From an uncultured Adlercreutzia sp. (GTDB lineage Bacteria > Actinomycetota > Coriobacteriia > Coriobacteriales > Eggerthellaceae): 45,030 bases of DNA. The translations under genes were made by a program, and so were the position numbers. Where the stretch lies: the NCBI GenBank assembly GCA_947426355.1, contig CANEDU010000002.1:1-45030 (forward strand), written 5' to 3'. Shown here one piece after another: positions 1 through 45,030 of the stretch; the stretch's first letter is position 1, and each line of letters opens with the position of its first letter. The notes under the pieces are model-generated. The model did no database searches. It saw nothing but the letters and a program-made list of their open reading frames with translations, and was not told the origin of the DNA.

Positions 1-558
1 ACAGTTGACTCCTTCCAAGGGATGGAATTTGATGTCGTGTTTCTGTCGATGGTCAGGACTCTTCCGGGGAACTACAAGGGGCCGCTGGGGTCGAGGGCTG
101 CCGCGGCGCCGCGCAAGGCAGAGCCCGCTTCTGAACTAGTGCGGTCTGTCCGGGAGGTACAGCCTGCTATAGAAGAGCAATCGAAGAAGCGCTCGCTTTT
201 CTCGAGTATTAGAGACGCCCTGTTCTCAAGCGGCCAGAAAGAGGAGAGGCATCAGCAAGAGGCTGCAGCCGGAATCGGCTTGGAAGAGGCCATGGCCCCA
301 TATTTGGAGAAGAAAAGAGAAGCTGAAGAGACCAAGATAATCGATGCTGAGGAGCAGAGACAGGCTCAGCGCCTGTTCGGCCACCTCTGCCTGTACAACC
401 GACTTAACGTTTCCATGAGCCGGCAGAAGAGGCTGCTTGTGGTTGCTGGCGACTCGAGGCTGCTCAGCGCCGAACTGGCGAGCAAATACATCCCTGGGCT
501 GGTTGATTTCTACGAGACCTGTCTGAAGGAGGGGGTGATTCTGCAATGCCAACGATAA
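1..558 (+). CDS. SF1 (UPF1/DNA2-like) helicase, C-terminal part, 5' truncated by window
   Basis: The reading frame is open from base 1, so the start lies outside the window; 185 residues are visible. Residues 2-16 (VDSFQGMEFDVVFLS) match the motif V region of UPF1/DNA2-type superfamily 1 helicases, and residues 133-141 (NRLNVSMSR) match motif VI with its arginine. In this family the protein would be an ATP-driven RNA or DNA translocase. Motifs V and VI are separated here by more than 100 residues rich in Glu, Lys and Gln (about 25-130), longer than usual and probably partly coiled coil. The 3' end overlaps the next start by 13 bp, so the two are translationally coupled and belong to the defence-like operon that follows. 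The helicase assignment is secure; the nucleic acid substrate cannot be read from this part. Confidence 0.85.
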   Translation, partial: TVDSFQGMEFDVVFLSMVRTLPGNYKGPLGSRAAAAPRKAEPASELVRSVREVQPAIEEQSKKRSLFSSIRDALFSSGQKEERHQQEAAAGIGLEEAMAPYLEKKREAEETKIIDAEEQRQAQRLFGHLCLYNRLNVSMSRQKRLLVVAGDSRLLSAELASKYIPGLVDFYETCLKEGVILQCQR

Positions 559-2489
559 AGATGCTTGACCTCCACATATCATTCGCGGACGATGCGCATT
601 TGACGCGTCCCAGAACCCTCGCGTGGCCAGTCCTCGCTTACAGGGTGACACTACCTGATACAGCCGAAGGTGGCGATGATGCCCTCAATCCCTTCGAGAG
701 GCTTCTGCTGACTTTGCTTGAGATTGACGGGCCCGTCTCAGAAGGGCGACTCGCGAAAGAGACGTGCATTCCGAAAGATTTCGTGAAGGGGGTTCTTCTT
801 CGGCTGCAGGACAACGGCTATATCGACGATCGGAACTCGATTGTAAAGAAGTCTGTTTCGAGGCAAAGCCGCACCAACTTTAAACCAGCAATGATCTTTC
901 GTGAGAACGTTGGCGGAAAGGTTCTTCCATATGTTCTCTACGATACGAAGCCAGAAATCAAGCTGGTGGAGACTGGCCGCGATATCAAGCAGATGCACTG
1001 GTCGGAGCGGAGATTCGAGCCCGTCTCTGCGCAAGAAGTAGTCGAAGCGGTCAAGGAGCAGAAGCGTCATGAACGTGTATACGGTGACCGCTCAATTGTC
1101 CCGGAGGTAAGCTCGGTTACGGTCAGCGAGACAGGTGAACGCTATTTCCTCGAATGCCCCATCGGCATGAGATCAACTGATGGCGAGTTTCGGATTGGGA
1201 ACCCGTTTGGGAAGGGCTACTCCCTATTGCTCGAGGGCGTTTTCATGGACGAGCTCGCGACTGACGAAAACCTAGAAGCCTGGATTACCGAATGGAGAAA
1301 GAATCTCGTTTTCGAAAAAGGTCCGGACAAATCTAATATTGCGCTCGAGCCGTACGAAACTGATAGGTGCAGGCATCTTTATCCGCATCTATTACCTTTC
1401 CTCAAGCCCAACTACTATGGGATACGTACTATCGAGCAACTCTATTCTTCAATCGAATGGACGCTTTTCTACTCGAACGAACGGCTTGGGTCCAGAAGCG
1501 CCTTGAATCTGCTCAGCGTTTCCAACCCCTCAGATACACCCTATCTGGTTAAGCGTGCCGCTGAGGCCGTCGGGGTGGAGACGCCAGACAATGGTTTCCT
1601 GCGAATCAACCAGCTCTCTATCGACAGCTACAGAGACGGCGTACCAGAGATGCCGACGGCTCTATCCATAGCGCTTCTCCAAGCCCAGTCTGACGAGATG
1701 CACCCGCTTCGTCTATTCGCAAAAGAGCATCCCGATCTTGCCATCCGGCTATACCAGATGAAGAAGGAGCGCGACATTAGATCTCACGGGAAAGGCCGGG
1801 GCGCCCAAAACGAGCAGAGCGGGAAGAGCGAAACTTTTATGAAGGAGCTCGTCTCGGCGCTCCTGCCGGGCATCCGCTTTTCTAATGAAGGTTCGGCAAG
1901 AGAATCCAAGTCAGACGCTTTGATTGATGCTCGCTTTGAGGCGAGGACCTCTCTTCTTGATTTGTTTGGATACACCGCATTCAACACAAAGCTGCTATCG
2001 ATCACTCAGGAGCGGCTCGTGGATGCGGAGAGCTTTTGGATGAGTTACGAAGAAGGGGAAGATGCGCTGTCGTTCGTCGGAGATCTCTATGCTGCTCTGC
2101 AAAGCGAACTCTCAAACAGGACTGAAACCTCAACGATTAGGGCAAAGAACGACCGAGAGCTGGCCGCTGAGATAGAGAAAAGGGCAAAAACGCTCAAGGT
2201 AGACCCGCTGCCCAAATCACTCAGCACCGTGAGGCCGAACAATATTCGGAAGGCGCTCCAGGGGCTAGACGAGACCACGCTCGGCGGTGTCGCCATCGCA
2301 TTCATGATGAGCTGTGATGACGAGGAGATGAGCAGGATCCTTGAACAAGACAGGCCTTTCTTCTCGGATATTAGCGAAGTCATTGCCGCACGCGGCCATC
2401 TCAACGAAGCCAGACGGTTCACTAAGAAGGAAGTCGACAGATACAGGAAAGTTGCGTACAGGGCAATCCGCACGCTAATGGAGAACTAG
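546..2489 (+). CDS. Unknown 647-aa winged-helix protein of the defence-like operon
   Basis: I do not recognise this family. The stretch from about residue 45 to 105 (beginning NPFERLLLTLLEIDGPVSEG) has the helix-turn-helix pattern of a winged-helix domain. A beta-rich stretch follows (about 195-235, around ECPIGMRSTDGEFRIGNPFG). The rest is mostly helical and charged, and it ends in a basic helix (RRFTKKEVDRYRKVAYRAIR). No membrane segment, signal peptide or obvious catalytic motif is visible. The start at 546 lies inside the helicase 3' end, with GGAGG about a dozen bases upstream. The gap to the next gene is only 11 bp. By position it is an obligatory partner of the helicase and the McrB-like motor; a nucleic-acid recognition or adaptor role is inference. 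Confidence 0.8.
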   Translation: MPTIKMLDLHISFADDAHLTRPRTLAWPVLAYRVTLPDTAEGGDDALNPFERLLLTLLEIDGPVSEGRLAKETCIPKDFVKGVLLRLQDNGYIDDRNSIVKKSVSRQSRTNFKPAMIFRENVGGKVLPYVLYDTKPEIKLVETGRDIKQMHWSERRFEPVSAQEVVEAVKEQKRHERVYGDRSIVPEVSSVTVSETGERYFLECPIGMRSTDGEFRIGNPFGKGYSLLLEGVFMDELATDENLEAWITEWRKNLVFEKGPDKSNIALEPYETDRCRHLYPHLLPFLKPNYYGIRTIEQLYSSIEWTLFYSNERLGSRSALNLLSVSNPSDTPYLVKRAAEAVGVETPDNGFLRINQLSIDSYRDGVPEMPTALSIALLQAQSDEMHPLRLFAKEHPDLAIRLYQMKKERDIRSHGKGRGAQNEQSGKSETFMKELVSALLPGIRFSNEGSARESKSDALIDARFEARTSLLDLFGYTAFNTKLLSITQERLVDAESFWMSYEEGEDALSFVGDLYAALQSELSNRTETSTIRAKNDRELAAEIEKRAKTLKVDPLPKSLSTVRPNNIRKALQGLDETTLGGVAIAFMMSCDDEEMSRILEQDRPFFSDISEVIAARGHLNEARRFTKKEVDRYRKVAYRAIRTLMEN

Positions 2490-2500
2490 ATGGAGGAACA

Positions 2501-4990
2501 ATGAGCGAAGAACACAATGAAATCAGGGAAGAGCAGGCTTCAATGCCGGACGCCTCCATCGAAACGGGCGATGAAGCAACCAAGGAACAGTGCGACGCAA
2601 AAGCAGACTACGAAGCATTGAAAGACAAGGCGCAGGCCACGATGGACAAAGCCAAGAGCATGCTGGCCGATGCGGGGGAAAGAACCTCCGAGCTTGATAA
2701 AAGAAGCAAGGCCATCGAGGCCGAGCGCTCGAAGCTCGCCGACAAAAGAACGCAGCTAGAGACGAGGGCAAGGGAACTGAGCGAGCGCGAGCTTCGCGTA
2801 AAGCAAGCTGAACTCGATGCGCAGAAAAGTATCGCCGAGCAGAGAGCGAAGGCTGAGGAGGACTTCCTGGCTCAGCGACAGACCTGCGAGTCAGAAATCG
2901 CCGCGAAGCGAGCCGAGGCCATCGCCGCTCTGGAGAAGGAAATGAGCGAGCTTCGCGCAAAGCGACTCGGCGAGATTGTCGAGGCTGAGGAGCCAGAGCG
3001 TTGCCGCATCAGGATCGAGATTGCTCGTGAGCGAGAAACCTGGGACGAGGAGAAAACGAGAAGCGAGGCGGCCCTTGCTTCCGAGCGCGAGGAACTCACG
3101 AAAATGCGTGGAATCCTGTCCGCTCAGATGGACGAGATTAATCGTCGCAACGCGGAATTTCAGGATCGGGAACGCGACCTCGAAGACCAGGAAGAACGCA
3201 TGCGGGCTCGGGCGAAGAGGAGGAGCGAGAGGCTCGACGAGGAGGCCGAACAGCTCGCCTCCGAATATAAAGCAACCGTTGATGCCGAGAAGGCGGCAAT
3301 GGCTAACGAGAACAGCAGACTCCGCAGCAGCTTGCGGGCGCAGGAAGAGCTCCTTGCGGCTTTCAAGCAGCTTGAGGTCCAGCTCGGCGGACAGAGCCCC
3401 GAGGCAGTGCTCTTGAGTTTGAACAGCAAGTCTGAAGAAATCAGGACGCTGAGAGAGGAGCTCGCATCGCGTCCCACCGACGAGCTAAAGGATCGATACG
3501 AGGCAATAGCTAGGGCGATGCAATCCAAAGACGCGCGAATCGATGACCTCGAGCGCAAAGTAGCGGCCAGTGCTTCGGCGGCAACGGAAGTCGCCGATTT
3601 AAGGCGGCAAATACAGGAGGCGAAAGCCCAGAGTGAAACAAGCGATCGCCTGGCGAAAATACACGAAACCGCAGCAAAACAGGTAACCGCAGAGCTGGAG
3701 AAGCTCCAAGCCGATTTCGACCGGCTCTACGGCACCCCCGCCGGGGAAAACGAACGCAGGGAAGAGATAGAGATGCCCTATATCCTCAGGGAGAATGCCA
3801 ATCTTCCCACCACGCCTCCCGACCTGAACGAGATCGAGTGGCTTGAGGGCGTCTACAACGCGTGCGAGGATTACGGCCTCCACTTCAATAAACGGCTCCT
3901 CTACGCCTTTCATACCGCGCTCAAGACCGCCGAATGGGCGCCACTCACGGTTCTCGCGGGTGTGTCTGGCACCGGCAAATCCGAACTACCCCGGCTCTAC
4001 TCGCATTTCGGCGGCCTATACTTCGCACCCGTCTCGGTACAGCCGAACTGGGATAGCCAGGAATCCATGCTGGGATTCTTCAACTCCATCGACAATCGCT
4101 TTGATGCCCAGCCTGTTCTGAATTTCCTCGCTCAAACTCAAAAAGCTTGGGAGCCTGATGCAGACGGCTATCCTGGACTTGCCGATGCAGTCAGCTTGAT
4201 TCTGCTCGACGAAATGAACCTTGCCCACCCAGAGCTCTATTTCTCCGAGTTCCTGAGCAAACTCGAGCTCCGTCGCGGAGTCCGAGCAGACGCCACGCCG
4301 ATGCTCGACGTTAAGATCGGATCGGGCATGAAGCCGTACAAGCTGCCACTTGGCCGCAATGTTTTATGGGTGGGTACCATGAATCAGGACGAGACGACTA
4401 AGTCGCTTTCCGACAAGGTGCTTGACCGTTCCATCGTTATGCACTTCCCACGCCCTACCGAGTTGAAGCGCCGGCGAACGCTGAAGCCGCTTAACGAGGA
4501 GAACAGAGGGGCGATCCTGAGCAAGCGCACCTGGGAGAAATGGTGTCAAATGCGGTCGACGTTCGGGAATGCCGAAATTGCCCCGTACAAGGAGTTCATC
4601 GAGAACATGAACGCATCACTCGGTGTCGCCGGCAGAGCCATCGGGCATCGTGTATGGCAATCAGTCGAATACTATATGTCGAACCATCCGCTTGTCCTCG
4701 CCGCAGGCGAGGACAAGCGGGCAAAAATCGAGGCAATGCACGTCGCGTTTGAGGATCAGCTCGTGCAGAAGGTCATGCCGAAGCTCCGCGGCATCGATAC
4801 GCGCGGCAAGAGCAAGACGGAATGCCTTGATAGGATTAGGGAACAAATCGCCACAGGAATAGACGGCGAGGGCTTTGACCTTATCGAAGACTTCGATTTG
4901 TCCTGCGAGCTCGGATACGGTCAGTTCATCTGGCAATCTGCGTACTATCTCAAAGAAGATGCTGGCGAGACTACGCAGGATGAATCATGA
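2501..4990 (+). CDS. Coiled-coil McrB-type AAA+ NTPase
   Basis: Residues about 30-410 are an almost unbroken run of Glu/Lys/Arg/Ala heptads, a very long coiled coil. A spacer follows, then a motor domain with Walker A GVSGTGKS (487-494), Walker B LILLDEMN (D570) and GTMNQDE (from about 625), the place of the McrB-family MNxxDR-type signature, with a downstream LDRS arginine. McrB relatives are GTP- or ATP-driven hexameric motors that move nucleic acid for a partner nuclease in type IV restriction. The coiled-coil fusion recalls the CoCoNuT group, in which McrB homologues carry long coiled coils beside UPF1-like helicases. A GGAGGAACA ribosome site precedes ATG 2501. The stop codon overlaps the next start (ATGA), indicating coupling. 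The motor domain is certain; the substrate and a GTP or ATP preference are not visible. Confidence 0.88.
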   Translation: MSEEHNEIREEQASMPDASIETGDEATKEQCDAKADYEALKDKAQATMDKAKSMLADAGERTSELDKRSKAIEAERSKLADKRTQLETRARELSERELRVKQAELDAQKSIAEQRAKAEEDFLAQRQTCESEIAAKRAEAIAALEKEMSELRAKRLGEIVEAEEPERCRIRIEIARERETWDEEKTRSEAALASEREELTKMRGILSAQMDEINRRNAEFQDRERDLEDQEERMRARAKRRSERLDEEAEQLASEYKATVDAEKAAMANENSRLRSSLRAQEELLAAFKQLEVQLGGQSPEAVLLSLNSKSEEIRTLREELASRPTDELKDRYEAIARAMQSKDARIDDLERKVAASASAATEVADLRRQIQEAKAQSETSDRLAKIHETAAKQVTAELEKLQADFDRLYGTPAGENERREEIEMPYILRENANLPTTPPDLNEIEWLEGVYNACEDYGLHFNKRLLYAFHTALKTAEWAPLTVLAGVSGTGKSELPRLYSHFGGLYFAPVSVQPNWDSQESMLGFFNSIDNRFDAQPVLNFLAQTQKAWEPDADGYPGLADAVSLILLDEMNLAHPELYFSEFLSKLELRRGVRADATPMLDVKIGSGMKPYKLPLGRNVLWVGTMNQDETTKSLSDKVLDRSIVMHFPRPTELKRRRTLKPLNEENRGAILSKRTWEKWCQMRSTFGNAEIAPYKEFIENMNASLGVAGRAIGHRVWQSVEYYMSNHPLVLAAGEDKRAKIEAMHVAFEDQLVQKVMPKLRGIDTRGKSKTECLDRIREQIATGIDGEGFDLIEDFDLSCELGYGQFIWQSAYYLKEDAGETTQDES

Positions 4991-7900
4991 ACCTAGAGGA
5001 ACTGTATAGTTCATATGCAACGAGCCAAGAGGCCAAGGAGCTGCTACAACAATCCCATTGGTTCGCCTCATTCGCTGACTTCGACCCGAAAACCGGCGAT
5101 ACATTGCCCATGCCCCTTAGCCGCGTTCTGAAGCGTATGGCGGAAAGGAAGCCCTGTCCATTCGTGAAAGATCGTCTCTGGCTGCTGATGGAGCACAGCC
5201 GAGAGTCTGTGCGCCGGTTGATGAAAGTATTGAGCGAAGAGCCGCGGAGGGAATCGGCTTACCTCCCGATAAGGGAGGTGCGAGAGCTTGATACAGCGAG
5301 CTTCATCGCCCTCTCGCGCCGCCCCGGTCGAAACATTCGAGAGAAGCTTGCTGACAAACCGTACATGCAAGCCGTACGGCACTATCAATCCATCGATGTG
5401 CCCGAGAACCAGCTCCTGAAAGCGTTTCTGATGCAGCTTGCTGACGCGATGGAACTAAGAAAAAGTTATTTGAAAGACAAGGAGGTCGACGACTACCTCC
5501 AGTCGATATATAGGTGGCTTAATGACGGGGAGATTCAAGACATATCTCGTTGGGAGAACCTTGCGCCCAATAACGCCCTCCTCTCGCACCGGGATTATCG
5601 CAAGGTGTGGAATTCGTGGCGTTGGCTCCAATCGATAAGCGACGATCTTGACCGCGACTTGAGTCAATTGGCCCAAAGACGGTCCGTTAAGAGACGATGG
5701 GACGGCTATACCGACGCTTACAAAGGCGGGCAGACGGCTTTCGCAGACATGCCCGTGCTTGTGGACTACAACGCTTTCTCCGTTGTGCCATGGGACACGA
5801 CGATGCCGACGCAAAAGCGAATGGGAATTAGGCGCAGCGAAGAGTTCCTCGTTTCGAGAGAGCCTGTGTGCGTCGATTTGACCCAGCTCCAGCCCCGGTA
5901 CGCGACGCCGACCACCGCAGGACAACTCGACGAGAGCTTCTTCTGGCAGCGGTGGTGCGACGAGCAAAGCACGGTTGACATGCCTCTCTTCAATTCGGAT
6001 GCTGTCTATGCGCATCCGGATGCCGTAACTGTTACCGGAAGTGACCTGTTCTTCTTCAGGGGCAATCAGCCTGAAATCCTGAGTCAGGCCGCCCGTTCGT
6101 TCACGCTGCATCTAAAGCGACACTTCAAGAATGAGCATCTCATCTGGCTCATGCCCGATAGTGTGAGTGAATTCGAGGTTGAGCTCGTGAGGCGAAATCT
6201 AAACGCCGCATTTCTGAGCTCCGAGCCTCTGCCTTGCTCCGTCGCTGCGGTTTTCAAACACATCGGCTATGATCGAATCGCGTACGATGGGTTCCGCGTT
6301 GCCGTTGTTGAGAGAATCAATGGTAAGGCATATCTGACTGAGATGGTGGCCAGATACGACAAGGAGCTTTCGGTGGCTCTCCCGGAAACGCGCGGGTTCA
6401 TTTGGGAGAAAGGGGCGTCTGAGCTCATCAGCTCGGACGTCGAGATTGAAAACGTACATGGCCGCATTCCCATGCTGCTTCAAGATGGCGCTTGGACGAA
6501 TAACAACAATCCCTACGGTGTTGCTCATGCCGAGAGTGAAGACGTCGTCATGGGGTACGAGGGGTACGACTGCGCGATTTGGCTTAACGGCAGACCAGTC
6601 GAGGGAGGCATCAAGCTGTACCAGATGCAGCGGGGGGTGCCTGAAATCCCATTGTGGCGCAATCATATACCAGAGCTCATGACCAAGGTCATGATGGACG
6701 GGTACTATCAGCCGTTCTTCTTCGTTGGCAAGGACGTTACAGTCCAGCCGGTTCGCGACAAGGCCATCGCCATTCCCGTCCCCCAGGAATTCACGCTTCC
6801 GAAAGGAAGGAAAACTTACAGGCTTCCGTTGCTTCAAGGGTCGAATGAGGAAGCCATGGAGTATGAAGCCAAGCTCGTTTCGAAGGACTTCCCTTATGAC
6901 GAGGACGTGAAATGCCGGTTGAAAATGACTTATACATATGGCGCAGATGACCCGTACCATCTGGTTTTCATTCCGCTAAACCCAGAGTATCGCCAGATTA
7001 ACGTCATCTGGCAGCTAAAAGAGGAAGTCGAGATTGACGACGCTCCTGGACCAGTATACCCCGAGCCGCTCACTTGGGATCAGCTCCAAAAGAATTACAG
7101 TCCGAAAAAGAAGAAGAACACCGATCTGCTTGAGTGGTGCATCTCTAGTGCAGATAGGACTCTGAAGTACCTTCGAGGATACGAGAGCAAGCCTCTCTCG
7201 CTCAAGGTTACCACCGATTGGAAAACGAATGCCAAAGGAAGGCAGTTCGCTTTTGGTGAGACGTCATCCGGTGATAGCGTATATATCTCCGAATTTGCAT
7301 TCGATAAGGGATTCTATAAGTCGAAAGTCCATCCGGGTGCGACCCTATCTGCCCTCCTCGATACATCTCAGCTAGGTAATTACTCTGCTTTGAGAGCCGC
7401 CTCTAGTGCTTCCGACCTGGCCGTCGGTATGTGCATCTCCATAAGAAAGTCCATGTATGTACCGTATATTACCGTATGGGCAGGGGGTCATACCACAAGC
7501 GACCCTGGATGCCCCTTAGAATTCCGAACGAGAATCAAGGCTACAATTGCCTCGATAGAACAAAGCCTAACGATTCAGCACCTGCCCGACAACGTTAAAT
7601 CCGAGCTCTATATGCTCCTATCTTTCGTTGCCGAAGATCTCAACGCGTCTCAATCGCAGAAGCTCGTTTCCGGGTTCCGAAATGGGCTTCTACGTGAAAA
7701 AGGTGTTGGCTTTGCGATAGGGTCGCTCTCGCAAGATTGGCAGATTAGTCTGCTTAACGAATGCCTCTCGAAGCCCGCGAAACAGATGCTCACCATCCTT
7801 GCTCACGCAGCATGGCGTAACAAGTATTTTATTCTCAGGCTTTCTCCGGATATCGTTTCTCGCATTGCCAACCAGCTTATTTCTGAGCAAACGATGCTGC

Positions 7901-8244
7901 TCAAGCAGACGAAGTGGAACGAGAACAACGTTGAGTATTTGACCAGATGCCTCGAACTGCTCCTTGGGCTCTTGAGGAGTCGAGACTCTGAAGACGCGCT
8001 CTGCAAGCAGTTATTGCAGCCGAGTGAGAAAATCACGAAAGACTTTGCAGGGGTAATTGAAGAGGTTATTGTTCGTTTCGCAAAGAACCCTATTGAACTG
8101 AAATCAAGGGTTTCTCTTGATTTGGAGGGGAAAGCACAGGACGACAAAACCCCCGATCTGTTATATGCACTGCGAATGTATTTAACGGGCAACGATGCCG
8201 CAAACGCAATCCGCGTTACTGGCATTATCGAAGATAGCGAATAG
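4987..8244 (+). CDS. 1085-aa partner of the McrB-like motor, DUF2357/McrC-like N-terminus possible
   Basis: This is the last gene of the operon, overlapping the motor gene by 4 bp. About residues 130-160 (VPENQLLKAFLMQLADAMEL) resemble the ENR-F motif region of DUF2357, the N-terminal domain often found on McrC partners. Around residues 375-460 (LIWLMPDS..., LPCSVAAVFKH, DGFRVAVVERINGKAYLTEM) there is a pattern like the middle and phosphate-2 segments of an actin/Hsp70-fold protein; this is a weak eye-level match. A basic patch (KKKKN) lies near 706, and the last 250 residues are helical. I see no PD-(D/E)xK nuclease motif, which a true McrC should have. It may be a structural or sensor subunit, or a diverged McrC whose nuclease sits elsewhere. 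The reading frame is certain; the function is unknown. Confidence 0.75.
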   Translation: MNLEELYSSYATSQEAKELLQQSHWFASFADFDPKTGDTLPMPLSRVLKRMAERKPCPFVKDRLWLLMEHSRESVRRLMKVLSEEPRRESAYLPIREVRELDTASFIALSRRPGRNIREKLADKPYMQAVRHYQSIDVPENQLLKAFLMQLADAMELRKSYLKDKEVDDYLQSIYRWLNDGEIQDISRWENLAPNNALLSHRDYRKVWNSWRWLQSISDDLDRDLSQLAQRRSVKRRWDGYTDAYKGGQTAFADMPVLVDYNAFSVVPWDTTMPTQKRMGIRRSEEFLVSREPVCVDLTQLQPRYATPTTAGQLDESFFWQRWCDEQSTVDMPLFNSDAVYAHPDAVTVTGSDLFFFRGNQPEILSQAARSFTLHLKRHFKNEHLIWLMPDSVSEFEVELVRRNLNAAFLSSEPLPCSVAAVFKHIGYDRIAYDGFRVAVVERINGKAYLTEMVARYDKELSVALPETRGFIWEKGASELISSDVEIENVHGRIPMLLQDGAWTNNNNPYGVAHAESEDVVMGYEGYDCAIWLNGRPVEGGIKLYQMQRGVPEIPLWRNHIPELMTKVMMDGYYQPFFFVGKDVTVQPVRDKAIAIPVPQEFTLPKGRKTYRLPLLQGSNEEAMEYEAKLVSKDFPYDEDVKCRLKMTYTYGADDPYHLVFIPLNPEYRQINVIWQLKEEVEIDDAPGPVYPEPLTWDQLQKNYSPKKKKNTDLLEWCISSADRTLKYLRGYESKPLSLKVTTDWKTNAKGRQFAFGETSSGDSVYISEFAFDKGFYKSKVHPGATLSALLDTSQLGNYSALRAASSASDLAVGMCISIRKSMYVPYITVWAGGHTTSDPGCPLEFRTRIKATIASIEQSLTIQHLPDNVKSELYMLLSFVAEDLNASQSQKLVSGFRNGLLREKGVGFAIGSLSQDWQISLLNECLSKPAKQMLTILAHAAWRNKYFILRLSPDIVSRIANQLISEQTMLLKQTKWNENNVEYLTRCLELLLGLLRSRDSEDALCKQLLQPSEKITKDFAGVIEEVIVRFAKNPIELKSRVSLDLEGKAQDDKTPDLLYALRMYLTGNDAANAIRVTGIIEDSE

Positions 8245-8276
8245 AGGGGGCGCGGTGAGCGCCCCCTCGCTTGCTA
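8244..8276 (+). terminator. Operon terminator hairpin
   Basis: A perfect 10-bp stem GAGGGGGCGC / GCGCCCCCTC encloses the loop GGTGA directly at the stop codon of the 1085-aa gene. The T-tract after it is weak (GCTTGCTATTTG). It ends the four-gene operon. Confidence 0.8.
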
Positions 8277-9083
8277 TTTGAAGATTAGGGACATTGCACC
8301 TCGGTTCGATACCTGGATTTTCGGGGTATTTTTGCATAAACCTCTGTGGAAGGGAGGATTGCGTGCCGAACGTTGGTGCAGCGGACGTTTCGCAGGCCGA
8401 TTGGTCGCGGCACGAGGGTAGTGTCGCAAACGTTGGTGTAAGCACCTGGAATCTTGTTCGCATTCTAGCTCATCTTTTAGGCGGTCCTCCTTCCGATTGG
8501 GCTGTCGGCGATTACCACTTCTATAACTCTTCTGATATGCTTCTCGGCTGTGCCGTCATGGGAAGGTGCGGGAGCGATGGGTCCTGCAGCAGAGCCTGTC
8601 GTGCGCATCATCGGCGTCGTGATGGCCGACGGGCGCGTCGCCAGGAAGGCAACGTGAGCCCATAGTGTAAAACTACGGTATTCTAGGGATGGTTCGGTCT
8701 CCTCGGACGGCTTGCGGCCGCCCTCGCAGATCGAATCGCTATACCAACAATCGGCGCACTGCCCTCAGGTTTTAAAGCCAGTCTGCAAATAGCTTTCTAT
8801 TCGAAATCGGATATTGAAATAGATCGTTTGTACGCTTGCAAAGCACTCTTCACCGTGGAGACTGCTCTGGGTGTTTGTGGAAGTGGCTCCGGGGCGGTTG
8901 TTCCCGAGGGTATTATGCAAGCACTGCGAGGGGCGAAGAGCCCAATTTCGAGGAATCAGGGGAATTGGGGGAGCGCTATAGAGCAAGTCCCAAGAGAGCC
9001 GATTGAGTGAGCTAGCAAATTTGAGGCCGACCTGGCACTTCGGTTTGACGGGCAAAGATGGCGAGACGTCCCGATATTGGAAA
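8277..9083. other. Gene-free 0.8-kb stretch between defence-like operon and tRNA scar
   Basis: No reading frame here has a ribosome site plus a recognisable product. The composition is mixed, as in decayed mobile-element DNA. Two similar 10-mers (AACGTTGGTG at about 8371 and 8430) occur 60 bp apart. I see no integrase remnant, CRISPR repeats or complete RNA gene. Confidence 0.4.
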
Positions 9084-9131
9084 CGTGGGCTCATAATCCA
9101 AAGGGCGGGGTTCAAATCCCCCCCCCCGCGA
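9084..9131 (+). pseudogene. 3' fragment of a tRNA-Met-like gene (candidate att scar)
   Basis: The stretch GGGCTCATAATCC has the shape of an anticodon arm with loop CTCATAA (anticodon CAT), and GGGGTTCAAATCCCC is a textbook T-arm. No D-arm or matching 5' acceptor strand lies upstream, so only the 3' half is present. The T-arm is followed by a C10 run and GCGA where the acceptor strand should be. Integrases that target tRNA 3' ends leave exactly this arrangement at the far end of the inserted element: a 3' tRNA piece followed by the original downstream DNA, here a clean terminator. The operon to the left would then be element cargo. Confidence 0.6.
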
Positions 9132-9144
9132 TTGCGAAATATCA

Positions 9145-9174
9145 GCCGCCGAGTTCGCTCGGCGGCTTTTTTGT
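9145..9174 (+). terminator. Rho-independent terminator behind the tRNA fragment
   Basis: A perfect 9-bp stem GCCGCCGAG / CTCGGCGGC with a TTCG tetraloop is followed by seven T. This is a textbook intrinsic terminator, probably the original terminator of the tRNA gene whose 3' end lies just upstream. Confidence 0.9.
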
Positions 9175-9268
9175 TAGAGCGTAGGCATTGCGATGGGCTT
9201 GAGGGAGACATTCTGGCCGGGGCTCAGTTGGGCGCAGCAGCACATACCCCTCACTGCAAGGAGCCCTC

Positions 9269-10227
9269 ATGAGCGACATCGAAATCTACGAATCTCCCGA
9301 CGGCGATGTCCGCCTGAACGTGCAGCTCGAAGACGAGACGGTTTGGCTGTCTCTTGACCAAATGGCGCATTTGTTCGGTCGTGACAAGTCGACTGTCTCC
9401 CGTCACCTTAAGAATATCTTTGATGAGAAAGAGCTTGAGCGTGAGACAGTTGTTGCAAAATATGCAACAACTGCGCAAGATGGGAAAGTGTATCAGGTTG
9501 ATCATTACAGCCTCGATGTCATCATCTCAGTGGGCTATCGTGTAAAGTCCCAGCAAGGCGTTCGCTTTCGCCAATGGGCTACGCAAGTTCTGAAAGAGTA
9601 TGCCGTCAAAGGCTTCGCTCTCGATGATCGTCGTCTCAAGGATGGCCGCAGCCGTTATTTCCGCGAGCTGCTCCAGCGCGTGCGCGATATCCCCTTCAGT
9701 GAGCGCAACCTCTATCAGCAAGTCACGGACGTCTATGCGACAGCTATTGACTATGATCCGAAATCCTTTATGACGCGTAAATTCTTCGCCACCGTGCAGA
9801 ACAAGCTTCATTACGCTGTCCATGAGCACATGGCGGCTGAGGTTATTTACGACCGGGTCGACCGTGAAAAGCCGCTTGTGGGCATGACGACATTCGATGG
9901 CGATTACATCGCTAAAGACGACGTGCGCATTGCGAAAACTATCTCACTGAAAAGGAACTGCAAGCGCTCAATCTCCTGGTCGCTCGTTTTCTCGATTTTG
10001 CCGAATTGCAAGCTCTGGAAGAGCGAGCAATGACTATGGCCGAGTGGATTGAAGAGCTTGATTGGGAAATCGTTAGCTCTCGCCGCGCGTTGCTCGAGGG
10101 ACAGGGGACCATCTCCCACAAACAGGCTATCGAAAAAGCCGAGAAAGAGTTCGAAGCCTACCGCGCTCGCGAGATGCGCCAGCTCGAAAGCGACTTCGAC
10201 CGAGCGATTCGACAGCTGGAGGGGTAG
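9269..10227 (+). pseudogene. RhuM family protein, frameshifted
   Basis: The first 222 residues match the RhuM family: an N-terminal DNA-binding part with LSLDQMAHLFGRDKSTVSRH, then KVYQVDHYSLDVIISVGYR and the conserved RFRQWAT. The frame is lost at the A4 run 9935-9938. Adding one base restores NYLTEKELQALNLLVARFLDF and continues to the stop at 10225-10227, giving the normal length of about 320 residues with a helical C-terminus. Ribosome site AAGGAG precedes ATG 9269. RhuM proteins are common on pathogenicity and phage-like islands; their biochemical role is not established. The lesion could be a real single-base deletion or a homopolymer sequencing error. Unshifted translation gives a 254-aa product with an unrelated tail. 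Confidence 0.85.
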
Positions 10228-10237
10228 CAATCGCGTA

Positions 10238-10705
10238 TTAGGAGGATTCGCGATAGGCGCGGATGGCGGCGAGGGTTGCGTCGGCGAAGTGTTGGATGAT
10301 GCCGACTTGCACCCAGCGGCCGTCTTCGCGATAGCGCAAGGACAGGTCCTTGTGGCGGCCGATGCGCAAATGTCCGATGGAAAGCGTCACGTTGCCGGGG
10401 ATTTCGCGGGTGTCGATGTTGGTGCGAACGCGCGAGCCGCCGAGGGCCCAAGCGGCCAGCCCGGCGTTGGTGAGGCTGCCGGTTTCCTGGTAGACCGCCA
10501 AAGCCGCAATGGCACCGAAGCCATCGTCCTCTTCCTCTGTTTGGTAAACGCGCTTCTCCGTACGTCCGGGCAGGCCGGCGCACACGATATGCGACTGCTT
10601 CGTGAAGTGATAGCGCTCGCCGCCGACGATGAGGCCCCAGGTGAAAACCTCCCAGGTGCCCGTGCCGTCTTTGGCTTCAAAACTGGCGAGTGCTTGGTCG
10701 GACAT
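10238..10705 (-). CDS. Hypothetical protein, 155 aa
   Basis: I do not recognise this family. The product is soluble, without signal peptide or membrane segments, and alternates short beta-like stretches (TWEVFTWGLIVGGERYHF, VTLSIGHLRIGRHKDLSLRY), suggesting an all-beta or alpha/beta fold. On the minus strand, AGAGGAG lies about six bases before ATG 10705, a good ribosome site. It ends 11 bp from the convergent RhuM gene and lies downstream of the AlbA_2 gene on the same strand, with a gap of about 200 bp that holds no clear gene. It probably belongs to the same accessory segment. Confidence 0.65.
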   Translation of the reverse strand: MSDQALASFEAKDGTGTWEVFTWGLIVGGERYHFTKQSHIVCAGLPGRTEKRVYQTEEEDDGFGAIAALAVYQETGSLTNAGLAAWALGGSRVRTNIDTREIPGNVTLSIGHLRIGRHKDLSLRYREDGRWVQVGIIQHFADATLAAIRAYRESS

Positions 10706-10911
10706 GAGGGGCTCCTCTCTTGGGGCAGCAATGCTTTCGCTGGCTCCCTATTCTGACAGTTGGTCTCCCAAATCGACCAGTTTCTGGCGGCTGTGCACGT
10801 CCACGCCGACACGGTGGGGCACGGCCCGTACATCATCAGCAACTGCGTTGTCGCTCTCCCTCACGGGCGCCTCCGGCCTCATCTATCCGTCCAGCATGCC
10901 ACCGAGCGGCT

Positions 10912-12294
10912 TTACTTTGTGCGATAAACACGGCTAGGACCGTTGCCGTAGGCAACGAGTTTGCCAGCTTCAACAAGGTCGCCGATGGCGCGTTGGGCCG
11001 TTCTGCGCGAGTGTCCTGCCTTCACGAGATCGGAGCTTCGCAGGCCCTTTTCGGTTTCGGCGAGTGACAGCGCAGCGGCTTCAATATCTTCGGGAAGCGT
11101 TACATACGCATACTCGATGGTGCTTGTGGGTGTCGTTGGAACAAAGGCGCGGAAAACCGGCCCTTCTTCCAGCTCCGGGTTAAGGCCAGTGTAGCGACGA
11201 GAGTTCTTGAAGAGCTCGCGCGTCCCGCTTCCCAGCTCTTCAGCCAATCCGATATGCGAGAAGAACGAGGCGATGATGGGGTTTTTCGGGAGCGGGTTGA
11301 AGGTATCGGGTTCCAGGGGCCCGTCAAATGAGGCGCGACTGGCGTTTTCGGTGTGGATGCCCCGTTCATCGATAATGATTTTTGCGGGAAAAGGACTCGT
11401 GAACTCGCGATGTATGAGGCAGTTTACGAGCAGTTCGCGAACGATAGCGTCGCGTGGGCTGACGACGGTGTCTCCCTCCATCGAGAACCGGTCTGGCAAG
11501 TATTTTCGGCAGAAATCTGCGAGCAGGGGGTAAGCTTCCATGAGGTTCGTCGTCACTACGAGACGGTCGTCGTAGCGGTCGGTGTCCTGTATGCGCACGA
11601 GTGCGTCGGTCTTGTATGCGGGGCACAGCGAACGAATGACCTCGTCCTTTCCGAGAACGACCACCGCTGCCAGGTTGAAGCCAATTTTTCCGGTTGTGAA
11701 GTCCTTGCCGAAGAAATTGGCGGATTCGACGAGCTGCTGATTGGTGAGGGCACCCCAGGGATGGTCCTTGCGTTTGGCAATTGCCATGGCTCTGGCTTGC
11801 TCGATGAGGTCTTCCCGCAGATCGTCGAGTGAAACGTGTTCGAAGACGCGCTGCTCGGTGAAAATGCCCTGCTTGCGAATGCAGAGCTCAGCGAGAGGGG
11901 CGCTTCCCCGCACCACCATGTCCGCATCTCCGCGGCGCTCGTACACCTTGCCTTTGTAGCTGTGCATTTGGGGGCTGTTGGGAACGGCAATTTTTATAAC
12001 CTGGCCGTTTTGGAAATCGATATGCTCGAATTCGACAGAAACGGGGATATCGAAAGCGTTTGGGTTGTTAATCACGTTAAGGATATTGCGCGTAATGGGC
12101 AGTACTTGGTTTGCCGCGATGCCGCAGATGTTTCCATTATCTTCAATTCCCAGGAACACGTTTCCACCGAAGCTGTTGGCGAAGGCGCAAATCGTTTCGA
12201 ATACATCGGATTCCGGCTGATTCCCGCAGCGCTTGAATTCGGTATATTCGTCTTCGCCATGGTTGATGATGTCCTTGAGGCGATGCTTGTCCAT
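10912..12294 (-). CDS. AlbA_2 (Schlafen-type) domain regulator / ATP-binding protein
   Basis: A 460-aa protein. Residues 1-130 are an AlbA_2 domain (EDEYTEFKRC, then FANSFGGNVFLGIEDNG). The middle contains DAIVRELLVNCLIHREF (about 275-290) and IASFFSHIGLAEELGSG (about 350), the pattern of the HATPase_c_4-type domain that accompanies AlbA_2. The C-terminus (about 418-458) is a winged-helix segment. The family is annotated as putative DNA-binding transcriptional regulators; some members sit in phage-defence and toxin contexts. The eight-copy repeat array lies immediately upstream of its start, in its probable promoter, so self-regulation is plausible. Confidence 0.85.
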   Translation of the reverse strand: MDKHRLKDIINHGEDEYTEFKRCGNQPESDVFETICAFANSFGGNVFLGIEDNGNICGIAANQVLPITRNILNVINNPNAFDIPVSVEFEHIDFQNGQVIKIAVPNSPQMHSYKGKVYERRGDADMVVRGSAPLAELCIRKQGIFTEQRVFEHVSLDDLREDLIEQARAMAIAKRKDHPWGALTNQQLVESANFFGKDFTTGKIGFNLAAVVVLGKDEVIRSLCPAYKTDALVRIQDTDRYDDRLVVTTNLMEAYPLLADFCRKYLPDRFSMEGDTVVSPRDAIVRELLVNCLIHREFTSPFPAKIIIDERGIHTENASRASFDGPLEPDTFNPLPKNPIIASFFSHIGLAEELGSGTRELFKNSRRYTGLNPELEEGPVFRAFVPTTPTSTIEYAYVTLPEDIEAAALSLAETEKGLRSSDLVKAGHSRRTAQRAIGDLVEAGKLVAYGNGPSRVYRTK

Positions 12295-12320
12295 GGGGCC
12301 TCCTGGGTCGCTTAGCTCTT

Positions 12321-12411
12321 GGCGCGATTATGGCGCGATTATGGCGCGATTATGGCGCGATTGGCGCGATTGGCGCGATTATGGCGCGATTGGCGCGATT
12401 TTGGTGCAGTT
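12321..12411. repeat. Eight-copy GGCGCGATT array in a shared promoter region
   Basis: The core GGCGCGATT starts at 12321, 12332, 12343, 12354, 12363, 12372, 12383 and 12392, with a degenerate ninth copy (GGTGCAGTT) at 12403. Spacing switches between 11 and 9 bp because TA is present or absent between copies. It lies about 27 bp upstream of the AlbA_2 start and 150 bp upstream of the DUF853 ATPase start, between the two divergent genes. It could be a tandem operator array or a variable-number repeat. Confidence 0.85.
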
Positions 12412-12555
12412 GAGAAGATGCCAACTTTTGAAGCAAGCGGTCTGCAAGCGTTAGGCGAAACGGTATGCCAACGGGTTCACGCGGCGGGCGTGAGGGCGAG
12501 GCGTCTCCCGTATCATGGGGGCAACGACCCCATCCCCTCGTGTCAGGAGGACCCC

Positions 12556-14160
<1,605 letters not shown>

Positions 14161-14178
14161 GTTAAACCCTGGCTTACA

Positions 14179-15036
14179 ATGACGCTCATGAATTCGAACG
14201 AGCTAGACATCAATCCGCCGCTGCGCTCCTCTCGCCTTACCCGTCGCAGTTTTGTGACGGGGGCTGCGTGCGCTATGGCGGGGCTTCTCGTCGGTTGCGG
14301 GTCTTCGCCCGAGCCGTCGAAGGCGGCCGAAATCGCGCCCTATGTGAGCCCCTACGATTGGGCGGGCCTCACCCGCGACGGCGACAAGCTGGAGTACTTC
14401 GAAGACGGCGAGCTTCGTTCGCGCTGGGGCATCGACGTGTCGGAGCACCAGGGTAGCGACATCGACTGGTCTGCCGTGGCCGATGCCGGCGTACAGTTCG
14501 CCTTCGCTCGCATCGGCAATCGCGGCGCTACCGAGGGTGCGCTTTCCGCCGACGAGTTCTTCTATCAAAACGCCATCCGCGCCTGCGAAGCGGGCATCGC
14601 GGTGAGCGCCTACTTCTTCTCCCAGGCCATTAACGAGGATGAGGCGCGCGAGGAAGCGGAATTCGCCTTGGCCAACCTGCGCGAAACTGAAGCCGCCGGC
14701 GCCACCTTCGTCTATGTTGCCTACGATCACGAGCCTGTGGAAATTGACGGCGCCCGAGCTAACGGCCTTTCCGGCGACCAGCTGACCGCCAACGCCCGCG
14801 TCTTCTGCGAGGCTGTCGCTGCGGCGGGCTATAAGCCCTTGCTGTACGGCAACCAGCGCGACTTGCTGCGCCTCTCGCCCGAGCTGCGCGAAACCTATCC
14901 CGTGTGGCTCGCCGAATACGGTGTGGAAAGCCCGACGGCACCGTTCGATTTCGCCATCTGGCAGTACACCAACGCCGGCTCGGTTCCCGGTATCCCCACC
15001 GACGTCGACCTCAACCTGTGGCTGGAGCCGCAATAA
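14179..15036 (+). CDS. GH25 lysozyme (N-acetylmuramidase), Tat-type lipoprotein
   Basis: A 285-aa protein with a twin-arginine signal and lipobox (RRSFVTGAACAMAGLLVGCG), so it is probably exported folded and lipid-anchored. The catalytic domain begins at WGIDVSEHQGSDIDW and contains the DxE pair in VAYDHEPVEIDG, then the family's LLYGNQ and FAIWQYTNAGSVPGI motifs. GH25 enzymes cut the MurNAc-GlcNAc bond of peptidoglycan; in a single-membrane cell this one would act on its own wall, in remodelling. The start is uncertain between ATG 14179 and ATG 14188; neither has a strong ribosome site. TACAAT right before the first ATG could be a -10 box of a leaderless transcript (weak evidence). Confidence 0.9.
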   Translation: MTLMNSNELDINPPLRSSRLTRRSFVTGAACAMAGLLVGCGSSPEPSKAAEIAPYVSPYDWAGLTRDGDKLEYFEDGELRSRWGIDVSEHQGSDIDWSAVADAGVQFAFARIGNRGATEGALSADEFFYQNAIRACEAGIAVSAYFFSQAINEDEAREEAEFALANLRETEAAGATFVYVAYDHEPVEIDGARANGLSGDQLTANARVFCEAVAAAGYKPLLYGNQRDLLRLSPELRETYPVWLAEYGVESPTAPFDFAIWQYTNAGSVPGIPTDVDLNLWLEPQ

Positions 15037-15075
15037 GGGAATCTTCTTTATAATGGCATCTATGCGAATCGGTTT

Positions 15076-15190
15076 GCGTGCGCCTCAAATCGTCATTTTC
15101 TGCCAAGCTTCTGACCAGGTATTATGCTGAATAACAGCAGGTCAGAGGCTCGTTTTTCGATGGCAGAAAAAGTCGATTTGAGGCGCACGC
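15076..15190. repeat. 115-bp long imperfect hairpin (palindromic element)
   Basis: The outer arms 15076-15105 and 15161-15190 pair at 28 of 30 positions (arm begins GCGTGCGCCTCAAATCG). The inner arms 15106-15116 and 15140-15150 pair at 10 of 11. The apical loop is 23 nt, and a 10-nt bulge (CGTTTTTCGA) lies on the 3' side only. It fills the gap between the lysozyme and nucleoid-protein genes and ends 19 bp before the latter's start. No long T-tract follows, so a plain terminator is unlikely. Possibilities are a MITE-like element, a structured leader, or a small RNA precursor. Confidence 0.85.
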
Positions 15191-15208
15191 CCCTGGAAAG
15201 AGAGCCCT

Positions 15209-16270
15209 ATGATCATCAACAACGCCATTTTGCACGTGTTCGATTTCGTGTCTTGCGTGAACGTGTTCGCCCAAGTGCCGATGGATTTCGCGAACAAGAC
15301 GGTCAAGCGCTACGTCACGTCTCAGGCCAAGCGCGCGCTGAGCAATCTGGATAGCAAGCGCGGCACCTTCGCGGCCAACAGCCTGTTTGCCGAGGAGCTG
15401 CGCGCCTACTTCCGCGGCGAGCGCGATTTCGTGGGGCTGTCGCAGCAAATTGGCGAGTTTGTCGTGGGCGAACTGTCGCGCATGGAGAAGACCCCTTCCA
15501 CCGATCTGCTCGTTATTGATTTCGAAGGTGATACCGACCAAACCGTGCGCGAGATGACCGACGAGGAGGCCGAGGCCGCCTACAAGGCCCGCGGTCCGCG
15601 CTATTTCGCCATCATCTTGCTGGAGAGCCGCCAGGCCTACATGCACGAGGTGGGCAGCAACGACTTCGGCGATACGGCTACCACCATCGCGCGGCATCAT
15701 GCCATTCTGCCGAATCCGTCGCAGAAGGTGGCGTCCTTCGCGCTCATTTCTGCCGATGACATGGCCGTGTGGTTCGTGGACAAAGAGCGCGAAATCGCCG
15801 GCGAGAAGCGTTGGATCATTCCCGATGGCCTGCTGCAGTGCTCCATGGAGGCCTCGTCGCGCGAAGTGCTTGAGGCGGTGACCACGGTGGTGGAAGAGGT
15901 GGCCGAGGAATTCGGTGCCAACACCGCTGTGGCCCTGTCGCGCGCCAAGGCCTACGTGGCCGAAAACGCCGACGAATCCGATGAGGTGGACGCCCACGAG
16001 CTGGGTCGCGAGGTGTTCGCCGACCAGCCGCGCGTGGCCGAGCGCTTCGAACGCGCCGTGGACGAGGGGGCTATCCCTGAGCGCGTCGTGGTGGAGAAGG
16101 CCGTGGCCAAGCGCGTGACCCGCAACCACAAAATCCGCACCGATACGGGCATCGAGGTCACCTTTCCCGCCGAATATGGCGAAAACTCCGATTTCATCGA
16201 GTTCTTCAGCACCCCCGACGGGCGCATCGAAATTGCGCTCAAGAACATCGGCTCCATAGAGAATCGCTAG
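15209..16270 (+). CDS. Nucleoid-associated protein, NdpA/YejK-like
   Basis: A 353-aa soluble protein whose N-terminus (MIINNAILHVFDF) and spread of conserved stretches (RYFAIILLES, RHHAILPNPSQKVASFALIS, KRVTRNHKIRTDTGIEVTFP) match the 37-kDa nucleoid-associated protein family (PF04245). Members bind DNA and are found in the nucleoid; the exact role is poorly known. The start has a GGAAAGAG ribosome site. The gene sits immediately behind the 115-bp hairpin, which would form the 5' leader of any transcript coming through from the lysozyme gene. Its codon use matches that of its neighbours. Confidence 0.85.
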   Translation: MIINNAILHVFDFVSCVNVFAQVPMDFANKTVKRYVTSQAKRALSNLDSKRGTFAANSLFAEELRAYFRGERDFVGLSQQIGEFVVGELSRMEKTPSTDLLVIDFEGDTDQTVREMTDEEAEAAYKARGPRYFAIILLESRQAYMHEVGSNDFGDTATTIARHHAILPNPSQKVASFALISADDMAVWFVDKEREIAGEKRWIIPDGLLQCSMEASSREVLEAVTTVVEEVAEEFGANTAVALSRAKAYVAENADESDEVDAHELGREVFADQPRVAERFERAVDEGAIPERVVVEKAVAKRVTRNHKIRTDTGIEVTFPAEYGENSDFIEFFSTPDGRIEIALKNIGSIENR

Positions 16271-16396
16271 CGCGAAACGGCGCCGTGCCATCGGAAAAAG
16301 CGAAGGCCGCATCGGGTGCAAGAGGGCTAGAATGGGGAGCGATTTTTGAGCCTGCAGGTGCCGACCATGCGGCCGGCTGATTTCGAAGGGACGCTC

Positions 16397-17254
16397 ATGA
16401 CAAACCTCTACGAACGCGAAGGCGCCTACATTCCCCGTGTCGCTGCCATCCACGACTTGTGCGGCTACGGCAAGTGCTCGCTGGGCGTGGCCATCCCGGT
16501 GCTTTCCGCCGCCGGCTGTGACGTGTGCCCGGTGCCCACGGGCCTGTTCTCCAGCCACACGGCCTTCCCCGGCTGGTACATGCACGATACCACCGATATC
16601 CTGGGCGATTACCTGGCGGCCTGGGCCGGTATCGGCGTGGAGCTGGACGCGGTGTACTCCGGATTTCTCGGCGCGCCCGAGCAGGTGGCCATCATCAAGC
16701 ACGTGTGGGAGACCTACCCGAACGCCCTGCGTGTAGTGGATCCGGTGATGGCCGACCACGGGAAGGTATATCCCACCTACACGCCCGAGCTGGTGGCGGC
16801 CATGTGCGAGCTGGCCAACGGCGCCGACATCCTCACACCGAATCTCACCGAGGCGGCTATCATCCTGGGCCGCGAGTGGGAAGGCGCCGATGTCGATGAG
16901 GAAACCGTGCGCGCCATGATGCTGGAGCTGCGCGAGCGCGGCGCGAAGAACGTGGTGCTGAAGGGCATCGAGCACGGTGACGGCCTCATCCACAACTACG
17001 TGTGGGGCGACGCCATCGATTTCACCGAGACCACCAACGCCAAGCTGCCCTACATGCTGCACGGCACCGGCGACGTGTTCGCAAGCACGCTTCTGGCCGC
17101 GGTGATGGCCGGCTCGAACCTGGCCGATGCCACGCGTTTTGCCGCCGACTTCACGGCCGATGCCATGGTGGTGTCCGCCAAGCAGCCCGACTTCGAGGCT
17201 CGCGGCGTCTCCTTCGAGCCCTTGCTGGGGAAGGTGGCCGCGCTTCTGGGGTAG
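16397..17254 (+). CDS. pdxY: Pyridoxal/pyridoxamine kinase-like protein (ribokinase family)
   Basis: A 285-aa kinase of the ribokinase/PfkB fold. Motifs include VAAIHDLCGYGKCSL near the N-terminus, DPVMADHGKVY in the middle, LTPNLTEA, and the C-terminal anion-hole/catalytic loop HGTGDVFAST with its catalytic Asp. These are features of PdxY-like enzymes, which phosphorylate pyridoxal or pyridoxamine to the cofactor form. ATG 16397 is chosen because GAAGGG precedes it at good spacing and family homology begins there; a farther in-frame start at 16346 lacks both. A 16-bp gap to the next gene suggests an operon with the THEP1-like NTPase. The substrate could also be another vitamin-like alcohol. 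Confidence 0.85.
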   Translation: MTNLYEREGAYIPRVAAIHDLCGYGKCSLGVAIPVLSAAGCDVCPVPTGLFSSHTAFPGWYMHDTTDILGDYLAAWAGIGVELDAVYSGFLGAPEQVAIIKHVWETYPNALRVVDPVMADHGKVYPTYTPELVAAMCELANGADILTPNLTEAAIILGREWEGADVDEETVRAMMLELRERGAKNVVLKGIEHGDGLIHNYVWGDAIDFTETTNAKLPYMLHGTGDVFASTLLAAVMAGSNLADATRFAADFTADAMVVSAKQPDFEARGVSFEPLLGKVAALLG

Positions 17255-17270
17255 AAGCTGAAGGTGGGGA

Positions 17271-17975
17271 ATGCTGTTCATCCTGACAGGCGCGGTGCAA
17301 ACGGGGAAGACGCGTTGGCTTGAGGAGCTGGTCGCTACGCTGGCTGCGCGCGGCGTGCCTGCATCTGGCGTGTTGGCGCCGGGGCAGTGGGTGCCCTCGG
17401 AGGGCGAGCGCGCTGACGCCAACGGCTTCGAGAAGCTCGGCATCGATAACGAGCTGCTTCCCGGCGGCGAGCGCGTCTCTTTCGCGCGGCGAGGCGATTT
17501 GGCCCGCGCTGAGGGCACCTTCGACGAAACGAGCCAGGCGGCCCAAGCCGAGTTGGCCTGGCATATTGACGATGCGGCCATCGCCCGCGTGAACGAGCAT
17601 TTCGAGGGACTGGCCCAAATGAGTCGAAGCTGCTGTGAGGTTGAGTCCGCCCTGAGGTTATCTGAGAGCAGCGTTGCCAGTGGGAATTCGCAGAAACATT
17701 GCGTGCGGCCCGGTTTGCTTATCGTTGATGAGTTGGGCCGTTTGGAAATCTGGCGCGGCCAGGGCCTCACTTCGGCTCTGGCCCTGCTTGCCGAAGGCCC
17801 GACAGACGCCTTCCCCCACGCTCTCGTTGTCGTGCGCGATTACCTCTTGGAAGACGCCGAAGCTCTTCTCGCTTCTGCCTGGTCCGATTGCGCGCGTATC
17901 GCCCCCAACGACAAGTCTGCCGAAATGGTTCTCGCCGCTTTCGACGCGCCTTTCAAAAGTGAAAGGGAGCGGTAA
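17271..17975 (+). CDS. THEP1-like nucleoside-triphosphatase
   Basis: A 234-aa P-loop protein. Walker A GAVQTGKT is at 7-14 and Walker B LLIVDELGRLE (D153, E154) has the family's DELG signature, as in the NTPase_1/THEP1 group. Residues about 117-147 are a Ser/Cys-rich linker not expected in the family core, possibly a lineage insertion. Family members hydrolyse NTPs in vitro; the natural role is unclear. It follows the pyridoxal kinase-like gene by 16 bp and is probably cotranscribed with it. Confidence 0.75.
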   Translation: MLFILTGAVQTGKTRWLEELVATLAARGVPASGVLAPGQWVPSEGERADANGFEKLGIDNELLPGGERVSFARRGDLARAEGTFDETSQAAQAELAWHIDDAAIARVNEHFEGLAQMSRSCCEVESALRLSESSVASGNSQKHCVRPGLLIVDELGRLEIWRGQGLTSALALLAEGPTDAFPHALVVVRDYLLEDAEALLASAWSDCARIAPNDKSAEMVLAAFDAPFKSERER

Positions 17976-18049
17976 GGGAATTCTATGGTGGAGTGCCGAG
18001 GGGGCGTCTATACTGGTAGCAACCTATTGAGAACCAGGAGGTGCTTCCT

Positions 18050-18598
18050 ATGACGGATGCGCAGAATAATCCTTTTAGCAACATGCCCGAGCCGCCCGCG
18101 GCGCCCGATCCGGCCCAGGCTCAGCAGGCGGCTTCGGCCGAGGCCTATCGGTCCTACGAGTCGGCGGGCCAGACCCAGCAGCCCTATGGGTCGCCGCAGC
18201 AGGCTTACCAGTCTCAGAATGTTTACGAACCGGGCCAGGCTTATCAGCCGCAAGGAGCCTACAATCCCAACCAGCAGCCGTATGGCCAGGGTTATCAGCA
18301 GCCGACGTATCAGCAGGTCTACCAGCAGCCTGTGGCGGCCGCTCAGCCGGCGGCGCTCTATCCCATGACGGATACCGACCGCAACCTGCGGCTTATCGCG
18401 TTCATCTTCTGCATTCTGTCGCTGGTGGGCTCGTGCTGGCTCATCATTCCGCTGGCGTGGATGATTCCCATGTCCGTTATCAGCTGGGGTATCTACAAGG
18501 GCACCAAGGCCAACACCGTCGCCTTCGACGTGTGTATGCTCATTTTCGTGAGTCTTGTGTCCGGCATCTTGCTGCTGTGCTCAAACAAGGACCGCTAA
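18050..18598 (+). CDS. Pro/Gln/Tyr-rich small membrane protein (DUF4190-like)
   Basis: A 182-aa protein. The first 105 residues are disordered and low-complexity, with repeated QQPYG, QAYQ and YQQP units. Two hydrophobic segments follow (about 115-145 and 155-177), then a short basic tail (SNKDR). This layout, a cytosolic Pro/Gln/Tyr tail on a two-TM hairpin, is common in Actinobacteria membrane proteins of unknown function. ATG 18050 is preferred over GTG 18041 because AGGAG at 18036-18040 would touch the GTG but sits nine bases before the ATG. It is followed by a terminator. Confidence 0.8.
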   Translation: MTDAQNNPFSNMPEPPAAPDPAQAQQAASAEAYRSYESAGQTQQPYGSPQQAYQSQNVYEPGQAYQPQGAYNPNQQPYGQGYQQPTYQQVYQQPVAAAQPAALYPMTDTDRNLRLIAFIFCILSLVGSCWLIIPLAWMIPMSVISWGIYKGTKANTVAFDVCMLIFVSLVSGILLLCSNKDR

Positions 18599-18620
18599 GA
18601 CACAGCGGGCGGAATTTTTC

Positions 18621-18648
18621 GGGGCGGACGAGTTCCGCCCCTTGTTTT
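18621..18648 (+). terminator. Intrinsic terminator
   Basis: An 8-bp perfect stem GGGGCGGA / TCCGCCCC with a 5-nt loop is followed by TTGTTTT. It ends the Pro/Gln-rich membrane protein gene, about 20 bp before the next start. Confidence 0.75.
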
Positions 18649-18668
18649 GGTCGGCAAAGGGAGGCGCT

Positions 18669-19316
18669 ATGAGTGCGGAGCTTGAAGCATATTATGCGGC
18701 GTTGCCGCGCGAGGGTGGCCTGGTGGCGCAGTGCCGCATGGCTTTGGAAGGCGTCGATCTGGCAGGCAAGCGCGTGCTGGATGTGGGCTGCCGCCGCGGC
18801 AAGGGTGTTTTCAAGTTGAGTGAACAGGTGGGTGCCGACGGCTATGTGGTCGGCGTCGATTGGCGGCCGGATTTCGTGGATACGGCTCGTGCGGCGGTGC
18901 CGGCCGCCCTTCGGCGCAGTGGTTTGGCGGCTAGCAATATGGAGTTCCGCGAAGCCTTCCCGGAAGATTTGGCTGCAGCCGGCCTGGCTGATGCGTCGTT
19001 CGATGTGGTGTACCTTAACAACGTCTGCGTGCTGTTCGCCGACCCGGCTCAGGCGTTGCGCGAGTGCGCCCGTGCTCTCAAGGCGGACGGGCTGTTCATT
19101 CTGGAATGCCCCCTTGCGTCAGAGCCGCCTTCCAAAGAGGCGCTCAATGATGCGCGCGCAAAGGGCGACAGCCTAGCCGTCGCCCGCACGCGAGACGAAG
19201 TAGAACGCTGGCTTGCCGGAGCTGGGCTCGACAAGCCAAGCATCGTCGCAACCGAAGAATTGGCCAACAGCGGCCATTTGGCCGTGCTGCAGTGCAGGAA
19301 GAAACAACGCGCCTAA
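18669..19316 (+). CDS. Class I SAM-dependent methyltransferase
   Basis: A 215-aa protein with the Rossmann SAM-binding motif I VLDVGCRRGKGVFKL and the acidic end of strand 2 in VVGVDW. The post-motif FDVVYLNNVCVLFADPAQALRECARALKADG matches motifs II and III of small-molecule methyltransferases. There is no substrate-specific domain, so the target (metabolite, quinone, arsenite) cannot be told; the cysteines typical of ArsM are not arranged as in that enzyme. ATG 18669 has GGGAGG before it; in-frame upstream codons overlap the terminator of the previous gene and are rejected. It converges on the MFS gene with a 25-bp gap. Confidence 0.85.
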   Translation: MSAELEAYYAALPREGGLVAQCRMALEGVDLAGKRVLDVGCRRGKGVFKLSEQVGADGYVVGVDWRPDFVDTARAAVPAALRRSGLAASNMEFREAFPEDLAAAGLADASFDVVYLNNVCVLFADPAQALRECARALKADGLFILECPLASEPPSKEALNDARAKGDSLAVARTRDEVERWLAGAGLDKPSIVATEELANSGHLAVLQCRKKQRA

Positions 19317-19341
19317 AGGATGGTCTTGCATAAGCCGGAGT

Positions 19342-20586
19342 CTAGCTCGCCTTCGCCTCTTTCGGACGCTTGATGAAGAACGAGACGAGAAGCGCGGCCA
19401 AGGCGACGCCGAAGAAAACCCAAAACGCGCTCAGGTAGCTGCCCGAGCCCATTTGCGAGAGGGCCAGGATTTGCGGGCCGATGATGGCCGCGGGAATCAT
19501 CTGGCACGTGGCGATGGCGTAGTTGATGCCGTAGTATTTCGTTCCGAAAAACGTGCTGGCCATGGCCGACATCGAGCACATGTTGCCCCCGTACATGAAG
19601 CCGAGCAGCATGAAGCCCGCGACGAGCAGCTCGAAGGCGCCGTTGGTCATGGCGAAGGCACAGCACAGCATGCCGGCGGCAAAGGCCACGGCAATCCAGG
19701 TGAGGCAGGCGTGGTAGCCGAAGCGGTCCCACACGAATCCGTTGACGAGGCGCCCCAGTCCGTTCATGGCCGACACCGACCCCATGGCGGCGGTGGCCAT
19801 CATGAGCGCCTCTGCCTCGGGTAGGCCGGCGGCCCCCAGAAGTTCCATGGCCGCTGGCACCGCCTGGCTGATGAGCGCCAAGCCTCCGCAGGTCACGAGC
19901 ATGAGGTAAAGCATGAACGTCCAGAACGAACTCGTACGCACCATTTGCGCGCCGTTCATGTCCGCGGCGGCCACGGTGGCAGACTTGCGCGCCTTCTCAA
20001 GCAGCGGCTTCACGTATTCCGGCGTCGGCAGCTTCAAAATGAAGGCGCCGGCCACCGCGAGCGCGGCGAACAGAGCGCCGAGCACGCCGAAGGTCATGCG
20101 CCAGCCGAGCGCGCCGAGCATGGCGGTGACGACGGGGGAGAGCAGCATGGTGCCGCCGCCGAAGCCCATGAGCATGGCGCCCGAAGCGAGGCCCTGCTTG
20201 TCGGGGAACCACTTCAGGGTCGTTGACATGACCACGTCGGTGCCAAGCCCCACGCCGGCTCCAACGAGAACGCCGTAGGTAGCGTAAATGAACGGCAGCG
20301 ATTCGGTGAATGCCGAGGCGACAAGCCCAAGCCCCAAGCATGCAGCGGTAATGAGCATGACGATACGTGGGGAGGTGCGCTCTTCCAGGGCACCCGCCAC
20401 CAGCAAGCCGGCGCAAAAGGTGATGATGGAGAGGGTGAACACCACCGAGGTGGCCGAGCGGTCCCAACCGAATTCCTCTTCCAAGGGGTCGACGAACAGC
20501 GACCAGGCGTAAATGAGCCCGAAGAACATGAGCAGCACAAAGGCCACGAAGAAATACAGCAGGCGATGCGGTTTGGCTTGGGACAT
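19342..20586 (-). CDS. MFS transporter, OFA (oxalate/formate antiporter-like) family
   Basis: A 414-aa inner-membrane carrier with 12 predicted membrane helices and a short charged loop in the middle. The N-terminal YAWSLFVDPLEEEFGW and the FGGGTMLLSPVV and YGGNMCSMSAMASTFFG segments are typical of the OFA/monocarboxylate branch. The usual role is exchange of small organic acids across the membrane. The substrate cannot be read from sequence. A possible stem-loop (AGGGCG...CGCCCT, about 20676-20698) sits between this gene and the upstream rubredoxin gene on the same strand. Confidence 0.88.
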   Translation of the reverse strand: MSQAKPHRLLYFFVAFVLLMFFGLIYAWSLFVDPLEEEFGWDRSATSVVFTLSIITFCAGLLVAGALEERTSPRIVMLITAACLGLGLVASAFTESLPFIYATYGVLVGAGVGLGTDVVMSTTLKWFPDKQGLASGAMLMGFGGGTMLLSPVVTAMLGALGWRMTFGVLGALFAALAVAGAFILKLPTPEYVKPLLEKARKSATVAAADMNGAQMVRTSSFWTFMLYLMLVTCGGLALISQAVPAAMELLGAAGLPEAEALMMATAAMGSVSAMNGLGRLVNGFVWDRFGYHACLTWIAVAFAAGMLCCAFAMTNGAFELLVAGFMLLGFMYGGNMCSMSAMASTFFGTKYYGINYAIATCQMIPAAIIGPQILALSQMGSGSYLSAFWVFFGVALAALLVSFFIKRPKEAKAS

Positions 20587-20743
20587 GGCTCCCCCTTCGG
20601 TGCGCGCGGCGCTTCATATTGCCAGCCGAGTTCAGTGTAGCGAGCGCACAAAAAAGGGCAAGCGGAAAGGGAAAGGGCGACCCGAAGGGCCGCCCTGCAA
20701 GTTCGAGTGGGCTATAGGTTTTGCGGACCCACCGTGCGAGGTG

Positions 20744-20908
20744 CTAGTCTTCGTAGAGCGAGAAGTTGCTCTTGTCCACGCCGCACACGGGGCAGACCCA
20801 ATCCTCGGGGATGTCTTCGAAGGCGGTGCCGGGCTCGATGCCGCCGTCCGGGTCGCCCACAGCGGGGTCGTAGATATAGCCGCAAACGTCGCAAATGTAC
20901 TTGTCCAT
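20744..20908 (-). CDS. Rubredoxin
   Basis: A 54-aa protein with the complete rubredoxin signature: C6 and C9 in [12 protein letters not shown], and C39 and C42 in [13 protein letters not shown], ligating one iron. It is a cytosolic one-electron carrier, in anaerobes usually serving oxygen or peroxide reductases. On the minus strand GGGAGGG precedes ATG 20908; the longer in-frame reading beyond it lacks homology and is rejected. The divergent neighbour is an amino-acid permease. No rubrerythrin or oxidoreductase partner is adjacent. Confidence 0.95.
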
Positions 20909-21227
20909 GATGCCCTCCCGGGTGTCGTGCCGAGGCTGCTGCACAATGCGTGGCTCCGGCGGTTTCAATGCATGGCCCATGATGCCACGGACGCGCGGTA
21001 AGCTGCGCCGCCTTCGGCATTCGAAAGCAGACTGTGAAGTTGGGCCACGGCAAAGACGTCTTGAGTGATACCTGGTGAATAGCGGAAAACCGTCGTGCAA
21101 CGCGGCGTCAACATAGCGGGGAGGAGAGCGATTGGTGACCTTAAAGCGTTCATTATGAAAAGTGGCCTTGGGGCAGGGTTCGCCCGGTCGACCAAGGCTC
21201 CTATTCGCGCCGAACGAGGTGATCGCC
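20909..21227. other. Intergenic region between rubredoxin and APC permease
   Basis: A 319-bp divergent promoter region with no convincing gene. Near the permease start there is a hairpin with outer arms CCTTGG / CCAAGG (about 21165-21202) and inner GGGC / GCCC, which would lie in the permease leader. Otherwise I see nothing specific. Confidence 0.4.
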
Positions 21228-22721
21228 ATGAGAGGAAACGCAACGACAGCAAAAACAGCGCCGACGGCATCGACGGCAGGTTCGACGCCGGTGCCGTTAG
21301 CGACGCCGAAAAACGCCGGTGCGACGGGAACGCCCGCGAAGGTGAGCGCCGGGGCCGCGCCCGCTGCGCCGAGCCAGACAGGCGGCGACACGTTCAAGCG
21401 CACCTTCACGGTGAAGGACATGGTGGTCTGGGGCCTCATCTGCATGGTGCCCATCTCGCCGATGGCAATCTATGGCGGCGTGTTCGCCGACTCGAACGGC
21501 ATGCCAACACTGGCGTTCCTCGTCGGGTTCGTGGCGGTGCTGTTCTCCGTGTTCTCTTTCGCCATTATGATTCGGCATTTTCCCTCGTCGGGCTCTATTT
21601 TCACCTACGTAAGCCACGTGATGGGCAAGTTCATGGGCTTCATTGCCGGTTGGCTTATGCTGCTGCAGTATTTGGTGGCGCCGGCGCTCGTGTACCTCAT
21701 TGCCGCCATCGCCATTCACTCCATTGTGCCCGAGCTGCCCGTGCTCGCGCTGTGCTTCGCCTTCCTTATCGTGGTGAGCGTCGTGTCGCTCATTGGCATG
21801 AAGACGGCCGTGGCGGTTAATCGCGTTGCCCTGGTGGCGCAGCTGATTATTCTGGCGCTGTTCGTTGGCTTCGGCGTGGCCTACGTGATTGGACACCCGG
21901 AGACGAGCAGCTTCTCGGCGACGAACTTCTACAACCCTAAGGCGTTCGACCTAAGCAGCACCATGTCGTCGGTGTCGCTGGCAGCCATGTCCTTCGTGGG
22001 GTTCGGCGCCATTGCCACGTTGACGCAGGAGGCGAAGGACCCCACGAGGGGCCCTGGTCGCGCCATGATGATCATGGTGTTTGTGCTGGCAGCGCTGTAT
22101 GCGCTGCAGTGCTTCATCGCCACCTGCGTCGACCCGACGGGCGCCGCTTTCGCTGACAACACCGATAACGCCTTCTACGTGATCGCCCGCCTGGTAGCCG
22201 GTCCGTGGCTGTCCATCCTGTGCGCGGTGGGCGTGGCGTTGGCGCAAGGCCTGTTCACGGCCATCGCCCAGCAGGCGTCCATTGCCTTCGTCATGTTCAC
22301 TATGGCCCGTGGCGGCACGCTTCCAAAGTTCATGGGCAAGATGAGCAAGCGCACGAATTCTCCGATTAACGCCATCCTGTTTATCAGCGTGCTGTCGGCG
22401 GTGTTGATTTTGGTCTTCCATTTCGCGGGCATCAACATGAACACCATTGCGAAGATCAATACCTTCGGTGCGCTGGCTACCTACGTACTGCTGAACGTGA
22501 GCGTCATCGTACTGTGCTGGTTCCAGCTGAAGCAGCGCAAAGGCGTTCGGGCGGTGGTTCGCCACCTGATTTTCCCGGCGCTCGGTGCGGTCATCTGCTT
22601 CGCCATCATGCTGTCGGTGAAGGATGTGGCCCTCGCGGTTGGCTGCGCGTGGATTCTCGTAGGCGTTGTCTACTACTGCGTGCTGAAGTACGCATTGCGC
22701 CGCGACATTCAGTTAGGGTAA
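21228..22721 (+). CDS. APC family amino acid permease
   Basis: A 497-aa membrane protein with about 12 helices. The first 60 residues are a disordered Ala/Thr/Pro-rich cytosolic tail. The transporter core starts at [20 protein letters not shown], the APC-fold unwound helix-1 region, and includes [20 protein letters not shown], the conserved helix 6 and following loop. Amino acid/polyamine/organocation carriers import amino acids by proton symport or exchange. GAGGTGAT just before ATG 21228 supports this start over the in-frame 21162. The long low-complexity N-terminus is unusual for the family. Confidence 0.88.
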
Positions 22722-22853
22722 CGCCTGCGGGAGGTGCGTCTGGCTGGTCGGGCGCTCGAGCTGCAGCAGCCCCGTATCTTCGAAATGATGAAACGCGTAG
22801 GCGCAGGCCCGCGCGAGGAGATGCCTTTCAAGAAGGCGTTGTCGGCGGGGTTG

Positions 22854-23891
22854 CTAGCTGATTGCCTCTAGGGCGGTTTTGAGAGCTGCGATGTCCTCGG
22901 GGGTGGTGGACCAGCTGGTGACGAAGCGGATGACGGTGTGGTTGTCGTCGTAGCGCTCCCAGAAGCTGAAGCGAACATGCTCGGAAAAGGCGGCCATCTG
23001 GGCATTTTCCATCACAATGTACTGCTGGTTGGTGGGAGAATCGCGCCAGAACGTGCAGCCGGCATCGGCCAGCACACCCTTGAGGTCTTCGGCGCGCTCA
23101 AGGGCATTGCGGGCGATTGATTCGTACCGTCCGTCGGTGAACAGCGTATCGAACTGGATGCCGAGCAGGCGACCTTTGGCCATAAGCGCGCCGTGCTGCT
23201 TCACATGGGTGAGGAAGTGCTTCGGCATGTTTCCGTGGGGGAACACCACGGCTTCGCCGCACAGGGCGCCGCATTTCGTGCCGCCAATGTAGAAGGCGTC
23301 GGCCAGGCGCGCGATGTCGGGCAGCGCGACATCGGCAGCGGGCGCGGCCAGCCCGTAGCCGAGGCGAGCGCCATCCAGGTAAAGCGGCATGTCGAAGCGG
23401 TGGCAGACGGCAGACAGCGCCTCCAGCTCGGCAAGCGAGTACAACGTGCCCAGCTCCGTCGGGTGGGCGATGAACGCTGCCCCGGGAAACACCATGTGAT
23501 CGTGGGTGTCGTCGGCGTAGAAGGTTTCCAGGTAGGCTTCCAGCTCGGCGGCGTCTAGTTTGCCATCGTGCTCGGGCAAGGTGATCACCTTGTGCCCTGT
23601 GGCTTCGATGGCGCCCGCTTCGTGCACGGCAATGTGCCCGGTCTCAGCAGCAACCACGCCCTCGTGCCCAGCGAGCAGCGCCGAAAGAACCACCGCGTTG
23701 GTCTGCGTTCCGCCCGCGAGGAAGAATACGTCGGCCTCGGGTGCCTCGCAAGCTTCGCGAATGCGCTCGGCGGCGCTGGCGCAGAAACGGTCGGTGCCGT
23801 AGCCTGGCGTGGGCTCGAGGTTCGTCGCGGCCAGCGCCTCCAAAATGAGCGGATGGGCGCCCGTCGAGTAATCGTTTTCGAAGGAAACCAT
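22854..23891 (-). CDS. ltaE: Low-specificity threonine aldolase / beta-eliminating lyase family, PLP enzyme
   Basis: A 345-aa fold-type I PLP enzyme. FLAGGTQTNAVVL is the phosphate-binding region, LYLDGARLGYG carries the Asp that contacts the pyridine nitrogen, and YIGGTKCG carries the Schiff-base lysine (K206). The pattern matches low-specificity L-threonine aldolase, which splits threonine or allo-threonine into glycine and acetaldehyde. Length is normal. The upstream neighbour on the same strand is an ArsC/Spx-like gene with a 65-bp gap; no operon partner of clear metabolic relevance is present. Confidence 0.88.
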   Translation of the reverse strand: MVSFENDYSTGAHPLILEALAATNLEPTPGYGTDRFCASAAERIREACEAPEADVFFLAGGTQTNAVVLSALLAGHEGVVAAETGHIAVHEAGAIEATGHKVITLPEHDGKLDAAELEAYLETFYADDTHDHMVFPGAAFIAHPTELGTLYSLAELEALSAVCHRFDMPLYLDGARLGYGLAAPAADVALPDIARLADAFYIGGTKCGALCGEAVVFPHGNMPKHFLTHVKQHGALMAKGRLLGIQFDTLFTDGRYESIARNALERAEDLKGVLADAGCTFWRDSPTNQQYIVMENAQMAAFSEHVRFSFWERYDDNHTVIRFVTSWSTTPEDIAALKTALEAIS

Positions 23892-23956
23892 GAAAGCCTG
23901 CCTTGTCGGTACGGGGGTTCTAGGAAAGCAAGTAAGGTGTGACGCAAAGCGCGCGG

Positions 23957-24325
23957 CTACTCTGCTACGCCAAGGGCTTCGGCCCAGATGGGGGCGCGAA
24001 AGCCAGGGATGGCGGTCGTGGCGGTGACGAGCAGGGGGCGCTTCACTAGCATACCGTTAGTGGCAAGGAGTTCGAACTGCTCGTCTTCGGTCATGCTGGG
24101 CAGCTTTTTCGACAGCTCCATCTCGCGGTAGAGCATGCCGCTGGTGTTGAAGAACCGCCGCAGGGGCAGGCCGCTGCGCTCGTGCCAGGTGCGCAGCTCG
24201 TTGGCTGTAGGGTTATCGGCCACGATGTCGCGGTCGTCATAGGTAATGCCGTGCTCGTCCAGCCACGCTTTCGCCTTCTGACACGTCGAGCACTTCGGGT
24301 ATTCCACAAACAGCACGTCAGCCAC
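23957..24325 (-). CDS. ArsC/Spx-like thioredoxin-fold protein
   Basis: A 122-aa protein beginning VADVLFVEYPKCSTCQKAKAWL, with the CxxC-type site of the ArsC/Spx/MgsR family, followed by the family's RDIVADNPTANELRTW and RRFFNTSGMLYRE. Members are glutaredoxin-dependent arsenate reductases or RNA-polymerase-binding Spx-type regulators; the VKRPLLV motif near the end is shared by both. The start is taken as GTG 24325 because GGAGG lies five bases before it and the family N-terminus aligns there. The upstream ATG 24352 would add nine non-homologous residues and lacks a ribosome site. Confidence 0.85.
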   Translation of the reverse strand: MADVLFVEYPKCSTCQKAKAWLDEHGITYDDRDIVADNPTANELRTWHERSGLPLRRFFNTSGMLYREMELSKKLPSMTEDEQFELLATNGMLVKRPLLVTATTAIPGFRAPIWAEALGVAE

Positions 24326-24419
24326 GGATGCCTCCTTAATCGTTTCTGCCATGGTAGCAGAAACGGGACCGGCGGGAAGAATCGGAGGGACAATCGCCCA
24401 TTCTCTTGCGGGCGGGTGA

Positions 24420-24778
24420 CTCCTTCGCGACGGGTTCAAGCGCTTCTTCATTGTGCGCACCCGTCCGCGCGACTTCCGTCTGCCCCAGTTGTCGCTGGGA
24501 AAACGGGCACTGTACCGCGCGGCTTACGCGAAGTCGCCTCACGTGTACAAGGCCCTTTGCGCGCGGCCGACTGCGTACAGCCGCCTGCTCGACGAGATTG
24601 ATCGCGAGGAAGCAGCCGGCCATGCCTACGTATTCTGTCCCGAGGTCATGCCATCACCTACATGACCACCGACCATCGCGAGCTCATGATGGCCCACAAC
24701 GCCGGCGTTGCCCAGTGCCGCCACGAGCTGCCCGCTTGGCGGGAGTGGCTGCGCGGCGGCACAGAGGCTCGGTCTTGA
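24420..24778 (+). pseudogene. C-terminal remnant of a patatin-like phospholipase
   Basis: In one frame the sequence reads GFKRFFIVRTRPRDFR, then KRALYRAAYAKSPHVYKALCA and GHAYVFCPEVMP, which is the C-terminal region of patatin-like phospholipases (DUF6363-type tail). A shift after EVMP (near 24650) continues as ITYMTTDHRELMMAHNAGVA to a stop at 24776-24778, completing the tail. The catalytic GxSxG half is missing and there is a stop just upstream (24417), so this is a decayed gene, both truncated and frameshifted. Confidence 0.7.
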
Positions 24779-24821
24779 ACAGCTCTGCTGCCGATCGGAT
24801 GGTTGGCGACGGCACCAGCGC

Positions 24822-25295
24822 CTAGCGGTGAGAATGCGCGTGGGTGCCGGAAGTCGGCTTGTGGTGGAAGAGCAGCACGGCCAGCACGCCCACCACTACG
24901 AGGCTCGCGGCCGCAGCGTAGAGGGCGCGCAGATGGATGGCGGGAATGCCGATGAGCATGCCGATGATGTAGGGAACGAACCACACAAGCCAGATAACGG
25001 TGCTGAAGGTATGGAAGCGCTCTTGGGCCTGGGCGCTGCCGCGGAAGTACGTGTACGTTGCCCATAGCGCATGCACGATCATGAGCGCGATGGCCAAAGC
25101 GCCTGTGATGCCGTGGACGGCGAACAGCGTCATGCCCTCTTGATGGCGATGCTCTCCATGATGAGCGCGCCTGTGGTGTCGCAAGCCAGCCCCAGCCAGA
25201 ACAGCAGCACGTACTTGCCCGCAAGGGAGTCATGATGGAGCTCGCCGAATACGCCCCAGGTGTAAAAACCTAGAGCGCCCGCGGACCAAAGCGCG
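24822..25295 (-). pseudogene. Broken HsmA-like (TIGR03987-type) membrane protein gene
   Basis: The first frame gives ALGFYTWGVFGELHHDSLAGKYVLLFWLGLACDTTGALIM and then a stop. The second frame continues with TLFAVHGITGALAIALMIVHALWA and runs to HSHR. Together they align throughout with the intact paralogue at 36935-37456, whose start reads MSAELIVSTVAISLALLFYTW. This copy lacks the initiator region, its homology ending at about 25295 right beside the 54-nt repeat, and has one frameshift near 25145. It is a non-functional duplicate of a small multi-pass membrane protein. Confidence 0.85.
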
Positions 25296-25300
25296 CCTCC

Positions 25301-25354
25301 CTGTGACTTGTTGACACCCCGCCACAAAGTCGTTGTCGCCGGTTTGCGAGTGCT
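25301..25354 (+). repeat. 54-nt direct repeat, copy A
   Basis: This segment (core TTGTTGACACCCCGCCACAA) recurs in the same orientation at 29043-29096 with 49 of 54 identities. It abuts the truncated 5' end of the HsmA-like pseudogene and lies about 200 bp upstream of the Tat flavoprotein gene. Confidence 0.85.
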
Positions 25355-25549
25355 TCGATGGCGCCCGATGCGGTGTCGAGGGTGTTTCCTCAGGTCACGT
25401 ATCCCCCATAACGGGCCAATTTCGAAAAAACCGAAGTGGCCCCTTGGCGGGGGATGCAGGGTTTGGGCGCATTGCCATACCGTTTGGCCAAGACGAAGAG
25501 GAGGGGCGTCCAAAGGGGATGCAATCTTCGTCGGGAAGGAGAATCACTC

Positions 25550-27313
25550 ATGCAACTCGATCGTCGCAATTTTCTCAAGGGTGCGGCTCTCTCGGCGGTA
25601 GGTGCCGTTGGTGCCACCACGCTTGCTGCTTGCGCTCCGTCGGCTCCGGGCAGCGCTGAAGAGGAGGCCCTCTCTTCTACCGGCGCGGGCGCGAATGCGG
25701 GTGAGTACAACACCGCAGAAACCGCGCAGCGCCAGTGGGCTTTTGAGATCGCTCCGGATCCCATTCCCGAGTCCGACATTGCGGAAACTATTGAAGCAGA
25801 CGTCGTGGTGGTCGGCTGCGGTACGTCCGGTCTCATGACAGCCAACAGTGCTGCCGAGGAAGGGCTCGACACCATCATTGTCTCTGCCTCCACGAAGCCC
25901 ACGTCTCGTGGTGGATCTAACAACGCTGTGTACTGCAAGGCCTTTGAGGCTCAGGGCTATCCGCGCGTGCCCATCGAGCAGTACCAGAAGGAGATTTTCT
26001 GTCAGACCCACAAGGTGGACCAGCGCAAATGGTACCTGCACTACAACAACTCCGAGGAAGCCATGAACTGGGCTTGCGACCTTATGGAGAAAGCAGGCTA
26101 TGGCATCGATATCGAAATCGGCACGCCGGACAAAGAGGACAGTCTGTATCTGCAGCGCACGGCGGCCGTGGGCTGGAATTTGAACGGCCAGACACCTCCA
26201 GAAGAGGGGCTCGAAGTGGTGACGGGCAAGATGCAGCCGCTGTTCGTGTGGGAGCTCGCTCGCCATCTTACCGACGACTTGGGTGGCGTCATCTACTACA
26301 AGAACATCGCCGAGCAGCTCATTCGCGAGGATGACAACACGGGACGTGTGACGGCGGTCATCTGCAAGCGCGAGGACGGCACCTACGCGAAGTACGTCGG
26401 ACGTAAAGCCATCGTGCTGGCCACGGGCGATTTCTCGGGCGACCGCGACATGATGCGCCGTTACTGCCCCGAAACCGCCGACTATGTGGAGGACGCGGTA
26501 TACGACAGCGAGCCCGATTGGGACCAGGGCTTCAAGTACGGCGGCATCTACAAGGGCCAGGGTCAGAAGATGGGCCTGTGGGTTGGCGCCGCTTGGCAGA
26601 AGAGCTTCCCCAACTGCACCATGGGCGCCTACTGGGGACCCGGCCCGCGCAATCTATATACGAACCACCTCGGACTACTGCTTGACCGTGACGGTCAGCG
26701 CTTCATGAACGAGAACTGCATCGGACCTCTGGCAAGCCAGCACATCATGATGCTTCCCGAGAAGAAGGCTTACGCTATTTGGGATGCGGGCTACGCGAAA
26801 TACGAGGCGGTCTCCGGCGACTGGACCAACGATTCCATGATGACGGGTGATGAGGCTGTCGCCGCTGCCGTGGCATCTTGGGAGAAGGCCGCATCCGGCG
26901 GCAACAGCAACTACGTGCAGGGTGACACTGTGGAAGAGGTCATCGAGAAGTTGGGCCTGCCCGCTGAAGCCCTCGAGGCGGTCAAGCGCTACAACGAGCT
27001 GGCGAAAGCCGGCAACGATGCCGACTTCCACAAGGAGTCCGAGCATCTGCACGCCATCGAAGAGGGCCCCTTCTTCGGCGAGATGACCGACGCGTTCGGC
27101 TTCCTGACGGTGCTGGGCGGCTTGAACACCAACATCCATATGCAGGTTTGCGATGCTGAGGACAACGCCATTCCGGGCCTTTACAACGTGGGTACCATGG
27201 TGGGCGACATGTTCTCCGGTACCTACACCTTCATGATTGAGGGTGCGAACTACGGCATGACCTGCGTGACCTTCGGCTACCTGACCGGCAAGTACATCGC
27301 CGAGAACGAGTAA
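25550..27313 (+). CDS. Tat-exported FAD-dependent fumarate-reductase-like oxidoreductase
   Basis: A 587-aa protein. Residues 1-35 are a twin-arginine signal (RRNFLKGAAL) followed by a lipobox-like LAAC. The FAD-binding Rossmann motif ADVVVVGCGTSG is at about 83-94 and a second FAD segment (KAIVLATGDFSGD) lies near 285. The C-terminus (GLYNVGTMVGDMFSGTYTFM) is the FAD cap of the FAD_binding_2/flavocytochrome c family. No heme-binding CxxCH is present, so electrons must come from a separate partner. Eggerthellaceae carry many such enzymes, used as terminal reductases for fumarate-like, urocanate-like or plant and drug substrates; this substrate is unknown. GGAAGGAG precedes ATG 25550. A strong terminator follows, and the convergent LuxR gene is the likely regulator. 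Confidence 0.9.
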   Translation: MQLDRRNFLKGAALSAVGAVGATTLAACAPSAPGSAEEEALSSTGAGANAGEYNTAETAQRQWAFEIAPDPIPESDIAETIEADVVVVGCGTSGLMTANSAAEEGLDTIIVSASTKPTSRGGSNNAVYCKAFEAQGYPRVPIEQYQKEIFCQTHKVDQRKWYLHYNNSEEAMNWACDLMEKAGYGIDIEIGTPDKEDSLYLQRTAAVGWNLNGQTPPEEGLEVVTGKMQPLFVWELARHLTDDLGGVIYYKNIAEQLIREDDNTGRVTAVICKREDGTYAKYVGRKAIVLATGDFSGDRDMMRRYCPETADYVEDAVYDSEPDWDQGFKYGGIYKGQGQKMGLWVGAAWQKSFPNCTMGAYWGPGPRNLYTNHLGLLLDRDGQRFMNENCIGPLASQHIMMLPEKKAYAIWDAGYAKYEAVSGDWTNDSMMTGDEAVAAAVASWEKAASGGNSNYVQGDTVEEVIEKLGLPAEALEAVKRYNELAKAGNDADFHKESEHLHAIEEGPFFGEMTDAFGFLTVLGGLNTNIHMQVCDAEDNAIPGLYNVGTMVGDMFSGTYTFMIEGANYGMTCVTFGYLTGKYIAENE

Positions 27314-27354
27314 GGCGCTTGTGCTGACCGAGTTATCCGGCATACCCTCCCTCT

Positions 27355-27389
27355 AAGTTGGGCCCTGCGAAAGCGGGGCCCAACTTTTG
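27355..27389 (+). terminator. Strong intrinsic terminator after the flavoprotein gene
   Basis: A 14-bp stem (AAGTTGGGCCCTGC / GCGGGGCCCAACTT, one G-U pair) with a GAAA tetraloop is followed by TTTTG. The stem is symmetrical, beginning AA and ending TT, so it may also serve the convergent LuxR gene. Confidence 0.9.
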
Positions 27390-27434
27390 TCTGAACTTCG
27401 CTCGGGCTGTGTCCTGGTTGCGCTCTGACAGTCG

Positions 27435-28893
27435 TCACTGGTCAAGAGCTCGCGCGCGCTCTTCAGCGGCGTGAATAAGCTCTTGTTTGGAATGGACGAA
27501 AAACTTTTGATAGATGCGACCGATGTGGGTCTTGACGGTCTCTTCCGATAGGCTGAGCTCTTCAGCGGTGGCCTTTCGGCTGTAGCCGCGAATCATGAGT
27601 TCGAACACTTCGGTTTCTCGCGGGGTGAGTCCTTGTTCGGTAGCGAGAAGCTGGCAGGCTGTGTCAAGAGATTGGGTTTCTCGGCTGACCGCGGGCGTTG
27701 CACCAGGGCTGACGGCGCCCCATCCACGGCGGATGTTCTGACTACTGGTCATAAAGAGTGCGGCCAAAACCAGGGCAAAGGACACGTAGATGGCCAAGTT
27801 TCTCCAGTCATCCACGAGGACGTCTAAGAGACTTCCTGCAAACTGGCCAATAAGCAGGGCAGCTGTTCCCGCGCCGATAATCCAAATGGGTGGCTGCTTC
27901 AGGCCCTTGGCCAAATAGGCGCAGAGTGAACATGTCATCAAATACTGGAAGCAGTAGCCCGTATCCAGGGTTAGGGCGCCGGGAAGCATGGCTTCGTCAG
28001 ACATCCCCACGGCCAGAAATCCCATGGCCATAAGAGGAAAGCCGATGCGGTAGATGAGGACATCGAAGTTATTTTTCACAGCGATGGCGCAGAAGAACAG
28101 TAGGGCGACGGCAATGAAATATCCCAGGCTCACGACGAGGGCCGAATTGCCGGTATTGTTGATGAGCACGCTGTGCATGACGCCGAGGGCAAGGCCCTGG
28201 AAAAAGGAAGTGGCAAGAAACTTTGTCGGAACATTGACCTCGGTTTGCAGTCCGAGGCTGTAGAGAGTCCGTTGAGGAACGCTACGTAGGCTTTTCCAAA
28301 GGAAGAAGACCATGGGGAAGGGGATAATCACGAGGGTGGCCTCGCCAGCCAGGGGAGGAAGAAAGGCGAGAACGAGTGCGCCTATTGTGCCGATGAATAA
28401 GGCGGCGCTTCCATGGAAAAGCACTTGCAAAGGCCCGAGGTAGCCAAACATGCGCCCTGTTTCTAAACATACGTTAGCCGTTCCGCAGCCAATAAGCAGG
28501 GAACCGGTGAGGTACATAGCGATAGCGAGATCGAGGTGGTCTGTGGTTAAAAGTGGGCAAGTGGCATACAGCAGCGCTCCGACCGCCAATGCAGCGCATA
28601 AGACGAAGGGAAACCAGCGGGCCTCGCTTATGCGGTTTGCCTTGCGAAAGCGAAACCCCCCATAACAGATAGGTGGCGACGCTGGCGATAAGCAGTACGG
28701 TCCCTTTAGGAAATGGCGTGTAACTCGCCAAAGGCGAGGGCTCCAGAAATGAATAGGGGCTTTGAAACAGCAGCACTGTTTGCATCCAGTAAAGACCGAA
28801 ACTCATACACAGAAATGGATGCGCAGCAATGCTGTCCAGAAATTGCTGTACAGAACGTTTCTGATCTTCGATACGATTGAATGCCGTGCCCAC
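27435..28893 (-). pseudogene. LuxR-type regulator with multi-TM sensor domain, frameshifted at a G6 tract
   Basis: Translation from ATG 28893 gives the N-terminus (QQFLDSIAAHPFLCMSFGLY) and first helices up to YLLWG, then goes out of frame. Dropping one G from the six-base run (C6 on the plus strand, 28656-28661) restores FRFRKANRISEARWFPFVLC and joins the long second frame. The rebuilt protein is about 485 aa: roughly 12 membrane helices, then a C-terminal LuxR helix-turn-helix (LTPRETEVFELMIRGYSRKATAEELSLSEETVKTHIGRIYQKF). This architecture is typical of Eggerthellaceae regulators paired with FAD/Tat oxidoreductases. The frameshift may be a mutation, a phase-variable tract or a base-call error. 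Confidence 0.88.
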
Positions 28894-29042
28894 GATCCCT
28901 CTTTCGCGGTTCTTCAGATAATGCTTTCATGGTACCCCAATTTCAGAATGAGATGAAAAGGGAAGGGGCAAAGAATGTGCAAGGTGCGCTCGGTCGATTG
29001 ACGGCTTGCGAGTGAAACCTAAGATGTGCCCAAAGCGCTTTC

Positions 29043-29096
29043 CTGCGACTTGTTGACACCCCGCCACAAAGCCGTTGTCACCGGTTCACGAGTGCT
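29043..29096 (+). repeat. 54-nt direct repeat, copy B
   Basis: Same orientation as the copy at 25301-25354, differing at five positions. It lies between the LuxR gene and the decayed HipA-like gene, so the two copies bracket the flavoprotein/LuxR pair. Confidence 0.85.
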
Positions 29097-29129
29097 GTGA
29101 CGGCATTTGGTTGAGAAGTGGGATGCTAC

Positions 29130-29693
29130 AATGGGCGGTAGTCGGTTCGCATATCTACCAGCTTCTGGGCATTCCTGCCCATGAAACGATGCTGGGCTAT
29201 CGCAACGGGAAAATTGTCTGTGCGTGTTGCGACTTCACGTACCCCCACGGCCGGCTTTTCGAATTCAAGGAAATCAAAAACGCTTTGTCTGATGATGGCG
29301 CCGATGACCTATGAGTTGGCTCCGGTTTACGATATGGGTAGCTCGCTGTTCAGCAAGCGGAGTCCCAGCGTTGCGGCAGAGCGTCTGGGAGATGCGGGGG
29401 CCGAGCAAGAGGATGCTTTCGGCACGAATGTCTCGTGCTATCGCCTGTCCGACGGTGCGGGCGGAAGCGTGGCTATTCATCCCTTCGAATATATGGCGAA
29501 GACGAGCAATCCCGACTTATCCGCGGCCATCGTGCGGTTCGCAGATGCGGTAAATATGGCGGCTGTTGAGGCGCTTATCGACTCGGTGCCCGAGGAAGCC
29601 TACGGCATCGTGCTTCTGCCTGAAGTCATGTGCGAGGAGCATAAACGACTGCTTCGAAAGCGCCTCGAAGAGGGAATCTTGCCGCTTTGTTAA
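29130..29693 (+). pseudogene. Decayed HipA-like kinase gene (internal deletion and frameshift)
   Basis: The first part (about 29130-29310) reads GSHIYQLLGIPAHETMLGYR and LFEFKEIKNALSDD, like the front of a HipA-type Ser/Thr kinase domain. A different frame from about 29300 reads YELAPVYDMGSSLFSKRS and continues to EEGILPLC at 29693, the C-terminal segment of the same family. The catalytic core between them is missing and the frames do not match, so no active kinase can be made. HipA proteins are toxins of HipBA-type toxin-antitoxin modules; no HipB-like antitoxin is adjacent. Confidence 0.75.
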
Positions 29694-29719
29694 GCAGAAG
29701 AACCTTCTGGATCTATGGC

Positions 29720-29996
29720 TTAGTGCACGATGGCGGTGATGAAGGTGATGAAGCCCAAGATGATGCCGGGGATGTTCGCTACGATAATGGGCACGTCCTT
29801 TGGCTTTTCCATGACGCCGTAGGCCGTCCACATCGAGTAATTGAAGAACGCGGCCAAAGGCTGCCAGGGCGTCACCCAGATTGTTGGCGATTTGCGTGAT
29901 GTAGGACACGTACATGATGACGGAGAGAACCGGCGCGATACGTCCGATAATCCCCACAACATCTTGCTCTTCGTGCTGCTTTTTCTGAATGGTCAT
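29720..29996 (-). pseudogene. SemiSWEET-like sugar transporter, frameshifted
   Basis: From ATG 29996 the product reads DVVGIIGRIAPVLSVIMYVS YITQIANNLGD, the first helix of a SemiSWEET (MtN3/PQ-loop) protein. From about 29870 the other frame reads PWQPLAAFFNYSMWTAYGVM and then VPIIVANIPGIILGFITFIT, the remaining two helices. SemiSWEETs are about 90-aa three-helix proteins that dimerise to pass sugars. The frames are out of step at the loop, so either bases are missing or the gene is dead. GGAGG at about 30051 is far from ATG 29996; an in-frame start at 30066 is possible but has no good site. Confidence 0.75.
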
Positions 29997-30120
29997 CGGG
30001 TTTTGCTTGCTTGGGGTTTGCGTGCTTGCGGCATGGGTCGTCGCAGGTATGGTTGCCTCCTTTCGCATAGGGTGCACTCTTACCCTATCAGAGTGCATGA
30101 AGTTACCTGAAAGTCCCCTC

Positions 30121-31353
30121 TTACTGAGTCGTAACGTCGTTGTTGGGCGACGGAGCTTTTGCTTTACAGGCGGCGACCCACAAAGGCAGGGCAACAATCA
30201 TGCTCGCTAGCAGGATTGCCCCCACGCCGACAACGTAGTCGGGGAAGGGGAGCATGATGAAGGCCATGCCCGCTACGCCCAGCGCCGTGTTCAGGAAGTT
30301 GATCATCGAGCTGGCACTACCGGTATCTTGGCGTGCGAGTGAGAGAAGCAAGTTGGTGGTGTAGGGTCGGACGGTTGCCTCAAGGGCGGCGAACACCATC
30401 ATGAGTGCAGCAAAAATCCAAACAGAATGGTCGCCGACAAAGAACATGGCAGCGCCACATGCCAGTCCGACGAAGATAAGCACATAGGTAAAGCGATAGG
30501 GAGATAGCTCCTTACCGAACTTAAGATGGAGCATGGGGCCCAAGGCCGAGAATCCTGCCGTGACAGCGAAAAAGTAAGTGTACACCTGCTGAGATTCGCC
30601 GAAGAAGTCCACGTAGATATAGGACCCCACGGCGACATAGGCCATGAAGGGCGTGCAGAAGAGCCCCGCTACCGTCAAAATGAGCATGAATTTCCGCTGA
30701 CGTGCAATTCTTCCGAGGCCAACTAAAGAGCGGAATACGCCGGTGGTTACGCGATCGGATATGGGCAAGCTTTCCTGGAAAAGAACGGAAGCGACGAGGC
30801 ATAAGCTGCCAAGAGCAGCCAGCACCCAGAAAATGGCCCGCCACGAGGCGAACTGGATGATAATTCCGCCCAAAAGCGGAGCGAGCACAGGGCCAATGAC
30901 GGCCAGTACCTGGATGATGGCCAAAAGGCTTCCGCGTCGTTCTGGCGCGTAGCAGTCTTTGACAAGGGCTGTGGAAACGGCATTGACGGCGCCTGCTCCC
31001 AAGGCCTGAACAACGCGGGCTCCGATGAGTACATATATAGTCCCAGCAAGGGCGCACAAAGCACTGCCGGCAATATAGGCGATGATTCCTGCGAGCAGGA
31101 CTGGCTTGCGACCCAGCTTGTCGCTTAAAGGTCCGAATACCAAAAGCCCCACAGCGAAGAACAGGAAAAACCCAAGGATAGTGAGATTAACCAGAACTTC
31201 GGTGGTATTGAAATAAGCGGGCATCTCTGGCACGGAAGGCGTGTAGATGTCCAGCGAGAAGGGGATGAGCGCATTGGCCAAAATGAGCAGAGCGGTAAGT
31301 CCTGCCGCCCCAAGTCGAGGCTGTGCTGAGATAAGCCAGCGAGCATCGTTCAC
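30121..31353 (-). CDS. Bcr/CflA-family MFS drug efflux transporter
   Basis: About 410 aa with 12 membrane helices. The N-terminal IPFSLDIYTPSVPEMPAYF is the Bcr/CflA hallmark (D and P in helix 1), and FGPLSDKLGRKPVLL is MFS motif A. Family members expel bicyclomycin, chloramphenicol or similar small molecules by proton antiport. I prefer GTG 31353 because CGGAG lies six bases before it; the in-frame ATG 31428 adds 25 residues without homology or a ribosome site. The preceding SemiSWEET remnant is on the same strand, 124 bp downstream. Confidence 0.88.
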   Translation of the reverse strand: MNDARWLISAQPRLGAAGLTALLILANALIPFSLDIYTPSVPEMPAYFNTTEVLVNLTILGFFLFFAVGLLVFGPLSDKLGRKPVLLAGIIAYIAGSALCALAGTIYVLIGARVVQALGAGAVNAVSTALVKDCYAPERRGSLLAIIQVLAVIGPVLAPLLGGIIIQFASWRAIFWVLAALGSLCLVASVLFQESLPISDRVTTGVFRSLVGLGRIARQRKFMLILTVAGLFCTPFMAYVAVGSYIYVDFFGESQQVYTYFFAVTAGFSALGPMLHLKFGKELSPYRFTYVLIFVGLACGAAMFFVGDHSVWIFAALMMVFAALEATVRPYTTNLLLSLARQDTGSASSMINFLNTALGVAGMAFIMLPFPDYVVGVGAILLASMIVALPLWVAACKAKAPSPNNDVTTQ

Positions 31354-31817
31354 GGGAGACTCCGATCTCGTAGGATCGGCGAGCAGAATCGCCGATAAGC
31401 AACCGGGCGCACCCGACATCTTATCCAACGTTTTGCAGCTGCGGCTGCCCGTCCTCCGATGAACCGCGAACGATTGTATCCGAGCGCCGCTTAAAGCGCC
31501 GCGCGCGTTTAGGCAAGCGAATTCATTAGTTCCGCGAATGTAAACGTTTGATTAGCGCGCACCGTAGTTTTGACGCATCTGGCTAGGTCTGACTGTTTGC
31601 GCGTATTATGTTCAGAACGACTAAGGAAAGAGCACGACATGGTGATTATCAAGAGCGGACTAGCAAAATGGCTCGATGGCCGCGGGAGGCATTTTGTTCT
31701 GCTTGATGTGGCCTTTTGCAAAAGCTGAGGGGGTGCAGTGGGGGAGCTGTTCGCTCGACCCATCAAGGACGATGAGGCGCGAAAGGTTCTAGAAGATTCG
31801 AACGTACGAAGACTTGC
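31354..31817. other. Gene-poor 460-bp stretch with a possible 29-codon frame
   Basis: A small frame at 31639-31728 (starting MVIIKSGLAKWLDGR) has AAGGAAAG at the right distance, but it ends after 29 codons and resembles nothing I know. A further frame from GTG 31740 (VGELFARPIKDDEARKVLED) may be the tail of the same decayed gene, because it ends inside the palindrome at 31837. I see no other signal. Confidence 0.3.
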
Positions 31818-31877
31818 TATAATGAAACGAAACCATATTGAGTAAATTTACTCAATACAATGAGCAATTTTACTCAA
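31815..31877 (+). promoter_or_regulatory. Promoter with perfect palindromic operator for the AAA_14 ATPase
   Basis: An extended -10 element (TTGCTATAAT, TATAAT at 31818-31823) is followed by a perfect palindrome ATTGAGTAAATTTACTCAAT (31837-31856), extendable by one pair each side. A weaker second copy follows (TGAGCAATTTTACTCA, 31861-31876). A repressor bound here would sit on the transcription start and block initiation. No regulator gene is adjacent. Confidence 0.8.
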
Positions 31878-31897
31878 CAGCATAGAAAGGGGCATCG

Positions 31898-33103
31898 ATG
31901 TTCGAGCGCGAGCAGGTTGCCATTATTCGGGAGCGCATGCAAGAAGAGGGCAACGCGCTGATTCAAGTGGTTGTCGGCCCTCGGCAAACAGGCAAGAGCA
32001 CTATGATCGCCCAGGCTTTGAGGGGGCTCGATGTTCTTGCGCACTCGGTGAGCGCCGACGATATCTTGTCTCCGACTGAAGAATGGCTGCGGGAAGAATG
32101 GCAGCAGGCGCGCAATCTTCAGCGAATATCGGCGAAGCCCGTGGTCCTGGTGCTGGATGAGGTGCAGAAAGTTCGACACTGGCCTAATGTTGTCAAGGGC
32201 CTTTGGGATGCCGACCGCCGGGACTCCCTGCCCCTCAAGGTGTTTCTTTCTGGCTCGTCGAGCTTGCTGCTTCGCCGGGGTTTGGAAGACTCGCTCAAGG
32301 GTCGGTTCGAACTTATCCGCTCGCCGCATTGGAGCTATACGGAGTGTGCCGAGGCCTTCGGTTTCTCGCTGGATGACTTTCTCTTTTTCGGAGGCTTTCC
32401 CGGTGCCGCTCAGTTTGTCCGCGACGAGCGTCGTTGGTTCAGCTATATGAAGGACGCAATTATTGAACCCACTATCTCGAAAGATGTTCTGGAAGAAGAG
32501 GAAGTTCGCAAGCCGGCGTTGCTTCGGGCGCTTTTCGAGCTGGGCGCGCGCTTTTCTGCGCAAGAGCTGGCCTACAACAAAATGCTCGGCCAGCTCAATG
32601 ATGCGGGAAACACCACGACCCTTGCTCATTATCTGATGCTGCTGGAGAAGGCGGGGGTGCTTTGCGGGTTGCCCAAGTTTCATCCCAAGGAACTCAATCG
32701 CCGCAAATCATCGCCGCGTCTTATGGTCTTTGACACTTCGTTTATGACGGCGGCCATGAGTCGCTCTCGCGAGCTCGTGCTTGCCGATAGCGAATTGCGG
32801 GGCCACCTCGTGGAAAGTGCCGTAGGTGCTCACTTGCTTGCTTTGGCGCCTCAGTGCGGGTTTGAAGTGTCTTGGTGGCGTGAGGGCCATGATGAAGTTG
32901 ATTTCGTCCTGAGTGATGCCGACCACATCGTCGCCATCGAGGTGAAAAGCGGGCGCATGAAGCCACTTAATGGGATGAGTACATTCTTGAAGAACTATCC
33001 AGAGGCGATGCGCCTTGTCATAGGTGGTTCGGGCCCCAGTGCCTGTTCGTTGGAAGATTTTCTCGAGAACAAGGTTCGCCTTCCCTGGCCGCTTGAAGGC
33101 TGA
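31898..33103 (+). CDS. AAA_14 / DUF4143 ATP-binding protein
   Basis: A 401-aa protein with Walker A GPRQTGKST (27-35) and Walker B VLVLDEVQKV (D87, E88), then sensor-like VFLSGSSSLLLRRGLEDSL. A C-terminal DUF4143 domain ends in a nuclease-like core (GHDEVDFVLSDADHIVAIEVKSG) with the D...EVK pattern of PD-(D/E)xK folds. The family is abundant in anaerobe genomes, often in several copies; its role is unknown, and DNA repair, defence and toxin-like functions have all been suggested. AAAGGGG precedes ATG 31898. The tight operator in front implies stress- or ligand-controlled expression. The gene is intact in a neighbourhood of broken ones. Confidence 0.88.
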   Translation: MFEREQVAIIRERMQEEGNALIQVVVGPRQTGKSTMIAQALRGLDVLAHSVSADDILSPTEEWLREEWQQARNLQRISAKPVVLVLDEVQKVRHWPNVVKGLWDADRRDSLPLKVFLSGSSSLLLRRGLEDSLKGRFELIRSPHWSYTECAEAFGFSLDDFLFFGGFPGAAQFVRDERRWFSYMKDAIIEPTISKDVLEEEEVRKPALLRALFELGARFSAQELAYNKMLGQLNDAGNTTTLAHYLMLLEKAGVLCGLPKFHPKELNRRKSSPRLMVFDTSFMTAAMSRSRELVLADSELRGHLVESAVGAHLLALAPQCGFEVSWWREGHDEVDFVLSDADHIVAIEVKSGRMKPLNGMSTFLKNYPEAMRLVIGGSGPSACSLEDFLENKVRLPWPLEG

Positions 33104-33172
33104 AGGATGCGGCGGAGGAAAAGGCCTGTCTGGCTGCCAGAAAGCTGACAGGCGCGTTAAAGAAGGGGTATG

Positions 33173-33581
33173 ATGAACGAGATAAAGGGTTTTCGACGAC
33201 ACCAAAGCGGCGCTCGCACGCTTTCACGTGGCGGGGCTTGCCATGGGGGTGGTCACGTCAAAGCGCCACGCCATGGTGGCGCGGGGGCTTGAGATGAGCG
33301 GCATTGCCGACTACTTCGAATTCCTCATCGGCCACGACGACTGGCCCGAGCACAAGCCGGCACTGGGTCCGGTGCTGCATGGCTGCGATTTGCTCGGTCT
33401 TGCACCGGGGCAGTGTATGTACATTGGTGACAGCCCCTACGACATTCAGGCAGGAAGCGCGGCCGGCTGCACGACGGTGGCGGCGCTGTGGGGTATGTTC
33501 TCTCGTGAGGAACTTGAGGCGCAGGATCCGGATATCGAATGCGAGACGCTGAGCGATTTGGCGGACAAGCTGGGAGCTTAG
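33173..33581 (+). pseudogene. Truncated HAD phosphatase, decayed paralogue of the 38991 gene
   Basis: The first codons (MNEIKG at 33173) match the start of the intact paralogue (MNDIQG). The sequence then jumps, in another frame, to FDDTKAALARFHVAGLAMGV and continues as a near-copy of its C-terminal half (DWPEHKPALGPVLHGCDLLG, YIGDSPYDIQAGSAAGC). About 270 bp are missing, including the catalytic DxDGT loop, so the product cannot be an active phosphatase. A 7-bp stem (GCCTGTC / GACAGGC, 33124-33153) lies just upstream, after the ATPase gene. Confidence 0.85.
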
Positions 33582-33687
33582 GGGCTTGGTCGAAGGCGCT
33601 GCTCTAGGGTGTTGACCGGCGTCGACGTCCCCAATCGGACACACATTTTGTCCTATAACTCCGGCGTTGCGGGTCTGTCTATAACGT

Positions 33688-33721
33688 AAAAGCGGCACGA
33701 GCTTGTTTGCCCGTGCCGCTT
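33688..33721 (-). terminator. Terminator of the ferritin-like gene
   Basis: Read on the minus strand: a 10-bp stem AAGCGGCACG / CGTGCCGCTT with a 12-nt loop, followed by TTTACG. It lies 26 bp after the stop of the ferritin-like gene. Confidence 0.75.
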
Positions 33722-33747
33722 GCTTACTTGTTTGTAGGGGCGTGTCG

Positions 33748-34041
33748 CTACTTGCCCAGCATGGCGCGCACTTCGTCGCGACCTTCGTCGTGGAGGCCCT
33801 TCTCGTCGGGCGCCAGGCGCTCGAGCAGCTCGAGCAGCTCACCCATGTGCTCGCGCTCTTCGTCGCGGATGTCGGCCAGCACCTTCTTGGCGTCCTCGTT
33901 GTCGGTCGCCTGAACGTGGGCGTCGTACTCGTGGATGGCCTCGAGCTCGCCGATGATATCCTGGCGGATAGCGTTGATGAGCTCCTGGTCGGTCAGCTTG
34001 CGGGGCACTTCCATAACAAACGGATCGGAAATAGTGGCCAT
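33748..34041 (-). CDS. Ferritin-like protein (encapsulated-ferritin type)
   Basis: A 97-aa all-helical protein with paired metal-binding patterns: GELEAIHEYDAH in the first helix and DIRDEEREHMGELLELL in the second (Glu, ExxH). This resembles the small two-helix encapsulated ferritins (EncFtn), which dimerise to form a di-iron ferroxidase site. ATG 34041 is chosen for its GGAGCC site and because conserved sequence begins soon after; a longer in-frame start lacks both. EncFtn genes usually sit beside an encapsulin shell gene; none is present, and I see no C-terminal cargo peptide of the usual form. It is a single-gene unit with its own terminator. Confidence 0.75.
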   Translation of the reverse strand: MATISDPFVMEVPRKLTDQELINAIRQDIIGELEAIHEYDAHVQATDNEDAKKVLADIRDEEREHMGELLELLERLAPDEKGLHDEGRDEVRAMLGK

Positions 34042-34820
34042 GACGGCTCCTTTCTCGCAGGGGTAGAGAAGGCGCCGCACCGCCTTGGCCGTGTCTGCGC
34101 CCAACGACTATCCTAGGCCCTCGGGCGCGTCGCGGCTCGCCCGCTGCCCTCGTTGCCACCGACCTGTGGTCGCCGCGAAAAGAAGCGTAAGAATCGCGGC
34201 TGCTTTCGCCGGCGAGCAGTCCAAATCGGCGTTATTTGGCATCGAGCCGAGAAATTGGGGCAAAAAACGGCGATATGGACACGGCCGATCGCAGTTCAGA
34301 AAATCCGCGAGGCTTTGACCTGGTGTTTCTTCGACGGAGCGTTCTGAAAACTGCCCAAAGCCAGCTTCGTAGTGTCCATATCGCCGTTATTTGGCCGATT
34401 TGCTGAAAACTCGAGAAGCGCCTACGCCGAATGGCCACTGGTGTTGGCGTTGGTGCTGTTGTCGACGTTGGCGTTGGCGCTGGTGTTGACGCTGGGCGCT
34501 GGCGCTTGCACTGGCGCTGGCGCGCAAGCGGTCGGTAGGCGAGTGCTCCTTGCGGCTTGCTCTGACTCAGGAGCCTGGGTTTCGCAACCCTTGACGGCGT
34601 CGTTGGTTCTGCCGCAAACGGAGGGCCGCAGTGCCGCCGCAAACGGAGGGCCGAAGTGCTCCGCAGGCTGATGGCTGGTTTGCGGAAGCAGCCGCTTTGC
34701 CGCCGGGATTGTGTCGTCGCTGGCGTTACAATCGGGGCGTCGCTTATATGAGAAGGCGGAGAAGTCCCTTCGAAGTGAGCGACTGTTTGCACCTTGGGCG
34801 ATGCTAGACAAGGGAGGGGC
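34042..34820. other. 779-bp gene-free, repeat-rich region
   Basis: No credible gene. Contents in order: a 24-bp inverted repeat pair (34258-34282 / 34372-34396), with a third partial arm copy at about 34226-34240 (CGGCGTTATTTGGC); a low-complexity stretch of GTTGGC/GCTGGC hexamers (about 34440-34530); and a 22-nt tandem duplication GCCGCAAACGGAGGGCCGCA (34611 and 34636, period 25, one mismatch). Confidence 0.7.
34258..34396. repeat. Inverted-repeat element, 139 bp, MITE-like
   Basis: AACGGCGATATGGACAC at 34266-34282 and its exact complement at 34372-34388 form 17-bp perfect arms, extendable to about 24 bp (to GGCC...) with small mismatches. Inner stretches can also pair (GGCTTTG / CAAAGCC; CAGTTCAGAA / TTCTGAAAACTG), so the whole unit can fold as one long hairpin. 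There is no coding capacity. Confidence 0.8.
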
Positions 34821-35354
34821 ATGTATTACTACAGCGAATATGAGTCGCCGGTGGGCGTGCTCACGGTTGCGAGCGACGGGGCGGCGGTTTGCGGCCTTTG
34901 GCTCGAGGGACAGAAGTACCACGGGGCAACGGTGCCCGAAGCATTGGTGCGCGATGATTCAGCGGCGGGCTTCGGCGAGCTTCGCGCGTGGCTTGACAGC
35001 TACTTTGCGGGAAATCGACCCGCGATAGAAGACGTGCCCCTCGCTCCTAGGGGAAGCGACTTTCAACAGGCGGTGTGGCGAAAGCTCATCGATATTCCCT
35101 ATGGTGAGCTGGTGACCTATGGCTCGATCGCGCAGGCGCTCAAGGAGGAGCGCGGCAAGGCGTCGGCCCTTGCGGTGGGGGGAGCCGTGGGGCACAATCC
35201 CCTTTCGATCATCATTCCGTGCCACCGCGTGGTTGGCGCCGACGGCAGCCTTACGGGCTACGCGGGCGGCTTGGCGCGCAAGAGGTGGCTGCTCGAGCAC
35301 GAAGGGGTTGATACGGGCGGTCTTTACCTTCCCAAGCGCGGCACGGCACTTTGA
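34821..35354 (+). CDS. ogt: Methylated-DNA--protein-cysteine methyltransferase
   Basis: A 177-aa protein with the acceptor-site motif IIPCHRVVG (C134), the upstream FQQAVWRKLIDIPYGELVTYG helix-turn-helix region that flips the base, and the downstream GYAGGLARKRWLLEHE. It removes alkyl groups from O6-methylguanine and O4-methylthymine to its own cysteine, a one-use repair protein. GGGAGG precedes ATG 34821, which also matches the family's usual MYYxxxxSPxG start. Its last 31 bp overlap the end of the convergent TetR gene. Confidence 0.93.
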   Translation: MYYYSEYESPVGVLTVASDGAAVCGLWLEGQKYHGATVPEALVRDDSAAGFGELRAWLDSYFAGNRPAIEDVPLAPRGSDFQQAVWRKLIDIPYGELVTYGSIAQALKEERGKASALAVGGAVGHNPLSIIIPCHRVVGADGSLTGYAGGLARKRWLLEHEGVDTGGLYLPKRGTAL

Positions 35355-36004
35355 GGCATCGTCGCTGAACCATTTCCGGCTTGCGATTGCAGAAAGCGCT
35401 CGACGGTTTGTGCAGCTTGGCGACGCCGGTCGAGGGAGGGGTTTGCCAGCAGTTGCAGGGTGAGGCCGTCGAGGAGCGCATGCAGGTGGATGGCTTGCTC
35501 GATGGGCTCTTGGCGGTCTGGCTGCGAGCTGAAAGCTAGCTGTTGGAGGCAGCGCAAACAGAACGATTCCAGGAGAGAGTCCATGTGCCGAGCGTAGGGG
35601 GCGAGCTCGGGTTGGGTGAGCGCTGCCGTGGAGAAGGCGGCCCATACGCGGGCCTCGGCTTCGCGCTGCTGGTCGAGGGGCAAAAGCTGCAGGAGCAGGT
35701 CGGCTATGGCGGCAAGGGGGGCGGCGCTGTCGGCGGCCGTCGGGTGCGAGGCGTCGGCCTTGTCGGCCGGTAACGTCGCAAGGCTGTTGATGCGCTCGCT
35801 GGCGCGGCTCACGATAAGCTCCATGGCGAACTGCAAAAGGGCTGCTTGGGTGGGGAATGAGTGCTGGATGGAGCCCGTGGACAGGCCGCATTCCGCCGCT
35901 ACGGCGCGCACGGTGGCGGCGTGCAGGCCGTGGCGGCTGGCGATGGCCCATACGGCTTCGGCGATGCGCTCGCGACGGGCCTGCTCGTCGACGATCTTGG
36001 GCAT
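35324..36004 (-). CDS. TetR family regulator
   Basis: A 226-aa protein. Residues about 8-55 hold the TetR helix-turn-helix (RRERIAEAVWAIASRHGLHA, then VRAVAAECGLSTGSIQHSF), followed by a helical ligand-binding and dimerisation domain in the BetI-like style. It is divergent from the small membrane protein gene at 36102, with paired palindromic sites (36046-36083) between them, so it probably represses itself and that gene. Its 3' end overlaps ogt antisense by 31 bp. Confidence 0.88.
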   Translation of the reverse strand: MPKIVDEQARRERIAEAVWAIASRHGLHAATVRAVAAECGLSTGSIQHSFPTQAALLQFAMELIVSRASERINSLATLPADKADASHPTAADSAAPLAAIADLLLQLLPLDQQREAEARVWAAFSTAALTQPELAPYARHMDSLLESFCLRCLQQLAFSSQPDRQEPIEQAIHLHALLDGLTLQLLANPSLDRRRQAAQTVERFLQSQAGNGSATMPQSAVPRLGR

Positions 36005-36045
36005 GGGGCCTCCTGACTCGTTAAAGGGGTCTTGCGTGCTTCCTA

Positions 36046-36083
36046 TTTTAATACAAGTGTAATATAATACGGCTGTATTAAAA
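36046..36083. promoter_or_regulatory. Divergent TetR operator/promoter
   Basis: Two neighbouring dyads, AATACAAGTGTAAT (arms ATACA / TGTAA) and AATACGGCTGTATT (arms AATAC / GTATT), sit inside a larger inverted repeat TTTTAATACA / TGTATTAAAA. A TATAAT -10 box (36063-36068) lies between the dyads, so binding would block the promoter. Confidence 0.75.
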
Positions 36084-36101
36084 AAGCGAATGGAGGTGCC
36101 T

Positions 36102-36740
36102 GTGGAAGAAGCGCGTGCAGAAGGAGCTGAAGGCCTCGTCTCTGAGGCTGAAACAGGGCCGGGGATGAGGACGGTGGCGTTGCGGCCCTTGAAGCCGACC
36201 GACGTTTTCTGGCGCGGGCTTTATGGTGTTCGGTACAGCGGGGCGCACTATGTGGTGGAGGTAGACTTTTTCGACATTAGCGAGAAGGTGCGGCTTTATC
36301 GTGACGGGCGCTTGGTGGGCGAGCGCCCGTCGCCAGCGCGTTTTCAGCTTAAAGGGTGCGCGGCCATCGAGGCATCCATGGCGCTGTACGGCATGAAGCG
36401 AGCGCATTTGGTGGAAGAGGGGTGCGGCGCGCGGGCGCTCGAGCCGCTGCCGGGCACGGCCGAGGCGCGGCGCCTTGCGTTCGATGCGCGGTATCCCGCT
36501 ATCAGCCGCGCGATTGCCGTTGTGGCGTGGGTGGTTTTGGCGGCAGCGGCGGTCACCCAGGTTCCCAATATGCTGAACAGTCTGGCTAATGGAGCGGCAT
36601 GGCTGGGGCTTTCCATGCCGTTCGCGGTACCGACCTTCGCACTTCCCGCGTGGCTGAATGTGTTTTTGGGAGTGGCGGGCATCGTCGCGGGTCTCGATCG
36701 CGGACTGCGCATGGTGCACAACCCGCTTCTCGATGACTAG
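36102..36740 (+). CDS. Unknown membrane protein controlled by adjacent TetR
   Basis: About 212 aa. The N-terminal 130 residues are a soluble alpha/beta domain (DVFWRGLYGVRYSGAHYVVE, KVRLYRDGRLVGERPSPARF), and two or three hydrophobic segments follow (about 145-165, 170-185 and 190-205). I do not recognise the family. GTG 36102 is preferred to ATG 36090 because GGAGG at 36092-36096 would lie within the latter's own codons but sits five bases before the GTG. Its position behind the divergent TetR operator suggests an inducible envelope function. Confidence 0.7.
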   Translation: MEEARAEGAEGLVSEAETGPGMRTVALRPLKPTDVFWRGLYGVRYSGAHYVVEVDFFDISEKVRLYRDGRLVGERPSPARFQLKGCAAIEASMALYGMKRAHLVEEGCGARALEPLPGTAEARRLAFDARYPAISRAIAVVAWVVLAAAAVTQVPNMLNSLANGAAWLGLSMPFAVPTFALPAWLNVFLGVAGIVAGLDRGLRMVHNPLLDD

Positions 36741-36934
36741 GCGCGGGCGTTGTCGTTCGTGTGCGATGACAACGGGTGCAAGGGCTGAGGGTCATGCTTG
36801 GGATATTCGCGGCAGTGTCTGAGCTGTTTTCGCCGCTGCGAGGCCGAAGGTGATGCCGGGGCTCTTGCGCCACTGGCGCGGGGTGCCCATCCGATTGCGT
36901 CGGTGAATTGCGGGATGAGCGCTCGCGTTCCCAA

Positions 36935-37456
36935 CTAACGGGATGCTGCGGAACCGTGGCCGCGACCCGACGGGCGGAGCTTGTCGTCGTTGCGATCGCG
37001 GGCGAACAGGTAGGCGGCCAAAAGACCCACCACCACGATGGCCGTGCCGATGGCGCAGACGGCCTTCAGGTGAATGGCCGGAATACCCACGAGCATGCCG
37101 ATGATGTAGGGCACGAGCCACAGCAGCCACACCGCGGTGCTGAAGGTGTGGAAGCGGCGGCGCGCCTGCTGGCTGCCGCGCAGATAGGTGACGGTGGCCC
37201 ACAACGCGTGCACGATCATGAGCACAATGGCCAGCGCGCCGGTGAGCCCGTGGATGCCAAATCCGGCAGCGTTCGACTGGCTGGCGATGTTGCTCATGAT
37301 GAGGGTGCCCGTGGTGTCGCAGGCAAGACCCGCCCAGAACAGCAGGACGTACTTCAGATTGAGCGATCCGTGGCGACGCTCGCCGAACACGCCCCACGTG
37401 TAGAAGAGGAGTGCCAACGAAATGGCCACGGTGGATACGATGAGTTCAGCGGACAT
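36935..37456 (-). CDS. HsmA-like (TIGR03987-type) membrane protein
   Basis: A 173-aa protein with four or five membrane helices (for example LIVSTVAISLALLFYTWGVF and ALAIVLMIVHALWATVTYLR) and a charged cytosolic tail. Conserved polar motifs are WGVFGERRHGSL, GLACDTTGTLIM, HGLTGALA and FHTFSTAVW. Conserved histidines in helix ends (H78 region, FHTF) could bind a metal or heme; no function is established. The start has AGGAA before ATG 37456. It is divergent from the TetR gene at 37658, and two perfect palindromes lie right in front of it, so it is the probable target of that repressor. A broken paralogue lies at 24822-25295. Confidence 0.8.
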   Translation of the reverse strand: MSAELIVSTVAISLALLFYTWGVFGERRHGSLNLKYVLLFWAGLACDTTGTLIMSNIASQSNAAGFGIHGLTGALAIVLMIVHALWATVTYLRGSQQARRRFHTFSTAVWLLWLVPYIIGMLVGIPAIHLKAVCAIGTAIVVVGLLAAYLFARDRNDDKLRPSGRGHGSAASR

Positions 37457-37502
37457 GAGGTTCCTTTCTCAGATGAGGCGCGTGGGCGCCGGCTTTCTAA
37501 AG

Positions 37503-37532
37503 TGAACAGTGTTCATTAATGAACGATGTTCA
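37503..37532. promoter_or_regulatory. Twin TetR operators between HsmA-like gene and tetR
   Basis: Two 13-bp palindromes TGAACAGTGTTCA (37503-37515) and TGAACGATGTTCA (37520-37532) share arms TGAAC / GTTCA, with centres 17 bp apart. They lie about 50 bp upstream of the HsmA-like start. Confidence 0.88.
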
Positions 37533-37619
37533 GAATAGGGGCCGTCGACGGTAGGGGCAAGGGCGATTGTGCGGATTCGCAAGGTTTTCACAGGTTTGTC
37601 ATGCTGCGGACATCCATAA

Positions 37620-37632
37620 TGAGCATTGTTCA
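37620..37632. promoter_or_regulatory. Third TetR operator copy
   Basis: TGAGCATTGTTCA differs from the twin upstream operators by one arm base. It sits about 25 bp before the tetR start, where binding would give autorepression. Confidence 0.75.
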
Positions 37633-37657
37633 TGTTGCGCGCCGGAAAGGACGGGCT

Positions 37658-38275
37658 ATGGGGAATCGCCCCGTTGTCAGCAAAGAGCAGATTTTGGACG
37701 CCGCCTACGATATTGCCACGACGCAGGGCTTGGGCGCGCTGAGCATTCGCGCCGTGGCGGCAGCGTGTGGCGTGGCGGTGGGCACGGTGTACAACTCGTA
37801 CCCCACGAAGTCCGAGCTGGTCAACGATGTAGTGGGACGGTTCTGGCAGCGGGCTTTATCCGGCTGCATGGGCGCGGAAGGCGGGGTCGCGGGGGATGCC
37901 GGCGATTTTGGGGCGCGCGACGCGTCAGCTTCTAGCTGCGATGACTTCGTGGTGTTCTGCCGCCGGTTGTCTGGCGAGATGAGCCGGGCTCTGGAAGAGT
38001 TCCGCGCCGACTTCCTCGACGGACTCACCGCGTTGGGGTCGTACGATTTGGCCGGGGCGCGCCGTCGCGAGGCGGCGAGTTTCGCCCACGTGCGTCGCGG
38101 ACTGCAGGTGGCTCTTGAGCGCGATCCAGCCATTTGCCGCGAGAAGCTGGTGGGCGCTCTGGCACCCGATCGCGTGTGCGACCTGGTGTGGGAGACCATG
38201 GTGGACGCCGCTCGCCATAAAAAGCCCCTCGATGAGACGCTGTTCGCCCTGTTGCGCGACGCACTGTACGACTGA
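37658..38275 (+). CDS. TetR family regulator
   Basis: A 205-aa protein with a classic TetR helix-turn-helix (KEQILDAAYDIATTQGLGAL, then IRAVAAACGVAVGTVYNSYP) at residues 8-55 and a helical effector domain. ATG 37658 is chosen over in-frame upstream starts because GGAAAGGA precedes it and the upstream region contains the operators. Three TGAAC-GTTCA palindromes lie upstream, so it likely represses itself and the divergent HsmA-like membrane protein. Confidence 0.88.
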   Translation: MGNRPVVSKEQILDAAYDIATTQGLGALSIRAVAAACGVAVGTVYNSYPTKSELVNDVVGRFWQRALSGCMGAEGGVAGDAGDFGARDASASSCDDFVVFCRRLSGEMSRALEEFRADFLDGLTALGSYDLAGARRREAASFAHVRRGLQVALERDPAICREKLVGALAPDRVCDLVWETMVDAARHKKPLDETLFALLRDALYD

Positions 38276-38374
38276 GGCGTCGTATAGCGAGAGTGGCTGT
38301 CCAGCGCGACCCAGCCGACGCTTCTTGCGGGGGTCCTCTTCGACGCTCCACGGGCAACGGTGTGGGCTGCGCCT

Positions 38375-38872
38375 CTATTGCCGGTCGAAGTAGTCGCGAT
38401 CGGTGAGATAGTAGGTGCGAATGTAGCCGGCGGGGGACACCACGACGAATTCCCCGGTGCGTTCCAGGAAGTAGAGGTCGTCGCCGTCCTCGGCTTGCAG
38501 CTTGTGCAGGGAGGCCGGGTCGGCGATAACGGCGTTGGCCGCGGCGAGGTACTCTTCGGCGGTCGCACACCCGGTTTCCCAGCCGTGCTTCTCGAAGTGT
38601 TGCTGCAGCTTCTCGTCAGTGCGGAAGGTGAGGTGCGAGCTCGCTTCAGCGGCGGTCGTGTTGGAGGGGAAGCCGTCCATGCCGTCGGTCGCGACGGCAG
38701 TGCATCCCGGTAGCCACAGCAACGCGGCCAACGCGATGGCGAGAACGATCGCCGATATGTGACGGGCGGTTGGCGCGCCTGCGCCCGACGATTGCAACCG
38801 CGTGCGTGTCTTGCTGTCCGACTGTTGCCGGCTGTCAAATGCTTCGGTATCGCTTCTGTGTCGCCATTCCAT
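38375..38872 (-). CDS. Lipoprotein-like protein with possible barnase/EndoU-type (BECR) RNase domain
   Basis: A 165-aa protein. Residues 1-37 are a charged cytosolic stretch, 38-57 a membrane helix ending in lipobox LPGC. The C-terminal 85 residues (FEKHGWETGCATAEEYLAAA, LYFLERTGEFVVVSPAGYIR, TYYLTDRDYFDRQ) have the layout of small nuclease toxins of the BECR fold: conserved H in a helix, then a beta sheet ending in R-T-Y-x and Y-F. Such domains usually sit at the C-terminus of secreted polymorphic toxins. Here the domain is on a short, apparently surface-anchored protein with no visible immunity gene. AAGGAGC precedes ATG 38872. The domain call is from pattern only. Confidence 0.55.
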   Translation of the reverse strand: MEWRHRSDTEAFDSRQQSDSKTRTRLQSSGAGAPTARHISAIVLAIALAALLWLPGCTAVATDGMDGFPSNTTAAEASSHLTFRTDEKLQQHFEKHGWETGCATAEEYLAAANAVIADPASLHKLQAEDGDDLYFLERTGEFVVVSPAGYIRTYYLTDRDYFDRQ

Positions 38873-38990
38873 GAACTGCTCCTTCTGCAATTTCGCTCCC
38901 GACTTTATCAAATGCTGTGGCTGCATGAGGTGAAACACTCCAGCTGTTCTACAATGGCTACCGACTGATGGGCTTAACCGGAAGGTTCTT

Positions 38991-39653
38991 ATGAACGATA
39001 TCCAGGGTGTGCTGTTCGATGAGGACGGCACGCTGATTGACACGTACGACATCATCCTCGCCTCCATGCGCCACACCATTAACGACGTGCTGGGGCGCGA
39101 TCTGCCCGATGAGGCTCTTATGGCAGGGGTGGGCACGCCCCTGTATGACCAGATGCTCAGCTTCGCAGAAGGCGACGAGGCTCTGGCCGAGCACCTGCTG
39201 AGTACGTACCGCGAGCACAACGTAGCCGTGCATGATGCCAGCGTGCGGGCCTTTCCCGATACGCGCGCAGCGCTGGAACGGCTGCGGGATGCGGGCGTTC
39301 CCATGGGGGTCGTTACCTCGAAGCGCCACGCGCTCGCCCAGCGCGGGCTGGATATGAGCGGCATCGCCGAGTTCTTCGACGTGCTCATTGCGCCCGACGA
39401 CTGGCCCGAGCACAAGCCGGCGCCCGGTCCCATTCTGCGGGCCTGCGAGCTTATGGGGCTCGATGCGTCTCGCTGCCTGTATGTGGGCGACAGCCCCTTC
39501 GACATGCAGGCCGGCAACGCCGCCGGCTGCGCTACGGTGGCCGCGCTCTGGGGCATGTTTCCTCCCGAAGCCCTTGCCGCCGAGAACCCCACGATGGCGT
39601 GCGATTCGCTCAGCGAGATGGTGGAGCGCCTGGCACTTTGCGAGCCTGTTTAG
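38991..39653 (+). CDS. HAD family phosphatase (phosphoglycolate phosphatase-like)
   Basis: A 220-aa protein. Motif I is GVLFDEDGTLIDTY, with E in place of the usual second Asp-flanking residue (DxDGT becomes DEDGT, so both catalytic Asp are kept). Motif II is GVVTSKR, motif III the lysine in WPEHKPAPGP, and motif IV LYVGDSPFDMQAG. The helical cap between motifs I and II is of the C1 type seen in pyrophosphatase PpaX and phosphoglycolate phosphatase. Substrate not determinable. GGAAGG precedes ATG 38991. A truncated paralogue lies at 33173-33581. Confidence 0.9.
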   Translation: MNDIQGVLFDEDGTLIDTYDIILASMRHTINDVLGRDLPDEALMAGVGTPLYDQMLSFAEGDEALAEHLLSTYREHNVAVHDASVRAFPDTRAALERLRDAGVPMGVVTSKRHALAQRGLDMSGIAEFFDVLIAPDDWPEHKPAPGPILRACELMGLDASRCLYVGDSPFDMQAGNAAGCATVAALWGMFPPEALAAENPTMACDSLSEMVERLALCEPV

Positions 39654-39738
39654 ACGCGGCACGAGGTTTTTCCGAAAAAAGTTCTTGCTCGTGACGCAGC
39701 GTCGTGTTGTAGAAACGAGGGAGAAAGGAGGTGCCACC

Positions 39739-40560
39739 ATGGCCGAGAAGAACGAAACAACGACCCGCTACACCACCGGCGAGTTGGCCGAGGCGTGCGG
39801 GACGACGGTGCGAACCGTGCAGTACTACGATGGCAAGGGGCTGCTCTCTCCCTCGGACTACTCCGAGGGTGGCCGGCGACTCTATGCTGCCGACGATGTG
39901 AAGCAGCTCCACTTCATTCTCATGCTGAAGGCGCTGGGGCTTTCCCTCGCGCAGATCAAGGGCGTTCTCGAAAGTCCGCATCGTCACGTCATCCTGGGCG
40001 ATTTGCTGGACGAGAGCGCGCGGTCGCTGCGCGAGGAGGCCGAAGAGCTCCAAAGTCGGTTAAGCGCCATTGAAGCGATGGGCGATGATATCAAGCGCTA
40101 CGGCACACTGACGGCAACAAGCAAGCTCGCCATGGTGAGACGAATGGAAGACAAGCGAGCGGAAAGGCGTTGGCATGCGGTGATGATCCTCGTGGGCATC
40201 CTCATGGATGTGGCGTGGATCGGCACCCTGGTGCTCGGCATACTCACGGGCGTGTGGTGGCCGTTCCCCATCGCGCTGGTGGCGGTGGCGGCTGCCGGCT
40301 TTTGGCTGGTCGTTCACTTCAACGACCATACGACCTACTTGTGTCCGGCATGCCGGGCCGATTTTCGGCCGAATCTGGGCGCGTTTTTCGTGGCGTGCCA
40401 CACCCCCACCACGCGCAAACTTACCTGCCCGTGCTGCGGTGAGAAGAACTGGTGCGTCGAACGCTTCCATGCCGAGCCGCTCGCCATCGGCCGCGGCGAG
40501 TGCATGCCCGGCACCTGCACCCACGGCATGTGCTCGGTGAACGAGGGAGGTGCGCAATGA
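39739..40560 (+). CDS. MerR-type regulator with membrane anchor and Cys-rich C-terminus
   Basis: A 273-aa protein. An N-terminal MerR helix-turn-helix (YTTGELAEACGTTVRTVQYY) and dimerisation coiled coil occupy residues 1-120. Two membrane helices follow (about 145-195). The C-terminal domain has CPACRADF, CPCCGEKNWC and a final CMPGTCTHGMC, which look like zinc-ribbon or metal-binding sites. A DNA-binding protein tethered to the membrane is unusual for MerR. AAAGGAGG precedes ATG 39739. Its stop overlaps the start of a CPBP-family membrane protease by 4 bp, so the two are coupled. Confidence 0.88.
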   Translation: MAEKNETTTRYTTGELAEACGTTVRTVQYYDGKGLLSPSDYSEGGRRLYAADDVKQLHFILMLKALGLSLAQIKGVLESPHRHVILGDLLDESARSLREEAEELQSRLSAIEAMGDDIKRYGTLTATSKLAMVRRMEDKRAERRWHAVMILVGILMDVAWIGTLVLGILTGVWWPFPIALVAVAAAGFWLVVHFNDHTTYLCPACRADFRPNLGAFFVACHTPTTRKLTCPCCGEKNWCVERFHAEPLAIGRGECMPGTCTHGMCSVNEGGAQ

Positions 40561-41519
40561 GCCAGCTGAGAACGTTTCTGGCTGCCCATCGGGCGGGCAC
40601 CTTCTGCGTTGTGACCTTTGCGCTTACCTGGGTGTTCTGGTTTGCGGCGGTGTATCCTGCGGCGATTCCGCTGCTGCAGGCCGGGCAAAACCCCTTGAGC
40701 GGCCCGGCGGTGACGCTGTTCGTCGGCGCGGGCATGTTCTTTCCGGCCATTGGCGTTGTGCTGACGCGCCTGCTGACGGGGGAGGGCTTCCGCGGCGCGT
40801 GGGTGCGTCCGCGTGAGTTCCGGCGCACGTGGAAGTACTGGGTCGCGGGTTGGTTCGGACCGATGCTGCTGGTGGCCTTGGGCGCCGTCGTGTTCTTCCT
40901 CATCTTCCCGAGCGACTTCGACCCGTCGTGTCCGCTGTTCCTCGAGGCGACCAATGCGCAGCTTGCGGCTGCCGGTCAGCCGCCTATGGATGAGGTGCAG
41001 GCGCAGGCCCTGATGGGGATGCAGCTGGCGCTCGTGCTCGTCTGCCCGCTGCTGGACGCGGCTACGTGCTTCGGGGAGGAATGGGGCTGGCGCGGCTATC
41101 TGCTCCCGCATCTGATGGAGCGTCATTCCGCGACGTGGGCCATCGTCGTTGTGGGTGTTATCTGGGGCCTGTGGCACGCGCCCATCACGGTGCTCGGGCA
41201 CAACTACGGGCTCGACTATCCGGGGTGGCCGGTTGTGGGCATTCTCGCGATGATCTGCTTCTGCACGGCGCTCAGCGCGCTCTTCGGCTGGCTTACCCTG
41301 CGCTCGGGCAGCTGCCTGCCGGCCACGTTTGCCCACGGAGCCCTGAACGGCTGCGTCTCTGCGCCGGCGCTCTTCATGGCTGTGGCGCCGAATCCCTTCG
41401 TTGGCCCTTTGTGCACCGGCGTTATCGGCGGTATCGGCCTCATCGCGACAGCTATCCTGTGCGTCGTTTCCCTGCGAAAGAATCCGTCGAGATTCCTGGC
41501 GAACGGTGGGCGACAGTAG
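40557..41519 (+). CDS. CPBP family intramembrane metalloprotease
   Basis: A 320-aa protein with about eight membrane helices and the Abi/CPBP motifs: EEWGWRGYLLPHL (E174, E175) and, further on, GVIWGLWHAPITVLGH with the metal-binding histidine. Family members cut membrane proteins within the bilayer or act as chaperone-like proteins, and are often linked to bacteriocin immunity in Gram-positives. GGGAGG overlaps the end of the MerR gene before ATG 40557. The neighbouring membrane-bound MerR is an obvious candidate substrate or partner (inference). A GC hairpin lies about 30 bp downstream. Confidence 0.9.
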   Translation: MSQLRTFLAAHRAGTFCVVTFALTWVFWFAAVYPAAIPLLQAGQNPLSGPAVTLFVGAGMFFPAIGVVLTRLLTGEGFRGAWVRPREFRRTWKYWVAGWFGPMLLVALGAVVFFLIFPSDFDPSCPLFLEATNAQLAAAGQPPMDEVQAQALMGMQLALVLVCPLLDAATCFGEEWGWRGYLLPHLMERHSATWAIVVVGVIWGLWHAPITVLGHNYGLDYPGWPVVGILAMICFCTALSALFGWLTLRSGSCLPATFAHGALNGCVSAPALFMAVAPNPFVGPLCTGVIGGIGLIATAILCVVSLRKNPSRFLANGGRQ

Positions 41520-41547
41520 CGTGCGGCTGGTTTTCGGGCTGCAATAG

Positions 41548-41592
41548 GGGCCGGGTGCGGCGGCGTTCGTCGCTGCCGCCGGCCCTTCTGTT
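41548..41592 (+). terminator. Possible terminator after the CPBP gene
   Basis: Stem GGGCCGG / CCGGCCC (41548-41554 / 41579-41585) with imperfect inner pairing, then TTCTGTTTC. Moderate strength. Confidence 0.55.
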
Positions 41593-41641
41593 TCGAGCGT
41601 GGCGAGTTGCGGCGAAGCAGCCGGCGTCCCTGTCGCGCCCG

Positions 41642-42094
41642 TCACGCAAGGCGCATGTGCAGGATGGGGAAGGGGTCTCCCATGCCGTCGGTTTCCGAAC
41701 GATTGAACGTGCGGAAACCGTAGTGCCCGTAGAAGCCGACGGCCTGGTCGTTCTGCTCGTTCACATCCACCAGTGTGGCGCCAAGCTCGTTTGTGGCGTA
41801 GTCGAGAAGGCGCGTCCCCAGTCCTTGTCCGCGAAGGGTTGGGTCGATGAACAGCATTTCCACCATGGTGCCATCGACGCCGAGAAAGCCCGCAACCGCG
41901 CCGGCGTCATCCCGGCAAACGATCAGATGCGCGACGGATGTAATCGCGTTCGGCACATAGCCTGCGATGCGCTCGATGTCATCCGGCGTAAGGAACGTAT
42001 GCGTCGCCTCCACCGACGCCCGCCAACATGCCACCAGCTCAGCGAGCAGGCCAGCATTCTCGCCAAGCTCGACTTCCTCAATACGAAATGCCAT
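41642..42094 (-). CDS. GNAT family N-acetyltransferase
   Basis: A 150-aa protein with the acetyl-CoA pyrophosphate loop DPTLRGQGLGTRLLDYA (motif A) preceded by VEMLFI, and the motif B segment QAVGFYGHYGFRTF near the end. It is a cytosolic acetyltransferase; the PFPILHMRLA ending is seen in YjaB/putative acetyltransferases of the Acetyltransf_1 group. Substrate unknown. ATG 42094 is taken because the family N-terminus (MAFRIEEVE) starts there, with GGAAGAGG upstream; the longer frame to 42139 has no support. Confidence 0.88.
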   Translation of the reverse strand: MAFRIEEVELGENAGLLAELVACWRASVEATHTFLTPDDIERIAGYVPNAITSVAHLIVCRDDAGAVAGFLGVDGTMVEMLFIDPTLRGQGLGTRLLDYATNELGATLVDVNEQNDQAVGFYGHYGFRTFNRSETDGMGDPFPILHMRLA

Positions 42095-42172
42095 GATGCC
42101 TCTTCCGTTCGCGTTGAAACTTTGAGGACTATAGCACACCGTGCGGCAGCGGGTCGAAAGCGTATTCTCGAG

Positions 42173-42622
42173 CTACTTCTGCCAGTGCTTCAGGTGGGGG
42201 ACGATGACGCCCATGAACGAGACGGCTTCTTCTTGCGACATGCCGGTGGCCTCCATGAGGAAGGGGGTCGTTTTCTCGATGAGCTCGTCTTCGCTCTGGT
42301 ACGCGAACTGGCCGTCGTCATAGCACCACTTGCAGTACGCCGTGTTCTCCGCGCCGTCGGCATCGGTGCCGTGGGGCATGTTGGGCACGGTGAAGGGGGT
42401 GCCGCAGCACTGGCACAGCTGGGTTACGTCGATGTCGAAAAGCTGGATGACGGGGATGTCCAACACGGTCGCAATCAGCTTGCGCATGTCCACGGACGGC
42501 TCGGTCTCGCCGTTCTCCCAGCGCGACACCGCCTGACGCGTGACATAGAGTTTTCCGGCCAGATCCTGCTGGGTCATTCCGCGCTGCTCCCGCGCTTCGG
42601 CAAGGGTCTCTTTGAACGGCAT
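42173..42622 (-). CDS. XRE family regulator with zinc-ribbon tail
   Basis: A 149-aa protein. The N-terminal HTH_3 is REQRGMTQQDLAGKLYVTRQ followed by AVSRWENGETEPS (residues about 11-45). The C-terminal half carries CQCCGTPF and YCKWCYDDGQF, a putative zinc ribbon, followed by the family's LIEKTTPFL and MSQEEAVSFM segments. This HTH-plus-zinc-ribbon form is common in anaerobic Firmicutes and Actinobacteria. The start lies inside the end of the upstream TetR gene (49-bp overlap), so both are probably made from one transcript. Confidence 0.85.
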   Translation of the reverse strand: MPFKETLAEAREQRGMTQQDLAGKLYVTRQAVSRWENGETEPSVDMRKLIATVLDIPVIQLFDIDVTQLCQCCGTPFTVPNMPHGTDADGAENTAYCKWCYDDGQFAYQSEDELIEKTTPFLMEATGMSQEEAVSFMGVIVPHLKHWQK

Positions 42623-43305
42623 GGTCGCCTCTTTTCTCTTGGTTTCTCAGCTGGTTTTATTCTGGCTGCCCGGCCGTCCTCTTTCAAGCAACGTTCTGTT
42701 GCGCCGAAATCCTCCTGCAAGGCTTGGGAATCCCGCCTGCCGTCAAGACACGAGAGCACCAGCGATTGGGCAAAGGGGGCCAGCTCTGCGAGAGGGAGGT
42801 CTTTCCCGCTGCTGTACCAGCGTGCGTAAAGGGCGATGAGCCCGCTGGTGACAAATTCCGCGATATAGGGGCGTTCCGCATCGGGCATAGCGGAAGGCAG
42901 CGCCTTGTCTACCAGCGGTTTCAGCGAATCCTTGGCCCTTGCTATGAAGGAGGCGCTTCCGTTTTCGCCGATCATGAGGCCGATGAGCTCTCCGTGGTTC
43001 GCATAGGTTTGCGAGACGAGGGCGGTAATGTCGAGGTCGCCGTCTGGGACGAGGGCGTTTTTCGCCGTGTCGTGCATGGCGGCGAGAAGGTCGTCTTCGA
43101 CGGCCCGCTGCAGGCTGGCCATGCTATCGAAGTAGTCGTAGAAAGTGGATCGGTTGACAGCGGCTTTGGCGATGACGGCGCTTGCTGTGATGGCTCCTCT
43201 CGGCTGCACCTTGTAAAGATCGATGTAGGCGCTCATGATCTTGCGCCTTGTCGCAGCCCGCTGCTCGGGGTTCTTGTGTGCCACCTCTGGCCCTTTCTCC
43301 GACAT
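42574..43305 (-). CDS. TetR family regulator
   Basis: A 243-aa protein. The TetR helix-turn-helix spans about residues 18-65 (KIMSAYIDLYKVQPRGAITA, then VIAKAAVNRSTFYDYFDSM), of the TetR_C_7/DhaS-like style. After the helical domain there is an Arg/Lys-rich tail of about 40 residues (from KIKPAEKPREKRR-like sequence onward), longer than usual and overlapping the XRE start. The tail may be an artefact of stop-codon loss or read through low-constraint sequence. Divergent from the HXXEE membrane protein with a dyad between them. Confidence 0.83.
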   Translation of the reverse strand: MSEKGPEVAHKNPEQRAATRRKIMSAYIDLYKVQPRGAITASAVIAKAAVNRSTFYDYFDSMASLQRAVEDDLLAAMHDTAKNALVPDGDLDITALVSQTYANHGELIGLMIGENGSASFIARAKDSLKPLVDKALPSAMPDAERPYIAEFVTSGLIALYARWYSSGKDLPLAELAPFAQSLVLSCLDGRRDSQALQEDFGATERCLKEDGRAARIKPAEKPREKRRPCRSKRPLPKRGSSAE

Positions 43306-43353
43306 GATTGCGCGTTTTGTTGGTTGATGAAGGCTCGCGGTTCGTCCAACATA

Positions 43354-43380
43354 GTATCGGCCAACAATTTGTCGGTCAAT
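43354..43380. promoter_or_regulatory. Probable TetR operator
   Basis: TATCGGCCAACAA / TTGTCGGTCAATA arms match at 10 of 13 positions around an AATT centre. The site lies between the divergent TetR and HXXEE genes and probably controls both. Confidence 0.6.
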
Positions 43381-43403
43381 ATTCGTCTTGCGGAGGGGCC
43401 GCC

Positions 43404-44027
43404 ATGAGGAACTGGGTTGCGAAATACAATCTCGAAGTTCTGACGTTCATCCTGGTTACGTTTATCGTCTGCGCCACAGCTCTGTCTCCGGCGCTCAGCA
43501 CAGTGCAGCGCTACATGATAGGTTTCATGTGGCTGTTCGTTCTCCATGAATGGGAGGAGGGCAGGTATCCCGGCGGCTTCGTGGATCTTATGGCCTCGAA
43601 CATGCTGAAGATGGACGTGAGCGAGCAGACGGCGAACCTCTCGCGTATCCCCACCATGGCGCTCATTCTTGGCTTCACGATTGTGCCGTTCTTTTTCGAC
43701 GGCATCTGGGTTCTTGTGTTGCTGCCGGTTTACCTGGGTGTTTTCGAAGGCCTCGTCCATGTGCTCGGTATAAAGATCTTCCAGCTGGCAAGACCATATA
43801 CGCCGGGCATGGTGACCGCTTTGGCCGAACTGGTGCTTGCCGCAGCCTGTCTCGTCTACTTAGCGACGAGCTGTTCTGTGGCCTGGTGGGAGTATCTGCT
43901 CGCGGCCGTTCTGTACTTCGCGTGCTTCGCCTTCATGCAGAGCCGTGTGACCAAGCTTGTTGGTATTCGGTATCGCGATTTCCCCGCACTTATGCGCGCG
44001 AGAATCAAAGAGATGCGCGCTCACTAG
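43404..44027 (+). CDS. HXXEE domain membrane protein
   Basis: A 207-aa membrane protein with about six helices. LHEWEEGRYPGGF (H48, E51, E52) is the HXXEE motif of PF13787, and a second His-Glu pair (FEGLVHVLG) occurs mid-protein. The conserved His/Glu inside the membrane suggest metal binding, with protease or hydroxylase-like chemistry proposed for the family but not shown. GGAGGGG precedes ATG 43404. It is the divergent partner of a TetR gene and probably induced by that regulator's ligand. Confidence 0.85.
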   Translation: MRNWVAKYNLEVLTFILVTFIVCATALSPALSTVQRYMIGFMWLFVLHEWEEGRYPGGFVDLMASNMLKMDVSEQTANLSRIPTMALILGFTIVPFFFDGIWVLVLLPVYLGVFEGLVHVLGIKIFQLARPYTPGMVTALAELVLAAACLVYLATSCSVAWWEYLLAAVLYFACFAFMQSRVTKLVGIRYRDFPALMRARIKEMRAH

Positions 44028-44082
44028 TGCGATGGGGCGCTTGGCATATCGGTTTCTGTCGGGTAGCGCTTTGTTGCGCCGG

Positions 44083-45030
44083 CTAACGACAAACGCGCCA
44101 GACCCCAGAACGTGGGCTGCCCTCCCTTACGAGGGCTCCCTCTTCCTTCAGATCGGCAACTATGCGCTCGACGCTCCTTTTCGGACGACCGAGATGGTCT
44201 GCCAACTGAGTTATGTTTCCTGCCGGATGCTCGGAAAAGAAGGCGAGGGTTCGAGTCTTTGCCTGCTCCTGTTCGCTTATTGGCCTGGTAAAGGGGAGCA
44301 TCGCTTCTTTAATCGCCTCGAGCATGAATTCCACGAACGCCCCACTGGTTCCGGTTGCGTCTCCCTCTGCCAGCGTCTCGTAGTACCTGGATTGGTGCTC
44401 TCTGATGGTGCTTTCGACAGGAAGCCAAGCCAGCACGGGTCTCCACCGCGCGAGCAGCAGAGTGTGCCAGAGCCGTCCCGTTCTGCCGTTTCCGTCGGCG
44501 AAGGGGTGGCAGAACTCGAATTCAAAATGGAATACGCAAGAGGCGAGGAGCGGATGCATGGTTGTGGTCTTGAGCCAGTCGAAGAGATTCGACATCACCT
44601 CGGGAACGTATGCTGCCGGTGTGCCTGCATGGATGAGCCTTTCGCCGTCAAAGACGCCGACATTGCCCGAACGGAAGCGGCCCGCTTCGGGAACGAGGCC
44701 TTCCATCATCGTGCGATGGGCTTTGAGAAGGTCGTCGAGGGAAGTGGGGTCAAGGTCGGGGATAAGATCATAGGCTCGTTTCGCGTTTTCAACTTCAAGG
44801 ATATCGTGCCTGTCTCCCAAGACGCGTTTGCCGTCGAGAATGGCAGTCACGGCCTTTGCGTCGAGTCCGTTTCCCTCGATAAGGAGTGAGGAGTGAATGG
44901 TTCTGATCCTGAGTTCGCGATGAAGCACGGGGCTTTTCGCTAACGGCGCTTCCGGGGACAGCATGCCGACGAGCTCGGCGATTTCCATAGAAAGAGAGTC
45001 GATGCGGTCGTTGCGCTCAAGGGGCGGTTC
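44083..45030 (-). CDS. Fic family protein (AMPylase-like), 5' end beyond window
   Basis: The frame is open to the right edge (…RNDRIDSLSMEIAEL), so the start is outside; 315 residues are visible. The Fic core motif HPFADGNGRTGR is complete (161-172 counting from Met 44988). The inhibitory helix motif SSLLIEGN (33-40 by the same count) lies before the core, as in class II Fic proteins, so the enzyme is kept in check by its own N-terminus. A C-terminal winged helix (NITQLADHLGRPKRSVERIV) suggests DNA or target binding. Fic enzymes attach AMP or similar to proteins. The ATG at 44988 is internal, judging by upstream homology. Confidence 0.9.
   Translation of the reverse strand, partial: EPPLERNDRIDSLSMEIAELVGMLSPEAPLAKSPVLHRELRIRTIHSSLLIEGNGLDAKAVTAILDGKRVLGDRHDILEVENAKRAYDLIPDLDPTSLDDLLKAHRTMMEGLVPEAGRFRSGNVGVFDGERLIHAGTPAAYVPEVMSNLFDWLKTTTMHPLLASCVFHFEFEFCHPFADGNGRTGRLWHTLLLARWRPVLAWLPVESTIREHQSRYYETLAEGDATGTSGAFVEFMLEAIKEAMLPFTRPISEQEQAKTRTLAFFSEHPAGNITQLADHLGRPKRSVERIVADLKEEGALVREGSPRSGVWRVCR

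Follow-up and report, generated by a model that had tools for sequence, protein, structure and literature searches.

A very probable Type III-A CoCoNuT operon divided between two contigs of an Eggerthellaceae genome

Type III-A CoCoNuTs were predicted in 2024 (Bell et al. 2024, eLife 13:RP94800, PMC11090510). In these systems CnuH is a UPF1-like helicase, CnuB is a coiled-coil GTPase with an NxD signature, and CnuE combines an elongated winged helix with two HEPN domains, one bearing an RxxxxH and the other an RxH motif (PMC11090510). In Types II and III-A, CnuH further carries SPB (SmpB-like) and RTL domains at its N-terminus and a helical insertion after Walker A. CnuCD is a fusion of DUF2357 with an Hsp70-like NBD/SBD and HEAT-like repeats, usually with a cold-shock domain and without a nuclease, and a TerY-P set and duplicated VWA genes are often present (PMC11090510). 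Type II shares CnuH, CnuE, CnuB and TerY-P but has a single HEPN domain, a CnuC that carries a zinc ribbon and a nuclease domain that is inactive, and no Hsp70 unit, while III-B and III-C encode CnuD as a separate gene and never carry TerY-P (PMC11090510). Druantia I/II are treated as a fourth CoCoNuT group in a 2025 preprint. No experiments on Type III-A CoCoNuTs were found in the literature searched.

The operon considered here opens the window, the whole 45,030-nucleotide stretch analysed, which corresponds to positions 1-45030 of contig C2 of an Eggerthellaceae genome. We assign it, with high confidence, to Type III-A, as a system split over two contigs that adds one further example to a kind already described. 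The plus-strand ORFs of the operon in the window are four (1-558, 546-2489, 2501-4990 and 4987-8244; 185 aa and 5'-open, 647 aa, 829 aa and 1085 aa), and their junctions, a 13-bp overlap, an 11-bp gap and a 4-bp overlap, are exactly those of the initial annotation.

1..558, plus strand: 3' end of cnuH, the last 185 codons of a UPF1-like SF1 helicase (AAA_12, E=5.8e-9)
546..2489, plus strand: cnuE, 647 aa, winged helix and two HEPN-like modules, predicted RNase effector (homologues directly upstream of CnuB in related loci; AF2 model; wHTH and RnlA HEPN matches)
2501..4990, plus strand: cnuB, coiled-coil McrB-like GTPase, 829 aa (PADLOC PDC-M26A, E=6.9e-28)
4987..8244, plus strand: cnuCD, 1085 aa, McrC-like N-terminus, Hsp70-like unit, cold-shock domain and helical repeats
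8244..8268, plus strand: terminator-like hairpin, a 10-bp GC-rich stem after cnuCD

The same annotation was accurate on the terminal hairpin, on the lower GC content (54.0% over 1-8244 vs 60.9% over 12301-45030), and on helicase motifs V and VI and the McrB-type Walker A/B and MNQD motifs, all of which are present. The region 7900-9400 holds four terminator-like sites, against 1.8 +/- 1.2 in shuffles.

The operon is larger than the four genes first recognized. Because the window opens at base 1 of C2, the helicase is truncated by the assembly and not by biology. With the helicase and kinase of the Caballeronia pSBC2-5 plasmid locus as queries for the missing half, we searched the window's own genome and found that the terminus of a second contig, C1, carries two VWA genes, a PP2C gene, a Ser/Thr kinase gene with a zinc ribbon, and residues 1-1016 of the helicase. 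This helicase portion occupies C1:49686-52733 (L011:16886-19933) on a contig that ends at 52739; the kinase gene sits immediately before it, with the PP2C gene and the two VWA genes further upstream. One homologous protein aligns through its residues 1-1038 to C1 and through its residues 1054-1151 to C2, and judged against this relative the join leaves about 15 residues unsequenced. Homology and the position of the contig ends, without overlapping sequence, thus suggest that C1 and C2 adjoin and carry one operon. The complete operon would comprise eight genes in the order VWA–VWA–PP2C–STK–CnuH–CnuE–CnuB–CnuCD, of which the window holds the downstream half.

Over both fragments, the gene adjacent to cnuE encodes a UPF1-like SF1 helicase, as in Type II and III CoCoNuTs: the 1016 codons on C1 match AAA_11 (1.7e-28), and motifs V (TVDSFQGME) and VI (NVSMSR) lie in the window. 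About 470 residues precede the helicase core, and 248 profile positions of AAA_11 are spread over residues 470-856, a stretching compatible with an insertion after Walker A. Between motifs V and VI lies an insertion of 125 residues, compared with 108 in two other Eggerthellaceae and 29-50 in 27 others outside the family. The TerY-P triad, usual but not core in Type III-A, is present as VWA, PP2C and an STK whose C-terminus is a zinc ribbon (CPDC..CPFC). VWA1 has a complete MIDAS (DxSxS..T..D), whereas VWA2 is short and lacks the middle T, a difference also described for Type III-A in the published account (PMC11090510). Adjacent VWA genes without an ATPase occur in several proteobacterial loci as well, and the double VWA without an ATPase was therefore rejected as a trait of this lineage alone.

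CnuB, the 829-aa GTPase, contains the following features.

2633..3775, plus strand: coiled-coil region, residues ~45-425 (composition and heptad test)
3959..3982, plus strand: Walker A, GVSGTGKS (same motif in 77/80 relatives)
4382..4393, plus strand: NQDE, the NxD(E) GTPase signature (N628-Q-D630-E631)

The 380-residue coiled coil first noted is borne out in its composition, since residues 45-425 are charged and nearly free of Pro and Gly; the heptad signal is weak yet above chance (33 of 1000 shuffles were as high). A long coiled coil fused to a GTPase, as expected of a CoCoNuT, is therefore found on sequence grounds alone. Walker B reads LILLDEMN, and the GTPase signature is of the CoCoNuT form, NxD and not NxxD. 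CnuB is 36-63% identical (best segment) to its 80 relatives, which carry GTMNQDE in 70 cases and GTMNEDE in seven, GTMNQDE itself being one of the two search patterns. Compared with McrBC (Type IV restriction), the operon shares an McrB-type AAA+ GTPase and a McrC-like partner but differs in having neither a DNA-binding head nor a PD-(D/E)xK nuclease, and in having NxD instead of NxxD.

The 647-aa protein encoded upstream of CnuB is where the effector is predicted to lie.

672..857, plus strand: winged-helix domain, residues 43-104 (VIA-align Z ~10 to MarR-type and Zalpha domains)
1770..1787, plus strand: HEPN motif 1, RDIRSH, R409-H414, RxxxxH (R in 59/67 and H in 67/67 homologues)
2391..2399, plus strand: HEPN motif 2, RGH, R616-H618, a short RxH motif as in Type III-A (R in 66/67 and H in 65/67 homologues)

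Pfam, NCBIfam and PADLOC searches on single proteins did not identify it, so its neighbours and folds were needed for the identification. Foldseek alone returned nothing below E=0.001 for its AlphaFold (AF2) model (pLDDT 88.3); a second structural comparison, with VIA-align, revealed the wHTH and the RnlA HEPN. The protein's profile also matches HTH regulators (E=1.7e-4). Residues 462-647 align to the RnlA HEPN with Z 10.0 over 133 residues, a value to be read with the mostly helical nature of the domain, which could by itself produce a common arrangement. The protein thus has the Type III-A architecture, a wHTH and two HEPN modules with RxxxxH and then RxH, and its HEPN ribonuclease domain pair is the predicted effector. 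The effector had been called unidentified, which these two modules and their near-invariant motifs overturn.

The 1085-aa partner, with a structure model of pLDDT 89.5, accounts for the remaining components.

5215..5517, plus strand: match to DUF2357, McrC N-terminal (Pfam PF09823, E=2.3e-4; 20.9 bits against a cut-off of 23.3)
5854..7020, plus strand: Hsp70-like NBD/SBD, residues 290-678 (Foldseek DnaK E=1.3e-6; VIA-align Z 16.7, 349 residues, rmsd 4.7)
7189..7401, plus strand: cold-shock-like domain, residues ~735-805 (family profile matches CspB-like/cold-shock proteins, best E=0.004; five strands in the model)
7408..8085, plus strand: helical, HEAT-like C-terminal region (consecutive helices 808-1033 in the model)

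The fusion of DUF2357 to an Hsp70-like NBD/SBD is that of Type III-A CnuCD; the DUF2357 score falls just under its cut-off, and a relative is named a DUF2357 protein in RefSeq. The cold-shock domain found in most Type III-A CnuCD proteins is present here by profile match. No PD-(D/E)xK nuclease was seen in the 1085-aa protein. This is no anomaly, since a McrC-like partner without that nuclease is a described trait of Type III-A (PMC11090510). A genuinely new four-gene system with an unrecognized effector could draw on this missing nuclease and on the lack of any Pfam family in the 647-aa protein, but it is extremely improbable and is refuted by our comparisons: every component matches a published one in gene order, motif and fold. 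The earlier suggestions that no named subtype accommodates the two proteins and that the set might be a new variant or a new system accordingly gave way, the four window proteins matching, in essence, one named system as CnuH, CnuE, CnuB and CnuCD. The kinship then proposed with McrBC relatives of the CoCoNuT type, and with it a possible action on RNA, was correct.

The choice among CoCoNuT types is decided by the same proteins. Assignment to Type II, III-B or III-C, or to a Mokosh-like helicase system, is highly improbable, even though PADLOC matches MkoA in the helicase and CnuH, CnuE, CnuB and TerY-P are common to Type II and this operon. Type II differs in its single HEPN domain, its inactive-nuclease CnuC with a zinc ribbon and its lack of an Hsp70 unit; here CnuE has two HEPN motifs, and no CxxC motif, as in the CPxC zinc ribbon of Type II CnuC, occurs in the 1085-aa protein. 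The DUF2357 protein itself carries the Hsp70-like unit as a fusion, unlike the separate CnuD of III-B and III-C, and TerY-P, never found in those types, is present. Mokosh, considered because of the MkoA match, was rejected; no Mokosh PLD gene was seen. With Type III-A the operon shares the gene order, the NxD coiled-coil GTPase, the effector with a winged helix and two HEPN modules, the UPF1-like helicase, the nuclease-free DUF2357-Hsp70-CSD fusion, the TerY-P kinase/phosphatase/VWA set and the duplicated VWA genes, so that nearly all of the defining features tested were found.

When 84,980 species genomes were scanned with the CnuB alignment, 80 loci were retrieved, hosted by Pseudomonadota, Actinomycetota, Planctomycetota, Bacillota and others. 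In nearly all of them CnuB has CnuE as its immediate upstream and CnuCD as its immediate downstream neighbour; the three genes are contiguous in about 73 of the 80, and CnuH and the TerY-P genes precede CnuE where the contig permits. Measurable junctions fell within -250 to +150 bp in 73/75, 73/76 and 73/78 cases, a strong co-conservation; the lack of it, named initially as a refuting outcome, was not observed. The CnuB tree places the window with Slackia and a second Eggerthellaceae genome (95/89), within a broader, Pseudomonadota-dominated clade. Horizontal transfer is likely, since the highest identity is to a protein of Acetobacter and eight congeneric genomes lack the operon. A weak McrB-like match in the congener G183 (30% identity), confined to part of the GTPase, was not scored as a CoCoNuT.

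Based on the above data, we propose that the operon likely mediates an RNA-targeting, HEPN-mediated anti-phage response; the scheme draws on family knowledge (McrBC, HEPN RNases, TerY-P) and on the published hypothesis, and we infer all of its activity steps. By analogy with the McrBC family, CnuB would form hexamers which, when the McrC-like N-terminus of CnuCD stimulates them, make up a GTP-driven assembly organized by the coiled coils. The cold-shock and Hsp70-like domains of CnuCD, together with the CnuH helicase, could bind and remodel a target RNA, perhaps one associated with the ribosome or with tmRNA. CnuE may be held by CnuH through its winged helix; upon its release or activation the two HEPN modules would cut RNA, leading to dormancy or abortive infection. 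Lastly, the VWA/PP2C/kinase set might serve as a phosphorylation switch by which the nuclease stays inactive until the cell is infected. The apparently missing effector is now assigned to a predicted HEPN RNase pair, and this nearly complete, compact Type III-A CoCoNuT from a family of Actinomycetota is a convenient candidate for a first functional test of RNA cutting by CoCoNuTs.

The operon shows three small differences from Type III-A as published, and they do not make it a new type. Its two VWA genes are not separated by an EssC-, SpoVK- or VirB4-like ATPase, no CARF gene was found, and the motif V–VI insertion of CnuH is longer than in other loci. The nearest group in the CnuB tree, Slackia sp. 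ZJ119 (L035/L006) and the Eggerthellaceae MAG RGIG2516 (L038), has the same eight-gene layout, with a CnuB only about 45% identical to that of the window. In both, a convergent gene follows cnuCD, and that of Slackia matches CARF-HEPN (Csx1/Csm6-type) profiles. No CARF effector of either kind was found in the window's genome, whose assembly is only 79.6% complete, so that the missing effector may be an assembly gap and not a true absence. One tentative, rather doubtful reading is a compact Eggerthellaceae form of Type III-A, in which two VWA genes adjoin without an inserted ATPase, the helicase has an extra insertion and CARF effectors have been lost or moved 3'; infection might then be sensed and answered by the core alone.

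That the CARF effector beside the Slackia copy was not found in this genome would also fit a Type III-A relic, decayed or without function, as would decay next to the operon, where the neighbouring rhuM gene and a second tRNA copy have degenerated. Every readable operon gene is nevertheless full length with its motifs intact, and a relic is quite unlikely. The Type III-A operon is bracketed by an intact tRNA-Met gene upstream on C1 (L011:12872-12949) and the decayed copy.

9087..9368, plus strand: second, decayed copy of the 3' end of tRNA-Met, its terminator and the beginning of rhuM (82% identity over 283 columns)

Two congeners, G171 and G174, have an uninterrupted rhuM right after the tRNA-Met gene, and the operon therefore looks like an insertion at the tRNA-Met site. 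In sister species the interval from tRNA-Met to the SLFN/AlbA gene holds TIR and RyR genes, AbiEi/AbiEii, a type I RM system and a VWA-kinase-PP2C (TerY-P-like) set. This region is a defence hotspot, and patchy presence at it points to horizontal acquisition.

In this genus, a variable defence hotspot spans the region from a tRNA-Met to a gene with an SLFN/AlbA_2 domain, and the Type III-A CoCoNuT operon within it is flanked on one side by the intact tRNA and on the other by a decayed copy of the tRNA 3' end together with the start of rhuM. The relevant features, given on L011 (the end region of contig C1, which carries the upstream half of the operon) or in the window, are:

L011:12872-12949, intact tRNA-Met
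window 9087-9368, decayed copy of the tRNA-Met 3' end and rhuM start
window 9269-10033, RhuM-family gene (254 aa)
window 10915-12294 (-), SLFN/AlbA_2 domain gene

The window rhuM is probably frame-disrupted: its match spans only the initial part of the RhuM family, and at the DNA level the resemblance to an intact relative of 347 aa extends to about 10231. The SLFN/AlbA_2 gene is well conserved within the genus (73-74% identity in three congeners). Its upstream flank, from 12319, holds a repeat encoding 'MARLARLWRDYGAI'-type peptides.

Two adjacent genes also lie on L011:

L011:8928-11093, zinc ribbon-TIR protein
L011:11207-12727, RyR-domain protein

Sister species carry comparable TIR and RyR genes at this hotspot (L114 and L115; RyR also in L118), and a PADLOC search with the L011 RyR-domain protein gave no match. 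The two genes possibly constitute an undescribed TIR-RyR defence pair.

Within the operon, the helicase CnuH has an extended segment:

window 31-405, stretch between motifs V and VI (125 residues)

This spacing is 108 residues in two other Eggerthellaceae and 29-50 in 27 other CnuH proteins; the added length is a lineage-specific insertion. In related loci, convergent genes lie immediately 3' of cnuCD, the last operon gene:

L006:17978-19831 (Slackia), matching CARF-HEPN (Csx1/Csm6) profiles
L038:15754-17694 (Eggerthellaceae MAG RGIG2516)

A same-strand CARF gene follows cnuCD in L028, L029, L033, L049, L051, L056 and L076.
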